NCBI GenBank assembly: GCA_031264295.1
Contig: JAISED010000024.1
Coordinates: forward strand, 1 to 52,756
Length of the DNA: 52,756 nucleotides
Source of the DNA: Eubacteriales Family XIII. Incertae Sedis bacterium
GTDB lineage: Bacteria > Bacillota > Clostridia > Peptostreptococcales > Anaerovoracaceae
Reading direction: 5' to 3'
Part shown: piece after piece, positions 1 through 52,756 of the stretch
Numbering within the stretch: position 1 is the first letter of the stretch
Layout: the number at the start of each line of letters is the position of its first letter
Translations under genes and position numbers: made by a program
Notes under the pieces: generated by a model
What the model was told of the DNA's origin: nothing
Databases searched by the model: none
What the model saw: only the letters and a program-made list of their open reading frames with translations

Positions 1-1
1 A

Positions 2-313
2 GTGATCCAATTGTCGTCATTCCTTGATAACCATTTTATTATAGGAATGTTCCTTAGTCCCATTGGCATATTCGCTCTGCATTTAGTAATCAATCTAATT
101 TCGACGATTAGGCGAAAAATAGATCTTTTTTTCGAGATGTCGATCGCGCTGGCTGTATGGGCGCTCATTTATTTTATTAACGCAATATACGGAGAGCCGG
201 GATTTGTAGATCTTTCGCTGCTTCACTTGATGTATCTATTCACAATCTTATGGCTCCTTATTGCAGAAGTGATCTTCTATAGCAGGAACGAAAGCAGCTG
301 CGTAGGCATATAA
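2..313 (+). CDS. Small hydrophobic membrane protein, probably cut at the left edge
   Basis: I do not recognise this family. The frame is open to the first bases of the window, and GTG at position 2 is the only start seen, so the true start may lie upstream. The readable 103 residues contain about three hydrophobic helices (near residues 12-34, 45-62 and 72-92), separated by a basic loop (TIRRKIDLFF) and an acidic loop (YGEPGFVDLS). This suggests an integral cytoplasmic-membrane protein. The last residues are polar (SRNESSCVGI). It ends three bases before the stop of the convergent SLH gene, with no clear terminator between them. No function is assigned. Confidence 0.5.
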   Translation: MIQLSSFLDNHFIIGMFLSPIGIFALHLVINLISTIRRKIDLFFEMSIALAVWALIYFINAIYGEPGFVDLSLLHLMYLFTILWLLIAEVIFYSRNESSCVGI

Positions 314-316
314 ACA

Positions 317-2413
317 TCATTCCGAAACCTGCACAATATTGAATACCACAACAGCGGACTCCGCGTTGGACATCTCCCTGTCGCCGTTGAAGTTACCAGC
401 CGTATCGCCCTTCATAATCTGCAGCACCTTCGCTATAGCTACATATCCCTTATACTCATCGCTGATGGCATCACCGTAAGGATTTACAAATATCTCTGAA
501 TAGATCGCCAGATCATCGTAGCCCAGCAGGCGTACCGCGAACTTAGCCGCATCATACCTCGTAAGCACGGCGCCTGGGTTCTTCTCACTCTCAAGCAGTG
601 TGTCGCTGTAGATCAAATACTCGTAGAGATCGTCCTGATCTGAAAATGTCATATATGGAGATAAAAGGAATCTAAAGAAACGTTCTTGCGTCACCTTGCC
701 TTTAGGTTCAAACAAGCCTCCTTCTACATAGTATCCGTTTTCAAACAACGTGTTTATCGTGTTTTTAGCCCAGTTCCCCTCTATATCTGTATACGGAATC
801 ACCTTGCTCGGTTCGTATGGATTCCCCCTATAATCGATCTTAGCCCCGGTGACAGGATTGATGTTAAAATCTACATTGTCCTTCCATTGATAGACCAGCG
901 CCGCAGAACCGATCTCACCTGCGCCGCTCTCGTCGTATATCTCCGAATACACCAAACCGAAATCGCCGTATTCATCGAACATTTCAAAGGCCTCAGCTGC
1001 CGGGATTATATTATTAACTGCAGGGAAGCTGATGTTATTATGCCAAGTACAATTATATCTGACGATCTCTCCGGTAAGCGGATCTACACTTACCGAAATG
1101 TTGTCGCTCGCGAAATTATATTTGCCAACCTTCCGTACAAAGTTATATGAGTACGGGGATACATACTCATACGAATCTCCTACAGGAATGTAATCGTAGT
1201 TTGAATTGTTTTCATTAAGTTCCGTCTGCTTGAACTTATTGGGAATGGTATTTTTCAAAAGTTGCGTCGCGATATCCAGTCCCTTGCTGCTGCTTATAGG
1301 CGGCTTAACGGACTGATTCATATTAACCTCACTATCACTGTAGTATGACCATGACAACACCTCGCCGCTTTTCGCGTCAACACTGGTATATGCATAGTCT
1401 CCCGCTTCGTTTTCATAGTCAATGCTCCAGATGAACGTCTTTTCGTCACCATACCTTGAACCGAGATATGAATATGTGGGTTTCATTTTCAACAGCTTCG
1501 GGAAGAGCGAAGCCGTTTTCGACTGCGCCTGCGAACTGCTTATAAGATTTGCCACGCCGCTTACCGCGCTCAGTTCCACTTCATCCAGATAACCGCTGTC
1601 AACAATTTGGGTCTCCCCATCATACCATCTGGCGGCGCCATATCCATAAGGTAAGCCTACATTGAGAGTCTGAAGCGGCTTGCCTGTCTTAGCGTCTATC
1701 CCTGTGTACGGTTTTGCTATGACATAGGCAGGAAAAACATTGAGTTTCATTTCCTCGTAATCATACCACGATTGGTATTCTATTTCCAATCCGCCTGAAC
1801 TTAAATAGTTAGCCTCCGCGCTTTTCTCTGATATCAGCCCCGACGTAGATGGCAGACTCTCATTAAAATCTATGCCGCTCCAACTATACTCCGTAATCTC
1901 GCCCGTATAGTTATCCACCGTTACAGTCGCAATCACAAATGTAACAGGAATGCCTGCCTCTTCCAAAACGTATATGAACTCGTGACCATATGAGTCACTT
2001 CCACCCCGATCCGTCAATTTCATTTTTGCGGCAAGCGTAGGGTTATTCGCTTTGAGAAAATTCTCAGCAGTCACGGCCGCCATTTCACGGGTAACGGTTC
2101 CAAGTCCTTTTAAATCAGAGCTTGCATCATAGAAATAATACGCTGTCATATAATTGCCGTACACCGACGCGCTGACGCCCATGTCATAATCCTTATCATT
2201 CCATGACAACCAGAAAACTCGCTGGGATTGCTCCACATCATCTACGTCTCTACTATAATCGAATTCCGTCAATTCCGCCGGGATGTTCACAAGGCTTTTC
2301 ACCTTAAGTATAGCCGCCTCGAGTCCCTTACTCCTGTTCTCCGCGGCCAAAGCCGGAACCACAGTAGAAATAACAAGCGCCGCACATAGCAGCAAACTCA
2401 TCAATTTTTTCAT
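317..2413 (-). CDS. Exported YcdB/YcdC-domain protein with C-terminal SLH domain (paralogue 1)
   Basis: A 698-residue exported protein. ATG at 2413 was chosen because AGAGG lies about 9 bases upstream and the protein then starts with a classic signal peptide (MKKLMSLLLCAALV, ending near ALAAENR). The body holds several YcdB/YcdC-type repeats, each closing with a Gly-Glu or Gly-Ala turn such as VDNYTGEITEY, VDAKSGEVLSW, VDPLTGEIVRY and NPVTGAKIDY. The last ~150 residues carry S-layer homology motifs (YTDIEGNWAKNTINTL and MKGDTAGNFNGDREMSNAES), which in this family bind cell-wall polymers. It is therefore probably wall-attached. YcdB domains have no firmly known activity. It is closely similar along its whole length to the gene at 3316-5622, including part of the upstream region, so the pair arose by tandem duplication. 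Confidence 0.85.
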   Translation of the reverse strand: MKKLMSLLLCAALVISTVVPALAAENRSKGLEAAILKVKSLVNIPAELTEFDYSRDVDDVEQSQRVFWLSWNDKDYDMGVSASVYGNYMTAYYFYDASSDLKGLGTVTREMAAVTAENFLKANNPTLAAKMKLTDRGGSDSYGHEFIYVLEEAGIPVTFVIATVTVDNYTGEITEYSWSGIDFNESLPSTSGLISEKSAEANYLSSGGLEIEYQSWYDYEEMKLNVFPAYVIAKPYTGIDAKTGKPLQTLNVGLPYGYGAARWYDGETQIVDSGYLDEVELSAVSGVANLISSSQAQSKTASLFPKLLKMKPTYSYLGSRYGDEKTFIWSIDYENEAGDYAYTSVDAKSGEVLSWSYYSDSEVNMNQSVKPPISSSKGLDIATQLLKNTIPNKFKQTELNENNSNYDYIPVGDSYEYVSPYSYNFVRKVGKYNFASDNISVSVDPLTGEIVRYNCTWHNNISFPAVNNIIPAAEAFEMFDEYGDFGLVYSEIYDESGAGEIGSAALVYQWKDNVDFNINPVTGAKIDYRGNPYEPSKVIPYTDIEGNWAKNTINTLFENGYYVEGGLFEPKGKVTQERFFRFLLSPYMTFSDQDDLYEYLIYSDTLLESEKNPGAVLTRYDAAKFAVRLLGYDDLAIYSEIFVNPYGDAISDEYKGYVAIAKVLQIMKGDTAGNFNGDREMSNAESAVVVFNIVQVSE

Positions 2414-2652
2414 AACCAATAACCTCTTTCTTTCTCCATAGGCGCTATAGCACCTATACCAAAGCTGTCTTAGGCGCGCCAACCGCTGTTCTTACTTGGT
2501 GGCGCTTCAAGCCTAATCTTCTAATAAACGACAGCGCTTCAAGCACAATCTTATATTAGACGACGACGCTCCAGAATAAGTTCCCTATTTGGTATTAATA
2601 TTTAACTAAGTTTAATCGAGCCAGAGCTACATAATAATAACTGTTTTTCTCG

Positions 2653-2681
2653 TTGACATATCAATGCGCCCGTGCTATTGT
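2653..2681 (+). promoter_or_regulatory. Sigma-A-type promoter for the cysteine-cluster gene
   Basis: TTGACA at 2653-2658 and TATTGT at 2676-2681 are separated by 17 bases. Transcription would start near 2688, leaving a leader of about 48 bases before the ATG at 2736. Confidence 0.55.
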
Positions 2682-2735
2682 GATACTTGTGATGGCCGTA
2701 ATACTAATATTAAATAATCTGCGGATGGAGGTACT

Positions 2736-3335
2736 ATGCGCGTTCAAAGGGAATCATATATGTCTCCGATAAGGAGTACCATCAGCGTGCGTGCATACGC
2801 CGCGATATACAGACTCCTGAACAGAGTGTCGCCTGTGGACGGCGACTGTGGTCTTCTTTGCGGCAGTGTATGCTGCCGCGCCGAGGATGAAGATAGAACG
2901 CAGAATCTGGGTATATATCTGCTGCCGGGTGAAGACGCCTTATTCACCAAAGATGAGGACTGGCTGGAATGGGATTTCTCCAGGGCAGAGGATTCGGATT
3001 TCCCCGATTCCTGGAACGGTATAGTGTATTTCATAAAATGCGAAGGTCCTGATACCTGCCGCCGTGAGACGCGTCCATTGCAGTGCCGTTTTTTCCCTCT
3101 CGCCCCTCATCTGACTAAGGAGGGTCAGCTTAATATGATCCTGTATCCGGATAACGCCCTTCCCTACAGATGCCCCCTCATAAAAAATAAAATCCCGTTA
3201 TCACAGGATTTTATCAAGGCTTCTTATACTGTATGGCGTCGTCTTATCGACGACCCGCTGATACGCGATCTCGTAGAATACGATTCCGCGTACCGCAGGA
3301 AGTCGAAATTGACGTTCATTTATCCTCATCGCTGA
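2736..3335 (+). CDS. YkgJ-like cysteine-cluster protein
   Basis: A 199-residue protein with the cysteine spacing of the YkgJ / zinc- or iron-chelating cluster family. The visible cysteines are in CGLLCGSVCC near residues 36-45, CEGPDTC near 107-113, PLQCRFFPLAP near 121, and RCPLI near 149. The C-RFFPL-P segment is typical of the family, whose members are thought to bind a metal; the biological role is unknown. A GGAGG site sits 5 bases before the ATG at 2736, and a good promoter precedes it. It lies between two tandem SLH paralogues in the opposite orientation. Its last 20 bases overlap the 3' end of the second paralogue. Confidence 0.75.
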   Translation: MRVQRESYMSPIRSTISVRAYAAIYRLLNRVSPVDGDCGLLCGSVCCRAEDEDRTQNLGIYLLPGEDALFTKDEDWLEWDFSRAEDSDFPDSWNGIVYFIKCEGPDTCRRETRPLQCRFFPLAPHLTKEGQLNMILYPDNALPYRCPLIKNKIPLSQDFIKASYTVWRRLIDDPLIRDLVEYDSAYRRKSKLTFIYPHR

Positions 3336-5622
3336 TCTCAGCCGCGGGCATAGCCGGCGCCACAGTCGCCGGCATCGTCATCGTCATGCTGGTACTGCCA
3401 AATCCGCCGCCGCTTGAACTGCCGCCGCTGGCTCTGTATTGGATGGGGCTGGGCACAGGTCTGCGTCCTGCCAGCGTCACCTCTACCTGGGCTATATTGA
3501 ACACTACAACAGCGGACTCCGCGTTGGACAGTTCCCTATCTCCATTGAAATTACCCGCCGTATCGCCTTTCATAATCTGCAGCGCCTTCGCGATAGCCAC
3601 ATGTCCCTTATAATCATCGCTGATCTCGTCGCCGTAAGGATTTACGAAAATCTCGGGATAGAGCGCCAGATCCGCATAGTTCAGTAAACGTACCGCGAAC
3701 TTCGCTACATCGTACCTCGTAAGCGTGGCGGCAGGGTTCTTCTCACTCTCAAGCAGTATGCCCCTGTTGATCAAATACTCGTAAAGGTCGTCCTGATTGG
3801 AAAATCTCATATTCGGCGACAACAGGAAACTGAAGAAACGCGCCTGCGTCACATTGCTTTTCGGTTCAAACAAGCCGCCTTCTACATAATATCCGTTTTC
3901 AAACAGTGTGTTTATCGTATTTTTAGCCCAGTGCCCATCTATATCCGTATACGGAATAACCCTGCTCGGCTCATATTCTCTTCCCTGATAATCGATCTTA
4001 GCTCCCGTGATGGGATTGATGTTAAAATCTACGCTGCTCATCCACTGATACACCAGAGCCTCTTTATATCCGTAATCCGGAGAAACCGGTACGACTATGT
4101 TTTTAGTAGATGTGGGCTTTGCATCACTCGCGTCGTTCTCGTCCACGATCACCGCATACGCCAGATTAAAATCAGCGTATTCATCGAATATCTCAAACGC
4201 GGAGCTTGCGGAGATCGGATTATTCACCGCCGGAAACCGAGCGTTATTATGCCATGTGCAGTTATAGCTGATGATTTCACCCGTAAAGGCATCCACGCTT
4301 ACCGAAATATTGTCGCTCGCGAAATTATAGCCGCCGACCTTCCGAACAAAGTTATATGAGTACGGGGATGTGTATTCTTCCAGTAATGGTACGTATCCGT
4401 AGTTAGAGTTGTTTTCATTCAACTCAGCCTGCTTGAACTTATCGGGAATGGTCTTTTTTAAAAGCTCCGTCGCGATATCAAGCCCTCGGCTGCTGCTTAT
4501 AGGCTGTTTACCGGAGCGATTCACCGCGCTATCATTGTCATGATAGCGCGACCATGACAAGACCTCGCCGCTTGCCGCGTCCACGCTTGTATAAGCGTAG
4601 TCCCCGGCCTCGTTTTCATAGTCAATGCTCCATGTGAAGGCCTTTTCATCGTCATACCTGGAGTTCAGATATGAATGTGTGAGCTTCATTTTCGAGAGCT
4701 CCGGGAAGATCGCGGCTGCCTTTGAGTGCGCTTGCGAGCTGCTAAGGAGATTCGCCGCGCCGTTTACCGCTCTCAGTTCTTCTTCACTTAGTGAAACTCC
4801 CATGTCGGCGGAAGCGGCTTCAGGCATCGCCCCTCTGGCTGCATTGCTGTAACGTATACCGGCGTTGAAAAGCTGAACCGGTTTGCCTGTCTTTGCGTCT
4901 ATACCATTGTAAGGTTTCGCTATGACATAGGCGGGAAAAACATTGAGTTCCCTTTTTTCGTAATCATACCACGAACGGTATTCTATTTCCAAACCGCCCG
5001 AACTTAAATAGTACGCCGCCGCGCTTTTCTCTGATATAAGTCCCGTTGCGGACGGCAAACTCTTGTTAAAGTCCGCACTATTCCAATTATAACTCGTAAT
5101 CTCACCCGTATGGTTGTCAACCGTTATATTAGCCGTCACAAAGTTAACGGGAATTCCGGCCTCCTCCATAATATACATGAACTCGTGACCGTATGCGTCA
5201 CTCCCGCCCTGATCCGACAATTCCATTTTTGCGGCAAGCGTCGGGTTGTTGGCTTTGAGAAAATTCTCTGCGATCACGGAAGCCATTTCACGGGTGACGG
5301 TTCCAAGTCCTTTGGCCTCGCCATCATTCCGGTTATTATAGGTATAGTAAGATGTCATATAATCGCCGTTCACCGTCGCGTTGATATTTCTATTATACTC
5401 TTTGTCATGCCATGAAAGCCAAAATGTGAGCTGGGATTTCTCACCTTCGTTTTCGCTCACTTCGTACTTGAATTCCGTCAATTCCACTGGGATGTTCACA
5501 ATGCTTTTCACCTTAAGTATAGCGGTTTCAAGTTCTTTGCTCCTGTTATCCGCGGCCAGAGCCGGAACCACAGTCGAAATAACAAGTGCCGCGCACAGCA
5601 GCAAGCTCATCATTTTTTTCAT
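3316..5622 (-). CDS. Exported YcdB/YcdC-domain protein with SLH domain (paralogue 2)
   Basis: A 768-residue paralogue of the gene at 317-2413. ATG at 5622 has GGAGG 9 bases upstream and gives a nearly identical signal peptide (MKKMMSLLLCAALVIS). The YcdB-type repeats are the same (VDNHTGEITSY, VDAASGEVLSW, VDAFTGEIISY, NPITGAKIDY), as is the SLH region (YTDIDGHWAKNTINTL). Two things differ from paralogue 1. There is an insertion of about 15-20 residues in the last third (around DASDAKPTSTKNIVV). There is also a C-terminal extension of roughly 50 residues rich in Ser, Gly, Met and Thr (SGGSSSGGGFGS) after the last SLH motif. That tail is encoded antisense to the end of the cysteine-cluster gene, so it may have been gained when the stop codon was lost. 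It is predicted to be exported and wall-bound, with unknown activity. Confidence 0.85.
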   Translation of the reverse strand: MKKMMSLLLCAALVISTVVPALAADNRSKELETAILKVKSIVNIPVELTEFKYEVSENEGEKSQLTFWLSWHDKEYNRNINATVNGDYMTSYYTYNNRNDGEAKGLGTVTREMASVIAENFLKANNPTLAAKMELSDQGGSDAYGHEFMYIMEEAGIPVNFVTANITVDNHTGEITSYNWNSADFNKSLPSATGLISEKSAAAYYLSSGGLEIEYRSWYDYEKRELNVFPAYVIAKPYNGIDAKTGKPVQLFNAGIRYSNAARGAMPEAASADMGVSLSEEELRAVNGAANLLSSSQAHSKAAAIFPELSKMKLTHSYLNSRYDDEKAFTWSIDYENEAGDYAYTSVDAASGEVLSWSRYHDNDSAVNRSGKQPISSSRGLDIATELLKKTIPDKFKQAELNENNSNYGYVPLLEEYTSPYSYNFVRKVGGYNFASDNISVSVDAFTGEIISYNCTWHNNARFPAVNNPISASSAFEIFDEYADFNLAYAVIVDENDASDAKPTSTKNIVVPVSPDYGYKEALVYQWMSSVDFNINPITGAKIDYQGREYEPSRVIPYTDIDGHWAKNTINTLFENGYYVEGGLFEPKSNVTQARFFSFLLSPNMRFSNQDDLYEYLINRGILLESEKNPAATLTRYDVAKFAVRLLNYADLALYPEIFVNPYGDEISDDYKGHVAIAKALQIMKGDTAGNFNGDRELSNAESAVVVFNIAQVEVTLAGRRPVPSPIQYRASGGSSSGGGFGSTSMTMTMPATVAPAMPAAEISDEDK

Positions 5623-5827
5623 AGTAATAACCTCCTTCTTTTTCTCCATAGGCGCTATAGACGCAGCGTCTATACCGATTTCGGCGCGCTAGCGGCTGTT
5701 TTGCACCGGCGGCCGTTTTATTTAGGCGGCGCTCCTTCAAGCGTCACATTCTGTTAGGCGGCGATAGGCGCCGTCTTTTGTTAGACGGCGGCGCTGCGAA
5801 ATAAGTTCCGCCTGAGCAGTAATAAAT
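5623..5827 (-). other. Structured upstream region shared by the two SLH paralogues
   Basis: This stretch has no gene. It is recognisably similar to 2414-2590, upstream of paralogue 1; both share ATAGGCGCTATAG next to the ribosome site and AATAAGTTCC at the distal end. The region is rich in short inverted repeats, for example a perfect 19-bp palindrome TATAGACGCAGCGTCTATA at 5656-5674. At the same place paralogue 1 has an imperfect palindrome at 2438-2457. The similarity stops just beyond AATAAGTTCC, which probably marks the end of the duplicated unit. I could not pick a convincing -35/-10 pair here. Confidence 0.5.
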
Positions 5828-5851
5828 TTCCCCGCCGCAAGCGACGGGGAA
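5828..5851 (-). terminator. Terminator hairpin downstream of exonuclease III
   Basis: On the minus strand the arms CCCCGTCGC and GCGGCGGGG pair through nine bases with one G-U, followed by AAATTTATTA. It lies about 85 bases after the exonuclease III stop codon. Confidence 0.5.
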
Positions 5852-5935
5852 TAATAGTCTATGGAAACTTATAATCCTGAGTTAACTATAAAACCATGCC
5901 GCACATCTTCGACGCAGCGTCAGGGTTTTTAAGTA

Positions 5936-6694
5936 TTAAATATCTACAGTGAGCAAGACAGGGCAATGATCACTGCCCATTACATCCTTTAGTATTTTCA
6001 CATCCTTAATGCGTTCTTTGACCCTATCAGATATCACAAAATAGTCAATACGCCATCCTGTGTTATTTGCTCGGGCATTAGCCCTGTAAGACCACCACGT
6101 GTATGCGCCTTCCGTATCGGGATAGAGATATCTGAAACAGTCAATAAATCCGGATTTCAGAAGCTCGCCGAACTTTTCACGCTCTTGATCGGAGAACCCT
6201 GCGTTGCCTCTGTTCGTCCTGGGATTCTTGAGGTCTATTTCATTATGAGCGACGTTGAGATCTCCGCACAGAATCACGGGTTTCTTTGCATCCAGCTTCA
6301 TCAAATACGCCCGTTTCGCGTCCTCCCAGTCCATACGGTAGTCTATCCGCGCCAGTCCGTCCTGAGCGTTCGGCGTGTACTCTGTAACCAGATAATAACC
6401 GTCATACTCCAGCGTGACGACACGCCCCTCAGTATCATGCCCCTCAGCGTCAATGTCATAATGAACGGACAGGGGCGCCTCCCGTGTGAAGATCGCTGTT
6501 CCCGAATATCCCTTCTTGATCGCGCTGTTCCAGTATTGACTGTAACCGGGCAAGTCAACGACGGCCTGTCCCTGCTGCATCTTTGTTTCCTGAACACAAA
6601 ACGCGTCGGCGCCTGTTTCAGCGCAGAACTCAAGAAAGCCCTTACCCAGCGCTGACCTGAGTCCGTTTACATTCCATGTGATAATCCTTTTCAA
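5936..6694 (-). CDS. xth: Exodeoxyribonuclease III (AP endonuclease)
   Basis: A 252-residue enzyme of the exonuclease III / APE1 family, which cuts DNA at abasic sites and removes 3'-blocking groups in base-excision repair. All family motifs are present in order: ITWNVNGLRSA at the N-terminus, FCVQETKMQ (metal-binding Glu), YSGTAIFTR, VILCGDLNVAHNEIDL (catalytic Asp-Asn), WWSYRANARANNTGWRIDYF and GSDHCPVLL (catalytic Asp-His). The start is set at TTG 6694, not an upstream in-frame ATG, because the family begins with this KRIITWN strand and AAGGAG lies 11 bases upstream. The TTG overlaps the stop of the MATE gene in a TTGA junction, implying translational coupling. Confidence 0.93.
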   Translation of the reverse strand: MKRIITWNVNGLRSALGKGFLEFCAETGADAFCVQETKMQQGQAVVDLPGYSQYWNSAIKKGYSGTAIFTREAPLSVHYDIDAEGHDTEGRVVTLEYDGYYLVTEYTPNAQDGLARIDYRMDWEDAKRAYLMKLDAKKPVILCGDLNVAHNEIDLKNPRTNRGNAGFSDQEREKFGELLKSGFIDCFRYLYPDTEGAYTWWSYRANARANNTGWRIDYFVISDRVKERIKDVKILKDVMGSDHCPVLLTVDI

Positions 6695-8019
6695 AGGTTT
6701 TTGATCTCCTTCTTGTAAATGCGTCTGACAAAAACAGTCAGTATCGCAACTGAGAATATTTCCGCCATTGGATAACAAAACCATACATAATCAACGCCCC
6801 AGAACTTCGCCAGGAAATAACAGAACGGCAGTATAAGCACCAACTGCCTCAGCAGCGACAAAATCATGCTCAGCACCCCATGTCCCAGCGCTTGAAACAG
6901 AGTTGTCGATACGATGGCGAAACCCGCTGGTATGAAACATATACTTATGATTTTGAGCGCCCTTGAACCGATGTGAAGCATGTCGGGCGACGCGTTGAAA
7001 ATATGCAGTATCTGCATAGGAAACAGCTGGAATAATACCAGTCCTATCAGCATGATGCTTATAGCGATAACGGACGCCTTCTTATAACATTCTATCAGCC
7101 GCGCCTTGTTTCTGGCGCCGAAATTGTAGCCGATAATGGGCAGCGCCCCTTGGTTGAGTCCGAAGACCGGCATGAAGATCAGCGACTGGATCCTGAAATA
7201 CACGCCCAGCACCGCTACAGCCGTCGATGTCATGCGAATGAGAATAGCGTTCATCCCGGAAATCGTGAATGACATTATCGCCTGCATTACTATTGAGGGA
7301 AGACCGACCGCGTAGATGTCTGAAAATATCTTGCGCTTCGGCTTGAAATGCTTGAAATTCAGCTTGACTGCGTGCTTGAATCTGAAAAACATAAAGAGCG
7401 CTATAGACATCGCGACAAACTGACTTATGACCGTAGCCGTGGCGGAACCGGCTATGCCCAAGGCAGGCGCGCCAAACCATCCGAATATAAGTATCGGATT
7501 CAGTATTATATTCGTCACAGCGCCGACGATGTTGAAGATCATGGGAAAGAGCATATTACCCGTAGCTTGCAGCGTCTTCTCAATGTTGATCTGCACGAAC
7601 AAGAACGGCGAACCCACCGTCACTATCGTACCGAACCTCACCGCAAATCCGATAAGTTCCGCGTCGTCCGAGAACAGGCGTATGAACGCCGCCGTACCAA
7701 GGAGTCCGAAAGCCGCGAATACGAGCCAGTTGATCACCGCTATCAATAATCCGTGCATTGCGGAATCATTGGCTTCATCAAAACGCTTCTGCCCCAAGCG
7801 CCGCGCGATCAAAGAACTCAAACCCACGCCCGTACCGACGCCTACCGATATCATAAGCATCTGTATGGGAAATACGAGCGTTACGGCTGAAAGGGCGTTT
7901 TCAGATATTCTTGAAACGAAGATACTGTCAACAATGTTGTAAAGCGCCTGTATGAGCATGGACAGCATGGCCGGAAAAGACATGGTCGCGAGCAGTTTGT
8001 TCATGGGCATTACACCCAT
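6691..8019 (-). CDS. MATE-family multidrug/cation antiporter
   Basis: A MATE transporter of about 442-454 residues with twelve predicted hydrophobic helices. Members exchange Na+ or H+ for organic cations. Family features include the opening MNKLLATMSFPAMLSML, QALYNIVDSIFVSR in the first helix pair, and GLNQGALPIIGYNFGAR at the start of the second half. The start is uncertain. ATG 8019 is the first conventional in-frame start outside rnpB but has no good ribosome site. A strong GGGAGG lies 8 bases before an in-frame ATA at 8055, which would add 12 residues (IKDSTNNTNENK) resembling the polar N-terminus of relatives as I recall them. The longer frame reaching 8106 would run into rnpB. Its stop overlaps the start of exonuclease III. 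Confidence 0.88.
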   Translation of the reverse strand: MGVMPMNKLLATMSFPAMLSMLIQALYNIVDSIFVSRISENALSAVTLVFPIQMLMISVGVGTGVGLSSLIARRLGQKRFDEANDSAMHGLLIAVINWLVFAAFGLLGTAAFIRLFSDDAELIGFAVRFGTIVTVGSPFLFVQINIEKTLQATGNMLFPMIFNIVGAVTNIILNPILIFGWFGAPALGIAGSATATVISQFVAMSIALFMFFRFKHAVKLNFKHFKPKRKIFSDIYAVGLPSIVMQAIMSFTISGMNAILIRMTSTAVAVLGVYFRIQSLIFMPVFGLNQGALPIIGYNFGARNKARLIECYKKASVIAISIMLIGLVLFQLFPMQILHIFNASPDMLHIGSRALKIISICFIPAGFAIVSTTLFQALGHGVLSMILSLLRQLVLILPFCYFLAKFWGVDYVWFCYPMAEIFSVAILTVFVRRIYKKEIKNL

Positions 8020-8095
8020 TTTGTTTTCATTTGTGTTATTTGTAGAATCTTTTATGTCCCTTACCTCCCTGAAATTAATATGATAATAAAAAAAT

Positions 8096-8471
8096 GAGCA
8101 AGCCATAAGCCGGGTTCTGTATTAAGCAATCATCTATCTAGACCTGCTGTCGCCAACAGGCTCATGCGGCCTACCTACCGGGCAGTGACGGGCAGCCACT
8201 TGACATTCCGGCGGAAAACCACCGGAAAAATACCCTGCTTGGCCTTGCTCCGGGCGGGGTTTACACGGCCGGCATGTTACCATGCCGCCGGTGAGCTCTT
8301 ACCTCACCATTTCAACCTTACCATGTCACGCGCCATAGCGCGTTCCATTACGGCGGTGTGTTTCTGTTGCACTTTCCTTAAAGTCACCTTCACCGGACGT
8401 TATCCGGCGCCCTTGCCCTGCGGAGCCCGGACTTTCCTCATGCATAAAGCACGCGATTGCCTGGCTTACTC
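8096..8471 (-). ncRNA. rnpB: RNase P RNA, bacterial type A
   Basis: The catalytic RNA of ribonuclease P, which matures tRNA 5' ends. Read on the minus strand it contains the conserved GAGGAAAGTCCGGGCTCC box near the 5' end, GGTAAGAGCTCACCGG in the middle and AGAACCCGGCTTAT near the 3' end. The ends GAGTAAGCC and GGCTTGCTC pair to form helix P1, giving about 376 bases. A run of seven T follows immediately and would terminate transcription. The MATE gene starts downstream on the same strand. Confidence 0.95.
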
Positions 8472-8482
8472 ACACAAATAAT

Positions 8483-8512
8483 AGTATATCACAAAAAGTG
8501 GCGAATAGTCAA
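8483..8512 (-). promoter_or_regulatory. Promoter of rnpB
   Basis: On the minus strand TTGACT (8512-8507) and TATACT (8488-8483) are 18 bases apart. They place the start of transcription about 5-8 bases after the -10, at the predicted 5' end of RNase P RNA. Confidence 0.65.
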
Positions 8513-8611
8513 AAATTCTTCACCGCCTTTTCTGCAGAAAAATCAGCACTGTTGTTCTGTGTGTGTTCTGTGTGAAGGTTGCTAGTTTGCCTCCCTACTT
8601 ACGCTATCATG

Positions 8612-8640
8612 TTGACTATGGCGTTATATTGTGGTATGAT
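8612..8640 (+). promoter_or_regulatory. Strong promoter of the RelB/DinJ-type antitoxin
   Basis: TTGACT (8612-8617) and TATGAT (8635-8640) are spaced by 17 bases. The predicted transcript starts near 8646, almost on the GAGG ribosome site (8647-8650), so the leader is only about a dozen bases. Confidence 0.65.
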
Positions 8641-8658
8641 GCTGGTGAGGTGATGAAG

Positions 8659-8964
8659 ATGGCTACAGCGAAAGCATACTTGAATGTCAAAATTGACAAA
8701 GGCGTAAAAGAAACCGCCGCGCAGATTTTGGAGAGTATGGGAATAGATCATACTACTGCTATTTCCATGTTTTACCGGCAAATAATCAAAGAGCGTCGTC
8801 TGCCTTTTCAACCCGAAGCGGCGTTGACTCTTGATGAACAACTTATCGAAGCTATACGCAAAAAGAACATTCCCGAAGTGCGACTTGAATCTGACGAAAG
8901 TGGAAACCTTTATGTTGACAAGGAAAAGCACCCCGAAATCTACGACTGGTTGATAAACGGCTGA
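8659..8964 (+). CDS. RelB/DinJ-family antitoxin without an adjacent toxin
   Basis: A 101-residue protein with the ribbon-helix-helix N-terminus of the RelB/DinJ family: AKAYLNVKIDKGVKETAAQI, then ESMGIDHTTAISMFYRQII and RLPFQPE. DinJ-type antitoxins bind their own promoter and neutralise a YafQ/RelE RNase. ATG 8659 was chosen over the in-frame ATG at 8653 because GAGG then has an 8-base spacing instead of 2. The C-terminal half is acidic (PEVRLESDESGNLYVDKEKH), as expected for the toxin-binding part. No toxin gene follows: the next 187 bases hold only a hairpin, and the next gene runs the other way. It is therefore an orphan antitoxin, or its toxin is elsewhere or lost. Confidence 0.8.
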   Translation: MATAKAYLNVKIDKGVKETAAQILESMGIDHTTAISMFYRQIIKERRLPFQPEAALTLDEQLIEAIRKKNIPEVRLESDESGNLYVDKEKHPEIYDWLING

Positions 8965-9040
8965 TGGATCCTTTTGGCATTTGCGTTGCTTATGTAATGA
9001 CAAATTTAGGCTTCTTGAATTTTTAATTGACTGACTGTAA

Positions 9041-9083
9041 AGGCAAGCTCCGGGAGCGTGACAAGGGTTTCCGGAGCTTGCCT
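9041..9083. terminator. Perfect 13-bp hairpin between convergent genes
   Basis: AGGCAAGCTCCGG and CCGGAGCTTGCCT form a perfect 13-bp stem around a 17-base loop. It is followed by TTTACAG on the minus strand, so it fits best as the terminator of the WG-repeat lipoprotein gene. It could also stop antitoxin transcripts. Confidence 0.6.
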
Positions 9084-9151
9084 AAAGAGTATGTTAGACC
9101 ACGTCCTTGGTTTACATTGTGTTTGTGCGCATTTTGTTCCACTTATGCGTG

Positions 9152-10699
9152 TTATTCGGTCGTGATCTTCACTGTTCTCGCTTCCCCATCCCAGTCAACA
9201 TTCGCGCCGAAGTTTTCCGCTATGAAACGAACGGGAACCATTGTACGACCGTTTATGATCTGCGCAGGCACATCCAAGGGAACTGATTCAGCCGGGATAC
9301 CGTCGTCAAAGATATTTACACTGGCGTTTTGTTCATCTAACTTTATACGAAGGATACGTTTGGTGTCCTGAATGACCGCAGTCTTTTCCTCAGGAAGCCA
9401 CTCAACATCAAAGCCGAGGTGTTCCGCTATCGCGCGAACCGAAACCATAGCGCGATCATCCTTTATCACAGGTTCCGAATCCATATAGAGCAAGTAATCG
9501 TTCACGTAAACCTTTACGGCGTATGCTTGTGTTACAGGATTTTCCACGAAGCTGCTTCCCCTTCCGTCCAACCGCGCGAGGTCAATCATCCCACCGATCT
9601 TCACGCTATAGTGATCATATGGGATTACCAGATTTCCTTTTGTATCAACAGCCCCATACAGATTTTTAGGGTCTTCGGGATTATCCGCAAAGTCGCTGTT
9701 TTCAGCTACCACCATCAGACCCTGACCGAAGCTACCCCCGGAACCATAATAATCGAAACCCGTAACAAAATTCCCGTACACGTCCACAATAGCCCACTTT
9801 CCATTCTTCTGAAGCACTCCATGCGCATTGTTAAATGGAACAGCTCCATCATAAATGGCATCAAATAGTTTCTTCCCGTTTGTCAAATAATAGCCGTATA
9901 ATTTTTTGCCGGATGCTTTGTCTAATCGGGTCGCGACTATCACATTCCCTTTCGGATACGGATTTTGTAAGTCTTCATATTCGAAAGGTATCAACACGCT
10001 TCCGTCAGGATTGAACGCGCCGACCTTGCCGTCCGTCCTGCGTGCGTAAATAATCCCGTAACAATATGGGGGGGAATAGTCAGACGGAAAAATTGTATCG
10101 TACTTGTATTCTGTAAGCAAATTTCCTTTTTTATCGATCAAAGCGTATAGGCGCGAACCATCTGCAATAGAGTCTTTGTTCGGTGTACTTGCAATCCCGT
10201 AGGTTCCGGCAAAGTAATCAATGCTCAGTTTATCCCCTTCTAAGCGCATAGTCTGCTCGCCCTTCGCATTGAATACTAAGGTATCTTCACCGCTCTTCAC
10301 CACGCCCACACCATTGACAAAATCGACTGCCGAAGTGTATTCAGGTTCTACGATCACGCGGCCTTCTTCATCGGCGTATCCTAATCTGCTTTTTCCGCCA
10401 TCATTTTTCACCAGAACCCTCACCCCATCTACTGATTTACCATACCCAATATACGGATTTTCAGGAGTGTAAGGCGACACGATCTCTCCTTCTCCTTCCG
10501 AAGACTCTGTCTGGGCTTCCACCAATGATTCCGTCTGGACTTCCACCAACGGTTCCGTCTGGGCTTCCACCAAAGTCTCATCTGAAGGTTCTGCAAGCGA
10601 CTCTGACGGAGACCCTGATGAAGAGTCGGTGCAGGCGTTCAAGACAAGACAAATAAATAACATGGCGAACAGTACAGATGATGCTTTAATATTACTCAT
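9152..10699 (-). CDS. WG-repeat lipoprotein with C-terminal stalk (copper amine oxidase N-terminal) domain
   Basis: A 515-residue exported lipoprotein. ATG 10699 follows GGGAG and gives a lipobox signal (FICLVLNACTDSS, Cys near residue 23). Next is a low-complexity Glu/Ser/Thr linker with three 8-residue repeats of the form LVEAQTES. The middle carries WG-type repeats, in which residues such as YADEEGRVIVEPEYTSAVDF, LIDKKGNLLTEYKYD and AVDTKGNLVIPYDHY recur. The last ~120 residues are a stalk domain (MDSEPVIKDDRAMVSVRAIA then GRTMVPVRFIAENFGANVDW). WG repeats are thought to be binding modules, and stalk domains are common in clostridial surface proteins. It probably sits on the outer face of the membrane. 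The role is unknown. Confidence 0.82.
   Translation of the reverse strand: MSNIKASSVLFAMLFICLVLNACTDSSSGSPSESLAEPSDETLVEAQTEPLVEVQTESLVEAQTESSEGEGEIVSPYTPENPYIGYGKSVDGVRVLVKNDGGKSRLGYADEEGRVIVEPEYTSAVDFVNGVGVVKSGEDTLVFNAKGEQTMRLEGDKLSIDYFAGTYGIASTPNKDSIADGSRLYALIDKKGNLLTEYKYDTIFPSDYSPPYCYGIIYARRTDGKVGAFNPDGSVLIPFEYEDLQNPYPKGNVIVATRLDKASGKKLYGYYLTNGKKLFDAIYDGAVPFNNAHGVLQKNGKWAIVDVYGNFVTGFDYYGSGGSFGQGLMVVAENSDFADNPEDPKNLYGAVDTKGNLVIPYDHYSVKIGGMIDLARLDGRGSSFVENPVTQAYAVKVYVNDYLLYMDSEPVIKDDRAMVSVRAIAEHLGFDVEWLPEEKTAVIQDTKRILRIKLDEQNASVNIFDDGIPAESVPLDVPAQIINGRTMVPVRFIAENFGANVDWDGEARTVKITTE
10502..10575 (-). repeat. Three 24-bp coding tandem repeats
   Basis: Units beginning GTCTGGGCTTCCACCAA recur every 24 bases three times with a few substitutions. 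They encode LVEAQTEP, LVEVQTES and LVEAQTES in the linker of the lipoprotein. This is a length-variable spacer between the membrane anchor and the WG domain. Confidence 0.75.
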
Positions 10700-10749
10700 A
10701 CTCTCCCTCTCTATGCGTTCTCGGCATAAGAACGCACTACTCACAAGAA

Positions 10750-10786
10750 ACGCACTCAGAATCTTATACGCAAACTCTGAGTGCGT
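10750..10786 (-). terminator. Terminator of the YnbB-type lyase gene
   Basis: ACGCACTCAGA and TCTGAGTGCGT form a perfect 11-bp stem around 15 bases. On the minus strand TTTCTTGT follows. It lies 15 bases after the stop of the gene ending at 10801. Confidence 0.6.
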
Positions 10787-10800
10787 CAATTTATACAAGA

Positions 10801-12117
10801 CTAAAACGCCCGGCTACATTTTTGACAGCTGCACAAGAGTCCGCAGTCTTTTAGCGTCTGCAATGCCTTCATAACGCCGAACTTAGAATGCTCATAGGTC
10901 AAGCCCCCCTGAAAATACACATTATATGGCGGCCTGATAGGTCCGTCCGCCGACAGTTCTATTGAAGAGCCTTGCACAAAAGCGCCTGCCGCCATTATCA
11001 CCTGATCCTCATATCCCGGCATATCCCACGCTACCGGCTTCACATAGGAATCCACGGGCGCCGCCGCTTGCACACCTTCGCAAAAGGCTGTAACGGCCTC
11101 CGGAGACCCTAAACGCACGCCTTCGATTATATCGCTTCTCTCATCGCCTGAACCGGGACAAACCTCATAACCCAGATTTTCAAAGACCTTCGCGCATAGT
11201 ATAGCGCCCTTTACCGCGCCGCTTACCGTCTTCGGCGCTATGAAAAGTCCCTGAAGAATACTCCTTGTCTGCCCGAATGTAAGTCCGCATTCGTCGCCGA
11301 TGCCCGGACACGTCATCCTATACGATACCGCGTCTATCAGATCGCGCCGACCTGCGACATATCCGCCTGTGAGAGCGAGTCCTCCGCCCGGATTCTTTAT
11401 CAATGAACCCGCCATTATATCAACGCCTGACTCGGTAGGTTCCGTAACATCCAGGAATTCACCGTAACAGTTGTCAACCATGCAGATTATCTCACTGCGA
11501 ACCCCCTTTACGAAGGTCGCCCACTCCTTTATCTCCCCGATAGTAAGCGCACGGCGCCAGGCGTAACCCGTCGCCCTCTGCAGACAAACCATCCTGGTCT
11601 TCGGCGAAATCGCTTTCCTGACGGCCTCATAATCAATGCGTCCCTCAGCCGTGAGTTCCGTCTGCTTATAACTTATCCCAAAGTCCGCGAGAGAGCCCAT
11701 GCCCTCCCCTCTTATGCCTATGACCTCATGAAGTGTATCGTAAGGACTCCCCGAGCAATACAACAACTCATCGCCGGGGCGCAAAACCCCTGCGAGAGCC
11801 AATGAAAGAGCATGGGTGCCGTTGACTATAATGGGTCTGACCAGCGAGGCCGGGGCGCCGAATGTATCCGCGTAGACCTTTGAAATCACATCCCTGCCCG
11901 GATCCCCGTATCCATAGCCCGTATTCCACGCGAAATGGCTGTCATTCACATGGTTCTTCTGAAAGGCGGAGAGTATCTTATACTGGTTAAACGCAGCTAT
12001 CTCATCCAAGCGCGCAAACATACCAAGCGACTCAGCCTCGGCTTTTTCCGCCATATCCACCGTTTGTCCGTCTATACCGAAGCGCTCGCGCAGCAATTCC
12101 CTTGTAACATCATTCAT
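10801..12117 (-). CDS. YnbB-family PLP enzyme (methionine gamma-lyase / aluminium-resistance type)
   Basis: A 438-residue fold-type I PLP-dependent protein of the Cys/Met-metabolism superfamily, closest to B. subtilis YnbB. Visible features are HFAWNTGYGYGDPGRDVI, the phosphate-binding IIVNGTHALSLAL, MVDNCYGEFLDVTEPTESG with the PLP Asp, and the Schiff-base lysine in GSLIKNPGGGLALTGGYVAG (about residue 245). Relatives are annotated as cystathionine beta-lyase or methionine gamma-lyase, but the physiological substrate is not firmly known. GAAGGG lies 8 bases before the ATG. In many Firmicutes this gene follows miaA and hfq. Here miaA is upstream on the same strand, with a recombinase gene between. 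Confidence 0.85.
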   Translation of the reverse strand: MNDVTRELLRERFGIDGQTVDMAEKAEAESLGMFARLDEIAAFNQYKILSAFQKNHVNDSHFAWNTGYGYGDPGRDVISKVYADTFGAPASLVRPIIVNGTHALSLALAGVLRPGDELLYCSGSPYDTLHEVIGIRGEGMGSLADFGISYKQTELTAEGRIDYEAVRKAISPKTRMVCLQRATGYAWRRALTIGEIKEWATFVKGVRSEIICMVDNCYGEFLDVTEPTESGVDIMAGSLIKNPGGGLALTGGYVAGRRDLIDAVSYRMTCPGIGDECGLTFGQTRSILQGLFIAPKTVSGAVKGAILCAKVFENLGYEVCPGSGDERSDIIEGVRLGSPEAVTAFCEGVQAAAPVDSYVKPVAWDMPGYEDQVIMAAGAFVQGSSIELSADGPIRPPYNVYFQGGLTYEHSKFGVMKALQTLKDCGLLCSCQKCSRAF

Positions 12118-12203
12118 ATAATAATCCCTTCTTTCTTAAGAAACTTATGTCAACCTAAGTTCTCATCTTAGTCCGGTGAAATTACGGGCTTCGATTTTAC
12201 TTC

Positions 12204-13409
12204 TCATTCATCCTCATCCGCCGAAGTCACGGTCTTCGATTTCACTTCCTCAAACTCGGTTTCCCATTCCATATCCTTTACCAGATCGCGTTTTACGTCC
12301 TTCTTGTGGGCGGCGTAAAGCTGCGTAGTCGTCACGTTCTCGTGATCGAGCAGCGCCGCAACATCGAAGATCGAATTCCCTCTGCCGATCAGGGATGTAG
12401 CAGCCGTCGCGCGCAGCTTGTGCGGACTGTATCCCGCGTCTCTGGACGTTTTAAGGGCAATGCTTGTGTATTTTTTAACAAGCTGCCTGATCTGCCTTTC
12501 AGTCATGCGCCCGCCTTGAAGCGAAAGAAAGAGCGCGTCCTTATCCTCCGGCGCCGTCGATTCCTTCGACGGCCTTTCTTCATCAATATATTCTACTATA
12601 ACTTTGAGCACCGAATTGTTGAGCGGCATGATCGACTCCTTGCCCCTCTTGCGATATATCTTGAATTCGCCGCGGCTGAAATTAAATGAGGTCAGATTTA
12701 GCTGCTGAAGTTCGGAAATCCTGAGACCGTATGTGAGAAAAACGACGAGAATCGCCTTATCACGCCGTCTCGTCTTCTTCCAGAATTCGTACTCTTTTTT
12801 AGTAAGTTCCCCGCCCGTCGTCACAGCGTCCAACATGCGCATGACCTCATCGTCTTGAAGCGCCTTTATCTCCTTTTCGCCCGCCCTGGGAAGCTTTATC
12901 GGATCAAACCCGTCGGTGATGTTCGAGGGCATCAAGTCGTCACGGTATAAGAACTTGAACAAGACAGATAGAGAAGAACGCTTACGCGCCAATGACTTCC
13001 TGTCGTTTTCATAGATATATACGGCGTTTTCTCCCTCAACCTTATACCTACGACAATAATCAATAAAAATATTGATATCGACGGCCTTTAGCGCACTGAA
13101 ATCCGATAGCGGAACCTCCCTTGGGGTTTTCGCGCCTGTCAGTCCGCTCTCAGCGACAAAGTAAGAAAAGAAGAATTTCACATCCCTAAGGTAGGCCAAG
13201 CGCGTCATAGGCAGAACATTTCCTTTAAGATATGAATAATATCCGCGCAAAAAGGCCGGCAATTCCTTTTCGATCTCCTCGCACTTTTCTATTATCTCAT
13301 TCTCTTTTATGATGATATTGTCGGGCTTATCGCTCTTATTGGGTATCAGGACAATCTTTTTTTTCTTTCCACGGTCAGCGCCCGCTTCATCCGTCCTAAT
13401 TTTCGTCAT
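12204..13409 (-). CDS. Xer-like tyrosine recombinase
   Basis: A 401-residue tyrosine site-specific recombinase. The N-terminal SAM-like DNA-binding domain (about residues 45-165) includes LPAFLRGYYSYLKGNVLP and LARKRSSLSVLFKFLY. The catalytic domain has Arg in YGLRISELQQLNL, Lys in FKIYRKRGKES, His-x-x-Arg in SPHKLRATAATSL, His in ALLDHENVTTTQLY and the nucleophile Tyr in that last motif. ATG 13409 is preferred over the in-frame TTG 13415, since GGTGG then has a 9-base spacing. A charged N-terminal extension (RGKKKKIVLIPNKSD) and an acidic C-terminal tail are unusual. No attachment sites, excisionase or phage genes flank it. It sits in a housekeeping run between miaA and the YnbB-type gene, so a chromosomal role is more likely than a mobile one. 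Confidence 0.85.
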   Translation of the reverse strand: MTKIRTDEAGADRGKKKKIVLIPNKSDKPDNIIIKENEIIEKCEEIEKELPAFLRGYYSYLKGNVLPMTRLAYLRDVKFFFSYFVAESGLTGAKTPREVPLSDFSALKAVDINIFIDYCRRYKVEGENAVYIYENDRKSLARKRSSLSVLFKFLYRDDLMPSNITDGFDPIKLPRAGEKEIKALQDDEVMRMLDAVTTGGELTKKEYEFWKKTRRRDKAILVVFLTYGLRISELQQLNLTSFNFSRGEFKIYRKRGKESIMPLNNSVLKVIVEYIDEERPSKESTAPEDKDALFLSLQGGRMTERQIRQLVKKYTSIALKTSRDAGYSPHKLRATAATSLIGRGNSIFDVAALLDHENVTTTQLYAAHKKDVKRDLVKDMEWETEFEEVKSKTVTSADEDE

Positions 13410-13516
13410 ACTCAAATACCACCCATCCCTGCGTGTGTCCTGCGCACATCTGTAGATCGCGAAGTCTTCACAGCGGCTTACAGCGGCGAATCAACTACGG
13501 CGCCGCGCCAGTCGGT

Positions 13517-14533
13517 TCATCCTCGCGCGTAACTAACGATCTCACAAAGCGCCTCTTCGCTTTCGCCGTCGCCGTTCAAATCAAACCAACGTATATCCGG
13601 ATAACGCCTGAACCATGTGAGCTGCCGCTTGGCATACCTCCGGCTGTTGCGTTTTATAAGGTAGATCGCATGTTCTAAGTCATATTCGCCGCGCAGATAG
13701 CCTATGAGTTCTTTATAGCCTATCCCTTTCGCAGATATACTGTTAGCGTCGGCTACCCACTCTGACCCTACGCCATTGCCTGCTCCTGCTATACCGTCCG
13801 GCTGTACGCCGCCAAAAACCCCGCGCTCATAAAGCCCTCTGACCTCTTCGACCAGTCCCGCGCTTATAAGCGCGTCAACGCGGCTGTCGATCTTCGCGTA
13901 AAGCTCACCGCGCTCGCGGTTAAGTCCTATGATGCGCGGGATATATCCCGCGAAAGGCTTGAACGACTCAGAAAACGGCACAACGCGTCTCCCTCCCGGC
14001 TCTCCGCTCTCAAGGATCTCCAGCGCCCGGATTATCTTCTTTACATTGTTGGGATGAATCCGCTCCGCGGCGTCCGGGTCAAGCGACTCCAACCTGCGGT
14101 GCAAGGCTTCCGAACCGGAATACTCCGCCTCGGTCATATATCCTTGCCGCAGCTGCGGGTTCTTGGGACTCGCCGAGAAATCCATATCGAAAAGAATGGC
14201 GTTGACGTACAGGCCTGTTCCGCCCGCCACAATGGGGTTCTTGCCTCTTCCCGCGATCTCCGCGATCTTCTCTCGCGCCATCTTTTGATATTCCGCTGCG
14301 GAAAAATCACAATCCGGCTCGATGAAATCTATCATATGGTGAACGGCTCTCTGCCTTTCCTCCGCGCTGGGTTTCGCGGTTCCGATATCCATTCCCTTAT
14401 AGATCTGCATTGAATCGGCTGACACGATCTCACCGCCTATGCGGGAAGCCAGTTCAAGCGCTATATGCGTCTTGCCGACCGCTGTAGGCCCTACAATGAC
14501 TATGAGCTTGATCGGTGCGGAGTCATTTTCCAT
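13517..14533 (-). CDS. miaA: tRNA dimethylallyltransferase
   Basis: A 338-residue MiaA, which transfers a dimethylallyl group to N6 of A37 in tRNAs reading UNN codons. The P-loop IVGPTAVGKTHIALEL, the catalytic Asp region EIVSADSMQIYKGMDIGTAK, the HHMIDF motif and VAGGTGLYVNAIL are all present. The C-terminal KRNSRRYAKRQLTWFRR is the tRNA-binding helix. ATG 14533 lies 2 bases after the panC stop, with GGAAG inside the panC end as ribosome site. A longer frame reaching into panC is not supported. It is co-transcribed with panC and probably with the downstream recombinase. Confidence 0.95.
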   Translation of the reverse strand: MENDSAPIKLIVIVGPTAVGKTHIALELASRIGGEIVSADSMQIYKGMDIGTAKPSAEERQRAVHHMIDFIEPDCDFSAAEYQKMAREKIAEIAGRGKNPIVAGGTGLYVNAILFDMDFSASPKNPQLRQGYMTEAEYSGSEALHRRLESLDPDAAERIHPNNVKKIIRALEILESGEPGGRRVVPFSESFKPFAGYIPRIIGLNRERGELYAKIDSRVDALISAGLVEEVRGLYERGVFGGVQPDGIAGAGNGVGSEWVADANSISAKGIGYKELIGYLRGEYDLEHAIYLIKRNSRRYAKRQLTWFRRYPDIRWFDLNGDGESEEALCEIVSYARG

Positions 14534-14535
14534 TT

Positions 14536-15381
14536 TCAAACTTCCAAGACCACATTGTCGATCAGCCGCGTCTTGCCGACATAGGCGGCGACAGCGCATA
14601 AAGCAGATCTATCCAGCGTCTGAATAGCCTGCATCGTCTCCGCGTCAACGATCTCAACATAGTCGATCTTTACAGACGGCAAACCCGATAATGTCGTTTC
14701 AATATGCCGCTTTATTTGCTGTATATCAGCATCGCCGTCACGGAAAATCCGCAAAGCCTCTGATAATGCCTTGTTGATATATAAGGCGGCGGCGCGTTCA
14801 TCGCCGCTCAAATAGGTGTTGCGGGAACTCATCGCCAGCCCGTCGGCCTCCCTTACGATAGGCATACCCGTTATTTCGACGTCCATATTGAAATCTCGCG
14901 TCATCCTCTTGATCACCGCCAGCTGTTGGGCGTCTTTCTGACCGAAATAAGCTCTGTCCGGCGCAGCTATGTTCAGCAGCTTCATTACAACCGTACAAAC
15001 CCCGCGAAAATGACCCGGCCTTCTGGCGCCGCATAAGCCTTCCGTCACGAGCGCCATGTCCGTATAACTGCAAAATCCGGCGGGATACATCTCCTGTTCC
15101 GACGGATTGAAGATCACATCCGCTCCCGCTTCCGCGCACATATCCGCATCCTTCTTCAGATCCCTCGGATAGCGGTCAAAATCCTCATTCACGCCGAATT
15201 GGATGGGATTCACAAATATACTTACTACTGCGCGATCATTGTCGGAAACGGCGCGTTTCACCAAACTCCTATGACCCTCATGTAAAAAACCCATTGTCGG
15301 AACCAAGCCTATAGACAATCCTTCCGCCTTCCAGGCAGCTGCCTTAGCCTTCATCTCCGAAACAGTTCGTATTATTTCCAT
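14536..15381 (-). CDS. panC: Pantothenate synthetase
   Basis: A 281-residue PanC, which joins pantoate and beta-alanine using ATP, the last step of pantothenate synthesis. Motifs are VPTMGFLHEGHRSLVKRA (HIGH-like ATP site), SIFVNPIQFGVNEDFDRYPR, GHFRGVCTVVMKLLNI, YFGQKDAQQLAVI and the KMSKS-like region MSSRNTYLSGDER. Its length matches the family. It lies 80 bases after panB on the same strand. No panD is present in the window. Confidence 0.96.
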   Translation of the reverse strand: MEIIRTVSEMKAKAAAWKAEGLSIGLVPTMGFLHEGHRSLVKRAVSDNDRAVVSIFVNPIQFGVNEDFDRYPRDLKKDADMCAEAGADVIFNPSEQEMYPAGFCSYTDMALVTEGLCGARRPGHFRGVCTVVMKLLNIAAPDRAYFGQKDAQQLAVIKRMTRDFNMDVEITGMPIVREADGLAMSSRNTYLSGDERAAALYINKALSEALRIFRDGDADIQQIKRHIETTLSGLPSVKIDYVEIVDAETMQAIQTLDRSALCAVAAYVGKTRLIDNVVLEV

Positions 15382-15461
15382 AAATTAACTCCGCTCCGCC
15401 GCTGCGTCGCCGCCTCAGCCATAATACTGCCGCACATCTACAGCGCTGCCGTATACGCCGC

Positions 15462-16310
15462 TCAATTTCCGGCGCCGTACAGCCGCTTAAGCTCATCGAT
15501 AATATCTGCATCTATCTTGAAACTATGCTCGGCCGCCGGGAACGCTCCGCTTCTGGTCTCTTCGATATAACTGTTAAAGGCGTCCTTCATCATACTGCCG
15601 ATATCGCAATATTGTTTAACAAACTTAGGTCTCATACCCGGATATATGGACAACATGTCCTGATACACCAAAACCTGACCGTCGCACGCATTGCCCGCGC
15701 CTATCCCTATGGTCGGAATCGTAAGCAGTTTCGTAATCAATGCCGACAACTCCGCGGGCACGCACTCCAGCACCACAGCGAAGGCACCGGACTCTTCCAG
15801 CAGCAAAGCGTCCGATATCAGCTGCTCCGCCTTGGATTTATCCTTGCCTTGTACCTTGAACCCGCCCAATGCGTTTATAGACTGAGGCGTCAGACCCAAA
15901 TGCCCCATAACGGGTATTGATGCCTCTGTAATCGCTTTTATCTGCGGACAGACCGCTCTGCCGCCCTCCAGCTTAACAGTGCTTGCGCCGGTTTCCTTTA
16001 TAAGCCTGCCCGCGTTGATCACCGCATCGGTTACAGACGCCTGATAAGACATAAAGGGCATATCAGCCACCACCATCGCGTTCTCGCATCCCCGCGCGAC
16101 CGCCTTTACATGATGCAGCATTTCATCCATTGTCACGGGCAATGTATTTTCATACCCAAGCATAACCATACCCAGGGAATCACCGACCAATACCGCGTCG
16201 ATTCCGCATGAATCCATAAGTTTTGCTGTGGAATAATCATAAACCGTCAACATCGTGATTTTCTCATTCCTTGACTTCTTCTCCTTCATGGAGATTGCCG
16301 TGGTTTTCAT
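15462..16310 (-). CDS. panB: 3-methyl-2-oxobutanoate hydroxymethyltransferase
   Basis: A 282-residue PanB, which adds a hydroxymethyl group from methylene-tetrahydrofolate to 2-oxoisovalerate to make ketopantoate. Typical segments are [74 protein letters not shown] and [15 protein letters not shown]. The ATG overlaps the stop of the PanG-like reductase by 4 bases (ATGA), so the two are translationally coupled. Its substrate comes from the valine pathway, two enzymes of which lie at 29.7-32.4 kb. Confidence 0.96.
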
Positions 16311-17161
16311 TTCTTTAACTCCTTTTCAAGTTCTGTATAATCGCGTTCGGGATGTTTCATCTCCGCAATCCCGAGCAATTCTATTGACAACAGTCTGTAT
16401 ATGCTGCTCAGCGGCTCATCCAGACAGTCAAAATGTTTTATTACCGTTTCTGTATCGCCCCGGTCAACAGGTCCCGTCAATGCCTGAACGACCCCGTTTG
16501 TGTGTATGTTTTCCGCATTACCAAAAAAAAGCTGCCCGGCGGCGACATTGACGAATTCTCTGTCAAGTCCGCAGGATGAGAGCAGCTCCATACCTGAATG
16601 CACCAACGCGACGACAAAATTTGTGAGAAAAACAGCCCCCGCGTGATAGGTGTTTTTCTGATCCGCGTCGATTATTTCCGCCTGATTCCCAAGCGAACGA
16701 AGGAATGACCTCATATCGGCGGCTGCTTCACTGTCGTCCCCTTCAATAGTGAATGATACTTTATGCATACGCTCATGAAAATCCCACTTGCTGTTGACTG
16801 CCGCCAAAGGGTGAACAGACAGCCCTACAGCGCCCGTGCTCAATATGCCGTCAAAGACGCGCGAAGACAAGGCGCCGCTGAAATGGCAGACGCACTTGCC
16901 GGAGAGATTCATTGACCTAAGCAAACGCCATACATCAGCTATCGCGCCGTCCGGTACAGCCGTAAAGATCACATCCGAAGCCGCGGCCAGTTCTTCCATA
17001 GACGCAAATGCCTCTGAATCCGTGAACCTCGCGGCGCCTTCGGCATCCTCTATATGCCTGCTGTAATAACCGCTCACAGCACAGCCGCGCTCCCGCAGAT
17101 ACTTCCCGAACGTCGTCCCCACATTCCCCGCTCCGATAAAACCGAAGTTATTAATCCTCAT
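16307..17161 (-). CDS. Rossmann-DUF2520 protein, probable ketopantoate reductase (PanG-like)
   Basis: A 284-residue NAD(P)-binding protein. The N-terminal Rossmann motif is [29 protein letters not shown] and HFSGALSS follow, then the helical DUF2520 domain ([35 protein letters not shown]). DUF2520 proteins fused to this Rossmann domain include, as I recall, the PanG ketopantoate reductase described in Francisella, which replaces PanE. Here the gene is the first of an operon with panB (4-base overlap) and panC, precisely where the missing reductase step belongs. The assignment rests on family plus context; IlvC is another possible source of this activity. The ribosome site AAGGCGGG precedes ATG 17161. 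Confidence 0.75.
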
Positions 17162-17194
17162 TTACACAACCCGCCTTCAGCAGTATTTTTAACA

Positions 17195-17223
17195 ATTTTA
17201 TAATATAATATAGGGTTTGTCAA
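17195..17223 (-). promoter_or_regulatory. Promoter of the pan-miaA operon
   Basis: On the minus strand a consensus TTGACA (17223-17218) and TAAAAT (17200-17195) are 17 bases apart. The transcript would start about 27 bases before the first gene of the operon. No riboswitch fits in this leader. Confidence 0.65.
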
Positions 17224-17453
17224 CCACGCCACGGGTGGCAAATTTTGTATTAAAAAAACCATTCCCAGACTTGGACACGCTGGAGGCCACAGCGGAGGCC
17301 ATCGGCTCCAATATGTTCGAGGGGTTTACGCCAACCCGCAAAGGGATAGAGATTATTAGAGACTATTGCCTCGGCAAAATCTCATTCGCGCAGTTGCTCA
17401 ATAGAGTTTTTATTTTTTCTCCCAGCTTTTTAAATATGAGTAGCAGAACATAA
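17217..17453 (+). pseudogene. Remnant of a VbhA-like antitoxin
   Basis: An open frame of 78 codons whose middle (EAIGSNMFEGFTPTRKGIEI then IRDYCLGKISFAQLL) resembles the VbhA antitoxin domain, in which E-G-x-x-P is followed by a short helix and G-x-[IM]-[ST]. Such antitoxins silence Fic AMP-transferases. The first codons overlap the -35 box of the pan promoter. The only starts are TTG 17217 and a GTG without a ribosome site, and the tail after FAQLLNRV looks random. No Fic toxin is nearby. I read it as a decayed gene fragment rather than an active gene. Confidence 0.4.
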
Positions 17454-17500
17454 ACGAGTATGAAATCGGCAAATCATATTTTTTGTTTGAATTTTTTACC

Positions 17501-17530
17501 TTGACAAACATATTACCATTATTAGATAAT
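17501..17530 (+). promoter_or_regulatory. Promoter before the leader hairpin and small membrane protein
   Basis: TTGACA (17501-17506) and GATAAT (17525-17530) are spaced by 18 bases. Transcription would start near 17537, ahead of the large hairpin at 17560-17604. Confidence 0.55.
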
Positions 17531-17559
17531 AAGATCAATTAGGTTATATCAATTTTTAC

Positions 17560-17604
17560 TATGATAATACTGAGCCCTTATTCGGAGACCTCAGTATTAT
17601 CATA
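17560..17604 (+). promoter_or_regulatory. Perfect 15-bp leader hairpin next to a ribosome site
   Basis: TATGATAATACTGAG and CTCAGTATTATCATA form a perfect 15-bp stem with a 15-base loop. It is followed by GGTTTC and then AGGAGG, not by a T-run. It therefore looks like a 5'-untranslated control or mRNA-protecting element of the gene at 17625, rather than a terminator. Confidence 0.5.
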
Positions 17605-17624
17605 GGTTTCAGGAGGCCTATTTT

Positions 17625-17954
17625 ATGATTTGGTGGCGCGGACACGGCATTTTAGTTCCTATTATCGGATTCGGACTTATAATTATTTTTGAGATCGCGA
17701 TGGAGTTTTTCCGGGGTGAGCGGATTATTGATTCACCAAATGTATGGATATGCGGAATTGCTTTATGTTTAGCGGGAGGACTTGTGTACCTGCTTGCACC
17801 CAAAATCCCCAAAGGCGCTTTGGATATGGACGGCAAACCGATCAAATCCGCAGATGTGGCGTCATTTTGCAGTTTGAGTTTGCAAGTATGGGCGCTATTA
17901 CTCGCCGGGTTCGGGATTTTCTCGATCGCCTGCCACTTATTAGGGCTTGCCTAA
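17625..17954 (+). CDS. Small membrane protein of unknown function
   Basis: A 109-residue protein with three hydrophobic segments (about residues 9-27, 40-57 and 83-105). A short hydrophilic loop between helices 2 and 3 (PKIPKGALDMDGKPIKSADV) has the look of a small integral membrane protein. AGGAGG lies 8 bases before ATG 17625, and a good promoter and a perfect hairpin precede it, so it is probably expressed. I do not recognise the family. It ends 60 bases before argR. Its stop codon lies in a small hairpin (GCTTGCCTAAGGCAAGC) that has no T-run. Confidence 0.7.
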   Translation: MIWWRGHGILVPIIGFGLIIIFEIAMEFFRGERIIDSPNVWICGIALCLAGGLVYLLAPKIPKGALDMDGKPIKSADVASFCSLSLQVWALLLAGFGIFSIACHLLGLA

Positions 17955-18014
17955 GGCAAGCTTATATCGCCTACAAACTATTACTTTATGTCAAAGTCAA
18001 ACAGAGGTTTTTGT

Positions 18015-18464
18015 ATGAGATACCCAAGACAAACCAAGATACTTGACATTATCAGCACTTACGATGTGGATACCCAGGATAAGTTGTTGGAACTCTTGAA
18101 GATGAACGGGTTCAATGTGACCCAAGCCACCATTTCGCGGGACATCAAAGATCTTCAGCTTGTCAAGACTATGACCCCTTTCGGAAAGTATAAATATACA
18201 GCCGCGTCTAATCTCGATCAATCTTTAGCCGAGCGATTTGTAAAGATATTTCGTGAAACCGTTCAGACTGTATCAAGCTCCGGAAATATAATTGTGGTAA
18301 AGACATTATCTGGCTGCGCCAATGCCGCCGCTGAAGCCATTGATTCACTGAATTTTGAGCATATATTAGGTACGCTGGCCGGCGACAACACATTGCTTCT
18401 CGTGGTTAACGACCCTGTTAACGTGCCTGCCCTAATCGAGCGTTTTAATGAAATTAGGGGGTGA
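18015..18464 (+). CDS. argR: Arginine repressor ArgR/AhrC
   Basis: A 149-residue ArgR. The winged-helix N-terminus is visible (RQTKILDIISTYDVDTQDKL, then VTQATISRDIKDLQLVKT). The C-terminal oligomerisation and arginine-binding domain contains the GTLAGDNTLLLV motif, with its Asp. ATG 18015 follows AGAGG at 7 bases, and the length is normal for the family. ArgR controls arginine synthesis and breakdown genes as an arginine-bound hexamer. As in many Firmicutes, recN follows at once, here with overlapping reading frames or a gap of a few bases. Confidence 0.94.
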   Translation: MRYPRQTKILDIISTYDVDTQDKLLELLKMNGFNVTQATISRDIKDLQLVKTMTPFGKYKYTAASNLDQSLAERFVKIFRETVQTVSSSGNIIVVKTLSGCANAAAEAIDSLNFEHILGTLAGDNTLLLVVNDPVNVPALIERFNEIRG

Positions 18465-18469
18465 GACAG

Positions 18470-20125
18470 GTGATTACCCGTATTCTTATACGTGATTTCG
18501 CGATCATTGAGGAAGTGGATATAGACTTGACGAGCGGGTTTTCCGTAATCACGGGCGAGACCGGCGCCGGAAAATCCATAATAATCGAAGCTGTCAGCCT
18601 TGCCCTCGGAAGCAGAGCCGACAGCGCGATGGTGCGGGCGGGAAAGCAGAAGGCATTTATTCAGATTGTCGCCGAAATTCAGGAAGACGACGGCGTGCGT
18701 GAGGTCATTCTCACCCGCGAAGTGAGCGCGTCCGGAAAGAGCGCCGCGAAGATCGACGGTGAAATAGTCTCTGTTGCGCAGCTTTCCGCATTTTCCGCGA
18801 GGCTCGCCGATATCCACGGCCAATACGATCACCAATCCCTGCTGAAAACCGAAAATCATATAGCGCTTGTCGACTCATACCACAGTCTTGTAACAGCACC
18901 GCTTAAAGAGCAGACGGCCGGCGAATGGAAGCTCTACAGCTCTTTGAAAGCTCAGCTGACTTCACTGCTGGCGGACGAGGCCGCCGCGCGGCGCAGGCTC
19001 GACTTTATGCGCTTTGAACTTGATGAAATCACGAACGCCAATCCTAGACCCGAAGAAGACGCCGCTCTCAGGGAAAGGCTCGCCATACTTCAAAACAGCG
19101 GCTTCATATTCGAGAAGCTGTCGGAAGCGGCGGAACTCCTCTACGACGGCGCCCCATCAGCGGAAGAACTCCTGGGCAAGGCAATGCGCGCAATGCAGAA
19201 CATTTCCGCTTACTCGGAGGAATTGTCAAGCGCTGCACGCTCAATATCCGACAGCTATTATATAATCGAAGATCTAGCCTCATCCATACGCGCAAATATG
19301 GGAAAGATGGAATTTTCGCCGGAGGAACTTAACGACACCATTTCCAGATTAGATCTGCTTGAGCGATTATGCGCTAAATACGGCGGCAGCATCCCGAAAA
19401 TGCTGGAATACCGGCAAAAGCTTCTGACAGATCTCGAAAACATAGAAAACATCGACAGTCTCAAGGAAGATCTCTCCAGCCGTTTGAATCATGCTGAAGA
19501 AAAGCTCATCGATCTATCCGCGCGGCTCACCGCAGCCAGAAAAGAGGCGGCGGCTGAGCTGGAAGTGAAGATAAACGCCGAGTTAGCCAGTCTTAACTTC
19601 AGTAATGCGAGTTTCGCGGTCAGTTTCACGGAAACTGCCGATATACGCTCCCGTCTATCGGGAAACGGCGTTGATAATGTGGAATTCCTCATCTCTTCAA
19701 ATAGAGGGCAGCCGCTGCTGCCGCTGACGAAGGTCGCTTCCGGCGGCGAGATGTCGCGCATGATGCTTGCCTTTAAATCTGTGACAGGCAGTTATGATCA
19801 GATTCCCACTATGATATTCGATGAGATTGACAGCGGAATCAGCGGGGTAACCGCAAGTATTGTCGGTGAGAAGCTGGCCGGCATGGCGCGGCATAGGCAG
19901 ATCGTGTGCATCACACACCTGCCGCAGATCGCCGCTTTCGGTCATAACCATTTCATGATACAAAAGAATTCGGACGACGAAAAAACGTTTACAGTGATCA
20001 CCGCTCTTAAAGATTCAGAACGCGTACAGGAAATAGCGAGATTGTTGGGCGGCGCCAATATAACAGAAACGACCTTAAAGAGCGCCCGCGAGCTGATCGA
20101 TATATCAAGCCGTAGGCTTAGCTAA
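18470..20125 (+). CDS. recN: DNA repair protein RecN
   Basis: A 551-residue SMC-like ATPase for double-strand break repair. The Walker A motif is ITGETGAGKSIIIEAVSLAL (about residues 28-47). Two central coiled-coil arms (residues 150-370) contain many Glu/Leu/Arg heptads. The signature KVASGGEMSRMMLAFK and the Walker B TMIFDEIDSGISG follow, then the H-loop CITHLPQIAAFG. GTG 18470 is chosen because the family begins with this short strand and GGGG lies 8 bases upstream. GTG 18461, overlapping the argR stop, is the alternative. Its stop overlaps the convergent pdp stop by 4 bases. Confidence 0.95.
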   Translation: MITRILIRDFAIIEEVDIDLTSGFSVITGETGAGKSIIIEAVSLALGSRADSAMVRAGKQKAFIQIVAEIQEDDGVREVILTREVSASGKSAAKIDGEIVSVAQLSAFSARLADIHGQYDHQSLLKTENHIALVDSYHSLVTAPLKEQTAGEWKLYSSLKAQLTSLLADEAAARRRLDFMRFELDEITNANPRPEEDAALRERLAILQNSGFIFEKLSEAAELLYDGAPSAEELLGKAMRAMQNISAYSEELSSAARSISDSYYIIEDLASSIRANMGKMEFSPEELNDTISRLDLLERLCAKYGGSIPKMLEYRQKLLTDLENIENIDSLKEDLSSRLNHAEEKLIDLSARLTAARKEAAAELEVKINAELASLNFSNASFAVSFTETADIRSRLSGNGVDNVEFLISSNRGQPLLPLTKVASGGEMSRMMLAFKSVTGSYDQIPTMIFDEIDSGISGVTASIVGEKLAGMARHRQIVCITHLPQIAAFGHNHFMIQKNSDDEKTFTVITALKDSERVQEIARLLGGANITETTLKSARELIDISSRRLS

Positions 20126-21426
20126 TCTATAACCGCACGGACAAGTTTCCGGATAGACGGTGTTTTATTACCCATGGAGAAGGCGTCACGCACGCGCACT
20201 GCTGCGTTTTTCACCTTATACTCATTGTTACCGCAGACCACGGCCAAGGTTTCGCCCTTGTTCGCCCATTCCCCTGTTTTTTTCTTGAGCATAATCCCGG
20301 CGGCAAGGTCGATCTCATCATCCTTGGCAAGCCTGCCTGCCCCCGCTTCCCTCGACGCAATGCCTATTTCCCTGGCTGTCAGCCCTGTGATACAAGCGCT
20401 TCGCTCAGCCTTGATCTCTTCCGAGAACATCGCCGCCGGAAACATGGAATAATCATCGACAATGCCGGGATCGCCTCCCTGAGATCTGACAAAGTCACGG
20501 AATTTTTCAAGTCCTGCGCCGCTTCTAAGCGCCGCTTCCGCAGCCGCTCGGCCTTCTTCACGCGAAGACGCCTTCCCTCCCGCAAGCAACATATACGCGC
20601 AGAGTTCAAGAGACAGCTCAGTTATATCCTCCGCTCCCCGCCCCTTCAAGGTTTCTATAGCCTCTATAACTTCTATAGTATTCCCGACAGCATATCCGAG
20701 GGGCTGCTCCATATCGGTTACGAGAGCGACTGTCTTCTTACCTGCAGCTCTGCCTATATCTACCATAAGCCTACCGAGGGCTTTTGCGTCAGCCGCCGTC
20801 TCCATGAAAGCGCCGTTACCGCACTTAACATCCAACACGAAGGCGTCACTCCCCGACGACAATTTTTTACTCATCACACTCGAAGCGATAAGACCCAGAT
20901 TATCTACAGTAGCCGTCGCGTCGCGGAGAGCGTAGATCTTCTTATCGGCAGGCGCCACATGCCCCGTCTGACCAGTTATCGCCATGGAGTTCCGCCTTAT
21001 AAGATCAACAAATTCGCTTATTTCAAGACTCGTTCTCATACCGGGTATAGACTCCATCTTGTCTATCGTACCGCCTGTAAACCCCAGGCCGCGTCCCGAC
21101 ATCTTAGCTACAGGCGTCCCGCAGGCCGCCGCAAGTGGAGCGACAATAAAAGTAGTTTTGTCACCCACTCCCCCCGTGCTGTGTTTGTCCACCTTAGTTC
21201 CTTCTATAGAAGAAAGGTCAACCTGCTCTCCGGAATCCCTCATCGCCCATGTCATAGCATAGATCTCATCTTCCAATAAACCGTTGAAAAAGAACGTCAT
21301 AAGCAAAGCCGCCGCCTGATAATCCGGAATTTCACCCGAGGTGTACGCGCTTACGAAATACCTGATTTCCTCTTCCGTCAATGCCCCGCCGTCGCGTTTT
21401 TTCTGTATGATATTGTACATATTCAT
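20122..21426 (-). CDS. pdp: Pyrimidine-nucleoside phosphorylase
   Basis: A 434-residue member of the thymidine/pyrimidine nucleoside phosphorylase family. It splits (deoxy)uridine or thymidine with phosphate into base and (deoxy)ribose-1-phosphate. The family signature VAKMSGRGLGFTGGTIDKME is complete. VDKHSTGGVGDKTTFIVAP binds phosphate, and SVMSKKLSSGSDAFVLDVK precedes the C-terminal domain. ATG 21426 has AGGAG 6 bases upstream; the in-frame TTG 21432 would leave no spacing. It is 78 bases downstream of deoB, whose enzyme handles the pentose-1-phosphate product. The stop overlaps the recN stop with no terminator between. Confidence 0.94.
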   Translation of the reverse strand: MNMYNIIQKKRDGGALTEEEIRYFVSAYTSGEIPDYQAAALLMTFFFNGLLEDEIYAMTWAMRDSGEQVDLSSIEGTKVDKHSTGGVGDKTTFIVAPLAAACGTPVAKMSGRGLGFTGGTIDKMESIPGMRTSLEISEFVDLIRRNSMAITGQTGHVAPADKKIYALRDATATVDNLGLIASSVMSKKLSSGSDAFVLDVKCGNGAFMETAADAKALGRLMVDIGRAAGKKTVALVTDMEQPLGYAVGNTIEVIEAIETLKGRGAEDITELSLELCAYMLLAGGKASSREEGRAAAEAALRSGAGLEKFRDFVRSQGGDPGIVDDYSMFPAAMFSEEIKAERSACITGLTAREIGIASREAGAGRLAKDDEIDLAAGIMLKKKTGEWANKGETLAVVCGNNEYKVKNAAVRVRDAFSMGNKTPSIRKLVRAVID

Positions 21427-21504
21427 AAGCAACTCCTGTTCCGGTGTGACGCAGCCCTGTCTTTAGCACGGCGTAGTTCGCTAAAACCCTATGTTTGCCG
21501 CAGT

Positions 21505-22674
21505 TCAGCCCTTGTATATAAGTTGGAAAAAACTGCTTCCTCTGAGATCACCTTCTATAACAAGAGCTTCCATAACTGTAGCCCCTATATCGGCGAAACT
21601 CTCTCTCGCGCCTAGATCTACCGCCTTGACGCCCTTGCCGAACACGATGGCTGGCACAGCTTCACGCGTGTGATCCCAGCCTGAATGCGCCGGATCGTTG
21701 CCGTGATCGGCGCAGAGTATAAGCATATCATCCTCCCGCATAGCGGAAATGATCCCCGGCAGCGCCGCATCGAATTCCTCAAGGGCGCCCGCATATCCGG
21801 CGCAGTCGCGCCTGTGCCCGAACTTTGAATCGAAGTCCACCAGATTCGTAAAAATAAGTCCCGAAAAGTCTCTCTTCATACACTCGGCGGTTTTGGCTAC
21901 GCCGTCAGAATTCCCGTCTGTGTGGATGGACTCCGTAATGCCTTTCCCGTTGAAAATATCGCTTATCTTGCCAATGCCGCACACTGTCTTGCCGGCGCCC
22001 TTTATATAATCAAGCATCGTAGGCCGCGGCGGCGACACAGCATAATCCCTGCGCTCGGAAGTCCTCACCCGCTTTCCGTCCTTGACGATATAGGGACGCG
22101 CGATAACGCGGCCTACAGAAAGCGAACCCGTAAGCATCTCACGCGCCGCGGCGCACATGCTGTAGAGCTGTTCTAGAGGTATAACATCCGTGTTCGCAGC
22201 GATCTGAAACACACTGTCGGCGGAGGTATATACTATCGGTTTCCCGGTATTTTCGTGCTCGAAGCCCAGTTCCTCAATGATGACAGTACCCGACGCAGGA
22301 TAATTTCCCAAAGTTGCCACTCCTATCCTTTTTTCAAAATCACTCATGAAGCTGTCCGGGAATCTCTCAAATGTTCTAAACGGTTCTGATGTAAACAGCC
22401 CCGCTATCTCCCAATGCCCGGTAATAGTGTCCTTCCCCTTTGAAGCTTCAGCAAGGCGCGCATATGCGGCCTGCGGGCGCTTTACCGCAAGCCTGCCTCC
22501 CGCCGCGCCCTTAATATTTCCGAGGCCCAGCGAGAGCAGATTGGGGATCATCATACCCAGCACCGCTTCCAGAATATGGAGCAGCGTATCGGCGCCCTCA
22601 TCCCCGTAGTCTGCGGCATCGGGCAAGGCGCCTATGCCAAGGCTGTCAAGAACAATGATAATCACGCGTTTCAA
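21505..22674 (-). CDS. deoB: Phosphopentomutase
   Basis: A 389-residue DeoB of the alkaline phosphatase-like superfamily, converting (deoxy)ribose-1-phosphate to the 5-phosphate. The metal-binding N-terminus RVIIIVLDSLGIGALPDA, DTITGHWEIAG, VDFDSKFGHRRDC and the C-terminal LILCADHGNDPAHSGWDHTR are all present. The start is TTG 22674, 8 bases after AGGGGG; no ATG fits. Together with pdp it forms a nucleoside salvage pair at the end of a long leftward gene run. Confidence 0.95.
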   Translation of the reverse strand: MKRVIIIVLDSLGIGALPDAADYGDEGADTLLHILEAVLGMMIPNLLSLGLGNIKGAAGGRLAVKRPQAAYARLAEASKGKDTITGHWEIAGLFTSEPFRTFERFPDSFMSDFEKRIGVATLGNYPASGTVIIEELGFEHENTGKPIVYTSADSVFQIAANTDVIPLEQLYSMCAAAREMLTGSLSVGRVIARPYIVKDGKRVRTSERRDYAVSPPRPTMLDYIKGAGKTVCGIGKISDIFNGKGITESIHTDGNSDGVAKTAECMKRDFSGLIFTNLVDFDSKFGHRRDCAGYAGALEEFDAALPGIISAMREDDMLILCADHGNDPAHSGWDHTREAVPAIVFGKGVKAVDLGARESFADIGATVMEALVIEGDLRGSSFFQLIYKG

Positions 22675-22690
22675 AGTTATATCCCCCTAG

Positions 22691-22732
22691 TTCGTTATAC
22701 TATATTCGTTATACTATATTCGTTACACTACA
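22691..22732. repeat. Three tandem 14-bp AT-rich units before deoB
   Basis: TTCGTTATACTATA occurs twice exactly (22691-22704 and 22705-22718), then once with two changes (22719-22732). On the minus strand each unit offers TATAAC- or TATAGT-like -10 elements just upstream of the deoB ribosome site. No matching -35 was chosen. Confidence 0.6.
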
Positions 22733-22773
22733 CTCACTGCAGTTCTGCACTTCATTCAAAACTATTCTTCCTG

Positions 22774-23463
22774 CTACGCAAGTTTCAATAATTCACAATG
22801 CAAATAATCCAAAGATACGAGTTTATACTCCGTCCCGTAATGAAAACCCTTCAGGCCGTTAGCAAATACCTCATCACCGTGCAGATGTCCGTACACTGCG
22901 ATCTTGACCCCATATGCCCTCATCAATCCGGTAAATCCCGACTCTTCTTTTCTTTTATTCGTAGGCGGGAAATGCAGCGCCGCGATGATATCATCGAAAC
23001 CCGCCTCGCGCGCCGCCTTCAGTGAGGCCTCAAGCCTCATCAATTCCCGTTTATATATCTTCTCATCATGGGCTGTATACTCATCGTCCCCCGGAGAGAG
23101 CCAACCCCTTGAACCGCAGATCGCAACGCCGCCTGCATCGTAGAACGTATTCTGCAAGAAGTACATGGAGGGATGAAACTGATTCAACTTCGATACCGAA
23201 TTCCACCAAAGATCATGGTTGCCCTTTATCAATATCTTCTTTCCGGGTAAGTCCGCAATCCATTCCAGATCAAGTTCCGCTTCCTGCAGTTTCAGCGCCC
23301 ATGAATTATCTCCGGCTATTATCACCGTGTCGCCTTCCCTCACGTCACGCAGCCAGTGCTCCTTGAGCCGTTCTGCGTGATTTACCCATGCCGCTCCGAA
23401 TACGTCCATCGGTTTTTCCCCGGAGAACGAAAGGTGAAGATCAGCAACGGCAAATATGCTCAT
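22774..23463 (-). CDS. Metallophosphoesterase
   Basis: A 229-residue calcineurin-like phosphoesterase. The dinuclear metal motifs are in order: FAVADLHLSF (D-x-H), VIIAGDNSWAL (G-D), LIKGNHDLWW (GNHD), ALHFPPTN (His) and VYGHLHG (G-H-x-H). This is a soluble cytoplasmic-type protein with no signal peptide. The substrate is unknown. The ATG overlaps the rmuC stop by 4 bases (ATGA), so the two are coupled. The neighbourhood does not fix its role. Confidence 0.85.
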   Translation of the reverse strand: MSIFAVADLHLSFSGEKPMDVFGAAWVNHAERLKEHWLRDVREGDTVIIAGDNSWALKLQEAELDLEWIADLPGKKILIKGNHDLWWNSVSKLNQFHPSMYFLQNTFYDAGGVAICGSRGWLSPGDDEYTAHDEKIYKRELMRLEASLKAAREAGFDDIIAALHFPPTNKRKEESGFTGLMRAYGVKIAVYGHLHGDEVFANGLKGFHYGTEYKLVSLDYLHCELLKLA

Positions 23464-24743
23464 ATCGCGCTCCCTTCCCCTTCGTCTACGCCACCTGCCT
23501 CGCTCACAGGCGCTGAGGAGCTCCAGCTTGTTCCACCGGACTCGTCCGTTGAAGCAGCGGCTGTTGCGCCACCGGACTCGTCCGTTGAAGCAGCGGCTGT
23601 TGCGCCACCCGTAAGCTGCTTCTCTGCCTCTGAAAGCTCAAGTTCCGACACATCCCGAAGGCGTCTGCTTATCATCCTGCTTCTCGCACCCACAAGCTTA
23701 TCCAGATCATCGTTAACCTGCAATATCCTTTTCTGCGCCTTGGTCAGTACATCTTCAAAGCGCCCGAATTCTGTTTTGACGGCGCCCAACACCTTCCATA
23801 CCTCGCCCGTTCTCTTTTGTATGGCCAGCGTCCTGAATCCCATTTGTAAACTGTTCAGCATGGCCGCCATTGTCGTCGGTCCCGCAACGCTCACCCTGTA
23901 ACTATTCTGCAGAGATTCAAGCATGCCCATGCGTATGACTTCAGCGTACAGTCCCTCTATCGGCAGGAACATTATGGCGAAGTCGGTAGTGAACGGCGGA
24001 TCGATGTATTTTTCACTGATATCCTTAGCAGCCGTCTTTATCGCCTGTTCCAATTCCTTCTTTGCCAGCGTTACCACGCGAACGTCCCCCGCTTCAGACG
24101 CATCTATGAGCCTTGCATATGCTTCGGACGGAAATTTAGCGTCGATAGGAAGGAAAACAGGCTGTTCACCGTCGCCCGGCAGCTTAACCGCAAACTCCAC
24201 GCGTGCGCCGTTTCTTATCATCAGATTCTCTTCATACTGTTCGGAGCTCAATATCTGTTCCAGGATCGAAGCCAACTGCATCTCTCCGAGTATGCCTCTG
24301 GTCTTGACATTCGAAAGCACCTTTTTTAAATCGCCTACTCCCGCCGCCAGACTTTGCATCTCGCCTAAGCCCTTGTAAACCTGTTCAAGCCTCTCATTCA
24401 CAAGTCTGAACGACTGCCCTATACGTTCTTCCAATGTCTTCTGAAGCTTCTCGTCTACAGTAGCCCGCATTTGATCGAGCTGCCGCCTGTTTTCATCCTG
24501 TAAGGCCGATACCCGCTTTTCTACCGTATCCCTTATGCCGTCAAGTCTATACTCGCTGCGGGCGCTGTCTTCCGCAAGCTGCGCGCCGATCTCGCCGCGC
24601 AGTTCCGAAAAACTGCGGGTCATATTCTGATATATCTCTCCGTTCATTTTCCTGAGTTCACTTTTTACCGACATGACCGCTATAAGCGCCGCGCCCGCCG
24701 CGATCAAAGTGACAATCGAGGCTATTACCACAAATATTTCCAT
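23460..24743 (-). CDS. rmuC: DNA recombination protein RmuC
   Basis: A 427-residue RmuC-family protein. The first 25 residues are one hydrophobic helix (EIFVVIASIVTLIAAGAALI). A long coiled coil follows (about residues 30-145), then the conserved RmuC nuclease-like domain (GDLKKVLSNVKTRGILGEMQ, LPIDAKFPSEAYARLIDA, YIDPPFTTDFAIMFLPIEGL). Loss of RmuC in E. coli raises inversion at short repeats. The C-terminal tail after residue ~375 is low complexity and includes a perfect 12-residue duplication GGATAAASTDES. ATG 24743 follows GAGGG at 6 bases. That ribosome site lies in a 45-bp duplicate of the end of the preceding gene. Confidence 0.9.
   Translation of the reverse strand: MEIFVVIASIVTLIAAGAALIAVMSVKSELRKMNGEIYQNMTRSFSELRGEIGAQLAEDSARSEYRLDGIRDTVEKRVSALQDENRRQLDQMRATVDEKLQKTLEERIGQSFRLVNERLEQVYKGLGEMQSLAAGVGDLKKVLSNVKTRGILGEMQLASILEQILSSEQYEENLMIRNGARVEFAVKLPGDGEQPVFLPIDAKFPSEAYARLIDASEAGDVRVVTLAKKELEQAIKTAAKDISEKYIDPPFTTDFAIMFLPIEGLYAEVIRMGMLESLQNSYRVSVAGPTTMAAMLNSLQMGFRTLAIQKRTGEVWKVLGAVKTEFGRFEDVLTKAQKRILQVNDDLDKLVGARSRMISRRLRDVSELELSEAEKQLTGGATAAASTDESGGATAAASTDESGGTSWSSSAPVSEAGGVDEGEGSAI
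23535..23606 (-). repeat. Perfect 36-bp tandem duplication in rmuC
   Basis: The unit starting ACCGGACTCGTCCGTTGAAG occurs twice in a row without a mismatch. It duplicates 12 residues of the disordered RmuC tail and keeps the frame. Confidence 0.9.
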
Positions 24744-24833
24744 TTAGTTCCCTCTAAGACTGCGCCAATCGCCCGCCATCAAGTCATTTTAGTTCCCTCT
24801 GAGACTGCGCCAATCGCCCGCCATCAAGTCATT
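24744..24833 (-). repeat. 45-bp tandem duplication of the sulfatase gene tail
   Basis: The two 45-base units (24744-24788 and 24789-24833) differ at one position (TCTAAGAC versus TCTGAGAC). The second unit codes for the last residues (MAGDWRSLRGN) and stop of the LTA-synthase-like protein. The first unit lies between that stop and rmuC and supplies the AGAGGGAACTAA ribosome site of rmuC. Confidence 0.9.
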
Positions 24834-26882
24834 CTCCAGAATGTATTCTGAAGCGTCTATTATCTGCAGCGCTTTGAGATGCGCCTCACGGCAGTCTTCT
24901 AATGGAACACTCTCCCCCGTGCTCCTCTTCCAAGCACGTCCGTTCTCAAAGATTCCATCCCGCGGCATCTCATATACTACATCATTTTCTATGAAGGAAC
25001 CCTTCACCATATAACTCTGCACCGCTACAACGCCGCCTCCGGCCGTAAGCAGATTGTGTCCCAGATGAATCGTATCCAGCTCTTCGAAACCCATTAAATA
25101 AGCGATTGTAGGTAAGAAATCTATCTGCCCGCCCGTAGCGCTTACCGTACTTTTTATGTCCTCACCTTCCGGCAGGGATATTAGCAGGGGGATATTCATC
25201 ATAACATCGTAGTCATAATCCATCCCGTAGAGTCTTTCCATAGAGCTTGCGACCCTGTCGTCGATAGGCATTCCCTGATGATCGCCGTATATAACGATGA
25301 GCGCGTCGTCGTACATACCCTCATCCTTCAATGCGTCAAGAAATTGACCGATAGCATAATCCGTGTAAGCTACGCTCTGTAGATAATTGCCCACTATGGT
25401 TCTCTGATCAGCCGATAGGATATCCAGAAATCTGAATTCCTCAATAGGCTGAAACGGATGATGGTTCGACAGCGTTATCACAAAGCTGTACGACGGAGAA
25501 GGCACATCCTGCATGAAGCTTATGGTTTGCTCGAAGAACTCCGTGTCCGCCAGTCCCCAGCCCATCCACTGGGTCATGAGGTAATCCCCGTCCCTGCCTA
25601 TCAGTCCTCCGTAGTATCGTTCAAAACCTTGAGTCTTATACATATCGTCTCTGTTCCAGAACATCCTGTCCTCATGAGCGTGAAACACATTCGTTTTGTA
25701 TCCTTTCTCCTTGAGAAGAATAGGCAAACCGCGAAATTTATTCTCACAAAACAGTTTATACGTATAGCTCTTCGCCGTGCCGCAGATCGAATTATTCACG
25801 GCGAACTCAGCGTCGGAGGTATTTCCGCCGCCTACTTGGTGAAATATACTGTCGAAATATATAGTGTTCTCTCCTATCAGCCGATTCAGATTCGGCGTCA
25901 CCTCTTTGCCGTTGTACCGCAGCCCTACGACAAAATTTTGCAGTGACTCCACCTGTATCATGATCAGGTTCCTGCCCTCTGCTATCCCGAACAATTCGCC
26001 ATCTTTTTCATTTGCATAATTATCCGCAGCTATAAGCTCCATAAAACCGCCCTCGGGCGATCCGCTTGCAGACGATCCGCCGAACACACCTCCGAGCGCG
26101 TCGCTTATATGATAAGTGATAAGCTCTTGATTGGATACAGCGGTCAACGCCTGAACGCCAAATGGATTCCAAACGATGAAGATGAGCGCCGCTAAAAGCG
26201 CCGCCGCGCTTTTATGCTTTTTTATCTGCTGCAGCACGCGCCTAGACGCGGTGCTTACAAGAACCTTGAGACCGCCGAATCGGCCGCCGCTGTCTCCGTC
26301 CGCGCCGACGGCATCAGCCGCCGCAAAGCTCCCGTCCTGTCGACCGCCATCCCCGCCGCAAACTTCAACCGCAGCAAAACCGTCGTCCGCCGTCTTAATC
26401 TCACCAACGACAAATTCGGTTCGTTCACGTCTCTTCTTTACGAACTGCATCACAGCGCGGAACACGATCACCGCCAGCGCCGCCGCTGCGTCAAAAAACA
26501 GGAGAAAATACTCCGGTCTTATCACCGCGAGAAAACTGGCGCCTATATCGCCCAGAACCCCTGCCGCTCCCATGAGGTTCACTGAAAGATATCTGTTGAA
26601 ATAGCTGGAATACGCCACATCCATGAACATTAAGCCGGAAATCAGAAAATATATAATCCCCGGCGCAAGCTTATTGCGAAATGAGGAAAATAGGAGAAGC
26701 GTAAACACGCAGCCGATCATCCATACCGCTGCAAAATACGACTGAACGCCGACCAATGCGTAAAAAAATAATTGTTTAAGCGCCGCCATTATAGCGAAGG
26801 CTGCCGCTTCCAGAAAGCTTGGTTTTTTCAAAACACGGATAATTCTACGGGGAAGTTCATTCACGATATAGCATAGCTTCAT
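24789..26882 (-). CDS. Lipoteichoic-acid-synthase-like membrane sulfatase
   Basis: A 697-residue polytopic enzyme of the LtaS / phosphoglycerol transferase family. About four hydrophobic helices occupy residues 25-150 and one more lies near 228-244. The extracellular sulfatase-fold domain follows (about 300-620). The metal Glu is in LIMIQVESLQNFVVG, the nucleophile Thr in QVGGGNTSDAEFAVNN, and the C-terminal metal site in VIYGDHQGMPID. The enzyme would polymerise or transfer glycerol phosphate from phosphatidylglycerol onto a lipid or polysaccharide acceptor. Odd here is a Gly/Asp/Ala-rich cytoplasmic insert (about residues 155-215). GAGG precedes ATG 26882 at 7 bases. The start lies 26 bases inside the end of the GH26 gene, which hints at a joint role in a surface polymer. 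Confidence 0.87.
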   Translation of the reverse strand: MKLCYIVNELPRRIIRVLKKPSFLEAAAFAIMAALKQLFFYALVGVQSYFAAVWMIGCVFTLLLFSSFRNKLAPGIIYFLISGLMFMDVAYSSYFNRYLSVNLMGAAGVLGDIGASFLAVIRPEYFLLFFDAAAALAVIVFRAVMQFVKKRRERTEFVVGEIKTADDGFAAVEVCGGDGGRQDGSFAAADAVGADGDSGGRFGGLKVLVSTASRRVLQQIKKHKSAAALLAALIFIVWNPFGVQALTAVSNQELITYHISDALGGVFGGSSASGSPEGGFMELIAADNYANEKDGELFGIAEGRNLIMIQVESLQNFVVGLRYNGKEVTPNLNRLIGENTIYFDSIFHQVGGGNTSDAEFAVNNSICGTAKSYTYKLFCENKFRGLPILLKEKGYKTNVFHAHEDRMFWNRDDMYKTQGFERYYGGLIGRDGDYLMTQWMGWGLADTEFFEQTISFMQDVPSPSYSFVITLSNHHPFQPIEEFRFLDILSADQRTIVGNYLQSVAYTDYAIGQFLDALKDEGMYDDALIVIYGDHQGMPIDDRVASSMERLYGMDYDYDVMMNIPLLISLPEGEDIKSTVSATGGQIDFLPTIAYLMGFEELDTIHLGHNLLTAGGGVVAVQSYMVKGSFIENDVVYEMPRDGIFENGRAWKRSTGESVPLEDCREAHLKALQIIDASEYILENDLMAGDWRSLRGN

Positions 26883-28542
26883 AGGCGTTCCTCATCATAG
26901 TCTCCGACAATTCTTGCCGGAACACCTGGACTAACTCCTCGGTTTCATTCAAATAATAGGGTCTGGCTATCATGCCTTCGGCGTCGAGATCGCTGCTGTT
27001 CCACCAAACCGCCGCCCTTATCCTGTCATAATATCCGATAATTTCGAACATCTCTTTAACCCACGCCACCTTATCGCCGCCTATGCTGCTGGAGGCGAAC
27101 TCCGTGATCATAAGGGGTTGTTTAAACTCCGCGGCAACTTTGTAATATACCTCATCGTACAGCTGCACGAAGCTCTGCCACGTCTCATCCTTATAGTAGG
27201 TTCCTGTATTGTATGCGGTAAGTCCGATTATATCCACATATTCATCGCCCGGATAGTAACATATACCTTCGTTCCAGCGGAAGTCAGGGAATGAACGTGA
27301 ATTGGGATTCCAGATCCAGAGTACATTATCAGCGCCTTCCTCCTTGAAAATATTGAAGAGGTATCTGTAAAACGCTTTGAATATTTCAGGATCCATGGAG
27401 GTATAGACCGCTGAATAGTTGCACCAATCGCCGTTCATTTCATTGCCGGGTCTAAAGAGCACCGGCGCGCCGAAGTCCGCGGCTTTCCTGGCGTAATCCC
27501 GGATATAGACATCATACTCGCCGTTAAGTATGTCGTATAACATATTACCGGATTTTCTCTTACCTTCCGGCACAGTCTGCAGCGTCAATTCAGGGATTTT
27601 TCCTTCACGTCTGGCGTTGTTCAACGCTTCCCCAAGACGCGGATGCACTTCTTCGCCCTCAACTATGCCCGTATAACAAAGCGCCAGCGGGAATTTGAAT
27701 CCCACTTCTTCTTCAACCCCCCTGAAGCCCGCAAAGCTCGAAGGGGCGTCGGGATGGAACAATCCCCAAAGCATTTGACCCTTATTCAAGAAGTAATCCC
27801 TGAAAAACACCGTGGTTTCGGCGTCCATATCCGTTCTGGGCTCGCCGCCGCGGGTAATGGTATACGCAGGCGCGGCAGGTGCGATGAGCTTGAATCCCTC
27901 CGCGAGGCTCATATATTCATCTGCAAGCCCCTCTTCGGACAGAGGCCAGCTGCATTTTATCAGAATCGTATAGATATAGTCATGGTTTGGAAAAAGCATA
28001 TTAAGGGCGACATAATAACGCCTGTCTATAGGAATGGCGAGCAATGGGTCTCTCTGCCACGCCAGAGCCGCCGCACTCTTATTATCCCATTCCTTGGTTC
28101 CGTCAAATGTTATTTCATAGTAAGGATCCCTGTATATCCATGAGTTAAAATATTTGATGTAGATGTCCTTCGATATGCCTGTAAGACTGTCACAGGGCTG
28201 CTTGTATATCTCTATTCTCAGATCCATTCTCTCAAGAACAGCTCTGACGCTCGAATCGGACATATCGACAAGCAGACCCGGAGGTACAGCCAGCGAATAA
28301 CCGTCTACATAATTTGTGAAGTAGATGATGCCGTCGGACTTCTCACCGAAGTCGTAAGTCGCCTTGTAGGCAAGCTGCCTGTCGGCGACTTCCTTCCACT
28401 CCGATAAGACTATTTCATCTGAACCGCCGAGTTCATCGGCGTATACGCCCAACGCAACAAAGGCCGCTAGCGAAATCGCGGCGACACACCTGATAATACT
28501 GAAAATAAACTTCGATGAAACTCTTGTTTTGCCTTTCAACAT
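26857..28542 (-). CDS. Membrane-anchored GH26 (beta-mannanase-like) glycoside hydrolase
   Basis: A 561-residue protein with an N-terminal signal or anchor helix (FSIIRCVAAISLAAFVALGV), an uncharacterised region to about residue 220, and a C-terminal GH26 domain. The acid/base Glu is in VLFRPGNEMNGDWCNY and the nucleophile Glu in LMITEFASSS. WIWNPNSRSFPDF and IIGLTAYNTG are also typical. GH26 enzymes cleave beta-1,4-mannan or related beta-glycans with retention. The cell-attached form and the overlap with an LTA-synthase-like gene suggest work on a self-made surface glycan as well as, or instead of, plant mannan. ATG 28542 shares one base with the stop of the small upstream gene, and GGGG lies 4 bases before it. 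Confidence 0.88.
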   Translation of the reverse strand: MLKGKTRVSSKFIFSIIRCVAAISLAAFVALGVYADELGGSDEIVLSEWKEVADRQLAYKATYDFGEKSDGIIYFTNYVDGYSLAVPPGLLVDMSDSSVRAVLERMDLRIEIYKQPCDSLTGISKDIYIKYFNSWIYRDPYYEITFDGTKEWDNKSAAALAWQRDPLLAIPIDRRYYVALNMLFPNHDYIYTILIKCSWPLSEEGLADEYMSLAEGFKLIAPAAPAYTITRGGEPRTDMDAETTVFFRDYFLNKGQMLWGLFHPDAPSSFAGFRGVEEEVGFKFPLALCYTGIVEGEEVHPRLGEALNNARREGKIPELTLQTVPEGKRKSGNMLYDILNGEYDVYIRDYARKAADFGAPVLFRPGNEMNGDWCNYSAVYTSMDPEIFKAFYRYLFNIFKEEGADNVLWIWNPNSRSFPDFRWNEGICYYPGDEYVDIIGLTAYNTGTYYKDETWQSFVQLYDEVYYKVAAEFKQPLMITEFASSSIGGDKVAWVKEMFEIIGYYDRIRAAVWWNSSDLDAEGMIARPYYLNETEELVQVFRQELSETMMRNAYEAMLYRE

Positions 28543-28778
28543 CAATCCCCGTTGCCAGGCGGATCCCTTGGGATTTCGCCCTTGTCTTCTTTATTGTCTG
28601 TTTTTTCGGTATGCGAAGACTCCGTTCCGAACAGGTATATGACTTTGCCGTTTTCATTCGAGTCGCCGCCGGAACTTCGTACTCCGCCGTCATGCCTAGA
28701 CGGCCAGCGGTGGAGGGCATAATAGATAAACAATAGTCCTCCTCCCAGAGCCATGATTCCTAAAATAAATAGTTGCAT
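28542..28778 (-). CDS. Small single-helix membrane protein in front of GH26
   Basis: A 78-residue protein with one N-terminal transmembrane helix (LFILGIMALGGGLLFIYYAL) and a hydrophilic, Asp/Lys/Gly-rich tail that ends in DPPGNGD. No family is recognised. The stop overlaps the GH26 start (TGATG), and a weak GGTGAT ribosome site lies before ATG 28778. The coupling supports a real gene and a partner role in the GH26 / LTA-synthase group. Confidence 0.6.
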   Translation of the reverse strand: MQLFILGIMALGGGLLFIYYALHRWPSRHDGGVRSSGGDSNENGKVIYLFGTESSHTEKTDNKEDKGEIPRDPPGNGD

Positions 28779-28867
28779 ATGATCACCGTCCCACCCTTTT
28801 GTAAGGCGAACCGCATCCCCTGTTTTATTTTGCGGCTCGCGCTCAGGTTATATAATAATTGTAATTG

Positions 28868-28883
28868 AACGCCATATGGCGTT
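28868..28883. terminator. 16-bp palindrome at the end of the ilv-NYN group
   Basis: AACGCCATATGGCGTT is a perfect palindrome overlapping the stop of the NYN gene. The AT-rich CAATTACAATTATTATATAA follows on the minus strand. It may be a weak terminator; there is no clean T-run. Confidence 0.35.
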
Positions 28884-29664
28884 ACTGCCAATCCAGCTGA
28901 TTACGTATATACTTATGCGTAACATGAGGATTACTCGTTTTTCTGGACTCAATATCAAATTTTCCAAGGCTTTCAATAAGCGGCGTTAGCTTCATCGCCC
29001 CATAGTTGCGCGTATCGAAATCCGGCAGCCTTCTGTTCAGCACGTTCCCCACTTCGCCTAGGAAAGCCCAACCATCCTCGTCCGATATCTCCGCCACGAT
29101 AGTCTTGAGGGTCTTAATGAGCTGTTCCCTCTCCTTATTGTGATCTATCGGCGTTCGTCTTGAGCTAGTTTCGTTTTTCTCCCTATGCGCGTGCCTTGTC
29201 TCATCAGGCGCCTCGCTCCCTACACTTGCCAAAACCTCTAAGTACTTGAATTTTTCACAGGCCGCTATGAACGGCGCGGGGGTCTTTTTCTCCCCCATTC
29301 CTATCACAAGCATACCCGATTCACGCAGTCTTGAGGCCAAACGTGTGAAATCACTATCGCTTGACACTATGCAAAACCCGTCTACGCTTTCTGAGTACAG
29401 TATGTCCATCGCGTCTATTATAAGCGCGGAATCTGTCGAGTTCTTCCCTACAGTGTAGCCGTATTGCTGTATAGGGTTTATCGAGTGCCTCAGAAGCTCA
29501 TCCTTCCATGAAGCCAGGCGTGTTGACGTCCAGTCTCCATATATACGTTTATATGTCGGTGTGCCCTGATTTGATACTTCATCCAATATATAGCTGATAT
29601 ATTTGTTTGAAACATTATCCGCGTCAATAAGAACCGCTATTTTATTATCGGCTTTTTTCTCCAT
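28882..29664 (-). CDS. NYN-domain (LabA/DUF88) protein with OST-HTH/LOTUS domain
   Basis: A 260-residue protein. The N-terminal NYN (PIN-like) domain has its acidic residues in IAVLIDADNVSNKYI, STDSALIIDAMDIL and FCIVSSDSDFTRLASRLRES (about residues 8-140). These match the metal-dependent RNase fold of LabA/MARF1-type proteins. The C-terminal ~75 residues (LIKTLKTIVAEISDEDGWAF, then LGEVGNVLNRRLPDFDTRNY) form an OST-HTH/LOTUS domain, a probable RNA-binding module. A polar linker joins them. It starts 25 bases after ilvB stops and is probably co-transcribed with it. The RNA target is unknown. Confidence 0.85.
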   Translation of the reverse strand: MEKKADNKIAVLIDADNVSNKYISYILDEVSNQGTPTYKRIYGDWTSTRLASWKDELLRHSINPIQQYGYTVGKNSTDSALIIDAMDILYSESVDGFCIVSSDSDFTRLASRLRESGMLVIGMGEKKTPAPFIAACEKFKYLEVLASVGSEAPDETRHAHREKNETSSRRTPIDHNKEREQLIKTLKTIVAEISDEDGWAFLGEVGNVLNRRLPDFDTRNYGAMKLTPLIESLGKFDIESRKTSNPHVTHKYIRNQLDWQ

Positions 29665-29689
29665 AATATTATTCCCATTTTAGAACTTA

Positions 29690-31354
29690 TTATTCTCCAA
29701 CAACTTGATTATTGATTGCATCTCCCGGCGGAACAATCGGCCATACGTTTTCATCTATAGACACATCACAGGCTATAACCGCGCCCCTGCCGAACTCAAG
29801 CGCCGCATCTATAGCGTTTTTCAGGCCTTCAGAGCTGTCAACGCGCCAGCCTTTGAGTCCGAAAGCTCCGGCAAGTCCTTCGTAGTCGAGCACGTCGGCG
29901 AGATCTGTCGCCGAGTATCTGCGATCGAAGAACAATTTCTGCCACTGTCTGACCATACCCAATGTGTTATTCTTGAGCACAAAAACAATCAATGGAAGCT
30001 CCTGCGATGAAACCGTCATCAGCTCGGCGCAGTTCATGCGGAAACTCCCGTCTCCCGTGATGAGCAGCACCCGTTTCCCCGGATTCGCGATCTGAGCGCC
30101 TATAGCCGCGCCCAAACCGAAGCCCATAGTCCCTAAACCGCCTGACGTGATCAACTGCCTCGGCTTTGAAAACGGCCATTTCTGCGCCGTCCACATCTGA
30201 TGTTGCCCAACATCTGTAGCTATTATCACGTCATTGCCAAATGCTTCGTTTATAACGCCGAATATCTCATCCGGTCCGAAACTCTCCTCGCACCGGGGTG
30301 CGGTTTCCTGCTTCCAGCCCTCGATCATTGAATTCCACATAGGCCGCTTATTCTCCTGAATGGCAGGAATCACACGCGTCAGTATGTCCTTGACGTCGCC
30401 GACCACCTGATGGTGGCTTGTTACATTTTTGTCAATCTCCGACATGTCTATGTCTATATGCAAAATAGTAGCGCCCGAAGCAAAACGCGGAATGTCCCCT
30501 GTTACCCTGTCGCTGAATCTCGCGCCTATGGCTATGAGCAGATCCGAGTTATTGACGGCGGTATTTGATTCTATCGCGCCGTGCATCCCTGCGATGCCCA
30601 GTGACAGGGGGTTCTTCCTGTCCACAGCTCCCAGACACATCAACGTGGTAGCAACAGGTATACGGGACTTTTCAGCCAACTCGCGCAAAGCCTCCGAAGC
30701 CTCGGACAGGACGACGCCCCCGCCCGCGTAGATAACCGGCCTTTCGGAATTATTGATGAGATCGGCTATAAGCTCAATCTCTTCGTCGCATACGATCGGG
30801 CTTTCATATAGAGGCAGCGGCGCCGCCTTCTCATATTCGCCCTGTTCCACAGTGAGATTCTTCGGAACATCCACGAGCACCGGTCCCGGTCTTCCGCTTT
30901 TCGCTATCCGGAAGGCCTCCCGGATAGCCGGCGCCAGCTCTTCGACGCTCTTGCAGAAATAGCTGTGCTTCACTATGGGCATGGTTATCCCGACGATATC
31001 GACTTCCTGAAAAGAGTCCCTGCCTATGGACGCAATAGGAACCTGTCCCGTTATCACTACTATGGGCGAGCTGTCCATATAGGCCGTCGCAATGCCGGTG
31101 ACCGTGTTTGTCGCCCCGGGTCCGCTGGTGGCGAAGCACACGCCGACCTTGCCCGTAGAACGGGCGTAACCGTCCGCCGCGTGCGTCGCGCCCTGTTCAT
31201 GGCAAGTCAGTATATGCTTTATGCGTCCGTCTGTCGTATAGTCGTAGAGCGCGTCATACAGCGGCATTATCTGCCCGCCCGGAAACCCGAATATCGTATC
31301 GGCGCCCTGTTCCATAAGACATTCCATTATTATTTTAGCCCCGCTTAAACGCAT
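29690..31354 (-). CDS. ilvB: Acetolactate synthase, catalytic subunit
   Basis: A 554-residue ThDP enzyme that condenses two pyruvates to acetolactate, or pyruvate with 2-oxobutyrate, at the head of valine and isoleucine synthesis. The catalytic Glu is in LTCHEQGATHAADGYARS and the glycine-rich substrate loop is FATSGPGATNTVTGIA. The FAD region includes AIGARFSDRVTGDI, and the ThDP motif is LLITGDGSFRMNCAELMTV. The ATG directly follows the ilvC stop codon, with GAGGG inside ilvC. No ilvN regulatory-subunit gene is adjacent. Confidence 0.95.
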   Translation of the reverse strand: MRLSGAKIIMECLMEQGADTIFGFPGGQIMPLYDALYDYTTDGRIKHILTCHEQGATHAADGYARSTGKVGVCFATSGPGATNTVTGIATAYMDSSPIVVITGQVPIASIGRDSFQEVDIVGITMPIVKHSYFCKSVEELAPAIREAFRIAKSGRPGPVLVDVPKNLTVEQGEYEKAAPLPLYESPIVCDEEIELIADLINNSERPVIYAGGGVVLSEASEALRELAEKSRIPVATTLMCLGAVDRKNPLSLGIAGMHGAIESNTAVNNSDLLIAIGARFSDRVTGDIPRFASGATILHIDIDMSEIDKNVTSHHQVVGDVKDILTRVIPAIQENKRPMWNSMIEGWKQETAPRCEESFGPDEIFGVINEAFGNDVIIATDVGQHQMWTAQKWPFSKPRQLITSGGLGTMGFGLGAAIGAQIANPGKRVLLITGDGSFRMNCAELMTVSSQELPLIVFVLKNNTLGMVRQWQKLFFDRRYSATDLADVLDYEGLAGAFGLKGWRVDSSEGLKNAIDAALEFGRGAVIACDVSIDENVWPIVPPGDAINNQVVGE

Positions 31355-32395
<1,041 letters not shown>

Positions 32396-32455
32396 TTACT
32401 ATCAAGAAGCTTGTAAATCAATAGCAGAAACCGATTTATCTGTTTACAATTTCAC

Positions 32456-33652
32456 TTATTTCAACAACCAATCCAGTGCGTTGATTTGCTTGATACCGTT
32501 GTGCGAGGTGAACGGCGTGTTGTCCATCGTCAAAAGATATTTCGGGTTGTGGTCACTGATTGCGTCCAATGGGGCAAGCTCACGCTGTAAAGTAGCTCCG
32601 TCCGCGTCTATGACGGTATATGCGACCTGATAGTATTCCTCACCCTCATCACCGATAGCGATGAAGTCAACCTCTGTGTTGCCGACCTTGCCGATATAGA
32701 CCTCATACCCGCGCCTGTACAGTTCAAGGAAGACGACGTTTTCAAGAATATGCCCCATGTCCGCTTTCTTCGTTCCCAATAAGGCATATCGCAGACCGAT
32801 GTCGGCGGCATAGTATTTGCCGCCCGTCTTCAGGTATTGCTTACCTTTAACGTCATACCGCCCGATTTGATATAGTATGAAGCTCTCGGTCAGCGCAGTC
32901 AGATAGCTTTCTACTGTGTGAACCGCGATTTTGCGCCCTGCTGAGGTCATGGTGTCCGCAATGCTCTTGGTAGAGCAGAGATTACCGATGTTGTCGAACA
33001 TAAAGCAGACGATGCTTTTGAGCATGGCGGTGTCCGGGAATTTTTTGCGGGCGATGATGTCCTTCATCACAATGGTGTCGTATATCCCTTGCAGATATTG
33101 CCGCCTATCCTTTGGCCTAGAGATTTCCAGCGAATACGGGAACGCGCTGTTTTGGATATAGTCGGCGTACAATCGTTCAGGATTAGCGTCCTTGGTGAAA
33201 TGTGAAACATACTCCTTGAACGACAAGGGCAGCATTTTTATCTCGACATACCGCCCGGAAAGCAGCGTGGCAAGCTCACCACTGAGAAGGCGGGCATTTG
33301 AGCCCGTGATATAAACGTCGCAGTTTTTCTTTACATACAGGCTGTCAACGGCCTTTTGGAAATCCGTCACTCGTTGGACTTCATCAAGGAAGATGTACAT
33401 CCGCCTGTCCGGCAGGAGTTTCTCAGTCACAAGGCTGTACAACTGCTTGTATGTTTCTATCTCGTCAAATTCGCCATCTTCAAAGTTGATTGAGATTATC
33501 TGCTCGTTGGGTATCCCGTCCGAGCGCAGATAGTCCTGAAATAACTCCAACAGCGTGGATTTCCCGCACCGCCGTATTCCCGTCACTACTTTGATAAGCT
33601 GCTTATCCCTAAAACTTTTCAGGGATTCAAGATACTCGTGCCGTGGTATCAT
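32456..33652 (-). CDS. AAA ATPase with DUF4143 domain
   Basis: A 398-residue protein of the archaeal-type ATPase / DUF4143 family. Walker A is VVTGIRRCGKSTLLELF (near residue 30), Walker B MYIFLDEVQRV, and a sensor-like Asn lies in VYITGSNARLLSGEL. The C-terminal DUF4143 part includes YYAADIGLRYALLG and a PD-(D/E)xK-like GKVGNTEVDFIAI. These proteins are abundant, mobile and uncharacterised, and are often suspected of stress or selfish roles. The base usage looks less C-rich at third positions than its neighbours, consistent with transfer. No ribosome site stronger than GGAGG followed by a 9-base spacer was seen before ATG 33652. Confidence 0.87.
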   Translation of the reverse strand: MIPRHEYLESLKSFRDKQLIKVVTGIRRCGKSTLLELFQDYLRSDGIPNEQIISINFEDGEFDEIETYKQLYSLVTEKLLPDRRMYIFLDEVQRVTDFQKAVDSLYVKKNCDVYITGSNARLLSGELATLLSGRYVEIKMLPLSFKEYVSHFTKDANPERLYADYIQNSAFPYSLEISRPKDRRQYLQGIYDTIVMKDIIARKKFPDTAMLKSIVCFMFDNIGNLCSTKSIADTMTSAGRKIAVHTVESYLTALTESFILYQIGRYDVKGKQYLKTGGKYYAADIGLRYALLGTKKADMGHILENVVFLELYRRGYEVYIGKVGNTEVDFIAIGDEGEEYYQVAYTVIDADGATLQRELAPLDAISDHNPKYLLTMDNTPFTSHNGIKQINALDWLLK

Positions 33653-33761
33653 ATGCGCCGCCTCCCGAAGATTTGCTTATATCATACCAAAAGCGAAAAC
33701 AAAAATCAAGTTTTTGCAATTATTCTGCAAAAACTTTCCTGATGACTGAAAAATTATTATT

Positions 33762-33783
33762 GATTTTGTGATATCACAAAATC
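33762..33783. promoter_or_regulatory. 22-bp perfect palindrome upstream of the antiporter promoter
   Basis: GATTTTGTGAT and ATCACAAAATC meet head to head with no spacer. It lies 9 bases upstream of the -35 box, a usual place for an activator or repressor. TGTGA/TCACA resembles CRP half-sites but the spacing (2 bases) is wrong for CRP. Confidence 0.5.
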
Positions 33784-33792
33784 GAAAATAGC

Positions 33793-33822
33793 TTGACACG
33801 GCGCGTGAAATTGTGCTAATCT
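33793..33822 (+). promoter_or_regulatory. Promoter of the NhaD-like antiporter gene
   Basis: TTGACA (33793-33798) and TAATCT (33817-33822) are spaced by 18 bases, leaving a leader of roughly 110 bases before the gene. Confidence 0.45.
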
Positions 33823-33942
33823 CATTGCGACGAGATGTTTTAAGAATCGTTGATAACATCGGCAAAGTTTCCTGTTTTGTCTTATTGCACTATCTGTTAT
33901 CTACATTAATGTACATGGGATTGCTGAAAGGAGATGACGAAT

Positions 33943-35373
33943 TTGTTAATGCGCAGAAAGATCATTGTACCATTAGTTGCGTTTTGCAGCCTCTTGTCCG
34001 TAGATTTTGTATCGGCCGCAGAGGCTTCCGGCCACAGCTTGGGAGAAGAACTGCCGATTTGGAGTGTTATCCCGTTTGTAGGCTTGCTTCTGTCTATTGC
34101 TATATTCCCGCTGGTGAAGCCTAAATGGTGGGAACATAATCTGTTATATGTCGCCCTTTTCTGGAGCCTTACGTTTTTCATTCCGTTCACTATAGGGTTC
34201 GGCGCGGCGGAATCCATCAAGGAGTTGATAGAGATCATCGCCCTTGACTATCTGCCCTTCATAGTCCTTCTATGGGGCTTGTTCGCCGTATCAGGAGGCA
34301 TTGTGCTCAAAGGGGATCTGGCGGGTTCACCTAAGACCAACGTCGTCATGCTGCTCATAGGCACACTTTTAGCAAGCTGGGTAGGCACCACAGGCGCCAG
34401 TATGCTGCTCATCAGACCTATGCTGCGGGCGAACGGCTGGAGGGCAAAAAAGGCTCACGTTGTAATATTTTTCATCTTCCTCGTATCCAATATCGGAGGC
34501 AGCCTCACCCCTGTCGGTGATCCGCCGCTCTTCCTGGGATTCCTGCGCGGCATCCCGTTTTTCTGGACGATGCGGCTGGCGCCCATTCTCCTGGTCAACA
34601 TGGTCTTGCTGCTCTCCGCGTTTTTCATAATAGACAGCCGCCTTTACAAGAAGGAAGCTGCTGCGGCGAACAAGGGCGGCGACGGTCACATCCCCGTGCC
34701 CTTAAAGGTCGAAGGACTTCACAATCTGATATTCTTGGCGCTGATCGTTGGAAGCGTCATACTCAGCGGTCTTATTTCGACAGCTATGGGTGAAAATGCC
34801 GGTATTCAAATTTACCCGGAAGTGATCATGCCTTACGGCAGTCTCGCTCAAATGGCGCTCGTCATAGTGGCCGGAATTCTGTCCGTAAAGACGACGAAAA
34901 AAGAATTGCATGAAGCCAACTTCTTTACATGGGGGCCGATCAAAGAGGTCGCTTCACTGTTCATAGGGATATTCATCACCATGATACCGGCTCTTGCCAT
35001 CCTGAACGTGAAGGGCGCCGAACTGGGCTTGTCACAACCCTGGCACTTCTTCTGGGTAACAGGCGCTCTTTCGAGCTTCCTCGACAATGCCCCGACATAC
35101 CTTGTGTTTTTCACCACCGCCGGTTCTCTCGGCGCCACCGAAGGTTTGGCGACCACAGTAGGAACGATAGCGCCGCAGATACTACTTGCGGTGTCGGCAG
35201 GCGCGGTTTTCATGGGGGCAAACACTTACATAGGCAATGCGCCTAACTTCATGGTAAGATCGATCGCCGAAGAAAACGGCGTAAAAATGCCGAGCTTTTT
35301 CAAATATATGGGTTGGTCATTATGCTTCCTTATTCCGGTGTTCTTTATTGACATGTTGATCTTCTTCCGGTAA
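33943..35373 (+). CDS. NhaD-like sodium:proton antiporter
   Basis: A 476-residue polytopic membrane protein of the ion-transporter (CitMHS/NhaD) superfamily. Characteristic segments are PIWSVIPFVGLLLSIAIFPL, LASWVGTTGASMLLIRP, FLVSNIGGSLTPVGDPPLFL and SSFLDNAPTYLVFF, matching the paired re-entrant loops of NhaD-type antiporters. It would exchange Na+ or Li+ for H+. The N-terminus looks like a cleavable signal or first helix. The start is uncertain: GGAG is 9 bases before TTG 33943, but touches ATG 33934 and is 15 bases from ATG 33949. It is convergent with the acyltransferase gene. Confidence 0.85.
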   Translation: MLMRRKIIVPLVAFCSLLSVDFVSAAEASGHSLGEELPIWSVIPFVGLLLSIAIFPLVKPKWWEHNLLYVALFWSLTFFIPFTIGFGAAESIKELIEIIALDYLPFIVLLWGLFAVSGGIVLKGDLAGSPKTNVVMLLIGTLLASWVGTTGASMLLIRPMLRANGWRAKKAHVVIFFIFLVSNIGGSLTPVGDPPLFLGFLRGIPFFWTMRLAPILLVNMVLLLSAFFIIDSRLYKKEAAAANKGGDGHIPVPLKVEGLHNLIFLALIVGSVILSGLISTAMGENAGIQIYPEVIMPYGSLAQMALVIVAGILSVKTTKKELHEANFFTWGPIKEVASLFIGIFITMIPALAILNVKGAELGLSQPWHFFWVTGALSSFLDNAPTYLVFFTTAGSLGATEGLATTVGTIAPQILLAVSAGAVFMGANTYIGNAPNFMVRSIAEENGVKMPSFFKYMGWSLCFLIPVFFIDMLIFFR

Positions 35374-35387
35374 ATCCGGTAAACATG

Positions 35388-35428
35388 AAACCGCCTCCGG
35401 AACCAGACCCAAGGCGGCGTTTGAGTAG
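35388..35428 (+). repeat. Hairpin and half copy of the foldback repeat between convergent genes
   Basis: AAACCGCCT and AGGCGGCGTTT pair with one bulge, so this can act as a terminator for the antiporter gene. The right end GGCGTTTGAGTAG (35416-35428) and its flank CTTTGAT match both ends of the element at 40704-40845. It appears to be a truncated or related copy of that repeat. Confidence 0.55.
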
Positions 35429-35460
35429 CTTTGATTTATACTGAATTCAAATTTATGGTA

Positions 35461-36597
35461 CTATAGGATCTTCTTTACTATTTTGATTTTTCTTACCGCC
35501 ACGGTAAATGCTAAGGTGGACACGCTGGTAGCGATTATAATTATAAAAAACTTTATCAGCGTGTACACCTGAAGATCTTTGATGAGTACGGGGAAAAGCG
35601 TAACGAATAGAGCATGAAACACATAAACGCCAAATGAATTCTCAGCCAGCAAGCGTGTGAATTTATTGCTTATATTGACATGTTTCTTGAAAAACGCCAC
35701 AAGGCCGATATTGAAAAGTATGGAGAAGCAGATCTCCCAAAGCGCGTATAGGAAGCTCTGCCAGTGCCAGCCGCCGGCGTGGTATGTCAGCCCTTGGAGC
35801 GCCCCGCCCGGAATCATAATAAAGATCCAAAGCGGTACGCATGTGCATATCACCCAGACGCACAGTTTTATATTCTTGGGAGCAGCGATATAATCCAGTG
35901 ATTTACGCTCCCCCGCGATAATCCCCATGATGAAAAGCGCGATATACGCCGGGAAAAAGGCGATCAAAAACACATACAACTTATCTTCGATCGAAACCCA
36001 TATGCGCAGGACGAAGCTTATGAGGGTGAGAGCGACGACGATGATCACCAAGCGCCTGTTATTGAGCCATTCGGTTCTATATATGTCACGTCTTGGAAAC
36101 AGCGCGCGAAATGCCGCGTAAATTATGCAGAATATCAGCAGGGCTTCGACGAACCAGAGCGGCCCCGCCGCCTTCAGCCATCTAAAGGTTTGGTAATAAT
36201 CTATACACGCGTCTTTGATAGCTTCCCATGTGCGTCCATCGTCCGCTACGATGACAAACCTGGTAAACGGTAATATGACCAATACATAGGCTAGCAGCGG
36301 AACTCCCAACCGCAGGAACTTGGATTTCAAGAATTTCACCGTGCCGTGTTTTTGAAGCGAATTTGCCGCCCAATATGCCGCAATAAAAAACATAAGCCCC
36401 ATAAACCAGGCTTGAGCAAATGACGAAACCGTCCCGTAAACAGCATAGTCAACAAAATGTAAGTCTTTATACTCAACCTCCTGATAGTACCACGTGCCTA
36501 TGCCGCTGTATGTTGACGCTGCGTGCACGACGATCACGAGAAAGATTACCAGTGAGCGAAGATTATCGAAATAAGCCATTCTTGTATTGTCTGCCAT
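35461..36597 (-). CDS. Acyltransferase 3 family membrane protein
   Basis: A 378-residue membrane protein with about ten hydrophobic helices, of the acyltransferase-3 family (OatA, NodX, macrolide acylases). The family entry motif RMAYFDNLRSLVIFLVIVVH contains the catalytic His. Members add acetyl or succinyl groups to sugars of cell-wall or exported glycans. ATG 36597 was chosen because it follows GGAGG (11 bases) and places the first helix at the normal distance. The longer upstream frame lacks a site. Substrate unknown. It stands alone, convergent with the antiporter. Confidence 0.85.
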   Translation of the reverse strand: MADNTRMAYFDNLRSLVIFLVIVVHAASTYSGIGTWYYQEVEYKDLHFVDYAVYGTVSSFAQAWFMGLMFFIAAYWAANSLQKHGTVKFLKSKFLRLGVPLLAYVLVILPFTRFVIVADDGRTWEAIKDACIDYYQTFRWLKAAGPLWFVEALLIFCIIYAAFRALFPRRDIYRTEWLNNRRLVIIVVALTLISFVLRIWVSIEDKLYVFLIAFFPAYIALFIMGIIAGERKSLDYIAAPKNIKLCVWVICTCVPLWIFIMIPGGALQGLTYHAGGWHWQSFLYALWEICFSILFNIGLVAFFKKHVNISNKFTRLLAENSFGVYVFHALFVTLFPVLIKDLQVYTLIKFFIIIIATSVSTLAFTVAVRKIKIVKKIL

Positions 36598-37112
36598 CTT
36601 AAGTTTAACCTCCAAGCTGTGTATCAAATCCAGTTCTGGGATTTTTTGATTTATTAATGATATATACCCAATATTGCAGCACTTACCAAACATTATAATA
36701 AGCCCCATCTAAAAGATAATACTCCATAATCACCAATAAAGCAAGCGAAAATTTTGCATCCGGGAAACCTCCGGGAAACCCCTTTTATTTATTAATGTTA
36801 ACAGCGGACTCGAAGCGTAAGACGGCTATTCAACGCTCGAATTTTTGAAGCGCTTTTTCGGGAATCTCCTGCTTGGCGAAAGCAAGCCGCTGAAAAATCG
36901 TGAGTTGCGTGTCACACCCTCATCCGCATGGATGATCTGAATATACCGCTCGCGTTTGACTTCCACTGTCAAACCTGAGCCGCCGTATTAATCATGGCTG
37001 CTCATAAGTTGCAAAATTATGTCGCCTTCAAACTCCTTGTCGTCAACGGCGTCGTCCACGCCGCCCAAAACAGTCACGCAATGAAAACGATTCGATGTTT
37101 TAATTCCAAGGG
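36598..37112 (-). pseudogene. Gene-free stretch with a decayed minus-strand reading frame
   Basis: No intact gene is seen in these ~515 bases. Between about 36830 and 37130 the minus strand reads as protein-like sequence: TLGIKTSNRFHCVTVLGG, then DDAVDDKEFEGDIILQLM, interrupted by a stop after MSSHD. It continues in the same frame as GGSGLTVEVKRERYIQIIHA to a stop near 36830. I cannot name the family. It has no start or ribosome site and runs into the promoter of the next operon, so it is at best a remnant. Two direct repeats CCGGGAAACC lie near 36770. Confidence 0.3.
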
Positions 37113-37141
37113 TTGAATGTTGCTCTTTATTTGGGTATAAT
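37113..37141 (+). promoter_or_regulatory. Promoter of the Phd-RelE module
   Basis: TTGAAT (37113-37118) and a consensus TATAAT (37136-37141) are spaced by 17 bases, with transcription starting near 37148. Confidence 0.6.
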
Positions 37142-37177
37142 ATAGTTATAAATTTTGCGATTCACAGGAGGTGCAAT

Positions 37178-37468
37178 ATGCAACCCATCATCAAGCCGTC
37201 AAGCGAACTGCGTAAAAATTACAACAGCATAGCGGAAATATGTCGCACGAAAAAAACTCCTGTTTTCTTGACAAAAAACGGAGAAGGCGATACGGTAATC
37301 ATGGATATGGAAACCTACAGTCGCCGAGAAGATGACTTGGCGACAGCGGAACGACTCTTGGCTGCGGAACGTACAAGACTTGCCGGTACGAAGGGCTATA
37401 CGGTCGATGAATTCCGAAACAACATGAAGGAAGCCATCGAAAAAGGAGCGCGGGCGCATGGAGTATGA
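37178..37468 (+). CDS. Phd/YefM-family antitoxin
   Basis: A 96-residue antitoxin with the Phd/YefM fold: PSSELRKNYNSIAEICRTKK, then TPVFLTKNGEGDTVIMDMET at residues 27-46. The charged C-terminal half (about residues 50-96) would wrap around the toxin. The DNA-binding N-terminus normally represses its own operon. AGGAGG lies 7 bases before the ATG. It overlaps the toxin gene by 11 bases, the usual arrangement for a toxin-antitoxin pair. Confidence 0.85.
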   Translation: MQPIIKPSSELRKNYNSIAEICRTKKTPVFLTKNGEGDTVIMDMETYSRREDDLATAERLLAAERTRLAGTKGYTVDEFRNNMKEAIEKGARAHGV

Positions 37469-37784
37469 GGAAGACATATATACGGTGATTGTCGCTTCCG
37501 CAGCCAACGACAGGATGTACGATCATTTTGAATTCTTGGCGCATGTCAGTGAAACAGCCGCCAATAAACTGCTGGACGGACTTGTAAATGATATTCGATC
37601 CCTTGAACATATGCCGTACCGGAATCCCGTATACGACCGGCCTTATCTGCAAAGCGGCAAATACCGATATATGATGTCTTGCGGCAGATACCGCATCGTA
37701 TATCAAATCGAAGCGGATACCGTGTTTGTTGATGATATTCAAGACTGCCGTCAATCCGACAGCCGGAGTTTGTTGACCGAATGA
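37458..37784 (+). CDS. RelE/ParE-family toxin
   Basis: A 108-residue toxin of the RelE/ParE superfamily. Family features are a first strand IYTVIVASAANDRMYDHFEF, helix LLDGLVNDIRSLEHMPYRNP, and the basic core KYRYMMSCGRYRIVYQIEAD ending in VFVDDIQDCRQ. RelE types cut mRNA in the ribosome; ParE types poison gyrase. The R-Y-R-I-V-Y strand favours the RelE side, but this is inference. The reading frame begins inside the antitoxin gene (11-base overlap). Confidence 0.82.
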   Translation: MEYEEDIYTVIVASAANDRMYDHFEFLAHVSETAANKLLDGLVNDIRSLEHMPYRNPVYDRPYLQSGKYRYMMSCGRYRIVYQIEADTVFVDDIQDCRQSDSRSLLTE

Positions 37785-37901
37785 TTGACAAGATCAATGC
37801 AACAGAGAAAAATACGCGCGCGTTAAGTGGCTCAAAACCGCAACACGATTTTGGAGCGGTTCGGACACCGGTTACGCCGCCGGTTCATTCCCCTATCGCA
37901 A

Positions 37902-37945
37902 CCTCCCTATACTGTCAAGTAGTTTTTCCTCCCTATACTGTCAAG
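37902..37945. repeat. Two 18-bp direct repeats between the two toxin-antitoxin modules
   Basis: CCTCCCTATACTGTCAAG occurs at 37902-37919 and again at 37928-37945, a 26-base period. On the minus strand each reads CTTGACAGTATAGGGAGG, which contains a TTGACA box. The rest of the 175-base gap (37785-37959) shows no gene. Confidence 0.7.
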
Positions 37946-37959
37946 ATGGAAAGCAATGA

Positions 37960-38412
37960 TCACCGGTACCCGATCGTGCTTGCGTTCGCGGAGTCGAACG
38001 GTTCCGGCAAAAGTACAATCACGGCGGGTGAGATTATCTTAACCGCGGAATCGGTCTTTAAGAAAGCTTCGTCTCGAGTCACGATGCAATCGGCTTGTGC
38101 TTTCTCGGCACATACAGAAACCAAAGCATCCTCAAAATCGTCGTTGGCGAGTTTCAATGCGTTAAGACAATCGCTGTGAGTTACGTCAACCGCAACATAG
38201 CTGTTGAGCAAAAACTCCAACGCGCTCCGCGCCGATTTTACACCCCGCGCCTTGCTGTACATATAAAAGATGTCGGTCGCGGCATTGGCGGTGAACATTA
38301 CGATCACCTCGCCGCTCTCCGCTCGCCGCAGAATTTCCTTCGCTTCAATATCGAAAGGTTGACGTTCCTGCAGGGCATCCATTATAACGTTCGTATCAAG
38401 TACCGCTTTCAC
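37960..38412 (-). CDS. PIN-domain toxin (VapC-like)
   Basis: A 150-residue PIN-domain ribonuclease. The acidic active-site residues are in VLDTNVIMDAL (first Asp), EAKEILRRAESGE (Glu), DDFEDALVSVCAEK (Asp pair) and CIVTRDEAFL (last Asp). FTANAATDIFYMYSKARGVK fits the second helix pair. VapC toxins cut initiator tRNA or rRNA. The start overlaps the antitoxin stop by 4 bases. It converges on the RelE module. Confidence 0.85.
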   Translation of the reverse strand: MKAVLDTNVIMDALQERQPFDIEAKEILRRAESGEVIVMFTANAATDIFYMYSKARGVKSARSALEFLLNSYVAVDVTHSDCLNALKLANDDFEDALVSVCAEKAQADCIVTRDEAFLKTDSAVKIISPAVIVLLPEPFDSANASTIGYR

Positions 38413-38648
38413 CTTGATAACCTCTCCAATCTAAGGTCATCAAGGTCAATATCATTTGGGAGAGTCCCGAACAGTTGCTCAACCGACGTAACATTTTCCG
38501 GTATACGCTTCAAATACCACGGTTCTTTATCAAAACGCACAATTTTGGCGGCGGGCTTGCCGTATTTAGTAATTATCACGTCCTCTGTTTCGGCCAAATC
38601 AACGTAGTGTCCAACATTGACTTTTAAGTCTGACAATGCAACCAACAT
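38409..38648 (-). CDS. Phd/YefM-type antitoxin paired with the PIN toxin
   Basis: A 79-residue antitoxin: VALSDLKVNVGHYVDLAETE, then DVIITKYGKPAAKIV in the Phd/YefM pattern, and an acidic C-terminus (TLPNDIDLDDLRLERL) for toxin binding. GGCGGATC lies before ATG 38648. A TTGACA box sits about 50 bases upstream on the same strand (near 38705-38710), with a poor -10. It is translationally coupled with the toxin by the ATGA overlap. Confidence 0.8.
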   Translation of the reverse strand: MLVALSDLKVNVGHYVDLAETEDVIITKYGKPAAKIVRFDKEPWYLKRIPENVTSVEQLFGTLPNDIDLDDLRLERLSR

Positions 38649-38705
38649 ATCTGATCCGCCTTTAATTTTCGGTTGATATCAGCGTATCATATAGGTGCTG
38701 TTTTG

Positions 38706-39683
38706 TCAATTATTTAGCTGCGATTCCGATTGTCCTTTCATATCACCCTTCGAATAAAGTTTAAAAAGGAGTTCTGTCATATCGTCCGGTAAATCAGCGA
38801 AAAAGCGTAGAGATTCTTTGGTTCTGGGGTGTCTGAAGGCCAGTTCCCTAGCGTGCAAAGCCTGGCGTCCTATCAGATCCGGCGCGGCCTCGCCGTACAG
38901 GACGTCGCCGACGACGGGATGCCCGATATGCGAAAGATGAACACGTATCTGATGCGTTCTGCCCGTGTCCAGCTCAAGCTCCAGAAGCGTAAATCCCGCG
39001 CCTTCCCCACCCTCTCCGCCGAACCTGTCCAGAACGCGAAAACGCGTAGCGGACGGGAATCCATCTTCCCTGACCGCACGTTTAACTTGATCCTCGACCG
39101 CTTTGGCTATAGGCAGGTCTATCCTGCCGGCGTCGTCGCCGATTATCCCCGTCGATATCGCCGTATAGCGTTTTGTTACGCCGCCCGCGGCGGCCTGCCT
39201 TATGAAATCTTCCTGACTATAGGCGTTCTTTCCGACGACAAGTACGCCGGTGGTATCCATGTCCAGTCTGTTTATGAATCTTATCTTATAGGCGTGCTCC
39301 GCGTCGAGCATGTGCTTCATCACCCCGTTCGCTAATGTGCCGCTCGCATGACCCTTGGTCGGATGAACCACAAGACCCGCCTGTTTATTTACTATCAGAA
39401 GATCCTCATCCTCGAAAATAATGTCCAAAGCTATATCTTCCGGTTCGAAGCAACTGGATTCACCCGGAAAACGTACCGCCAGAATATCGCCCGCAAGCGC
39501 TCTTTCATTCGTCTTGACCTTTTCCCCGTTCAACGTGAGCGTTCCGTCGCCGTACTTTATCTTCTTCATAAGCCTGACGGAGATAAAAAGTCTCGTTTTC
39601 AGTATCTGCCTGATATTGTGACCCTCATCCTCCTTAGTGATCCTGTACTCTAAATCATTTTTACTATGTTTCATATTTTCCAT
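38706..39683 (-). CDS. RluA-family 23S rRNA/tRNA pseudouridine synthase
   Basis: A 325-residue synthase. The N-terminal S4-like RNA-binding region has LFISVRLMKKIKYGDGTLTL, and the catalytic Asp is in IRFINRLDMDTTGVLVV (near residue 146). The C-terminal RTHQIRVHLSHIGHPVVGD and ALHARELAFRHP motifs are complete. The exact uridine target cannot be told from sequence. The gene follows nadK by 59 bases on the same strand, an order also found in Bacilli (yjbN-yjbO). GGAAG precedes ATG 39683. Confidence 0.92.
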   Translation of the reverse strand: MENMKHSKNDLEYRITKEDEGHNIRQILKTRLFISVRLMKKIKYGDGTLTLNGEKVKTNERALAGDILAVRFPGESSCFEPEDIALDIIFEDEDLLIVNKQAGLVVHPTKGHASGTLANGVMKHMLDAEHAYKIRFINRLDMDTTGVLVVGKNAYSQEDFIRQAAAGGVTKRYTAISTGIIGDDAGRIDLPIAKAVEDQVKRAVREDGFPSATRFRVLDRFGGEGGEGAGFTLLELELDTGRTHQIRVHLSHIGHPVVGDVLYGEAAPDLIGRQALHARELAFRHPRTKESLRFFADLPDDMTELLFKLYSKGDMKGQSESQLNN

Positions 39684-39742
39684 TTACATGGGCTTCCGCA
39701 CCCGCTATATCAAACGCTTGGCATCGCTGGGCGCACGCCCGC

Positions 39743-40657
39743 TTATAAAAGTTTAATCTTTACCTTATTCCAGAAATCGTAATTTGAAAGCCTGAGAAGT
39801 TGAACCGTGCTTCCCGAAAATCCGACGTGAATATGCGCGACCGACGAGTACATTTTCTCTATCCCGTCGGCGGCTATGAGTATGTCTTTCTTCTTCGTAT
39901 ATTCGGGGAATATGTTTACCGACATGTGCGGCGGCAACAATATGCCCGATGTGAATGAACGGTACGACGAGTTGTTTATCGGCGCTATGGGCGTCACCTG
40001 CAGAAGATCCAGTCTGGGATCCACTATACTGCCGCCCAAAGCATAATTATACGCCGTACTGCCCGCCGGAGTAGCCACCACAACGCCGTCGCCGCGGAAA
40101 GTCTCGACAAAGCTCTCCCCTATGTAGATATTCAGAGATGCTACATGGGAATGCGCGCCGCGTATGACGATTTCATTCAGCCCCATCACATACGAAGTCT
40201 TGTTATCCGCGCAGACATTATCCATGCGGGCATTATCCGCACAAGCATTATCCATGCGGGCATTATCCGCGCAAGCATTATCCATGCGGGTATTATCCGC
40301 CCAGTCATTCTCTGCGCAGACGATCTCCGCGCTTACCGTTTTAAGCCGCTGTATCTTATAGTCCCCGCTCTGATAAAGCGATATGAATTCATCCATTTCA
40401 TGCGGCTGCAGATCCTGAAAGAAGCCCAGATGTCCCGTATTAACGCCTATTATCGGTATTTCCGGGAATTCCAAACTCGCCAAGCTGTTCAGCAAGGCGC
40501 CGTCTCCCCCGATGCATACCAAAAGCTCCGCTTCCGGATCGAAGCCGCCGGGCACGGAAAACCCCGCGGCCTCAAGCCTATGCTTGAACCGCTCCTCAAT
40601 CTGAGCGGAATCGGGGTTATCATTTTTAAAAATATTTACAATTCTGCTTTTTTTCAT
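39743..40657 (-). CDS. nadK: NAD kinase with an internal repeat insertion
   Basis: A 304-residue ATP-NAD kinase that makes NADP. The GGDG motif is in LLVCIGGDGALLNSLAS (near residue 50), followed by GVNTGHLGFF, MGLNEIVIRG, FRGDGVVVATPAGSTAYNYA, and the C-terminal DILIAADGIE. The enzyme is about 30-40 residues longer than usual because of a repeat at residues ~116-152. It is built from ADNARMDNAC units and lies between the N-terminal domain and the MGLNE strand. No good ribosome site precedes ATG 40657; only AATAAAG is present. Confidence 0.92.
   Translation of the reverse strand: MKKSRIVNIFKNDNPDSAQIEERFKHRLEAAGFSVPGGFDPEAELLVCIGGDGALLNSLASLEFPEIPIIGVNTGHLGFFQDLQPHEMDEFISLYQSGDYKIQRLKTVSAEIVCAENDWADNTRMDNACADNARMDNACADNARMDNVCADNKTSYVMGLNEIVIRGAHSHVASLNIYIGESFVETFRGDGVVVATPAGSTAYNYALGGSIVDPRLDLLQVTPIAPINNSSYRSFTSGILLPPHMSVNIFPEYTKKKDILIAADGIEKMYSSVAHIHVGFSGSTVQLLRLSNYDFWNKVKIKLL
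40202..40310 (-). repeat. 30-bp minisatellite inside nadK
   Basis: About three and a half units of 30 bases recur, each containing CATTATCCATGCGGG and ATTATCCGC and differing by one or two bases. The frame is kept, so the protein gains 10 residues per unit. The opposite strand also stays open and reads as HAGIIRASI repeats, which is a shadow. Confidence 0.88.
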
Positions 40658-40703
40658 CTTTATTGTAAGTTTATTAGGGTTTAATTAAATAGTTAAATCA
40701 AAA

Positions 40704-40845
40704 CTACTCAAACGCCGCGTTAGGTTTGTTCAGACCGGGTTCTGGGGGCGATTTTCGGCCTCGGAGCGTACTAAAAGGTACGTGAGAAAGGCGGAAATCG
40801 TCACCAGGTTCCGGTATGGGCGAAGATGGCGTGGCGTTTGAGTAG
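40704..40845. repeat. 142-bp near-palindromic foldback element
   Basis: The ends are perfect 13-bp inverted repeats, CTACTCAAACGCC and GGCGTTTGAGTAG. The two arms of about 67 bases align to each other without gaps and with roughly two-thirds identity, around a CTAAAAGG centre. It lies just after the pepF stop codon and before nadK. It could act as a terminator, but it is far larger than one. A half copy lies at 35388-35428. No clear target-site duplication is visible. Confidence 0.7.
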
Positions 40846-40850
40846 CTACA

Positions 40851-42644
40851 TTATATCAACCTTTCAAGTTCGTTTACAAGACCCTCAAAAGTATCCATAG
40901 CCCTAAGCACCGGTTCCGGGCGGCTCATATCCACGCCCGCTATCTTCAAAAGCTCTATGGGATCGTCGCTCTCGCCTGTCTTTAAGAACGATATATAAGC
41001 CTCAGCCGCCGCTGTTCCATTTTCAAGGATCCCCTTGGAGATGGCCGAAGCCGCCGAGTATCCGGTTGCATATTTATACACATAAAACGCCCTGTAAAAA
41101 TGCGGTATCCTCGCCCATTCTATAGCAATATCTTCATCTATCGACATATTATCGCCGAAGTATTTGCGGTTCAGCATGTAGTAATCCTCAGAGAGCTTGT
41201 CGGCAGTCAGCGCCTCGCCCCTTTCCACGGCCTCGTGAGTGAGCTTTTCAAACTCCGCGAACATGGTCTGACGGAACAGGGTTGTTCTGAATTCCTCTAT
41301 ATGCATACCCAGGAGATACTTCTTCCGCTCCGGATCATCGGCTTCTGCAATCAGGCGCTGCATGAGCAATGACTCATTGACAGTGGAGGCGACCTCCGCC
41401 GTGAAGATGGAGTGACCTCCGTATACAAACGGCTGATTTCGCCTAGTATACCATGAATGCATGGAATGTCCCATCTCATGTACCAAGGTAAAGACATCCT
41501 TGAGCTTGTTTGAATAATTCATCAGGATATACGGATTGCTGTCATAACTCCCGAATGAATAAGCGCCGCTGGTCTTGCCTTCATTCTCATATACATCGAT
41601 CCAGCCTTTCTCAACACCGGCTGCGGCCGTATTTACATACTCTTCACCGAGCACGCTAAGCCCGCGCTTCATCATAGCCACAGCTTCATCATAGCTTACC
41701 GCATCCTGCTTTATGTCAAATAGCGGAGCATAAACATCGTACATATGAAGCTCGTCCAGCTTCATCACCCTCCGCCGCAGCTCAAGATAGCGGTGTAAAA
41801 CCCCCAGCCTGTCGTTCACTGCCTCTATAAGACTGTCGTATACCGAAACGGCAATATTATCTCCGGAGAGCGCCGCCTCAATGGATGAGGGGTATCTGCG
41901 GATTCGCGCCGACACAACGTCATTCTTTGTATTATAGCTATATGTGGCGGCAAGGGTATTGCGGATGGCCGCATAGGCGTCGTACATTTGGGTAAACGCG
42001 TCCTTCCTCACCCGCCTGTCCTTTGACTCCATAAATGCTATATAGTTCCCGTGTGTAAGCTCCATCTCATCCCCGGCCTCATCCGTGATCCCGCCGAACT
42101 TCATGTCGGCGTTATTGATCATGCCGAATATGTCGCCTGTAGCGGATGTCACCTCAGATAGCTGGGCGATCAGGTTTTCTTCCGGTCTCGACAACACATG
42201 CGCCTTCTCACGCAGCAGCGCCTTGATGTAATGTCCGTACTTTTTAAGCCCCGCTTCTTCACTTGTAAATACGGCGAGTTTCTCCTCGGGTATCTCTATG
42301 AATTCCGGAACGAAAAATGACAGCCCGGCTGACACCTTTGCCATAAGCGTCTGTATACGATCAAGCAGAGCCTGATAATGTGAATTCCTGTTGTCCTCGT
42401 CCTTCCTCATCCTAGCGTATACATAAAGCCTCTCTGTAATACGCCAAAGCTCATCCTTACGCTCAAGCGCTTCCAGCAGAACTCCGGCGCTCTCGCTCAG
42501 TCTTCCCGAGTAAGCCCCATACAACTCCAATATACGTCCTACCTCAATGAAATCCTTCTCCCAGGCGCCGTCATTCGGATAAAGTGATTCAAGCCTCCAC
42601 TTATACCGTTCGGATATCTCATCCCTTTTCTTGGTTTTTTTCAT
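40851..42644 (-). CDS. pepF: Oligoendopeptidase F (M3 family)
   Basis: A 597-residue cytosolic zinc metallopeptidase that degrades oligopeptides of about 7-17 residues. The zinc motif is FTLVHEMGHSMHSWY (near residue 385), with the third ligand Glu in IFTAEVASTVNESLLMQ. SYDSNPYILMNYSNKLKDVF precedes it as in other PepF proteins. The C-terminal FYVYKYATGYSAASAI and helical N-terminal half are typical. The gene is divergent from murI, with a 233-base region between. Confidence 0.94.
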   Translation of the reverse strand: MKKTKKRDEISERYKWRLESLYPNDGAWEKDFIEVGRILELYGAYSGRLSESAGVLLEALERKDELWRITERLYVYARMRKDEDNRNSHYQALLDRIQTLMAKVSAGLSFFVPEFIEIPEEKLAVFTSEEAGLKKYGHYIKALLREKAHVLSRPEENLIAQLSEVTSATGDIFGMINNADMKFGGITDEAGDEMELTHGNYIAFMESKDRRVRKDAFTQMYDAYAAIRNTLAATYSYNTKNDVVSARIRRYPSSIEAALSGDNIAVSVYDSLIEAVNDRLGVLHRYLELRRRVMKLDELHMYDVYAPLFDIKQDAVSYDEAVAMMKRGLSVLGEEYVNTAAAGVEKGWIDVYENEGKTSGAYSFGSYDSNPYILMNYSNKLKDVFTLVHEMGHSMHSWYTRRNQPFVYGGHSIFTAEVASTVNESLLMQRLIAEADDPERKKYLLGMHIEEFRTTLFRQTMFAEFEKLTHEAVERGEALTADKLSEDYYMLNRKYFGDNMSIDEDIAIEWARIPHFYRAFYVYKYATGYSAASAISKGILENGTAAAEAYISFLKTGESDDPIELLKIAGVDMSRPEPVLRAMDTFEGLVNELERLI

Positions 42645-42691
42645 ACTGCCTCCGTTTATTTCTTTGATCTCGTAAGCGCGCTCCGCTTTGA

Positions 42692-42710
42692 ACTCAGTTT
42701 GAAACTGAGT
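42692..42710. promoter_or_regulatory. 19-bp palindrome between pepF and murI
   Basis: ACTCAGTTTGAAACTGAGT is a perfect palindrome around a central G. It lies between divergent genes, upstream of the murI promoter, and is a candidate operator. It has no T-run, so a terminator is unlikely. Confidence 0.4.
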
Positions 42711-42775
42711 CTAGTATTATGCCCACGCTGCCCTGCTTCGCACCCAAGGGAACTCTTCAAGACGCGTCAATTCAC

Positions 42776-42804
42776 TTGACCAAATAATCGAATTGATTTA
42801 TAGT
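42776..42804 (+). promoter_or_regulatory. Promoter of murI
   Basis: TTGACC (42776-42781) and TATAGT (42799-42804) are spaced by 17 bases. The leader to ATG 42878 is about 65 bases. Confidence 0.6.
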
Positions 42805-42877
42805 ATTAGTATAGCACAAAAGCGGCTAATGTGTACTTATAATTTGCACGGGAATTTTGGATAAGAAAGGATATAAT

Positions 42878-43717
42878 ATGGATAACCGTCCCATCGGTTT
42901 TTTTGATTCGGGTCTCGGCGGACTTACCTGTATACCCTATATGATGAAGTCTCTGCCCGGTGAGCGCATCATTTATTTCGGCGATACCGCCAGAACTCCA
43001 TACGGCTCCAAGGCTGTTTCGACCATAAGGACATTCTCAATGGAGATCTCCGACTTTCTCGTCGAAAACGACGTCAAGATGATCGTCATCGCTTGCAATA
43101 CCGTCAGCGCTACCTGCCTTCACGATCTTCGCGAGAGGCACCCCGGCATACCTGTACTCGGTATCATAAGTCCCGCCTCTCATACTGTTTCCAGAACCTG
43201 CGATCCGGATAACCGCATAGGCATCATCGGTACGAGAGCCACTATAAAAAGCGATTCATACCGCCGCAAGATACTCAGTTACAACAAGCGGCTTGATATC
43301 GCTCAGACGGCGTGTCCGGCACTTGTACCTCTTATAGAGGAAGGCATTATACAGAATGAGATCATGGATCTCTCCATCAGATATTATCTCGATCAGTTCA
43401 TTGATTACAACAGAATCGACACCCTTGTGCTGGGCTGTACGCATTACCCTCTCATACGGAAGAATATAATGAGGCTTTACCCGGGCATCCGGATCATCGA
43501 CCCTTCTGAAGAGATATTGCAAAGTGTCAAAGACACGCTTGAGCGCGGCGATCTGTCCTCCGGCGCTTCATCAGGAGAACACAGGTTCTATGCGAGCGAC
43601 CTATCGGAAAATTTTGTGAGCATGATAAACCACATTTTCGAATATACCAGTTTCAATGTGGTTTTCAGCAATATAGACCTTGATCAGCGGAAAGGCGGTA
43701 TAAACGATGGATATTGA
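42878..43717 (+). CDS. murI: Glutamate racemase
   Basis: A 279-residue MurI that makes D-glutamate for peptidoglycan. The two catalytic cysteines are in VIACNTVSATCLHDL (near residue 74) and LGCTHYPLI (near 188). The N-terminal IGFFDSGLGGLTC and YFGDTARTPYG are standard. ATG 42878 follows AAAGGA at 6 bases and is preferred over TTG 42857. The 3' end overlaps the next gene by 11 bases, so the two are probably co-translated. Confidence 0.95.
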   Translation: MDNRPIGFFDSGLGGLTCIPYMMKSLPGERIIYFGDTARTPYGSKAVSTIRTFSMEISDFLVENDVKMIVIACNTVSATCLHDLRERHPGIPVLGIISPASHTVSRTCDPDNRIGIIGTRATIKSDSYRRKILSYNKRLDIAQTACPALVPLIEEGIIQNEIMDLSIRYYLDQFIDYNRIDTLVLGCTHYPLIRKNIMRLYPGIRIIDPSEEILQSVKDTLERGDLSSGASSGEHRFYASDLSENFVSMINHIFEYTSFNVVFSNIDLDQRKGGINDGY

Positions 43718-44228
43718 CGGGCTTTTGGAGCTTTTAGACATTGAGTCCCCCGAAGACTTTGCTTTTTTTGAATATTTTGCGGAACTGACGGAAAGCCGTG
43801 AGGATATCCCCTTCGAAACCCTCTACCAGTTCTTCTCCCGCGTCGAACCCGATGTTCTCGACGAACTGACCCGCGGCTATTTCGAGGAATTGCTCGATAA
43901 TATCCCCGAAGATCAGATCGAGTTTTACACCCTCATGGACGCGGTGGGCATAAATCTTGCCGGACTTGCTCAGAATCTGAATCAGGGACTCAACCTCACA
44001 TATTATACCGAGGAATTTTTCAAATTCCGCATTTGGTATCTCTTTGACAGCAAAACCGTCTGCCGCGACAACTCCGACGGAACCGAGACGCAAACATCGG
44101 TAGCGGACGCTATAGTCATGTACAGACTCGAAAAACTCGGTGAACGCGCCTACAGCTATGATTTCTCCGCTTGCACCGACTATCCGCTTGAGGAATATGC
44201 CGTTCCGGTTGTGTATGATACTGAATAG
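43707..44228 (+). CDS. Acidic protein of unknown function coupled to murI
   Basis: A 173-residue, strongly acidic, soluble protein. The N-terminal two thirds are rich in Glu, Asp, Leu and Phe (DGLLELLDIESPEDFAFFEY, then FEELLDNIPEDQIEFYTLMD) and look helical. The C-terminus contains NSDGTETQTSVADAIVMYRL. There is no signal peptide or membrane helix, and I recognise no motif. It starts inside murI (11-base overlap), so it is translated with the racemase. It could be a partner or regulator, but nothing proves this. A terminator follows. Confidence 0.7.
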   Translation: MDIDGLLELLDIESPEDFAFFEYFAELTESREDIPFETLYQFFSRVEPDVLDELTRGYFEELLDNIPEDQIEFYTLMDAVGINLAGLAQNLNQGLNLTYYTEEFFKFRIWYLFDSKTVCRDNSDGTETQTSVADAIVMYRLEKLGERAYSYDFSACTDYPLEEYAVPVVYDTE

Positions 44229-44283
44229 CAGCCGGCGCGCCGCCATAGAGGTCTCCGGGCACGATAACGACTACGACTACCGA

Positions 44284-44324
44284 CGACTACCGATGCTGAA
44301 CTCAGTATCAGTAGTCGTATTTTT
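44284..44324 (+). terminator. Terminator of the murI operon
   Basis: CGACTACCGATGCTGA and TCAGTATCAGTAGTCG pair through about 15 bases with one mismatch and one G-U. TATTTTTA follows directly. Confidence 0.65.
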
Positions 44325-44327
44325 ATG

Positions 44328-44369
44328 AAACGGAGCCGACCGAAAGATAACTTTCGGCCGGCTCCGTTT
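44328..44369 (-). terminator. Terminator of the esterase-GH3 gene
   Basis: AAACGGAGCCG..CGAAAG and CTTTCGG..CGGCTCCGTTT form a 19-bp stem around ATAA. On the minus strand the single odd pair is a G-U, and TTTCATAAAAA follows. It therefore serves mainly the leftward gene. Confidence 0.7.
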
Positions 44370-44448
44370 ATAAAGAGGAATTCTTGCTATGGTTCAACGC
44401 GGCTCTTGCTGCGCCACGAACATAGTATCGGGGCTTCCATTCGCCCCT

Positions 44449-47400
44449 TTATGGCGTTACCACAACTACCGCGCTGGCGGACAAATTACTCCCGTCAGTT
44501 GTTACTACTCGCAGGAGCGCCGTTCCAGACCGCTTTAAGGTGATCAGACCGCTGTCGTTAACCGTGAATATCCCAGGATTGCTGGATTCATACCTGAGTG
44601 TGCCGGCATCAGCGTCAGTAGTAACATTCGCCTGCACTGTCTTGTTTTTCAGTGAAGCGGACACACGCACCGCATTTAGCTTCAATTCATTCGCCGGCGT
44701 CGGGGTCTTATACACAAAGGTATCGGAAACGCCGCGGCTGTTAAGTTCGGTTGTAGCCGATGAGTCGCCGACAGTCAATGTAAAGACCGTGCCTGGCGCG
44801 ACAGTCCAGAGAGCGTCGATATCAGTCGCGTAGACTATTGGGCTGTCAAGATCGTTGTCGGGGTTGCCGTCATTGAAATACTGAAGGTCGCGTTTACCTA
44901 TGGTCAAGCTGACGACTTCGGACTCACCCGGCTGCAGGAGCTTTGTCTTGGCGTAGGCCTTCAGCTCGCGCACAGGGCGGCCTTCCGCCTGATAGCTGTC
45001 AGCTCCGAGGTAGAGCTGAACCACCTCTTGACCCGCAACGGCGCCGGTATTCTTGACCGTAACCGAGGCGGTCAAGGTTTCGCTGTCCGAACTTGTCGTA
45101 AATATCTTCTTGTTTAAGCTCAGATTGCTGAAGCTGAACGTCGTGTAAGAAAGTCCGTAGCCGAATGGGTAAGCCACGCGATCCTCCTTGCCGAATGTCG
45201 TAAAGTAGCGGTAGCCTACGTAGACGCCTTCGTCGTAGTATTCCGGATCGGACGACCACGTATTGCCCGCATGAGCCGCTTTGGCCATCGCTATGGACGG
45301 GCTGTCGTTGTATTCAAGCGGGAAGGACTGGGCGAGCTTGCCGGACGGGTTAACATCGCCCGTCAGTATGTCCAGAAGCGCGTTGCCTCCTTCGGTGCCG
45401 GGCAACCATGTTACAAGAACCGCATCCGCGCTAGCCTTGAACGCCTGAACGTTTATCGAAGCCCCGCAGTTGATCAGCACGATGACCGGTTTGCCAACCG
45501 CGTGGAAAGCAGCTACAAGTGCGTTATAGCTTGCGGTCTCATATGCATACATGTCAAACGAGGCCTGCGTATTATCCGCGCCTTCTGACGACGGACGCGA
45601 TATGACATACACGCCGTAATCCGAGGCAGCGGCCAGTTCCGCCGCTTTAGCGGACGTTATAGCCACGCCGGGCGTCACTACATCATCAACTACCGTGTAA
45701 CCGGCGTTCTCGAAACCTGCCTTAAAGTCTACGGTATAACCGGGAGCGAATGTGACGTTGGCACTGCCTCCGCCTTCGACGATCATGTCGCCGTATGACG
45801 ACCCGCCGCCTATGCTCATTCCGCCGCCTTCAAATAACGAAGTATTGACGATCGCAACCTTCTTGGCCGCAGCCAGAGGAAGCGTATTCGCCTCGTTTTT
45901 AAGCAGCACCATAGCCTCCGCCGCCGTCTCACGGTTTACAGTCACGGAATCCTTGTACACCTGAGACGACTTGTCCGCGAATCCGCTGGACAAGGCTGCG
46001 ACGTCGGCTGACGTCAATGTCGCGAAGTCGCCTTTAAACGTATGCGTCTTGACGATGCCCTTAAGAATATTGGTGACGTTGCGATCGATCAGAGCAACTT
46101 TTTCGTCATATGTCAGCTCGGTCGAGTTATCGTTCACCCATGCCGTGATGCCCGCTGTCGCAAACGAGGGTTCCGCCAAGTCGTTCTGGGAGATCACCCA
46201 ACTCTCGGCGGGATCATGAGCGCCGCCCCAGTCGGTCATTACAAATCCTGTAAATCCGAAGTCGTCGCGGAGCACCTTTGTAAGGAGCCATGTATTGGCT
46301 GAGGCGTAAATGCCGTTAGGTCTATTATATGAACTCATCACAGACCACGGATCTCCTATGTCGACAGCCAGTTCGAAGCCGCGCAGATAGATCTCGCGCA
46401 AGGCGCGCTCCGAAATATATTGTACGCCGCCGCTGCGATACTGTTCCTGATTATTCGCGGCGTAGTGCTTCAACGTCGCGCCGACGCCTCGTTCCTGAAG
46501 AGCCTGTGTGTAATAGCCCGCAGTTATTCCGGATACATAGGGATCTTCGGAATAATACTCAAAGTCGCGGCCGCCCAGGGGGTTGCGCTGGATATTCAGA
46601 GCCGGTCCGAGCATGTAGTCAGCGCCGTAAGCGGTGGCTTCAGCACCTACACGATCGGCTATCGCCTTTGCGGCCTCAATGTTCCACGTAGCCGCTATGC
46701 CGGTCGGATTCGTCCAAACCGTCGCGTTGGAACCCATGCGTACGCCGGTCGGACCATCCGACAAGCCTATACCGGGGATTCCATATGCAGGCAGAGGAAG
46801 CGTCGCCCCGGCTACGCCGGTGTTCGCGAGTCCTGCTACAGCCGTACCGACGCCGCTCAGTATGTCGATCTTGTCGGCGAGATACATCTCGGAAACGACC
46901 TGCGGGACATTAGTCGCGCTTAGCTTGACAAGGCCTGCTTTGCTTGTGTACCAGTACAGAGCCGTCAAGGGATATACGCTGCCTTCTATCTCCACATCAG
47001 CGTAAACTTGAATAACCGTCGCTTTATCAACGCCGGGATCGGGAATCGCGATGCCTGTTCCGAGTATGTACGCGCCGTCGTTAACCGCCGCCGTTATCGT
47101 GACAGCTGTATCCGCAAGCCGCCCGTTGCTCGCGTCACGCGTTTCCACTTTATAGAAAGCGCCTCTAAGATCGTCGTTATAGTTTACATCATTAAGGATT
47201 GCGCTTACGCTCAACGGATAGTCTTCCGCCGGGTTAAGCCCCGAATCCTTTGACGCTGTCAACGCAAGCGTACTGGCGAGTACGCCGACGACTGCGCTGT
47301 ATTCATTCTTCGACACGTCATAAGCTACGACTTTGACGTAGCACGTCGAAGGTATGGGGATCGACGGCGCCATCACAAAACCAAAGGTGCCCCAGGTCAT

Positions 47401-49221
47401 CACAGTAGCCTGAACAAAAGGACTGGCGGATGTAGGATCGCTTCCGTCGGTTGTGTAATAGAATCTATAGTTGTCAGCACTGGCTTGATCGCTGATAAGT
47501 CCCGCCGGTCCTCCGAATCCCGCTACATATGGAGCGCCGATCGAAACTGTATATCCTGCGGGGCCTCCAAATCCGCCGCCCATGCCGAATGAAAGCTCAG
47601 GCGCGGGAACGCCTCCGACGCGTACAGCCGCAGCTTTGGCTTGGTTCTTTATGGATTCCACACTGTTAACTACAGACGTTACCAAGTATGTGTGATCGCC
47701 GTCCGTCACCGAAGAAATCCCAAATGTCGTAACGTCGCCCGCTACACTGCCGCGGGATTCATAGGTAGTGTTAAAAAGGCCATACGCGCCGGAACCCGGA
47801 AACATCTCAGTTTGTATGCCTTCATAAATATTATAGCCTGTCGCTCCGCTAATACTTGACCAAGACAAGCTAACAGCGGCGCCGTTTGCATTAGCAGTGA
47901 CGACCGGAGAGGCAGCCTGTGCGGTCGCCGCGTCGTCGTCATAGTCGCCGTCCACGCCGAACAGCCATTCCATTACATCGCCTTCGTTACGGAGTACATG
48001 CACCCAAGACCAATGACCTTGATAATCGTTGCCGTCAATCAGGTTGTTCTCGTATTCGGTGTAGTGAAGATCCGTAGCGCCCGCATCGATCAGACGGTTA
48101 ACGCCTTCGCGCACCGAGTCGGGATTCACCGTTCCGTCGTTAGTCGCCTGGAACACCCAGATCGGAATGTCCTTAATCAAAGCCGCTTCCGCAGCCGTCG
48201 GCGTATACGCCGGGCATATCGGGAAGGCGCCCGCAAACTGCACGGCGCCGGCGGCGGACTTCGAATATATTATCTGAGCATAGGTTTGACCGCCGCCCAT
48301 CGAACATCCGGCGACATATATATTGCCTGCGTCGATCAAAGGATTTGCGGCGATGATCTCTTTAAGCATCGCGTCGATCTTCGCGCAATCTTCCCGAGCG
48401 CTCGCCCAGTCCCAGCTGCTGTATGCCTGCGGCGCTACTACAAAAGCGTCAAGCGCAGGATTATCCGCTGCGGCCTCTACCCAACCGACGCCGCCTTTGT
48501 TGGCCAGTATCTGCGTTTCACCGTTATAACCGGCAGCCGTACCGTTGCCGCCCTCGCCCATACCATGAAGCCACAGTACAAGCGGCAATTTACCTTCGCT
48601 GGTTGTTTCGGGTTCATAGAACTGATACTTAAGGCCGTTTGCGGCTGTCTTTGATTCAAACCCGGCGTTGTTGGTCGGGATAATGCTGCTCACGGTGTTG
48701 AGCGACCAATCTGATGACGCGCTGCCGCCGCTGACTGTGACAGCTGCGCTTTGAGCCACGCTGAAGCCGTCCAGCACAACCGTGTTGCGTGCGTTCATGA
48801 TGTCGGTCAATGGACCGTATACCAACATGCCGTTGCCTTTATTATATCCATAGTCAAGTTCCAGAATTATATACCGCCCATTCACTCCGGCGCCGCCAAT
48901 CTCAGCCGACGTCGATGCGTAAGCCTTTATGACAGTCAACGGGGTCGTTGTCGGCTGCCCCATGAAATCGGTAGAACCGACACTGACAGAAAACTTACCG
49001 GTTGTGACGCTGTCAGTGCTTACGACAGCGCCCTCGCCGAAATCAAGAGCCACGCCGATCGCGTCGTACCCGTAGTCCGTCACTTCCCCAAATAGTTGAA
49101 ACGTCCCCGCGCCATCATCTGCGGCGAAGACTGAAAATCCGGACAGACCGGACAGAACCGAAACACACATGAGCACGCTCAACATCGAAGCAGTTACACG
49201 CGCCCTTAGCCTTTTCCTCAT
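44449..49221 (-). CDS. Secreted multidomain esterase-GH3 glycosidase fusion
   Basis: A 1590-residue exported enzyme. ATG 49221 has GGAGG at 8 bases and a signal peptide ending near FAADDG. Domain order is: an Ig-like N-terminal domain (35-165); an alpha/beta-hydrolase esterase (190-420) with oxyanion strand LPLVLWLHGMGEGG, Ser307 in YVAGCSMGGGQ, Asp near 362 and His near 403-408; an Fn3-like domain (440-535); a chitobiase C-terminal-like domain (540-650, YYTTDGSDPT); a beta-rich domain (650-770); GH3 N-terminal barrel (775-1100) with LKHYAANNQE and nucleophile Asp997 in GFVMTDWGG; GH3 C-terminal domain with probable acid/base Glu in SRPSSEGADN; an Fn3-like GH3 tail (EVVQLYLGADS); and a BIG2-like C-terminus. 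It should de-esterify and hydrolyse beta-glucosides or xylosides outside the cell. No SLH, sortase or dockerin anchor is seen. Confidence 0.9.
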   Translation of the reverse strand: MRKRLRARVTASMLSVLMCVSVLSGLSGFSVFAADDGAGTFQLFGEVTDYGYDAIGVALDFGEGAVVSTDSVTTGKFSVSVGSTDFMGQPTTTPLTVIKAYASTSAEIGGAGVNGRYIILELDYGYNKGNGMLVYGPLTDIMNARNTVVLDGFSVAQSAAVTVSGGSASSDWSLNTVSSIIPTNNAGFESKTAANGLKYQFYEPETTSEGKLPLVLWLHGMGEGGNGTAAGYNGETQILANKGGVGWVEAAADNPALDAFVVAPQAYSSWDWASAREDCAKIDAMLKEIIAANPLIDAGNIYVAGCSMGGGQTYAQIIYSKSAAGAVQFAGAFPICPAYTPTAAEAALIKDIPIWVFQATNDGTVNPDSVREGVNRLIDAGATDLHYTEYENNLIDGNDYQGHWSWVHVLRNEGDVMEWLFGVDGDYDDDAATAQAASPVVTANANGAAVSLSWSSISGATGYNIYEGIQTEMFPGSGAYGLFNTTYESRGSVAGDVTTFGISSVTDGDHTYLVTSVVNSVESIKNQAKAAAVRVGGVPAPELSFGMGGGFGGPAGYTVSIGAPYVAGFGGPAGLISDQASADNYRFYYTTDGSDPTSASPFVQATVMTWGTFGFVMAPSIPIPSTCYVKVVAYDVSKNEYSAVVGVLASTLALTASKDSGLNPAEDYPLSVSAILNDVNYNDDLRGAFYKVETRDASNGRLADTAVTITAAVNDGAYILGTGIAIPDPGVDKATVIQVYADVEIEGSVYPLTALYWYTSKAGLVKLSATNVPQVVSEMYLADKIDILSGVGTAVAGLANTGVAGATLPLPAYGIPGIGLSDGPTGVRMGSNATVWTNPTGIAATWNIEAAKAIADRVGAEATAYGADYMLGPALNIQRNPLGGRDFEYYSEDPYVSGITAGYYTQALQERGVGATLKHYAANNQEQYRSGGVQYISERALREIYLRGFELAVDIGDPWSVMSSYNRPNGIYASANTWLLTKVLRDDFGFTGFVMTDWGGAHDPAESWVISQNDLAEPSFATAGITAWVNDNSTELTYDEKVALIDRNVTNILKGIVKTHTFKGDFATLTSADVAALSSGFADKSSQVYKDSVTVNRETAAEAMVLLKNEANTLPLAAAKKVAIVNTSLFEGGGMSIGGGSSYGDMIVEGGGSANVTFAPGYTVDFKAGFENAGYTVVDDVVTPGVAITSAKAAELAAASDYGVYVISRPSSEGADNTQASFDMYAYETASYNALVAAFHAVGKPVIVLINCGASINVQAFKASADAVLVTWLPGTEGGNALLDILTGDVNPSGKLAQSFPLEYNDSPSIAMAKAAHAGNTWSSDPEYYDEGVYVGYRYFTTFGKEDRVAYPFGYGLSYTTFSFSNLSLNKKIFTTSSDSETLTASVTVKNTGAVAGQEVVQLYLGADSYQAEGRPVRELKAYAKTKLLQPGESEVVSLTIGKRDLQYFNDGNPDNDLDSPIVYATDIDALWTVAPGTVFTLTVGDSSATTELNSRGVSDTFVYKTPTPANELKLNAVRVSASLKNKTVQANVTTDADAGTLRYESSNPGIFTVNDSGLITLKRSGTALLRVVTTDGSNLSASAVVVVTP

Positions 49222-49345
49222 ACAATATTCCTCCATTTCCTTTCGGGCGATTCCATCTAAAATCACCCGATTTCGGCGCTTCATGCGCCGCGTTCAGTAA
49301 AGGTATCCGATACAAGTTCGTTGATAAATGGTAATGCAAAGGACG
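49222..49345. other. Spacer between the GH3 fusion and the RpiR gene
   Basis: This holds the ribosome site of the GH3 gene (GGAGG near 49230) and an AT-rich stretch. I see no clear -35/-10 pair for the 4.8-kb gene, and no other gene. With the 49346-49390 terminator and its flank, the gap to the next stop codon is about 270 bases. Confidence 0.35.
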
Positions 49346-49390
49346 CTTCTAAAAAATCGGCTGTGTGCCCTTCAGCCTGCTTTTTAGAAG
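49346..49390 (-). terminator. Terminator of the RpiR regulator gene
   Basis: The arms CTTCTAAAAA and TTTTTAGAAG enclose a GGCTG/CAGCC stem. On the minus strand GATTTTTTAG follows the inner stem. It lies about 100 bases after the stop and separates the regulator from the GH3 gene. Confidence 0.6.
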
Positions 49391-49488
49391 TTGTCTAAAG
49401 TATATCATGGAATATGTTAACTTGCCTGTCATATTTGCTTAATTATGGGTTCAAGTTTTCATATAAGCGTATCAAGATATGATACGTG

Positions 49489-50271
49489 TCATTGTGACGC
49501 GGAGGTATAGCGGACGACCAGACTTTCTATAATAAATGAGAACAAATAATCAGGCGGGGTGTTCATTACGTCAAAGCTCAGATTAAAATCAGCGCTTTCG
49601 GATATCGGCAGGTTTCTATCATCGACGCAAATAGCGGTTGACGCTCCCCTTGCTCTTATAGGATCCAAAAGCTCGCCGAACATCGTATTTATATGCCACG
49701 CCGAACCGCATAGCAGTACCGTGCTTTTTGCGCCTGCCTTTTCCAGATACTTGCGCTGCTCCGCAAAGAATAACGGTGCGCTTACAAACATGCCGGATGT
49801 GCTGAGCGTCGCTTGCAATAACAGCAGAGAAGACAGTTGAACGCTGGAACAAATCAACAACTCGTCAGTATCATTTCGAAGATGTTCTACAAATCGATCT
49901 ATCTCCGAAAAACCAAATGTATTGACCAGACTATTGATCGAGTCTATAATGGCGCCGGACATGATTTCAGGGTATGCGTGCAGAACGCCCTCAGAGCGAA
50001 AATGTAAATTTGTCTGCGATTTGTATATAAAAGTGAATTCCCGATACGATGTGAAAATTTGATTCTTCATATGTTGAAATGAGCTATATCCAAGTCCCTT
50101 CCAGAATCTCTTGACGGAAGGCTCCGACGTATTAGATAACATGCTCAAATCCGATACATGAAAGTCAAGCAGATTATCGACATTATCTAAGATAGCTTTA
50201 CTAATGCTGCGCTCCACGCTATTTACGGGGCAGCTATTATAAAAAGAAAGAAACGCAAAATAACCCATCAT
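49489..50271 (-). CDS. RpiR/MurR-family transcriptional regulator
   Basis: A 260-residue regulator. The N-terminal RpiR helix-turn-helix contains SKAILDNVDNLLDFHVSDLS and SNTSEPSVKRFWKGLGYSSF (about residues 22-70). The C-terminal SIS-like sugar-phosphate-binding part has TDELLICSSVQLSSLLLLQA and ARGASTAICVDDRNLPISES, somewhat diverged from the family. Such regulators sense a sugar phosphate and usually repress nearby catabolic genes. GAGGTG lies 8 bases before ATG 50271. It is divergent from the lyxose isomerase and upstream of the GH3 fusion, with a palindromic operator at its own promoter. Confidence 0.85.
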   Translation of the reverse strand: MMGYFAFLSFYNSCPVNSVERSISKAILDNVDNLLDFHVSDLSMLSNTSEPSVKRFWKGLGYSSFQHMKNQIFTSYREFTFIYKSQTNLHFRSEGVLHAYPEIMSGAIIDSINSLVNTFGFSEIDRFVEHLRNDTDELLICSSVQLSSLLLLQATLSTSGMFVSAPLFFAEQRKYLEKAGAKSTVLLCGSAWHINTMFGELLDPIRARGASTAICVDDRNLPISESADFNLSFDVMNTPPDYLFSFIIESLVVRYTSASQ

Positions 50272-50322
50272 AATAACATCACCTCTTGTTGGAGACTTTT
50301 ATTTTGACAACGCGCTCGGATT

Positions 50323-50368
50323 TCATTTATTCCGCTATTTATTCCGCTTGTGTTAGCGGAATAAATGA
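50323..50368. promoter_or_regulatory. Palindromic operator with 15-bp arms at the RpiR promoter
   Basis: TCATTTATTCCGCTA (50323-50337) and TAGCGGAATAAATGA (50354-50368) are perfect inverted repeats, 16 bases apart. The spacer holds a third, direct half-site TTTATTCCGCT (50338-50348). The array starts right after the -10 box of the regulator, so a bound protein would block its transcription. Confidence 0.7.
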
Positions 50369-50369
50369 T

Positions 50370-50399
50370 AGTATTTTAATGCGGATTAGTATGACAAAA
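50370..50399 (-). promoter_or_regulatory. Promoter of the RpiR regulator gene
   Basis: On the minus strand TTGTCA (50399-50394) and TACTAT (50375-50370) are spaced by 18 bases. The operator covers the transcription start. Confidence 0.5.
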
Positions 50400-50505
50400 T
50401 TATATCAGATAGGCAGATCAATTACAAAATAATTCTTTAAAATAAAGGAATTTGAAATAAAGGAATTACTCTATGTTCCATGTCAATCACATTCGATTAA
50501 TTTGA

Positions 50506-50533
50506 TTGACAAGCTCTCTTTTTTTGATATAGT
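50506..50533 (+). promoter_or_regulatory. Promoter of the lyxose isomerase gene
   Basis: TTGACA (50506-50511) and TATAGT (50528-50533) are spaced by 16 bases. The leader to ATG 50570 is about 30 bases and contains GGAGG. Confidence 0.6.
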
Positions 50534-50569
50534 TATCTCATAGGTTCGAATGAAATGGAGGTAATTATT

Positions 50570-51250
50570 ATGAAACGTTCGCAGATCAACGCCGCAATCC
50601 GGCGCATGGAGGGCTTGCTGTCTAAGTATTCGTTTTCGCTGCCGTCCTTCTGCAACTGGACTCCGGATGATTGGAAAAGCAAGGGACATGAGTACGACGA
50701 GATCCGCGCCGCCATGCTTGGCTGGGATATCACGGATTATGGGGAGGAACGGTTCGATGAAATGGGCTTCACCCTGATCACCCTTCGCAACGGTCTTTCC
50801 GGCAGTGAAAAGTACAATAAGCCCTATGCGGAAAAGCTACTGATGGTGGAGGACGGACAGTATGCGCCCATGCATTTTCACTGGAATAAAATGGAGGATA
50901 TCATCAATAGAGGCGGCGGCAACGTGCTTATACGGGTTTACAACTCCACCTCCGAAGGCGGCTTCGACAGCGACCGTGTGAAGGTGCTGTCTGACGGGCG
51001 GGAATACTTTGTGGCGCCGGGTACGCAGGTGCGGCTTTCCCCCGGCGAAAGCATCAGCATCTATCCGCGCCTTTACCACGATTTTGAGGTGGAAGCGGGA
51101 TCCGGCGCCGTTTTGCTGGGTGAAGTTTCCATGTGCAACGACGACAAGAACGACAACCGCTTTTACGAAAAGCTTGGCCGCTTCCCCGCTATAGAGGAAG
51201 ACGCAGCGCCTTACCGCCTGCTCTGCACCGAGTATCCGCAAGCACGTTGA
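50570..51250 (+). CDS. D-lyxose isomerase (YdaE-type cupin)
   Basis: A 226-residue cupin-fold aldose-ketose isomerase of the D-lyxose ketol-isomerase family. The metal ligands are His and His in APMHFHWNKMEDIINRG, the Glu in the same motif, and the later His in YPRLYHDFEVEAG. The family converts D-lyxose to D-xylulose and D-mannose to D-fructose. GGAGG lies 8 bases before ATG 50570; an upstream in-frame start has no site. Next downstream is a PfkB-type kinase, which could phosphorylate the ketose product. The divergent RpiR regulator probably controls the pair. Confidence 0.88.
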   Translation: MKRSQINAAIRRMEGLLSKYSFSLPSFCNWTPDDWKSKGHEYDEIRAAMLGWDITDYGEERFDEMGFTLITLRNGLSGSEKYNKPYAEKLLMVEDGQYAPMHFHWNKMEDIINRGGGNVLIRVYNSTSEGGFDSDRVKVLSDGREYFVAPGTQVRLSPGESISIYPRLYHDFEVEAGSGAVLLGEVSMCNDDKNDNRFYEKLGRFPAIEEDAAPYRLLCTEYPQAR

Positions 51251-51335
51251 GTCGGCGCGGCATGGATTGATTGAAAAAATCAGAGAGCGGCGAAGTCTCA
51301 TTACGCTGCGGAAAGGATATATAAAAGGATATATT

Positions 51336-52304
51336 ATGAAAACAAATGAAACTTATGACTTGGTTGCCCTGGGTGAAGCCCTCGTAGATTTCACGGAAGC
51401 CGGGATGAGCGAAAACGGGCGCCGCCTCTTCGAGCAGAACCCCGGCGGAGGTCCTGTTAACGTTCTGAGTGCGGTGGCTAGATTGGGAGGCAAAACAGCC
51501 TTCATAGGCAAGGTGGGCAGCGATATGCACGGCCTTTTCCTGAAGACCTCACTGCAAGACGTCGGCGTCTACACAGGGGGCATGATTCTGAGCGACGACG
51601 TGTTCACCACTCTGGCCTTCGTGGCGCTGACCGACGGTGAGCGGGAGTTTTCATTCGCCCGCAAGCCCGGCGCCGACACCTGTCTCACCGAGTCCGAAAC
51701 AGACACCGCCCTCCTGGAAAACTGCGAGATCTTCCACTTCAGCTCTCTGTCACTGACCGATGAGCCGGTTCGCTCCGCCACCTACGCGGCTATACAGCGG
51801 GCAAAGAACGCCGGCGCCATCATCTCCTACGATCCCAACTATCGCGCCAGCCTCTGGTCAAGCCAGGACGAAGCAGTCCGGCGCATACGCAAACTCTTGG
51901 CTCAAGCGGATATACTTAAGGTTTCGGACGAAGAAGCAGAGTTGCTGAGCGGCATAGCCGATCCGGAAAGCGCCGCCCTTGCGCTGTGCCGCGAAGGCGC
52001 CCGTATCGTAGTCGTGACCCTTGGCAAGCACGGCGCCCTGGTATGCGTCGGCGGACATTGCCGCCGAATCCCCGGTTTTGAAGCACAAGTCGTGGACTCC
52101 ACCGGCGCAGGCGACGCCTTCTGGGGCGGCTTCATCTATCAGTTGTTGCACACGGAACAGTCCAAGCGATTTGACCCGGACGCCGCCGCCGATTTCGCTC
52201 GCTTCGGCAATGCGGTCGCTGCGATCTGCGTTTCCCGGCGCGGCGGCATGCCCGCCATGCCATCATTGGAAGAAGTGGAAACCTTGATACGGAACCGAGA
52301 ATGA
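51336..52304 (+). CDS. PfkB-family carbohydrate kinase, probably fructokinase
   Basis: A 322-residue ribokinase-fold kinase. The N-terminal sugar-binding region has VALGEALVDFTEAG and EQNPGGGPVNVLSAVARLGG (the GG loop), then FIGKVGSDMHGLFL. The catalytic Asp is in VVDSTGAGDAFWGGF (near residue 256), with the ATP loop VVVTLGKHGAL. Overall it is closest to bacterial fructokinases, but PfkB kinases vary in substrate. AAAGGA lies 6 bases before ATG 51336. It starts 85 bases after the isomerase and is likely in the same transcript. It would feed fructose-6-phosphate or xylulose-5-phosphate into central metabolism. Confidence 0.88.
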   Translation: MKTNETYDLVALGEALVDFTEAGMSENGRRLFEQNPGGGPVNVLSAVARLGGKTAFIGKVGSDMHGLFLKTSLQDVGVYTGGMILSDDVFTTLAFVALTDGEREFSFARKPGADTCLTESETDTALLENCEIFHFSSLSLTDEPVRSATYAAIQRAKNAGAIISYDPNYRASLWSSQDEAVRRIRKLLAQADILKVSDEEAELLSGIADPESAALALCREGARIVVVTLGKHGALVCVGGHCRRIPGFEAQVVDSTGAGDAFWGGFIYQLLHTEQSKRFDPDAAADFARFGNAVAAICVSRRGGMPAMPSLEEVETLIRNRE

Positions 52305-52310
52305 AAAAAG

Positions 52311-52339
52311 TTGCATAGCTTCACATTTGTCGCTATAAT
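52311..52339 (+). promoter_or_regulatory. Promoter of the AAA-ATPase-like gene
   Basis: TTGCAT (52311-52316) and a consensus TATAAT (52334-52339) are spaced by 17 bases, about 55 bases before ATG 52400. Confidence 0.6.
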
Positions 52340-52399
52340 AATATCAAAAGCACAGCTGATTTCACGTTTATGTGCGGAGCGCACGAAAGGCGGTGGCAA

Positions 52400-52756
52400 T
52401 ATGCGGGATATGCCGATAGGTATACAAACCTTTGAGAAAATACGAGGCGGAAATTACGCTTATGTAGACAAAACGGAATATGTCTACAAATTGGCGCGTT
52501 TGGATACGCCCTTCTTCCTCGGAAGACCGCGACGCTTCGGAAAGAGCTTGCTCATATCCACGCTGCGGTCGTATTTCGAAGGAAAAAAGGAGCTGTTCGA
52601 GGGGCTTTATATCGAAAAACTCGAAAAGGATTGGACACCCTACCCTGTGATCCACATAAATTTAAATGTAGTAGCGTATGAGAATATCAGTGACTTGAAT
52701 GCGGGATTGGATTTGAATCTGCATATTTTTGAAAAGCGATGGGGCATCGTCCCGCG
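52400..52756 (+). CDS. AAA-ATPase-like protein (DUF1703/PD-DExK type), cut by the right edge
   Basis: The first 119 codons of a gene that runs off the window. The translation begins MRDMPIGIQTFEKIRGGNYA and continues YVDKTEYVYKLARL, with the Walker-like GRPRRFGKSLLISTLRSYF at residues 41-59. It then reads KELFEGLYIEKLEKDWTPYP and VIHINLN. This is the typical N-terminus of the AAA-ATPase-like (PF09820) family, whose full-length members carry a PD-(D/E)xK nuclease-like domain at the C-terminus. They are numerous in gut Clostridia and Bacteroidetes, with unknown function. GGTGG lies 5 bases before the ATG. The C-terminal part is not visible. Confidence 0.85.

Follow-up and report, generated by a model that had tools for sequence, protein, structure and literature searches.

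An exported esterase–GH3 fusion protein ending in a genus-restricted Ig-like module, probably a C-terminal targeting tag

Introduction

For lignocellulose digestion it matters in practice how gut Clostridia that degrade fibre keep their exoenzymes near. Modules at the C-terminus of secreted proteins offer several points of comparison. The C-terminal domain of type IX secretion, an outer-membrane system of the Bacteroidota, is common to many unrelated cargo proteins. In Ruminococcus albus, to go by the title of a 2008 study by Ezer, enzymes are reportedly attached to the surface of the cell by the CBM37 module. In R. albus 7 the module is carried by 64 proteins, according to an excerpt of PMC4300822, and the SLH modules of the glycoside hydrolases of Paenibacillus sp. 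JDR-2 are thought, in an excerpt of PMC4765114, to place these multimodular enzymes on the cell.

Here we describe a fusion of an esterase and a GH3 glycosidase that ends in a compact tail of about 85 residues. The gene lies in a stretch of 52,756 nucleotides (the window; contig JAISED010000024.1 of assembly GCA_031264295.1, a bacterium of the Anaerovoracaceae). The tail can be compared with each of the systems above. Like CBM37, as far as the excerpt describes it, it is confined to one lineage and sits there on dozens of secreted enzymes that degrade fibre, and CBM37 may for this purpose be taken as its nearest working model; however, Pfam listed no CBM37 on the tail, and whereas CBM37 reportedly attaches to cells, the tail would do so only on our reading. 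SLH repeats occupy the same position in homologues of the fusion, but the tail is a single Ig-like module where the SLH-tagged glycoside hydrolases have repeats. With the C-terminal domains of type IX secretion it shares the terminal position on many unrelated proteins, by which no homology is implied, and its host, unlike theirs, belongs to the Bacillota. The tail would add to the lineage-specific C-terminal targeting modules, a known class, while the fusion is one further multi-catalytic carbohydrate-active enzyme, large but by itself ordinary. No description of the tail module was found in the open-access (PMC) literature, and a text search gave no match in the text of PMC11481507 that was searched and GH3 passages alone in that of PMC9137090. 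Found on dozens of unrelated exported proteins, such a tail would be a new enzyme-display handle.

The fusion gene and its surroundings

The features of the gene, with residue numbers of the encoded protein, are as follows.

44449 to 49221, minus strand: esterase–GH3 fusion gene, a single open reading frame of 1590 aa
49230 to 49234, minus strand: Shine-Dalgarno-like GGAGG, read from the sequence, 8 bases upstream of the ATG at 49221
49123 to 49221, minus strand: Sec-type signal peptide, residues 1-33, a hydrophobic stretch with cleavage after ...SVFA judged by eye
48718 to 49086, minus strand: EstA_Ig_like N-terminal domain, residues 46-168 (Pfam PF18435, E 2.8e-12)
47962 to 48669, minus strand: alpha/beta-hydrolase esterase, about residues 185-420, with Ser307 (GCSMGG), Asp362 and His403 placed by alignment to PDB 3doh
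47302 to 47475, minus strand: chitobiase-like spacer, residues 583-640 (Pfam CHB_HEX_C_1)
44869 to 46908, minus strand: GH3 module, residues 772-1451, with Asp997 and Glu1213 placed by alignment to PDB 2x40 and 2x42
44758 to 45027, minus strand: Fn3-like GH3 tail, residues 1399-1488 (Pfam PF14310)
44452 to 44706, minus strand: C-terminal Ig-like (Big_2-related) tail module, residues 1506-1590, up to the last residue before the stop, from sequence and a predicted all-beta fold
49489 to 50271, minus strand: gene of an RpiR-type regulator (Pfam HTH_6), directly upstream of the fusion gene

A preliminary description of this DNA, made from the letters alone, had proposed a single exported polypeptide of 1590 residues, and this is borne out by one uninterrupted minus-strand frame (44449-49221) that holds no internal stop codon; a plus-strand reading of the same stretch is broken by many stops. 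The first ATG of the frame is at 49284 (frame 49284 to 44449) and would give 1611 aa, 21 residues more than the ATG at 49221. Export is supported by the hydrophobicity of the signal peptide. As to the spacers described between the two catalytic halves, the chitobiase-like one is there, overlapped by an Fn3_assoc match, whereas no fn3 domain was listed in Pfam at E<=0.1 between it and the esterase; the sole Fn3-like match of the protein is the tail of the GH3 module. The Ig-like module at about 1506-1590 had been missed.

The RpiR-type regulator is, from its position, a possible regulator of the fusion gene. It belongs to a stretch beside that gene (49489-52304) which also encodes a divergent D-lyxose isomerase and a PfkB sugar kinase. 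A conserved operon was considered; none of the neighbours of the fusion gene (RpiR, D-lyxose isomerase, PfkB, MurI-like, PepF-like, the last label assigned by eye, and a 173-aa protein) had a tblastn match at 1e-5 in the related loci L041, L043, L045, L046 and L047, the flanks of the last three being short. Elsewhere in the window, at 39743-40657 on the minus strand, an ORF that looks by eye like NAD kinase contains a repeated stretch (DNARMDNACA...) inside its coding region.

The two catalytic halves

The esterase half combines the EstA_Ig_like domain with a Ser-Asp-His alpha/beta hydrolase, and is on both counts an EstA-like esterase. Its best solved structure is 3doh (residues 74-421, E 1.7e-27), a chain listed as "esterase" and, we take it, of Thermotoga origin. 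When the half is aligned on its own (E 2.6e-28), Ser307, Asp362 and His403 pair with the Ser, Asp and His of the 3doh chain, as would be expected of the Ser-His-Asp esterase first described, and the three residues are invariant in the related loci L041 and L043. The Abhydrolase_2 match at residues 213-375 (E 2.2e-4, 21.6 bits) falls just below the 23-bit cut-off. The likeness to 3doh extends over both the Ig-like N-domain and the hydrolase; however, this 380-aa chain aligns to the esterase half alone and its substrate class is not transferable to the fusion. Neither Pfam nor NCBIfam listed a feruloyl or acetyl-xylan esterase family match for this half.

The second half is a full GH3 glycosidase with its tail, just as the preliminary description had it: GH3_N lies at 821-1000 and GH3_C at 1104-1337 (Pfam), followed by the Fn3-like domain, and both catalytic residues are present. 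The best solved structure over 772-1451 is the beta-glucosidase 2x40 (E 5e-125), a 721-aa chain that conserves the nucleophile and acid/base positions but aligns to this half of the fusion alone. Asp997, which from knowledge of the GH3 family we take to be the nucleophile, faces an Asp in 2x40 and an Ala in 2x42; Glu1213, presumably the acid/base, sits in a conserved S-x-EG-x-D stretch. The score of the module is far under every listed NCBIfam equivalog cut-off (the best, NF041610, gives 407 bits against 1300), and therefore no specificity within GH3, and no sugar, can be named.

Taken together, de-acylation followed by exo-cleavage is a plausible activity of the fusion. Exported by Sec, the protein would use its N-terminal serine esterase to remove ester groups, possibly acyl or feruloyl, from an oligosaccharide of plant origin. 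Its GH3 half, acting as a retaining exo-glycosidase through Asp997 and Glu1213, would then release the terminal sugar.

The fusion in related genomes

Scanning the contigs of GTDB-r220 gave 48 loci, nine of which (L041-L049) were read. The entire domain order recurs in one ORF in L041 (46% over residues 3-1512) and again in L043 (45% over 8-1510), where it is followed by a second GH3 half. These two loci come from different bins and separate contigs of one sample, Nc350, so that one metagenome stands behind the recurrence. L042, L044 and L045 resemble the second half of the fusion at about 64%, with contig ends cutting L042 and L044, and L046 is a locus of the congener G001 (L173 sits within it in reverse complement). 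An assembly join or frameshift between the esterase and the GH3 was considered and rejected on the recurrence of the order in L041 and L043, in that one metagenome. The check thus found neither such an artefact nor a missing catalytic residue, and the esterase–GH3 fusion is confirmed as genuine.

An excerpt of PMC11707648 identifies the MAG codes Gx485 (L044, L048, L049) and Nm470 (L045) as termite samples, of Glyptotermes and Neotermes. We infer that Nc350, Ct408 and the source of the window are termite guts too.

The tail at the end of exported proteins

The genus is represented by two genomes, that of the window (2.79 Mb in 88 contigs, 86% complete) and G001 (71%). When the whole protein was searched against its own genome, the last 85 or so residues were seen to recur widely, and the 89-residue tail alone found 35 places at E<=1. 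Thirty of these places had loci and were read first; in every one of the 30 a stop follows the match after 0-2 residues. An HMM built from 30 copies was run on the ORFs of the window and of 36 fetched stretches of the same genome. The strong matches (i-E<1e-17) comprise 33 ORFs, 30 of them being the seeds of the HMM, and all 33 end 0-2 residues from the stop; six further matches that do not overlap these are weaker (i-E 2e-6 to 0.0085) and have 22-1121 residues between them and the stop. Two of the 35 places fall outside the 33 ORFs; both are internal matches of low significance (E 0.007 and 0.036). The same holds for G001, where 28 of 28 strong matches, 27 of them distinct (an identical piece occurs on two contig ends), end 0-1 residues from the stop; besides its terminal copy, one ORF there (L178) contains internal ones, of which the strongest scores 2e-11. 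Since the fetched stretches were chosen for holding matches, these figures test the position of the tail and not its frequency.

An Arg is invariant across the 33 aligned copies. The tail of the fusion has its closest counterparts in a GH95 protein (73%) and in another GH3 protein (72%). Apart from the tail and a short stretch preceding it, the GH95 protein does not resemble the fusion, and the module has therefore moved between genes.

A signal-peptide-like N-terminus was recognised in 32 of the 33 ORFs by hydrophobicity and inspection, the exception being an ORF of 88 aa. The Pfam scan, which covered 31 of the 33 (the 3079-aa and 88-aa ORFs were left out), listed GH3 nine times, GH43 three times, GH95 twice, GH67, GH10, tandem GH78, GH106 and a GH2-type domain, and further a triple EstA esterase, peptidases M28 and C69 and a metallo-beta-lactamase-fold protein; several ORFs had no catalytic match. 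No SLH or dockerin match was listed in these 31.

Some of the architectures found in this genome deserve mention in their own right. One exported ORF of 1355 aa (L113 1798-5862, plus strand; C80) has three tandem EstA_Ig_like esterase units before its terminal tail module, another protein (L114 1596-5831; C72) is a permuted GH3, with the C-terminal domain before the N-terminal one, CBM6-type matches and the tail, and an exported protein of 3164 aa (L097 1232-10723; C24) joins two GH78-type rhamnosidase units to the tail.

So exact a C-terminal position, with Pro as last residue in 43 of 61 copies, is what one would look for in a sorting signal recognised and processed by some unknown export or anchoring machine, comparable to type IX secretion. 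Against this, sortase matches number 0 in the genome of the window and 1 in G001, no conserved cleavage motif was noticed by eye before the module, and type IX secretion is not expected in a lineage of the Bacillota. We consider a processed signal of this kind very improbable. As to sortase substrates, the tail of the fusion ends in ...VVVVTP with no hydrophobic-basic end.

Fold and chemistry of the tail

The tail is predicted to be all-beta, its last strand ending one residue short of the C-terminus (pLDDT 70.2, from a two-sequence alignment). In a Foldseek search the neighbours of the predicted structure were Big_2 domains, namely those of intimin, of a glucanase fragment and of S-layer and phage tail proteins. 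The best PDB matches of the tail profile are teneurin-like proteins (several weak repeats), after which come a nucleoporin, a phage protein and intimin. Against Pfam PF02368 (Big_2), with its cut-off of 22.8 bits, several tails fall short, among them that of the fusion (14.9 bits); many sister copies are above. The similarity to Big_2, as in the Big_2-CBM56 of BglH (PDB 7quz), is distant in both sequence and fold, and the tail set differs in its invariant Arg (33 aligned copies) and its terminal position.

The net charge of the tail averages +1.4, compared with -4.1 per 85 aa in the rest of the same proteins, and would fit binding to an anionic polymer. However, 46 internal Big_2-type controls average -1.5 with a standard deviation of 6.1, and the tail is not clearly more positive than these, which leaves charge a weak candidate for the binding principle.

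Could the tail instead bind carbohydrate and so fix the enzymes to plant fibre, or perhaps to fibre and cell alike as CBM37 of Ruminococcus albus? Many of the tagged proteins are polysaccharide-degrading enzymes, the Big_2 part of a glucanase fragment (Big_2-CBM56) is among the matches by fold and by sequence, and CBM37, in the excerpt of PMC4300822, is found on 64 proteins of R. albus 7. But the tail has no conserved Trp (any W occurs in 11 of 59 copies) and no Cys, it is found also on two peptidases and the metallo-beta-lactamase-fold protein, and no CBM family matched it in the Pfam scans. Such a fibre-binding role appears rather unlikely to us.

The tail outside the genus

A search of 41 genomes of relatives, 39 of them outside the genus, gave matches at E<=1e-6 in 15 outside genomes, the best at 6e-11; one of these, G018, has ten. 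At the level of the class, 4 of 391 genomes had a single match apiece, at 1e-13 to 1e-15, and at that of the phylum (398 genomes) no other genome reached 1e-15, with at most 13 candidates scored per genome in both searches. The 26 outside-genus loci that were read are 22 of the 29 matches of the relatives search (the other 7 are from G018) and all 4 class matches. In these the tail matches are internal, except for one 88-aa ORF of G026 that is present in three overlapping loci; in addition, L130 (G015) ends with a degenerate Big_2-like strand (i-E 0.21). On account of these two cases, Big_2-type domains at the terminus are not peculiar to the genus. What is restricted to it, among the genomes sampled, is the family of strong terminal matches in many copies.

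Exchange with other anchors and the proposed role

The genome of the window has 135 SLH-repeat, 8 dockerin and 5 cohesin matches at 86% completeness, and G001 has 85, 3 and 1. Sixteen ORFs of the former match the GH3 part of the fusion: nine end in the tail, four have SLH in the C-terminal region, two end in a dockerin and one, of 1734 aa on C24, has none of the three. The closest paralogue (on C36, 43% over 539-1507) has SLH where the fusion has its tail. In the relatives, Cu_amine_oxidN1 follows residue ~1510 in L041 and SLH in L042, before the contig end; the ends of L043 and L045 look SLH-like by eye and were not matched by Pfam SLH, and L046 has at its end the tail that the fusion carries.

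It is on this exchange that the claim of release into the medium, made earlier for want of a visible anchor, has to be judged. Pfam listed neither SLH repeats nor a dockerin in the window protein, and, with no sortase-type signal either, the fusion could be a freely released exoenzyme whose terminal module binds no partner and serves as a spacer or a stabilising cap. Big_2 Ig domains often serve as plain passive spacers, the fold of the tail matches generic Big_2 and Ig domains, and a terminal domain of this type occurs also in the G026 ORF. What speaks against a spacer is the terminal placement of the module in 33 ORFs of one genome and 28 of the other, whose remaining domains are unrelated, its replacement by SLH, Cu_amine_oxidN1 or a dockerin in homologues, and the existence of small proteins made of little but tail; we find this reading doubtful. 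The step from a missing anchor to free secretion was rejected, and release is not supported, because the terminal module is common to 33 ORFs and its place is taken by SLH or Cu_amine_oxidN1 in relatives and in the closest paralogue.

Terminal position and swapping with SLH and dockerin argue for targeting by the tail, though they do not demonstrate it. We suggest that the tail is probably a genus-restricted C-terminal targeting tag which, beside SLH and dockerin, would retain proteins at the surface. For the fusion itself we lean, by a modest preference, towards an exported esterase and GH3 enzyme that this tag retains on the cell surface or within a cell-bound assembly. The Ig-like tail would bind a wall polymer or a surface receptor and so keep the fusion in a cell-bound place, and the unrelated exported proteins with the same terminal module would be held likewise, in parallel to those with SLH and dockerin tags. 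As the tail swaps with SLH, dockerin or Cu-amine-oxidase-N1 modules, the question of anchoring reduces to one small testable domain.

The dockerin side of this repertoire includes two GH3 proteins of the same genome that end in dockerins (L122 1474-4737 and 6726-10574; C40), with cohesin matches on C5 and C7. The dockerin GH3 proteins and the five cohesin matches perhaps form a small cellulosome-like system beside SLH anchoring. It is a more tentative suggestion, for which we would give slightly less than even chances, that the tail, together with a surface receptor or wall ligand specific to it, is a third enzyme-display system beside these two.

A second module of about 82 residues directly precedes the tail in 9 ORFs of G000 and 8 of G001 in the fetched stretches. 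Nine small secreted proteins (4 and 5) consist of this second module (...WLGGxxYYVALNG) and the tail, with no enzyme domain listed in those that were scanned:

L105 5217-5828, L103 1032-1619, L101 1348-2145 and L102 1061-1837: small two-module proteins
L160, L164, L166, L168 and L170 (G001): small two-module proteins

These may be structural partners or fillers of the tail display system. A receptor with SLH repeats encoded next to tail genes was considered as well: at one locus per genome, a stand-alone SLH-repeat protein with a signal peptide is encoded directly downstream of a tail gene (L109 6074-6745, and L155 from 1256).
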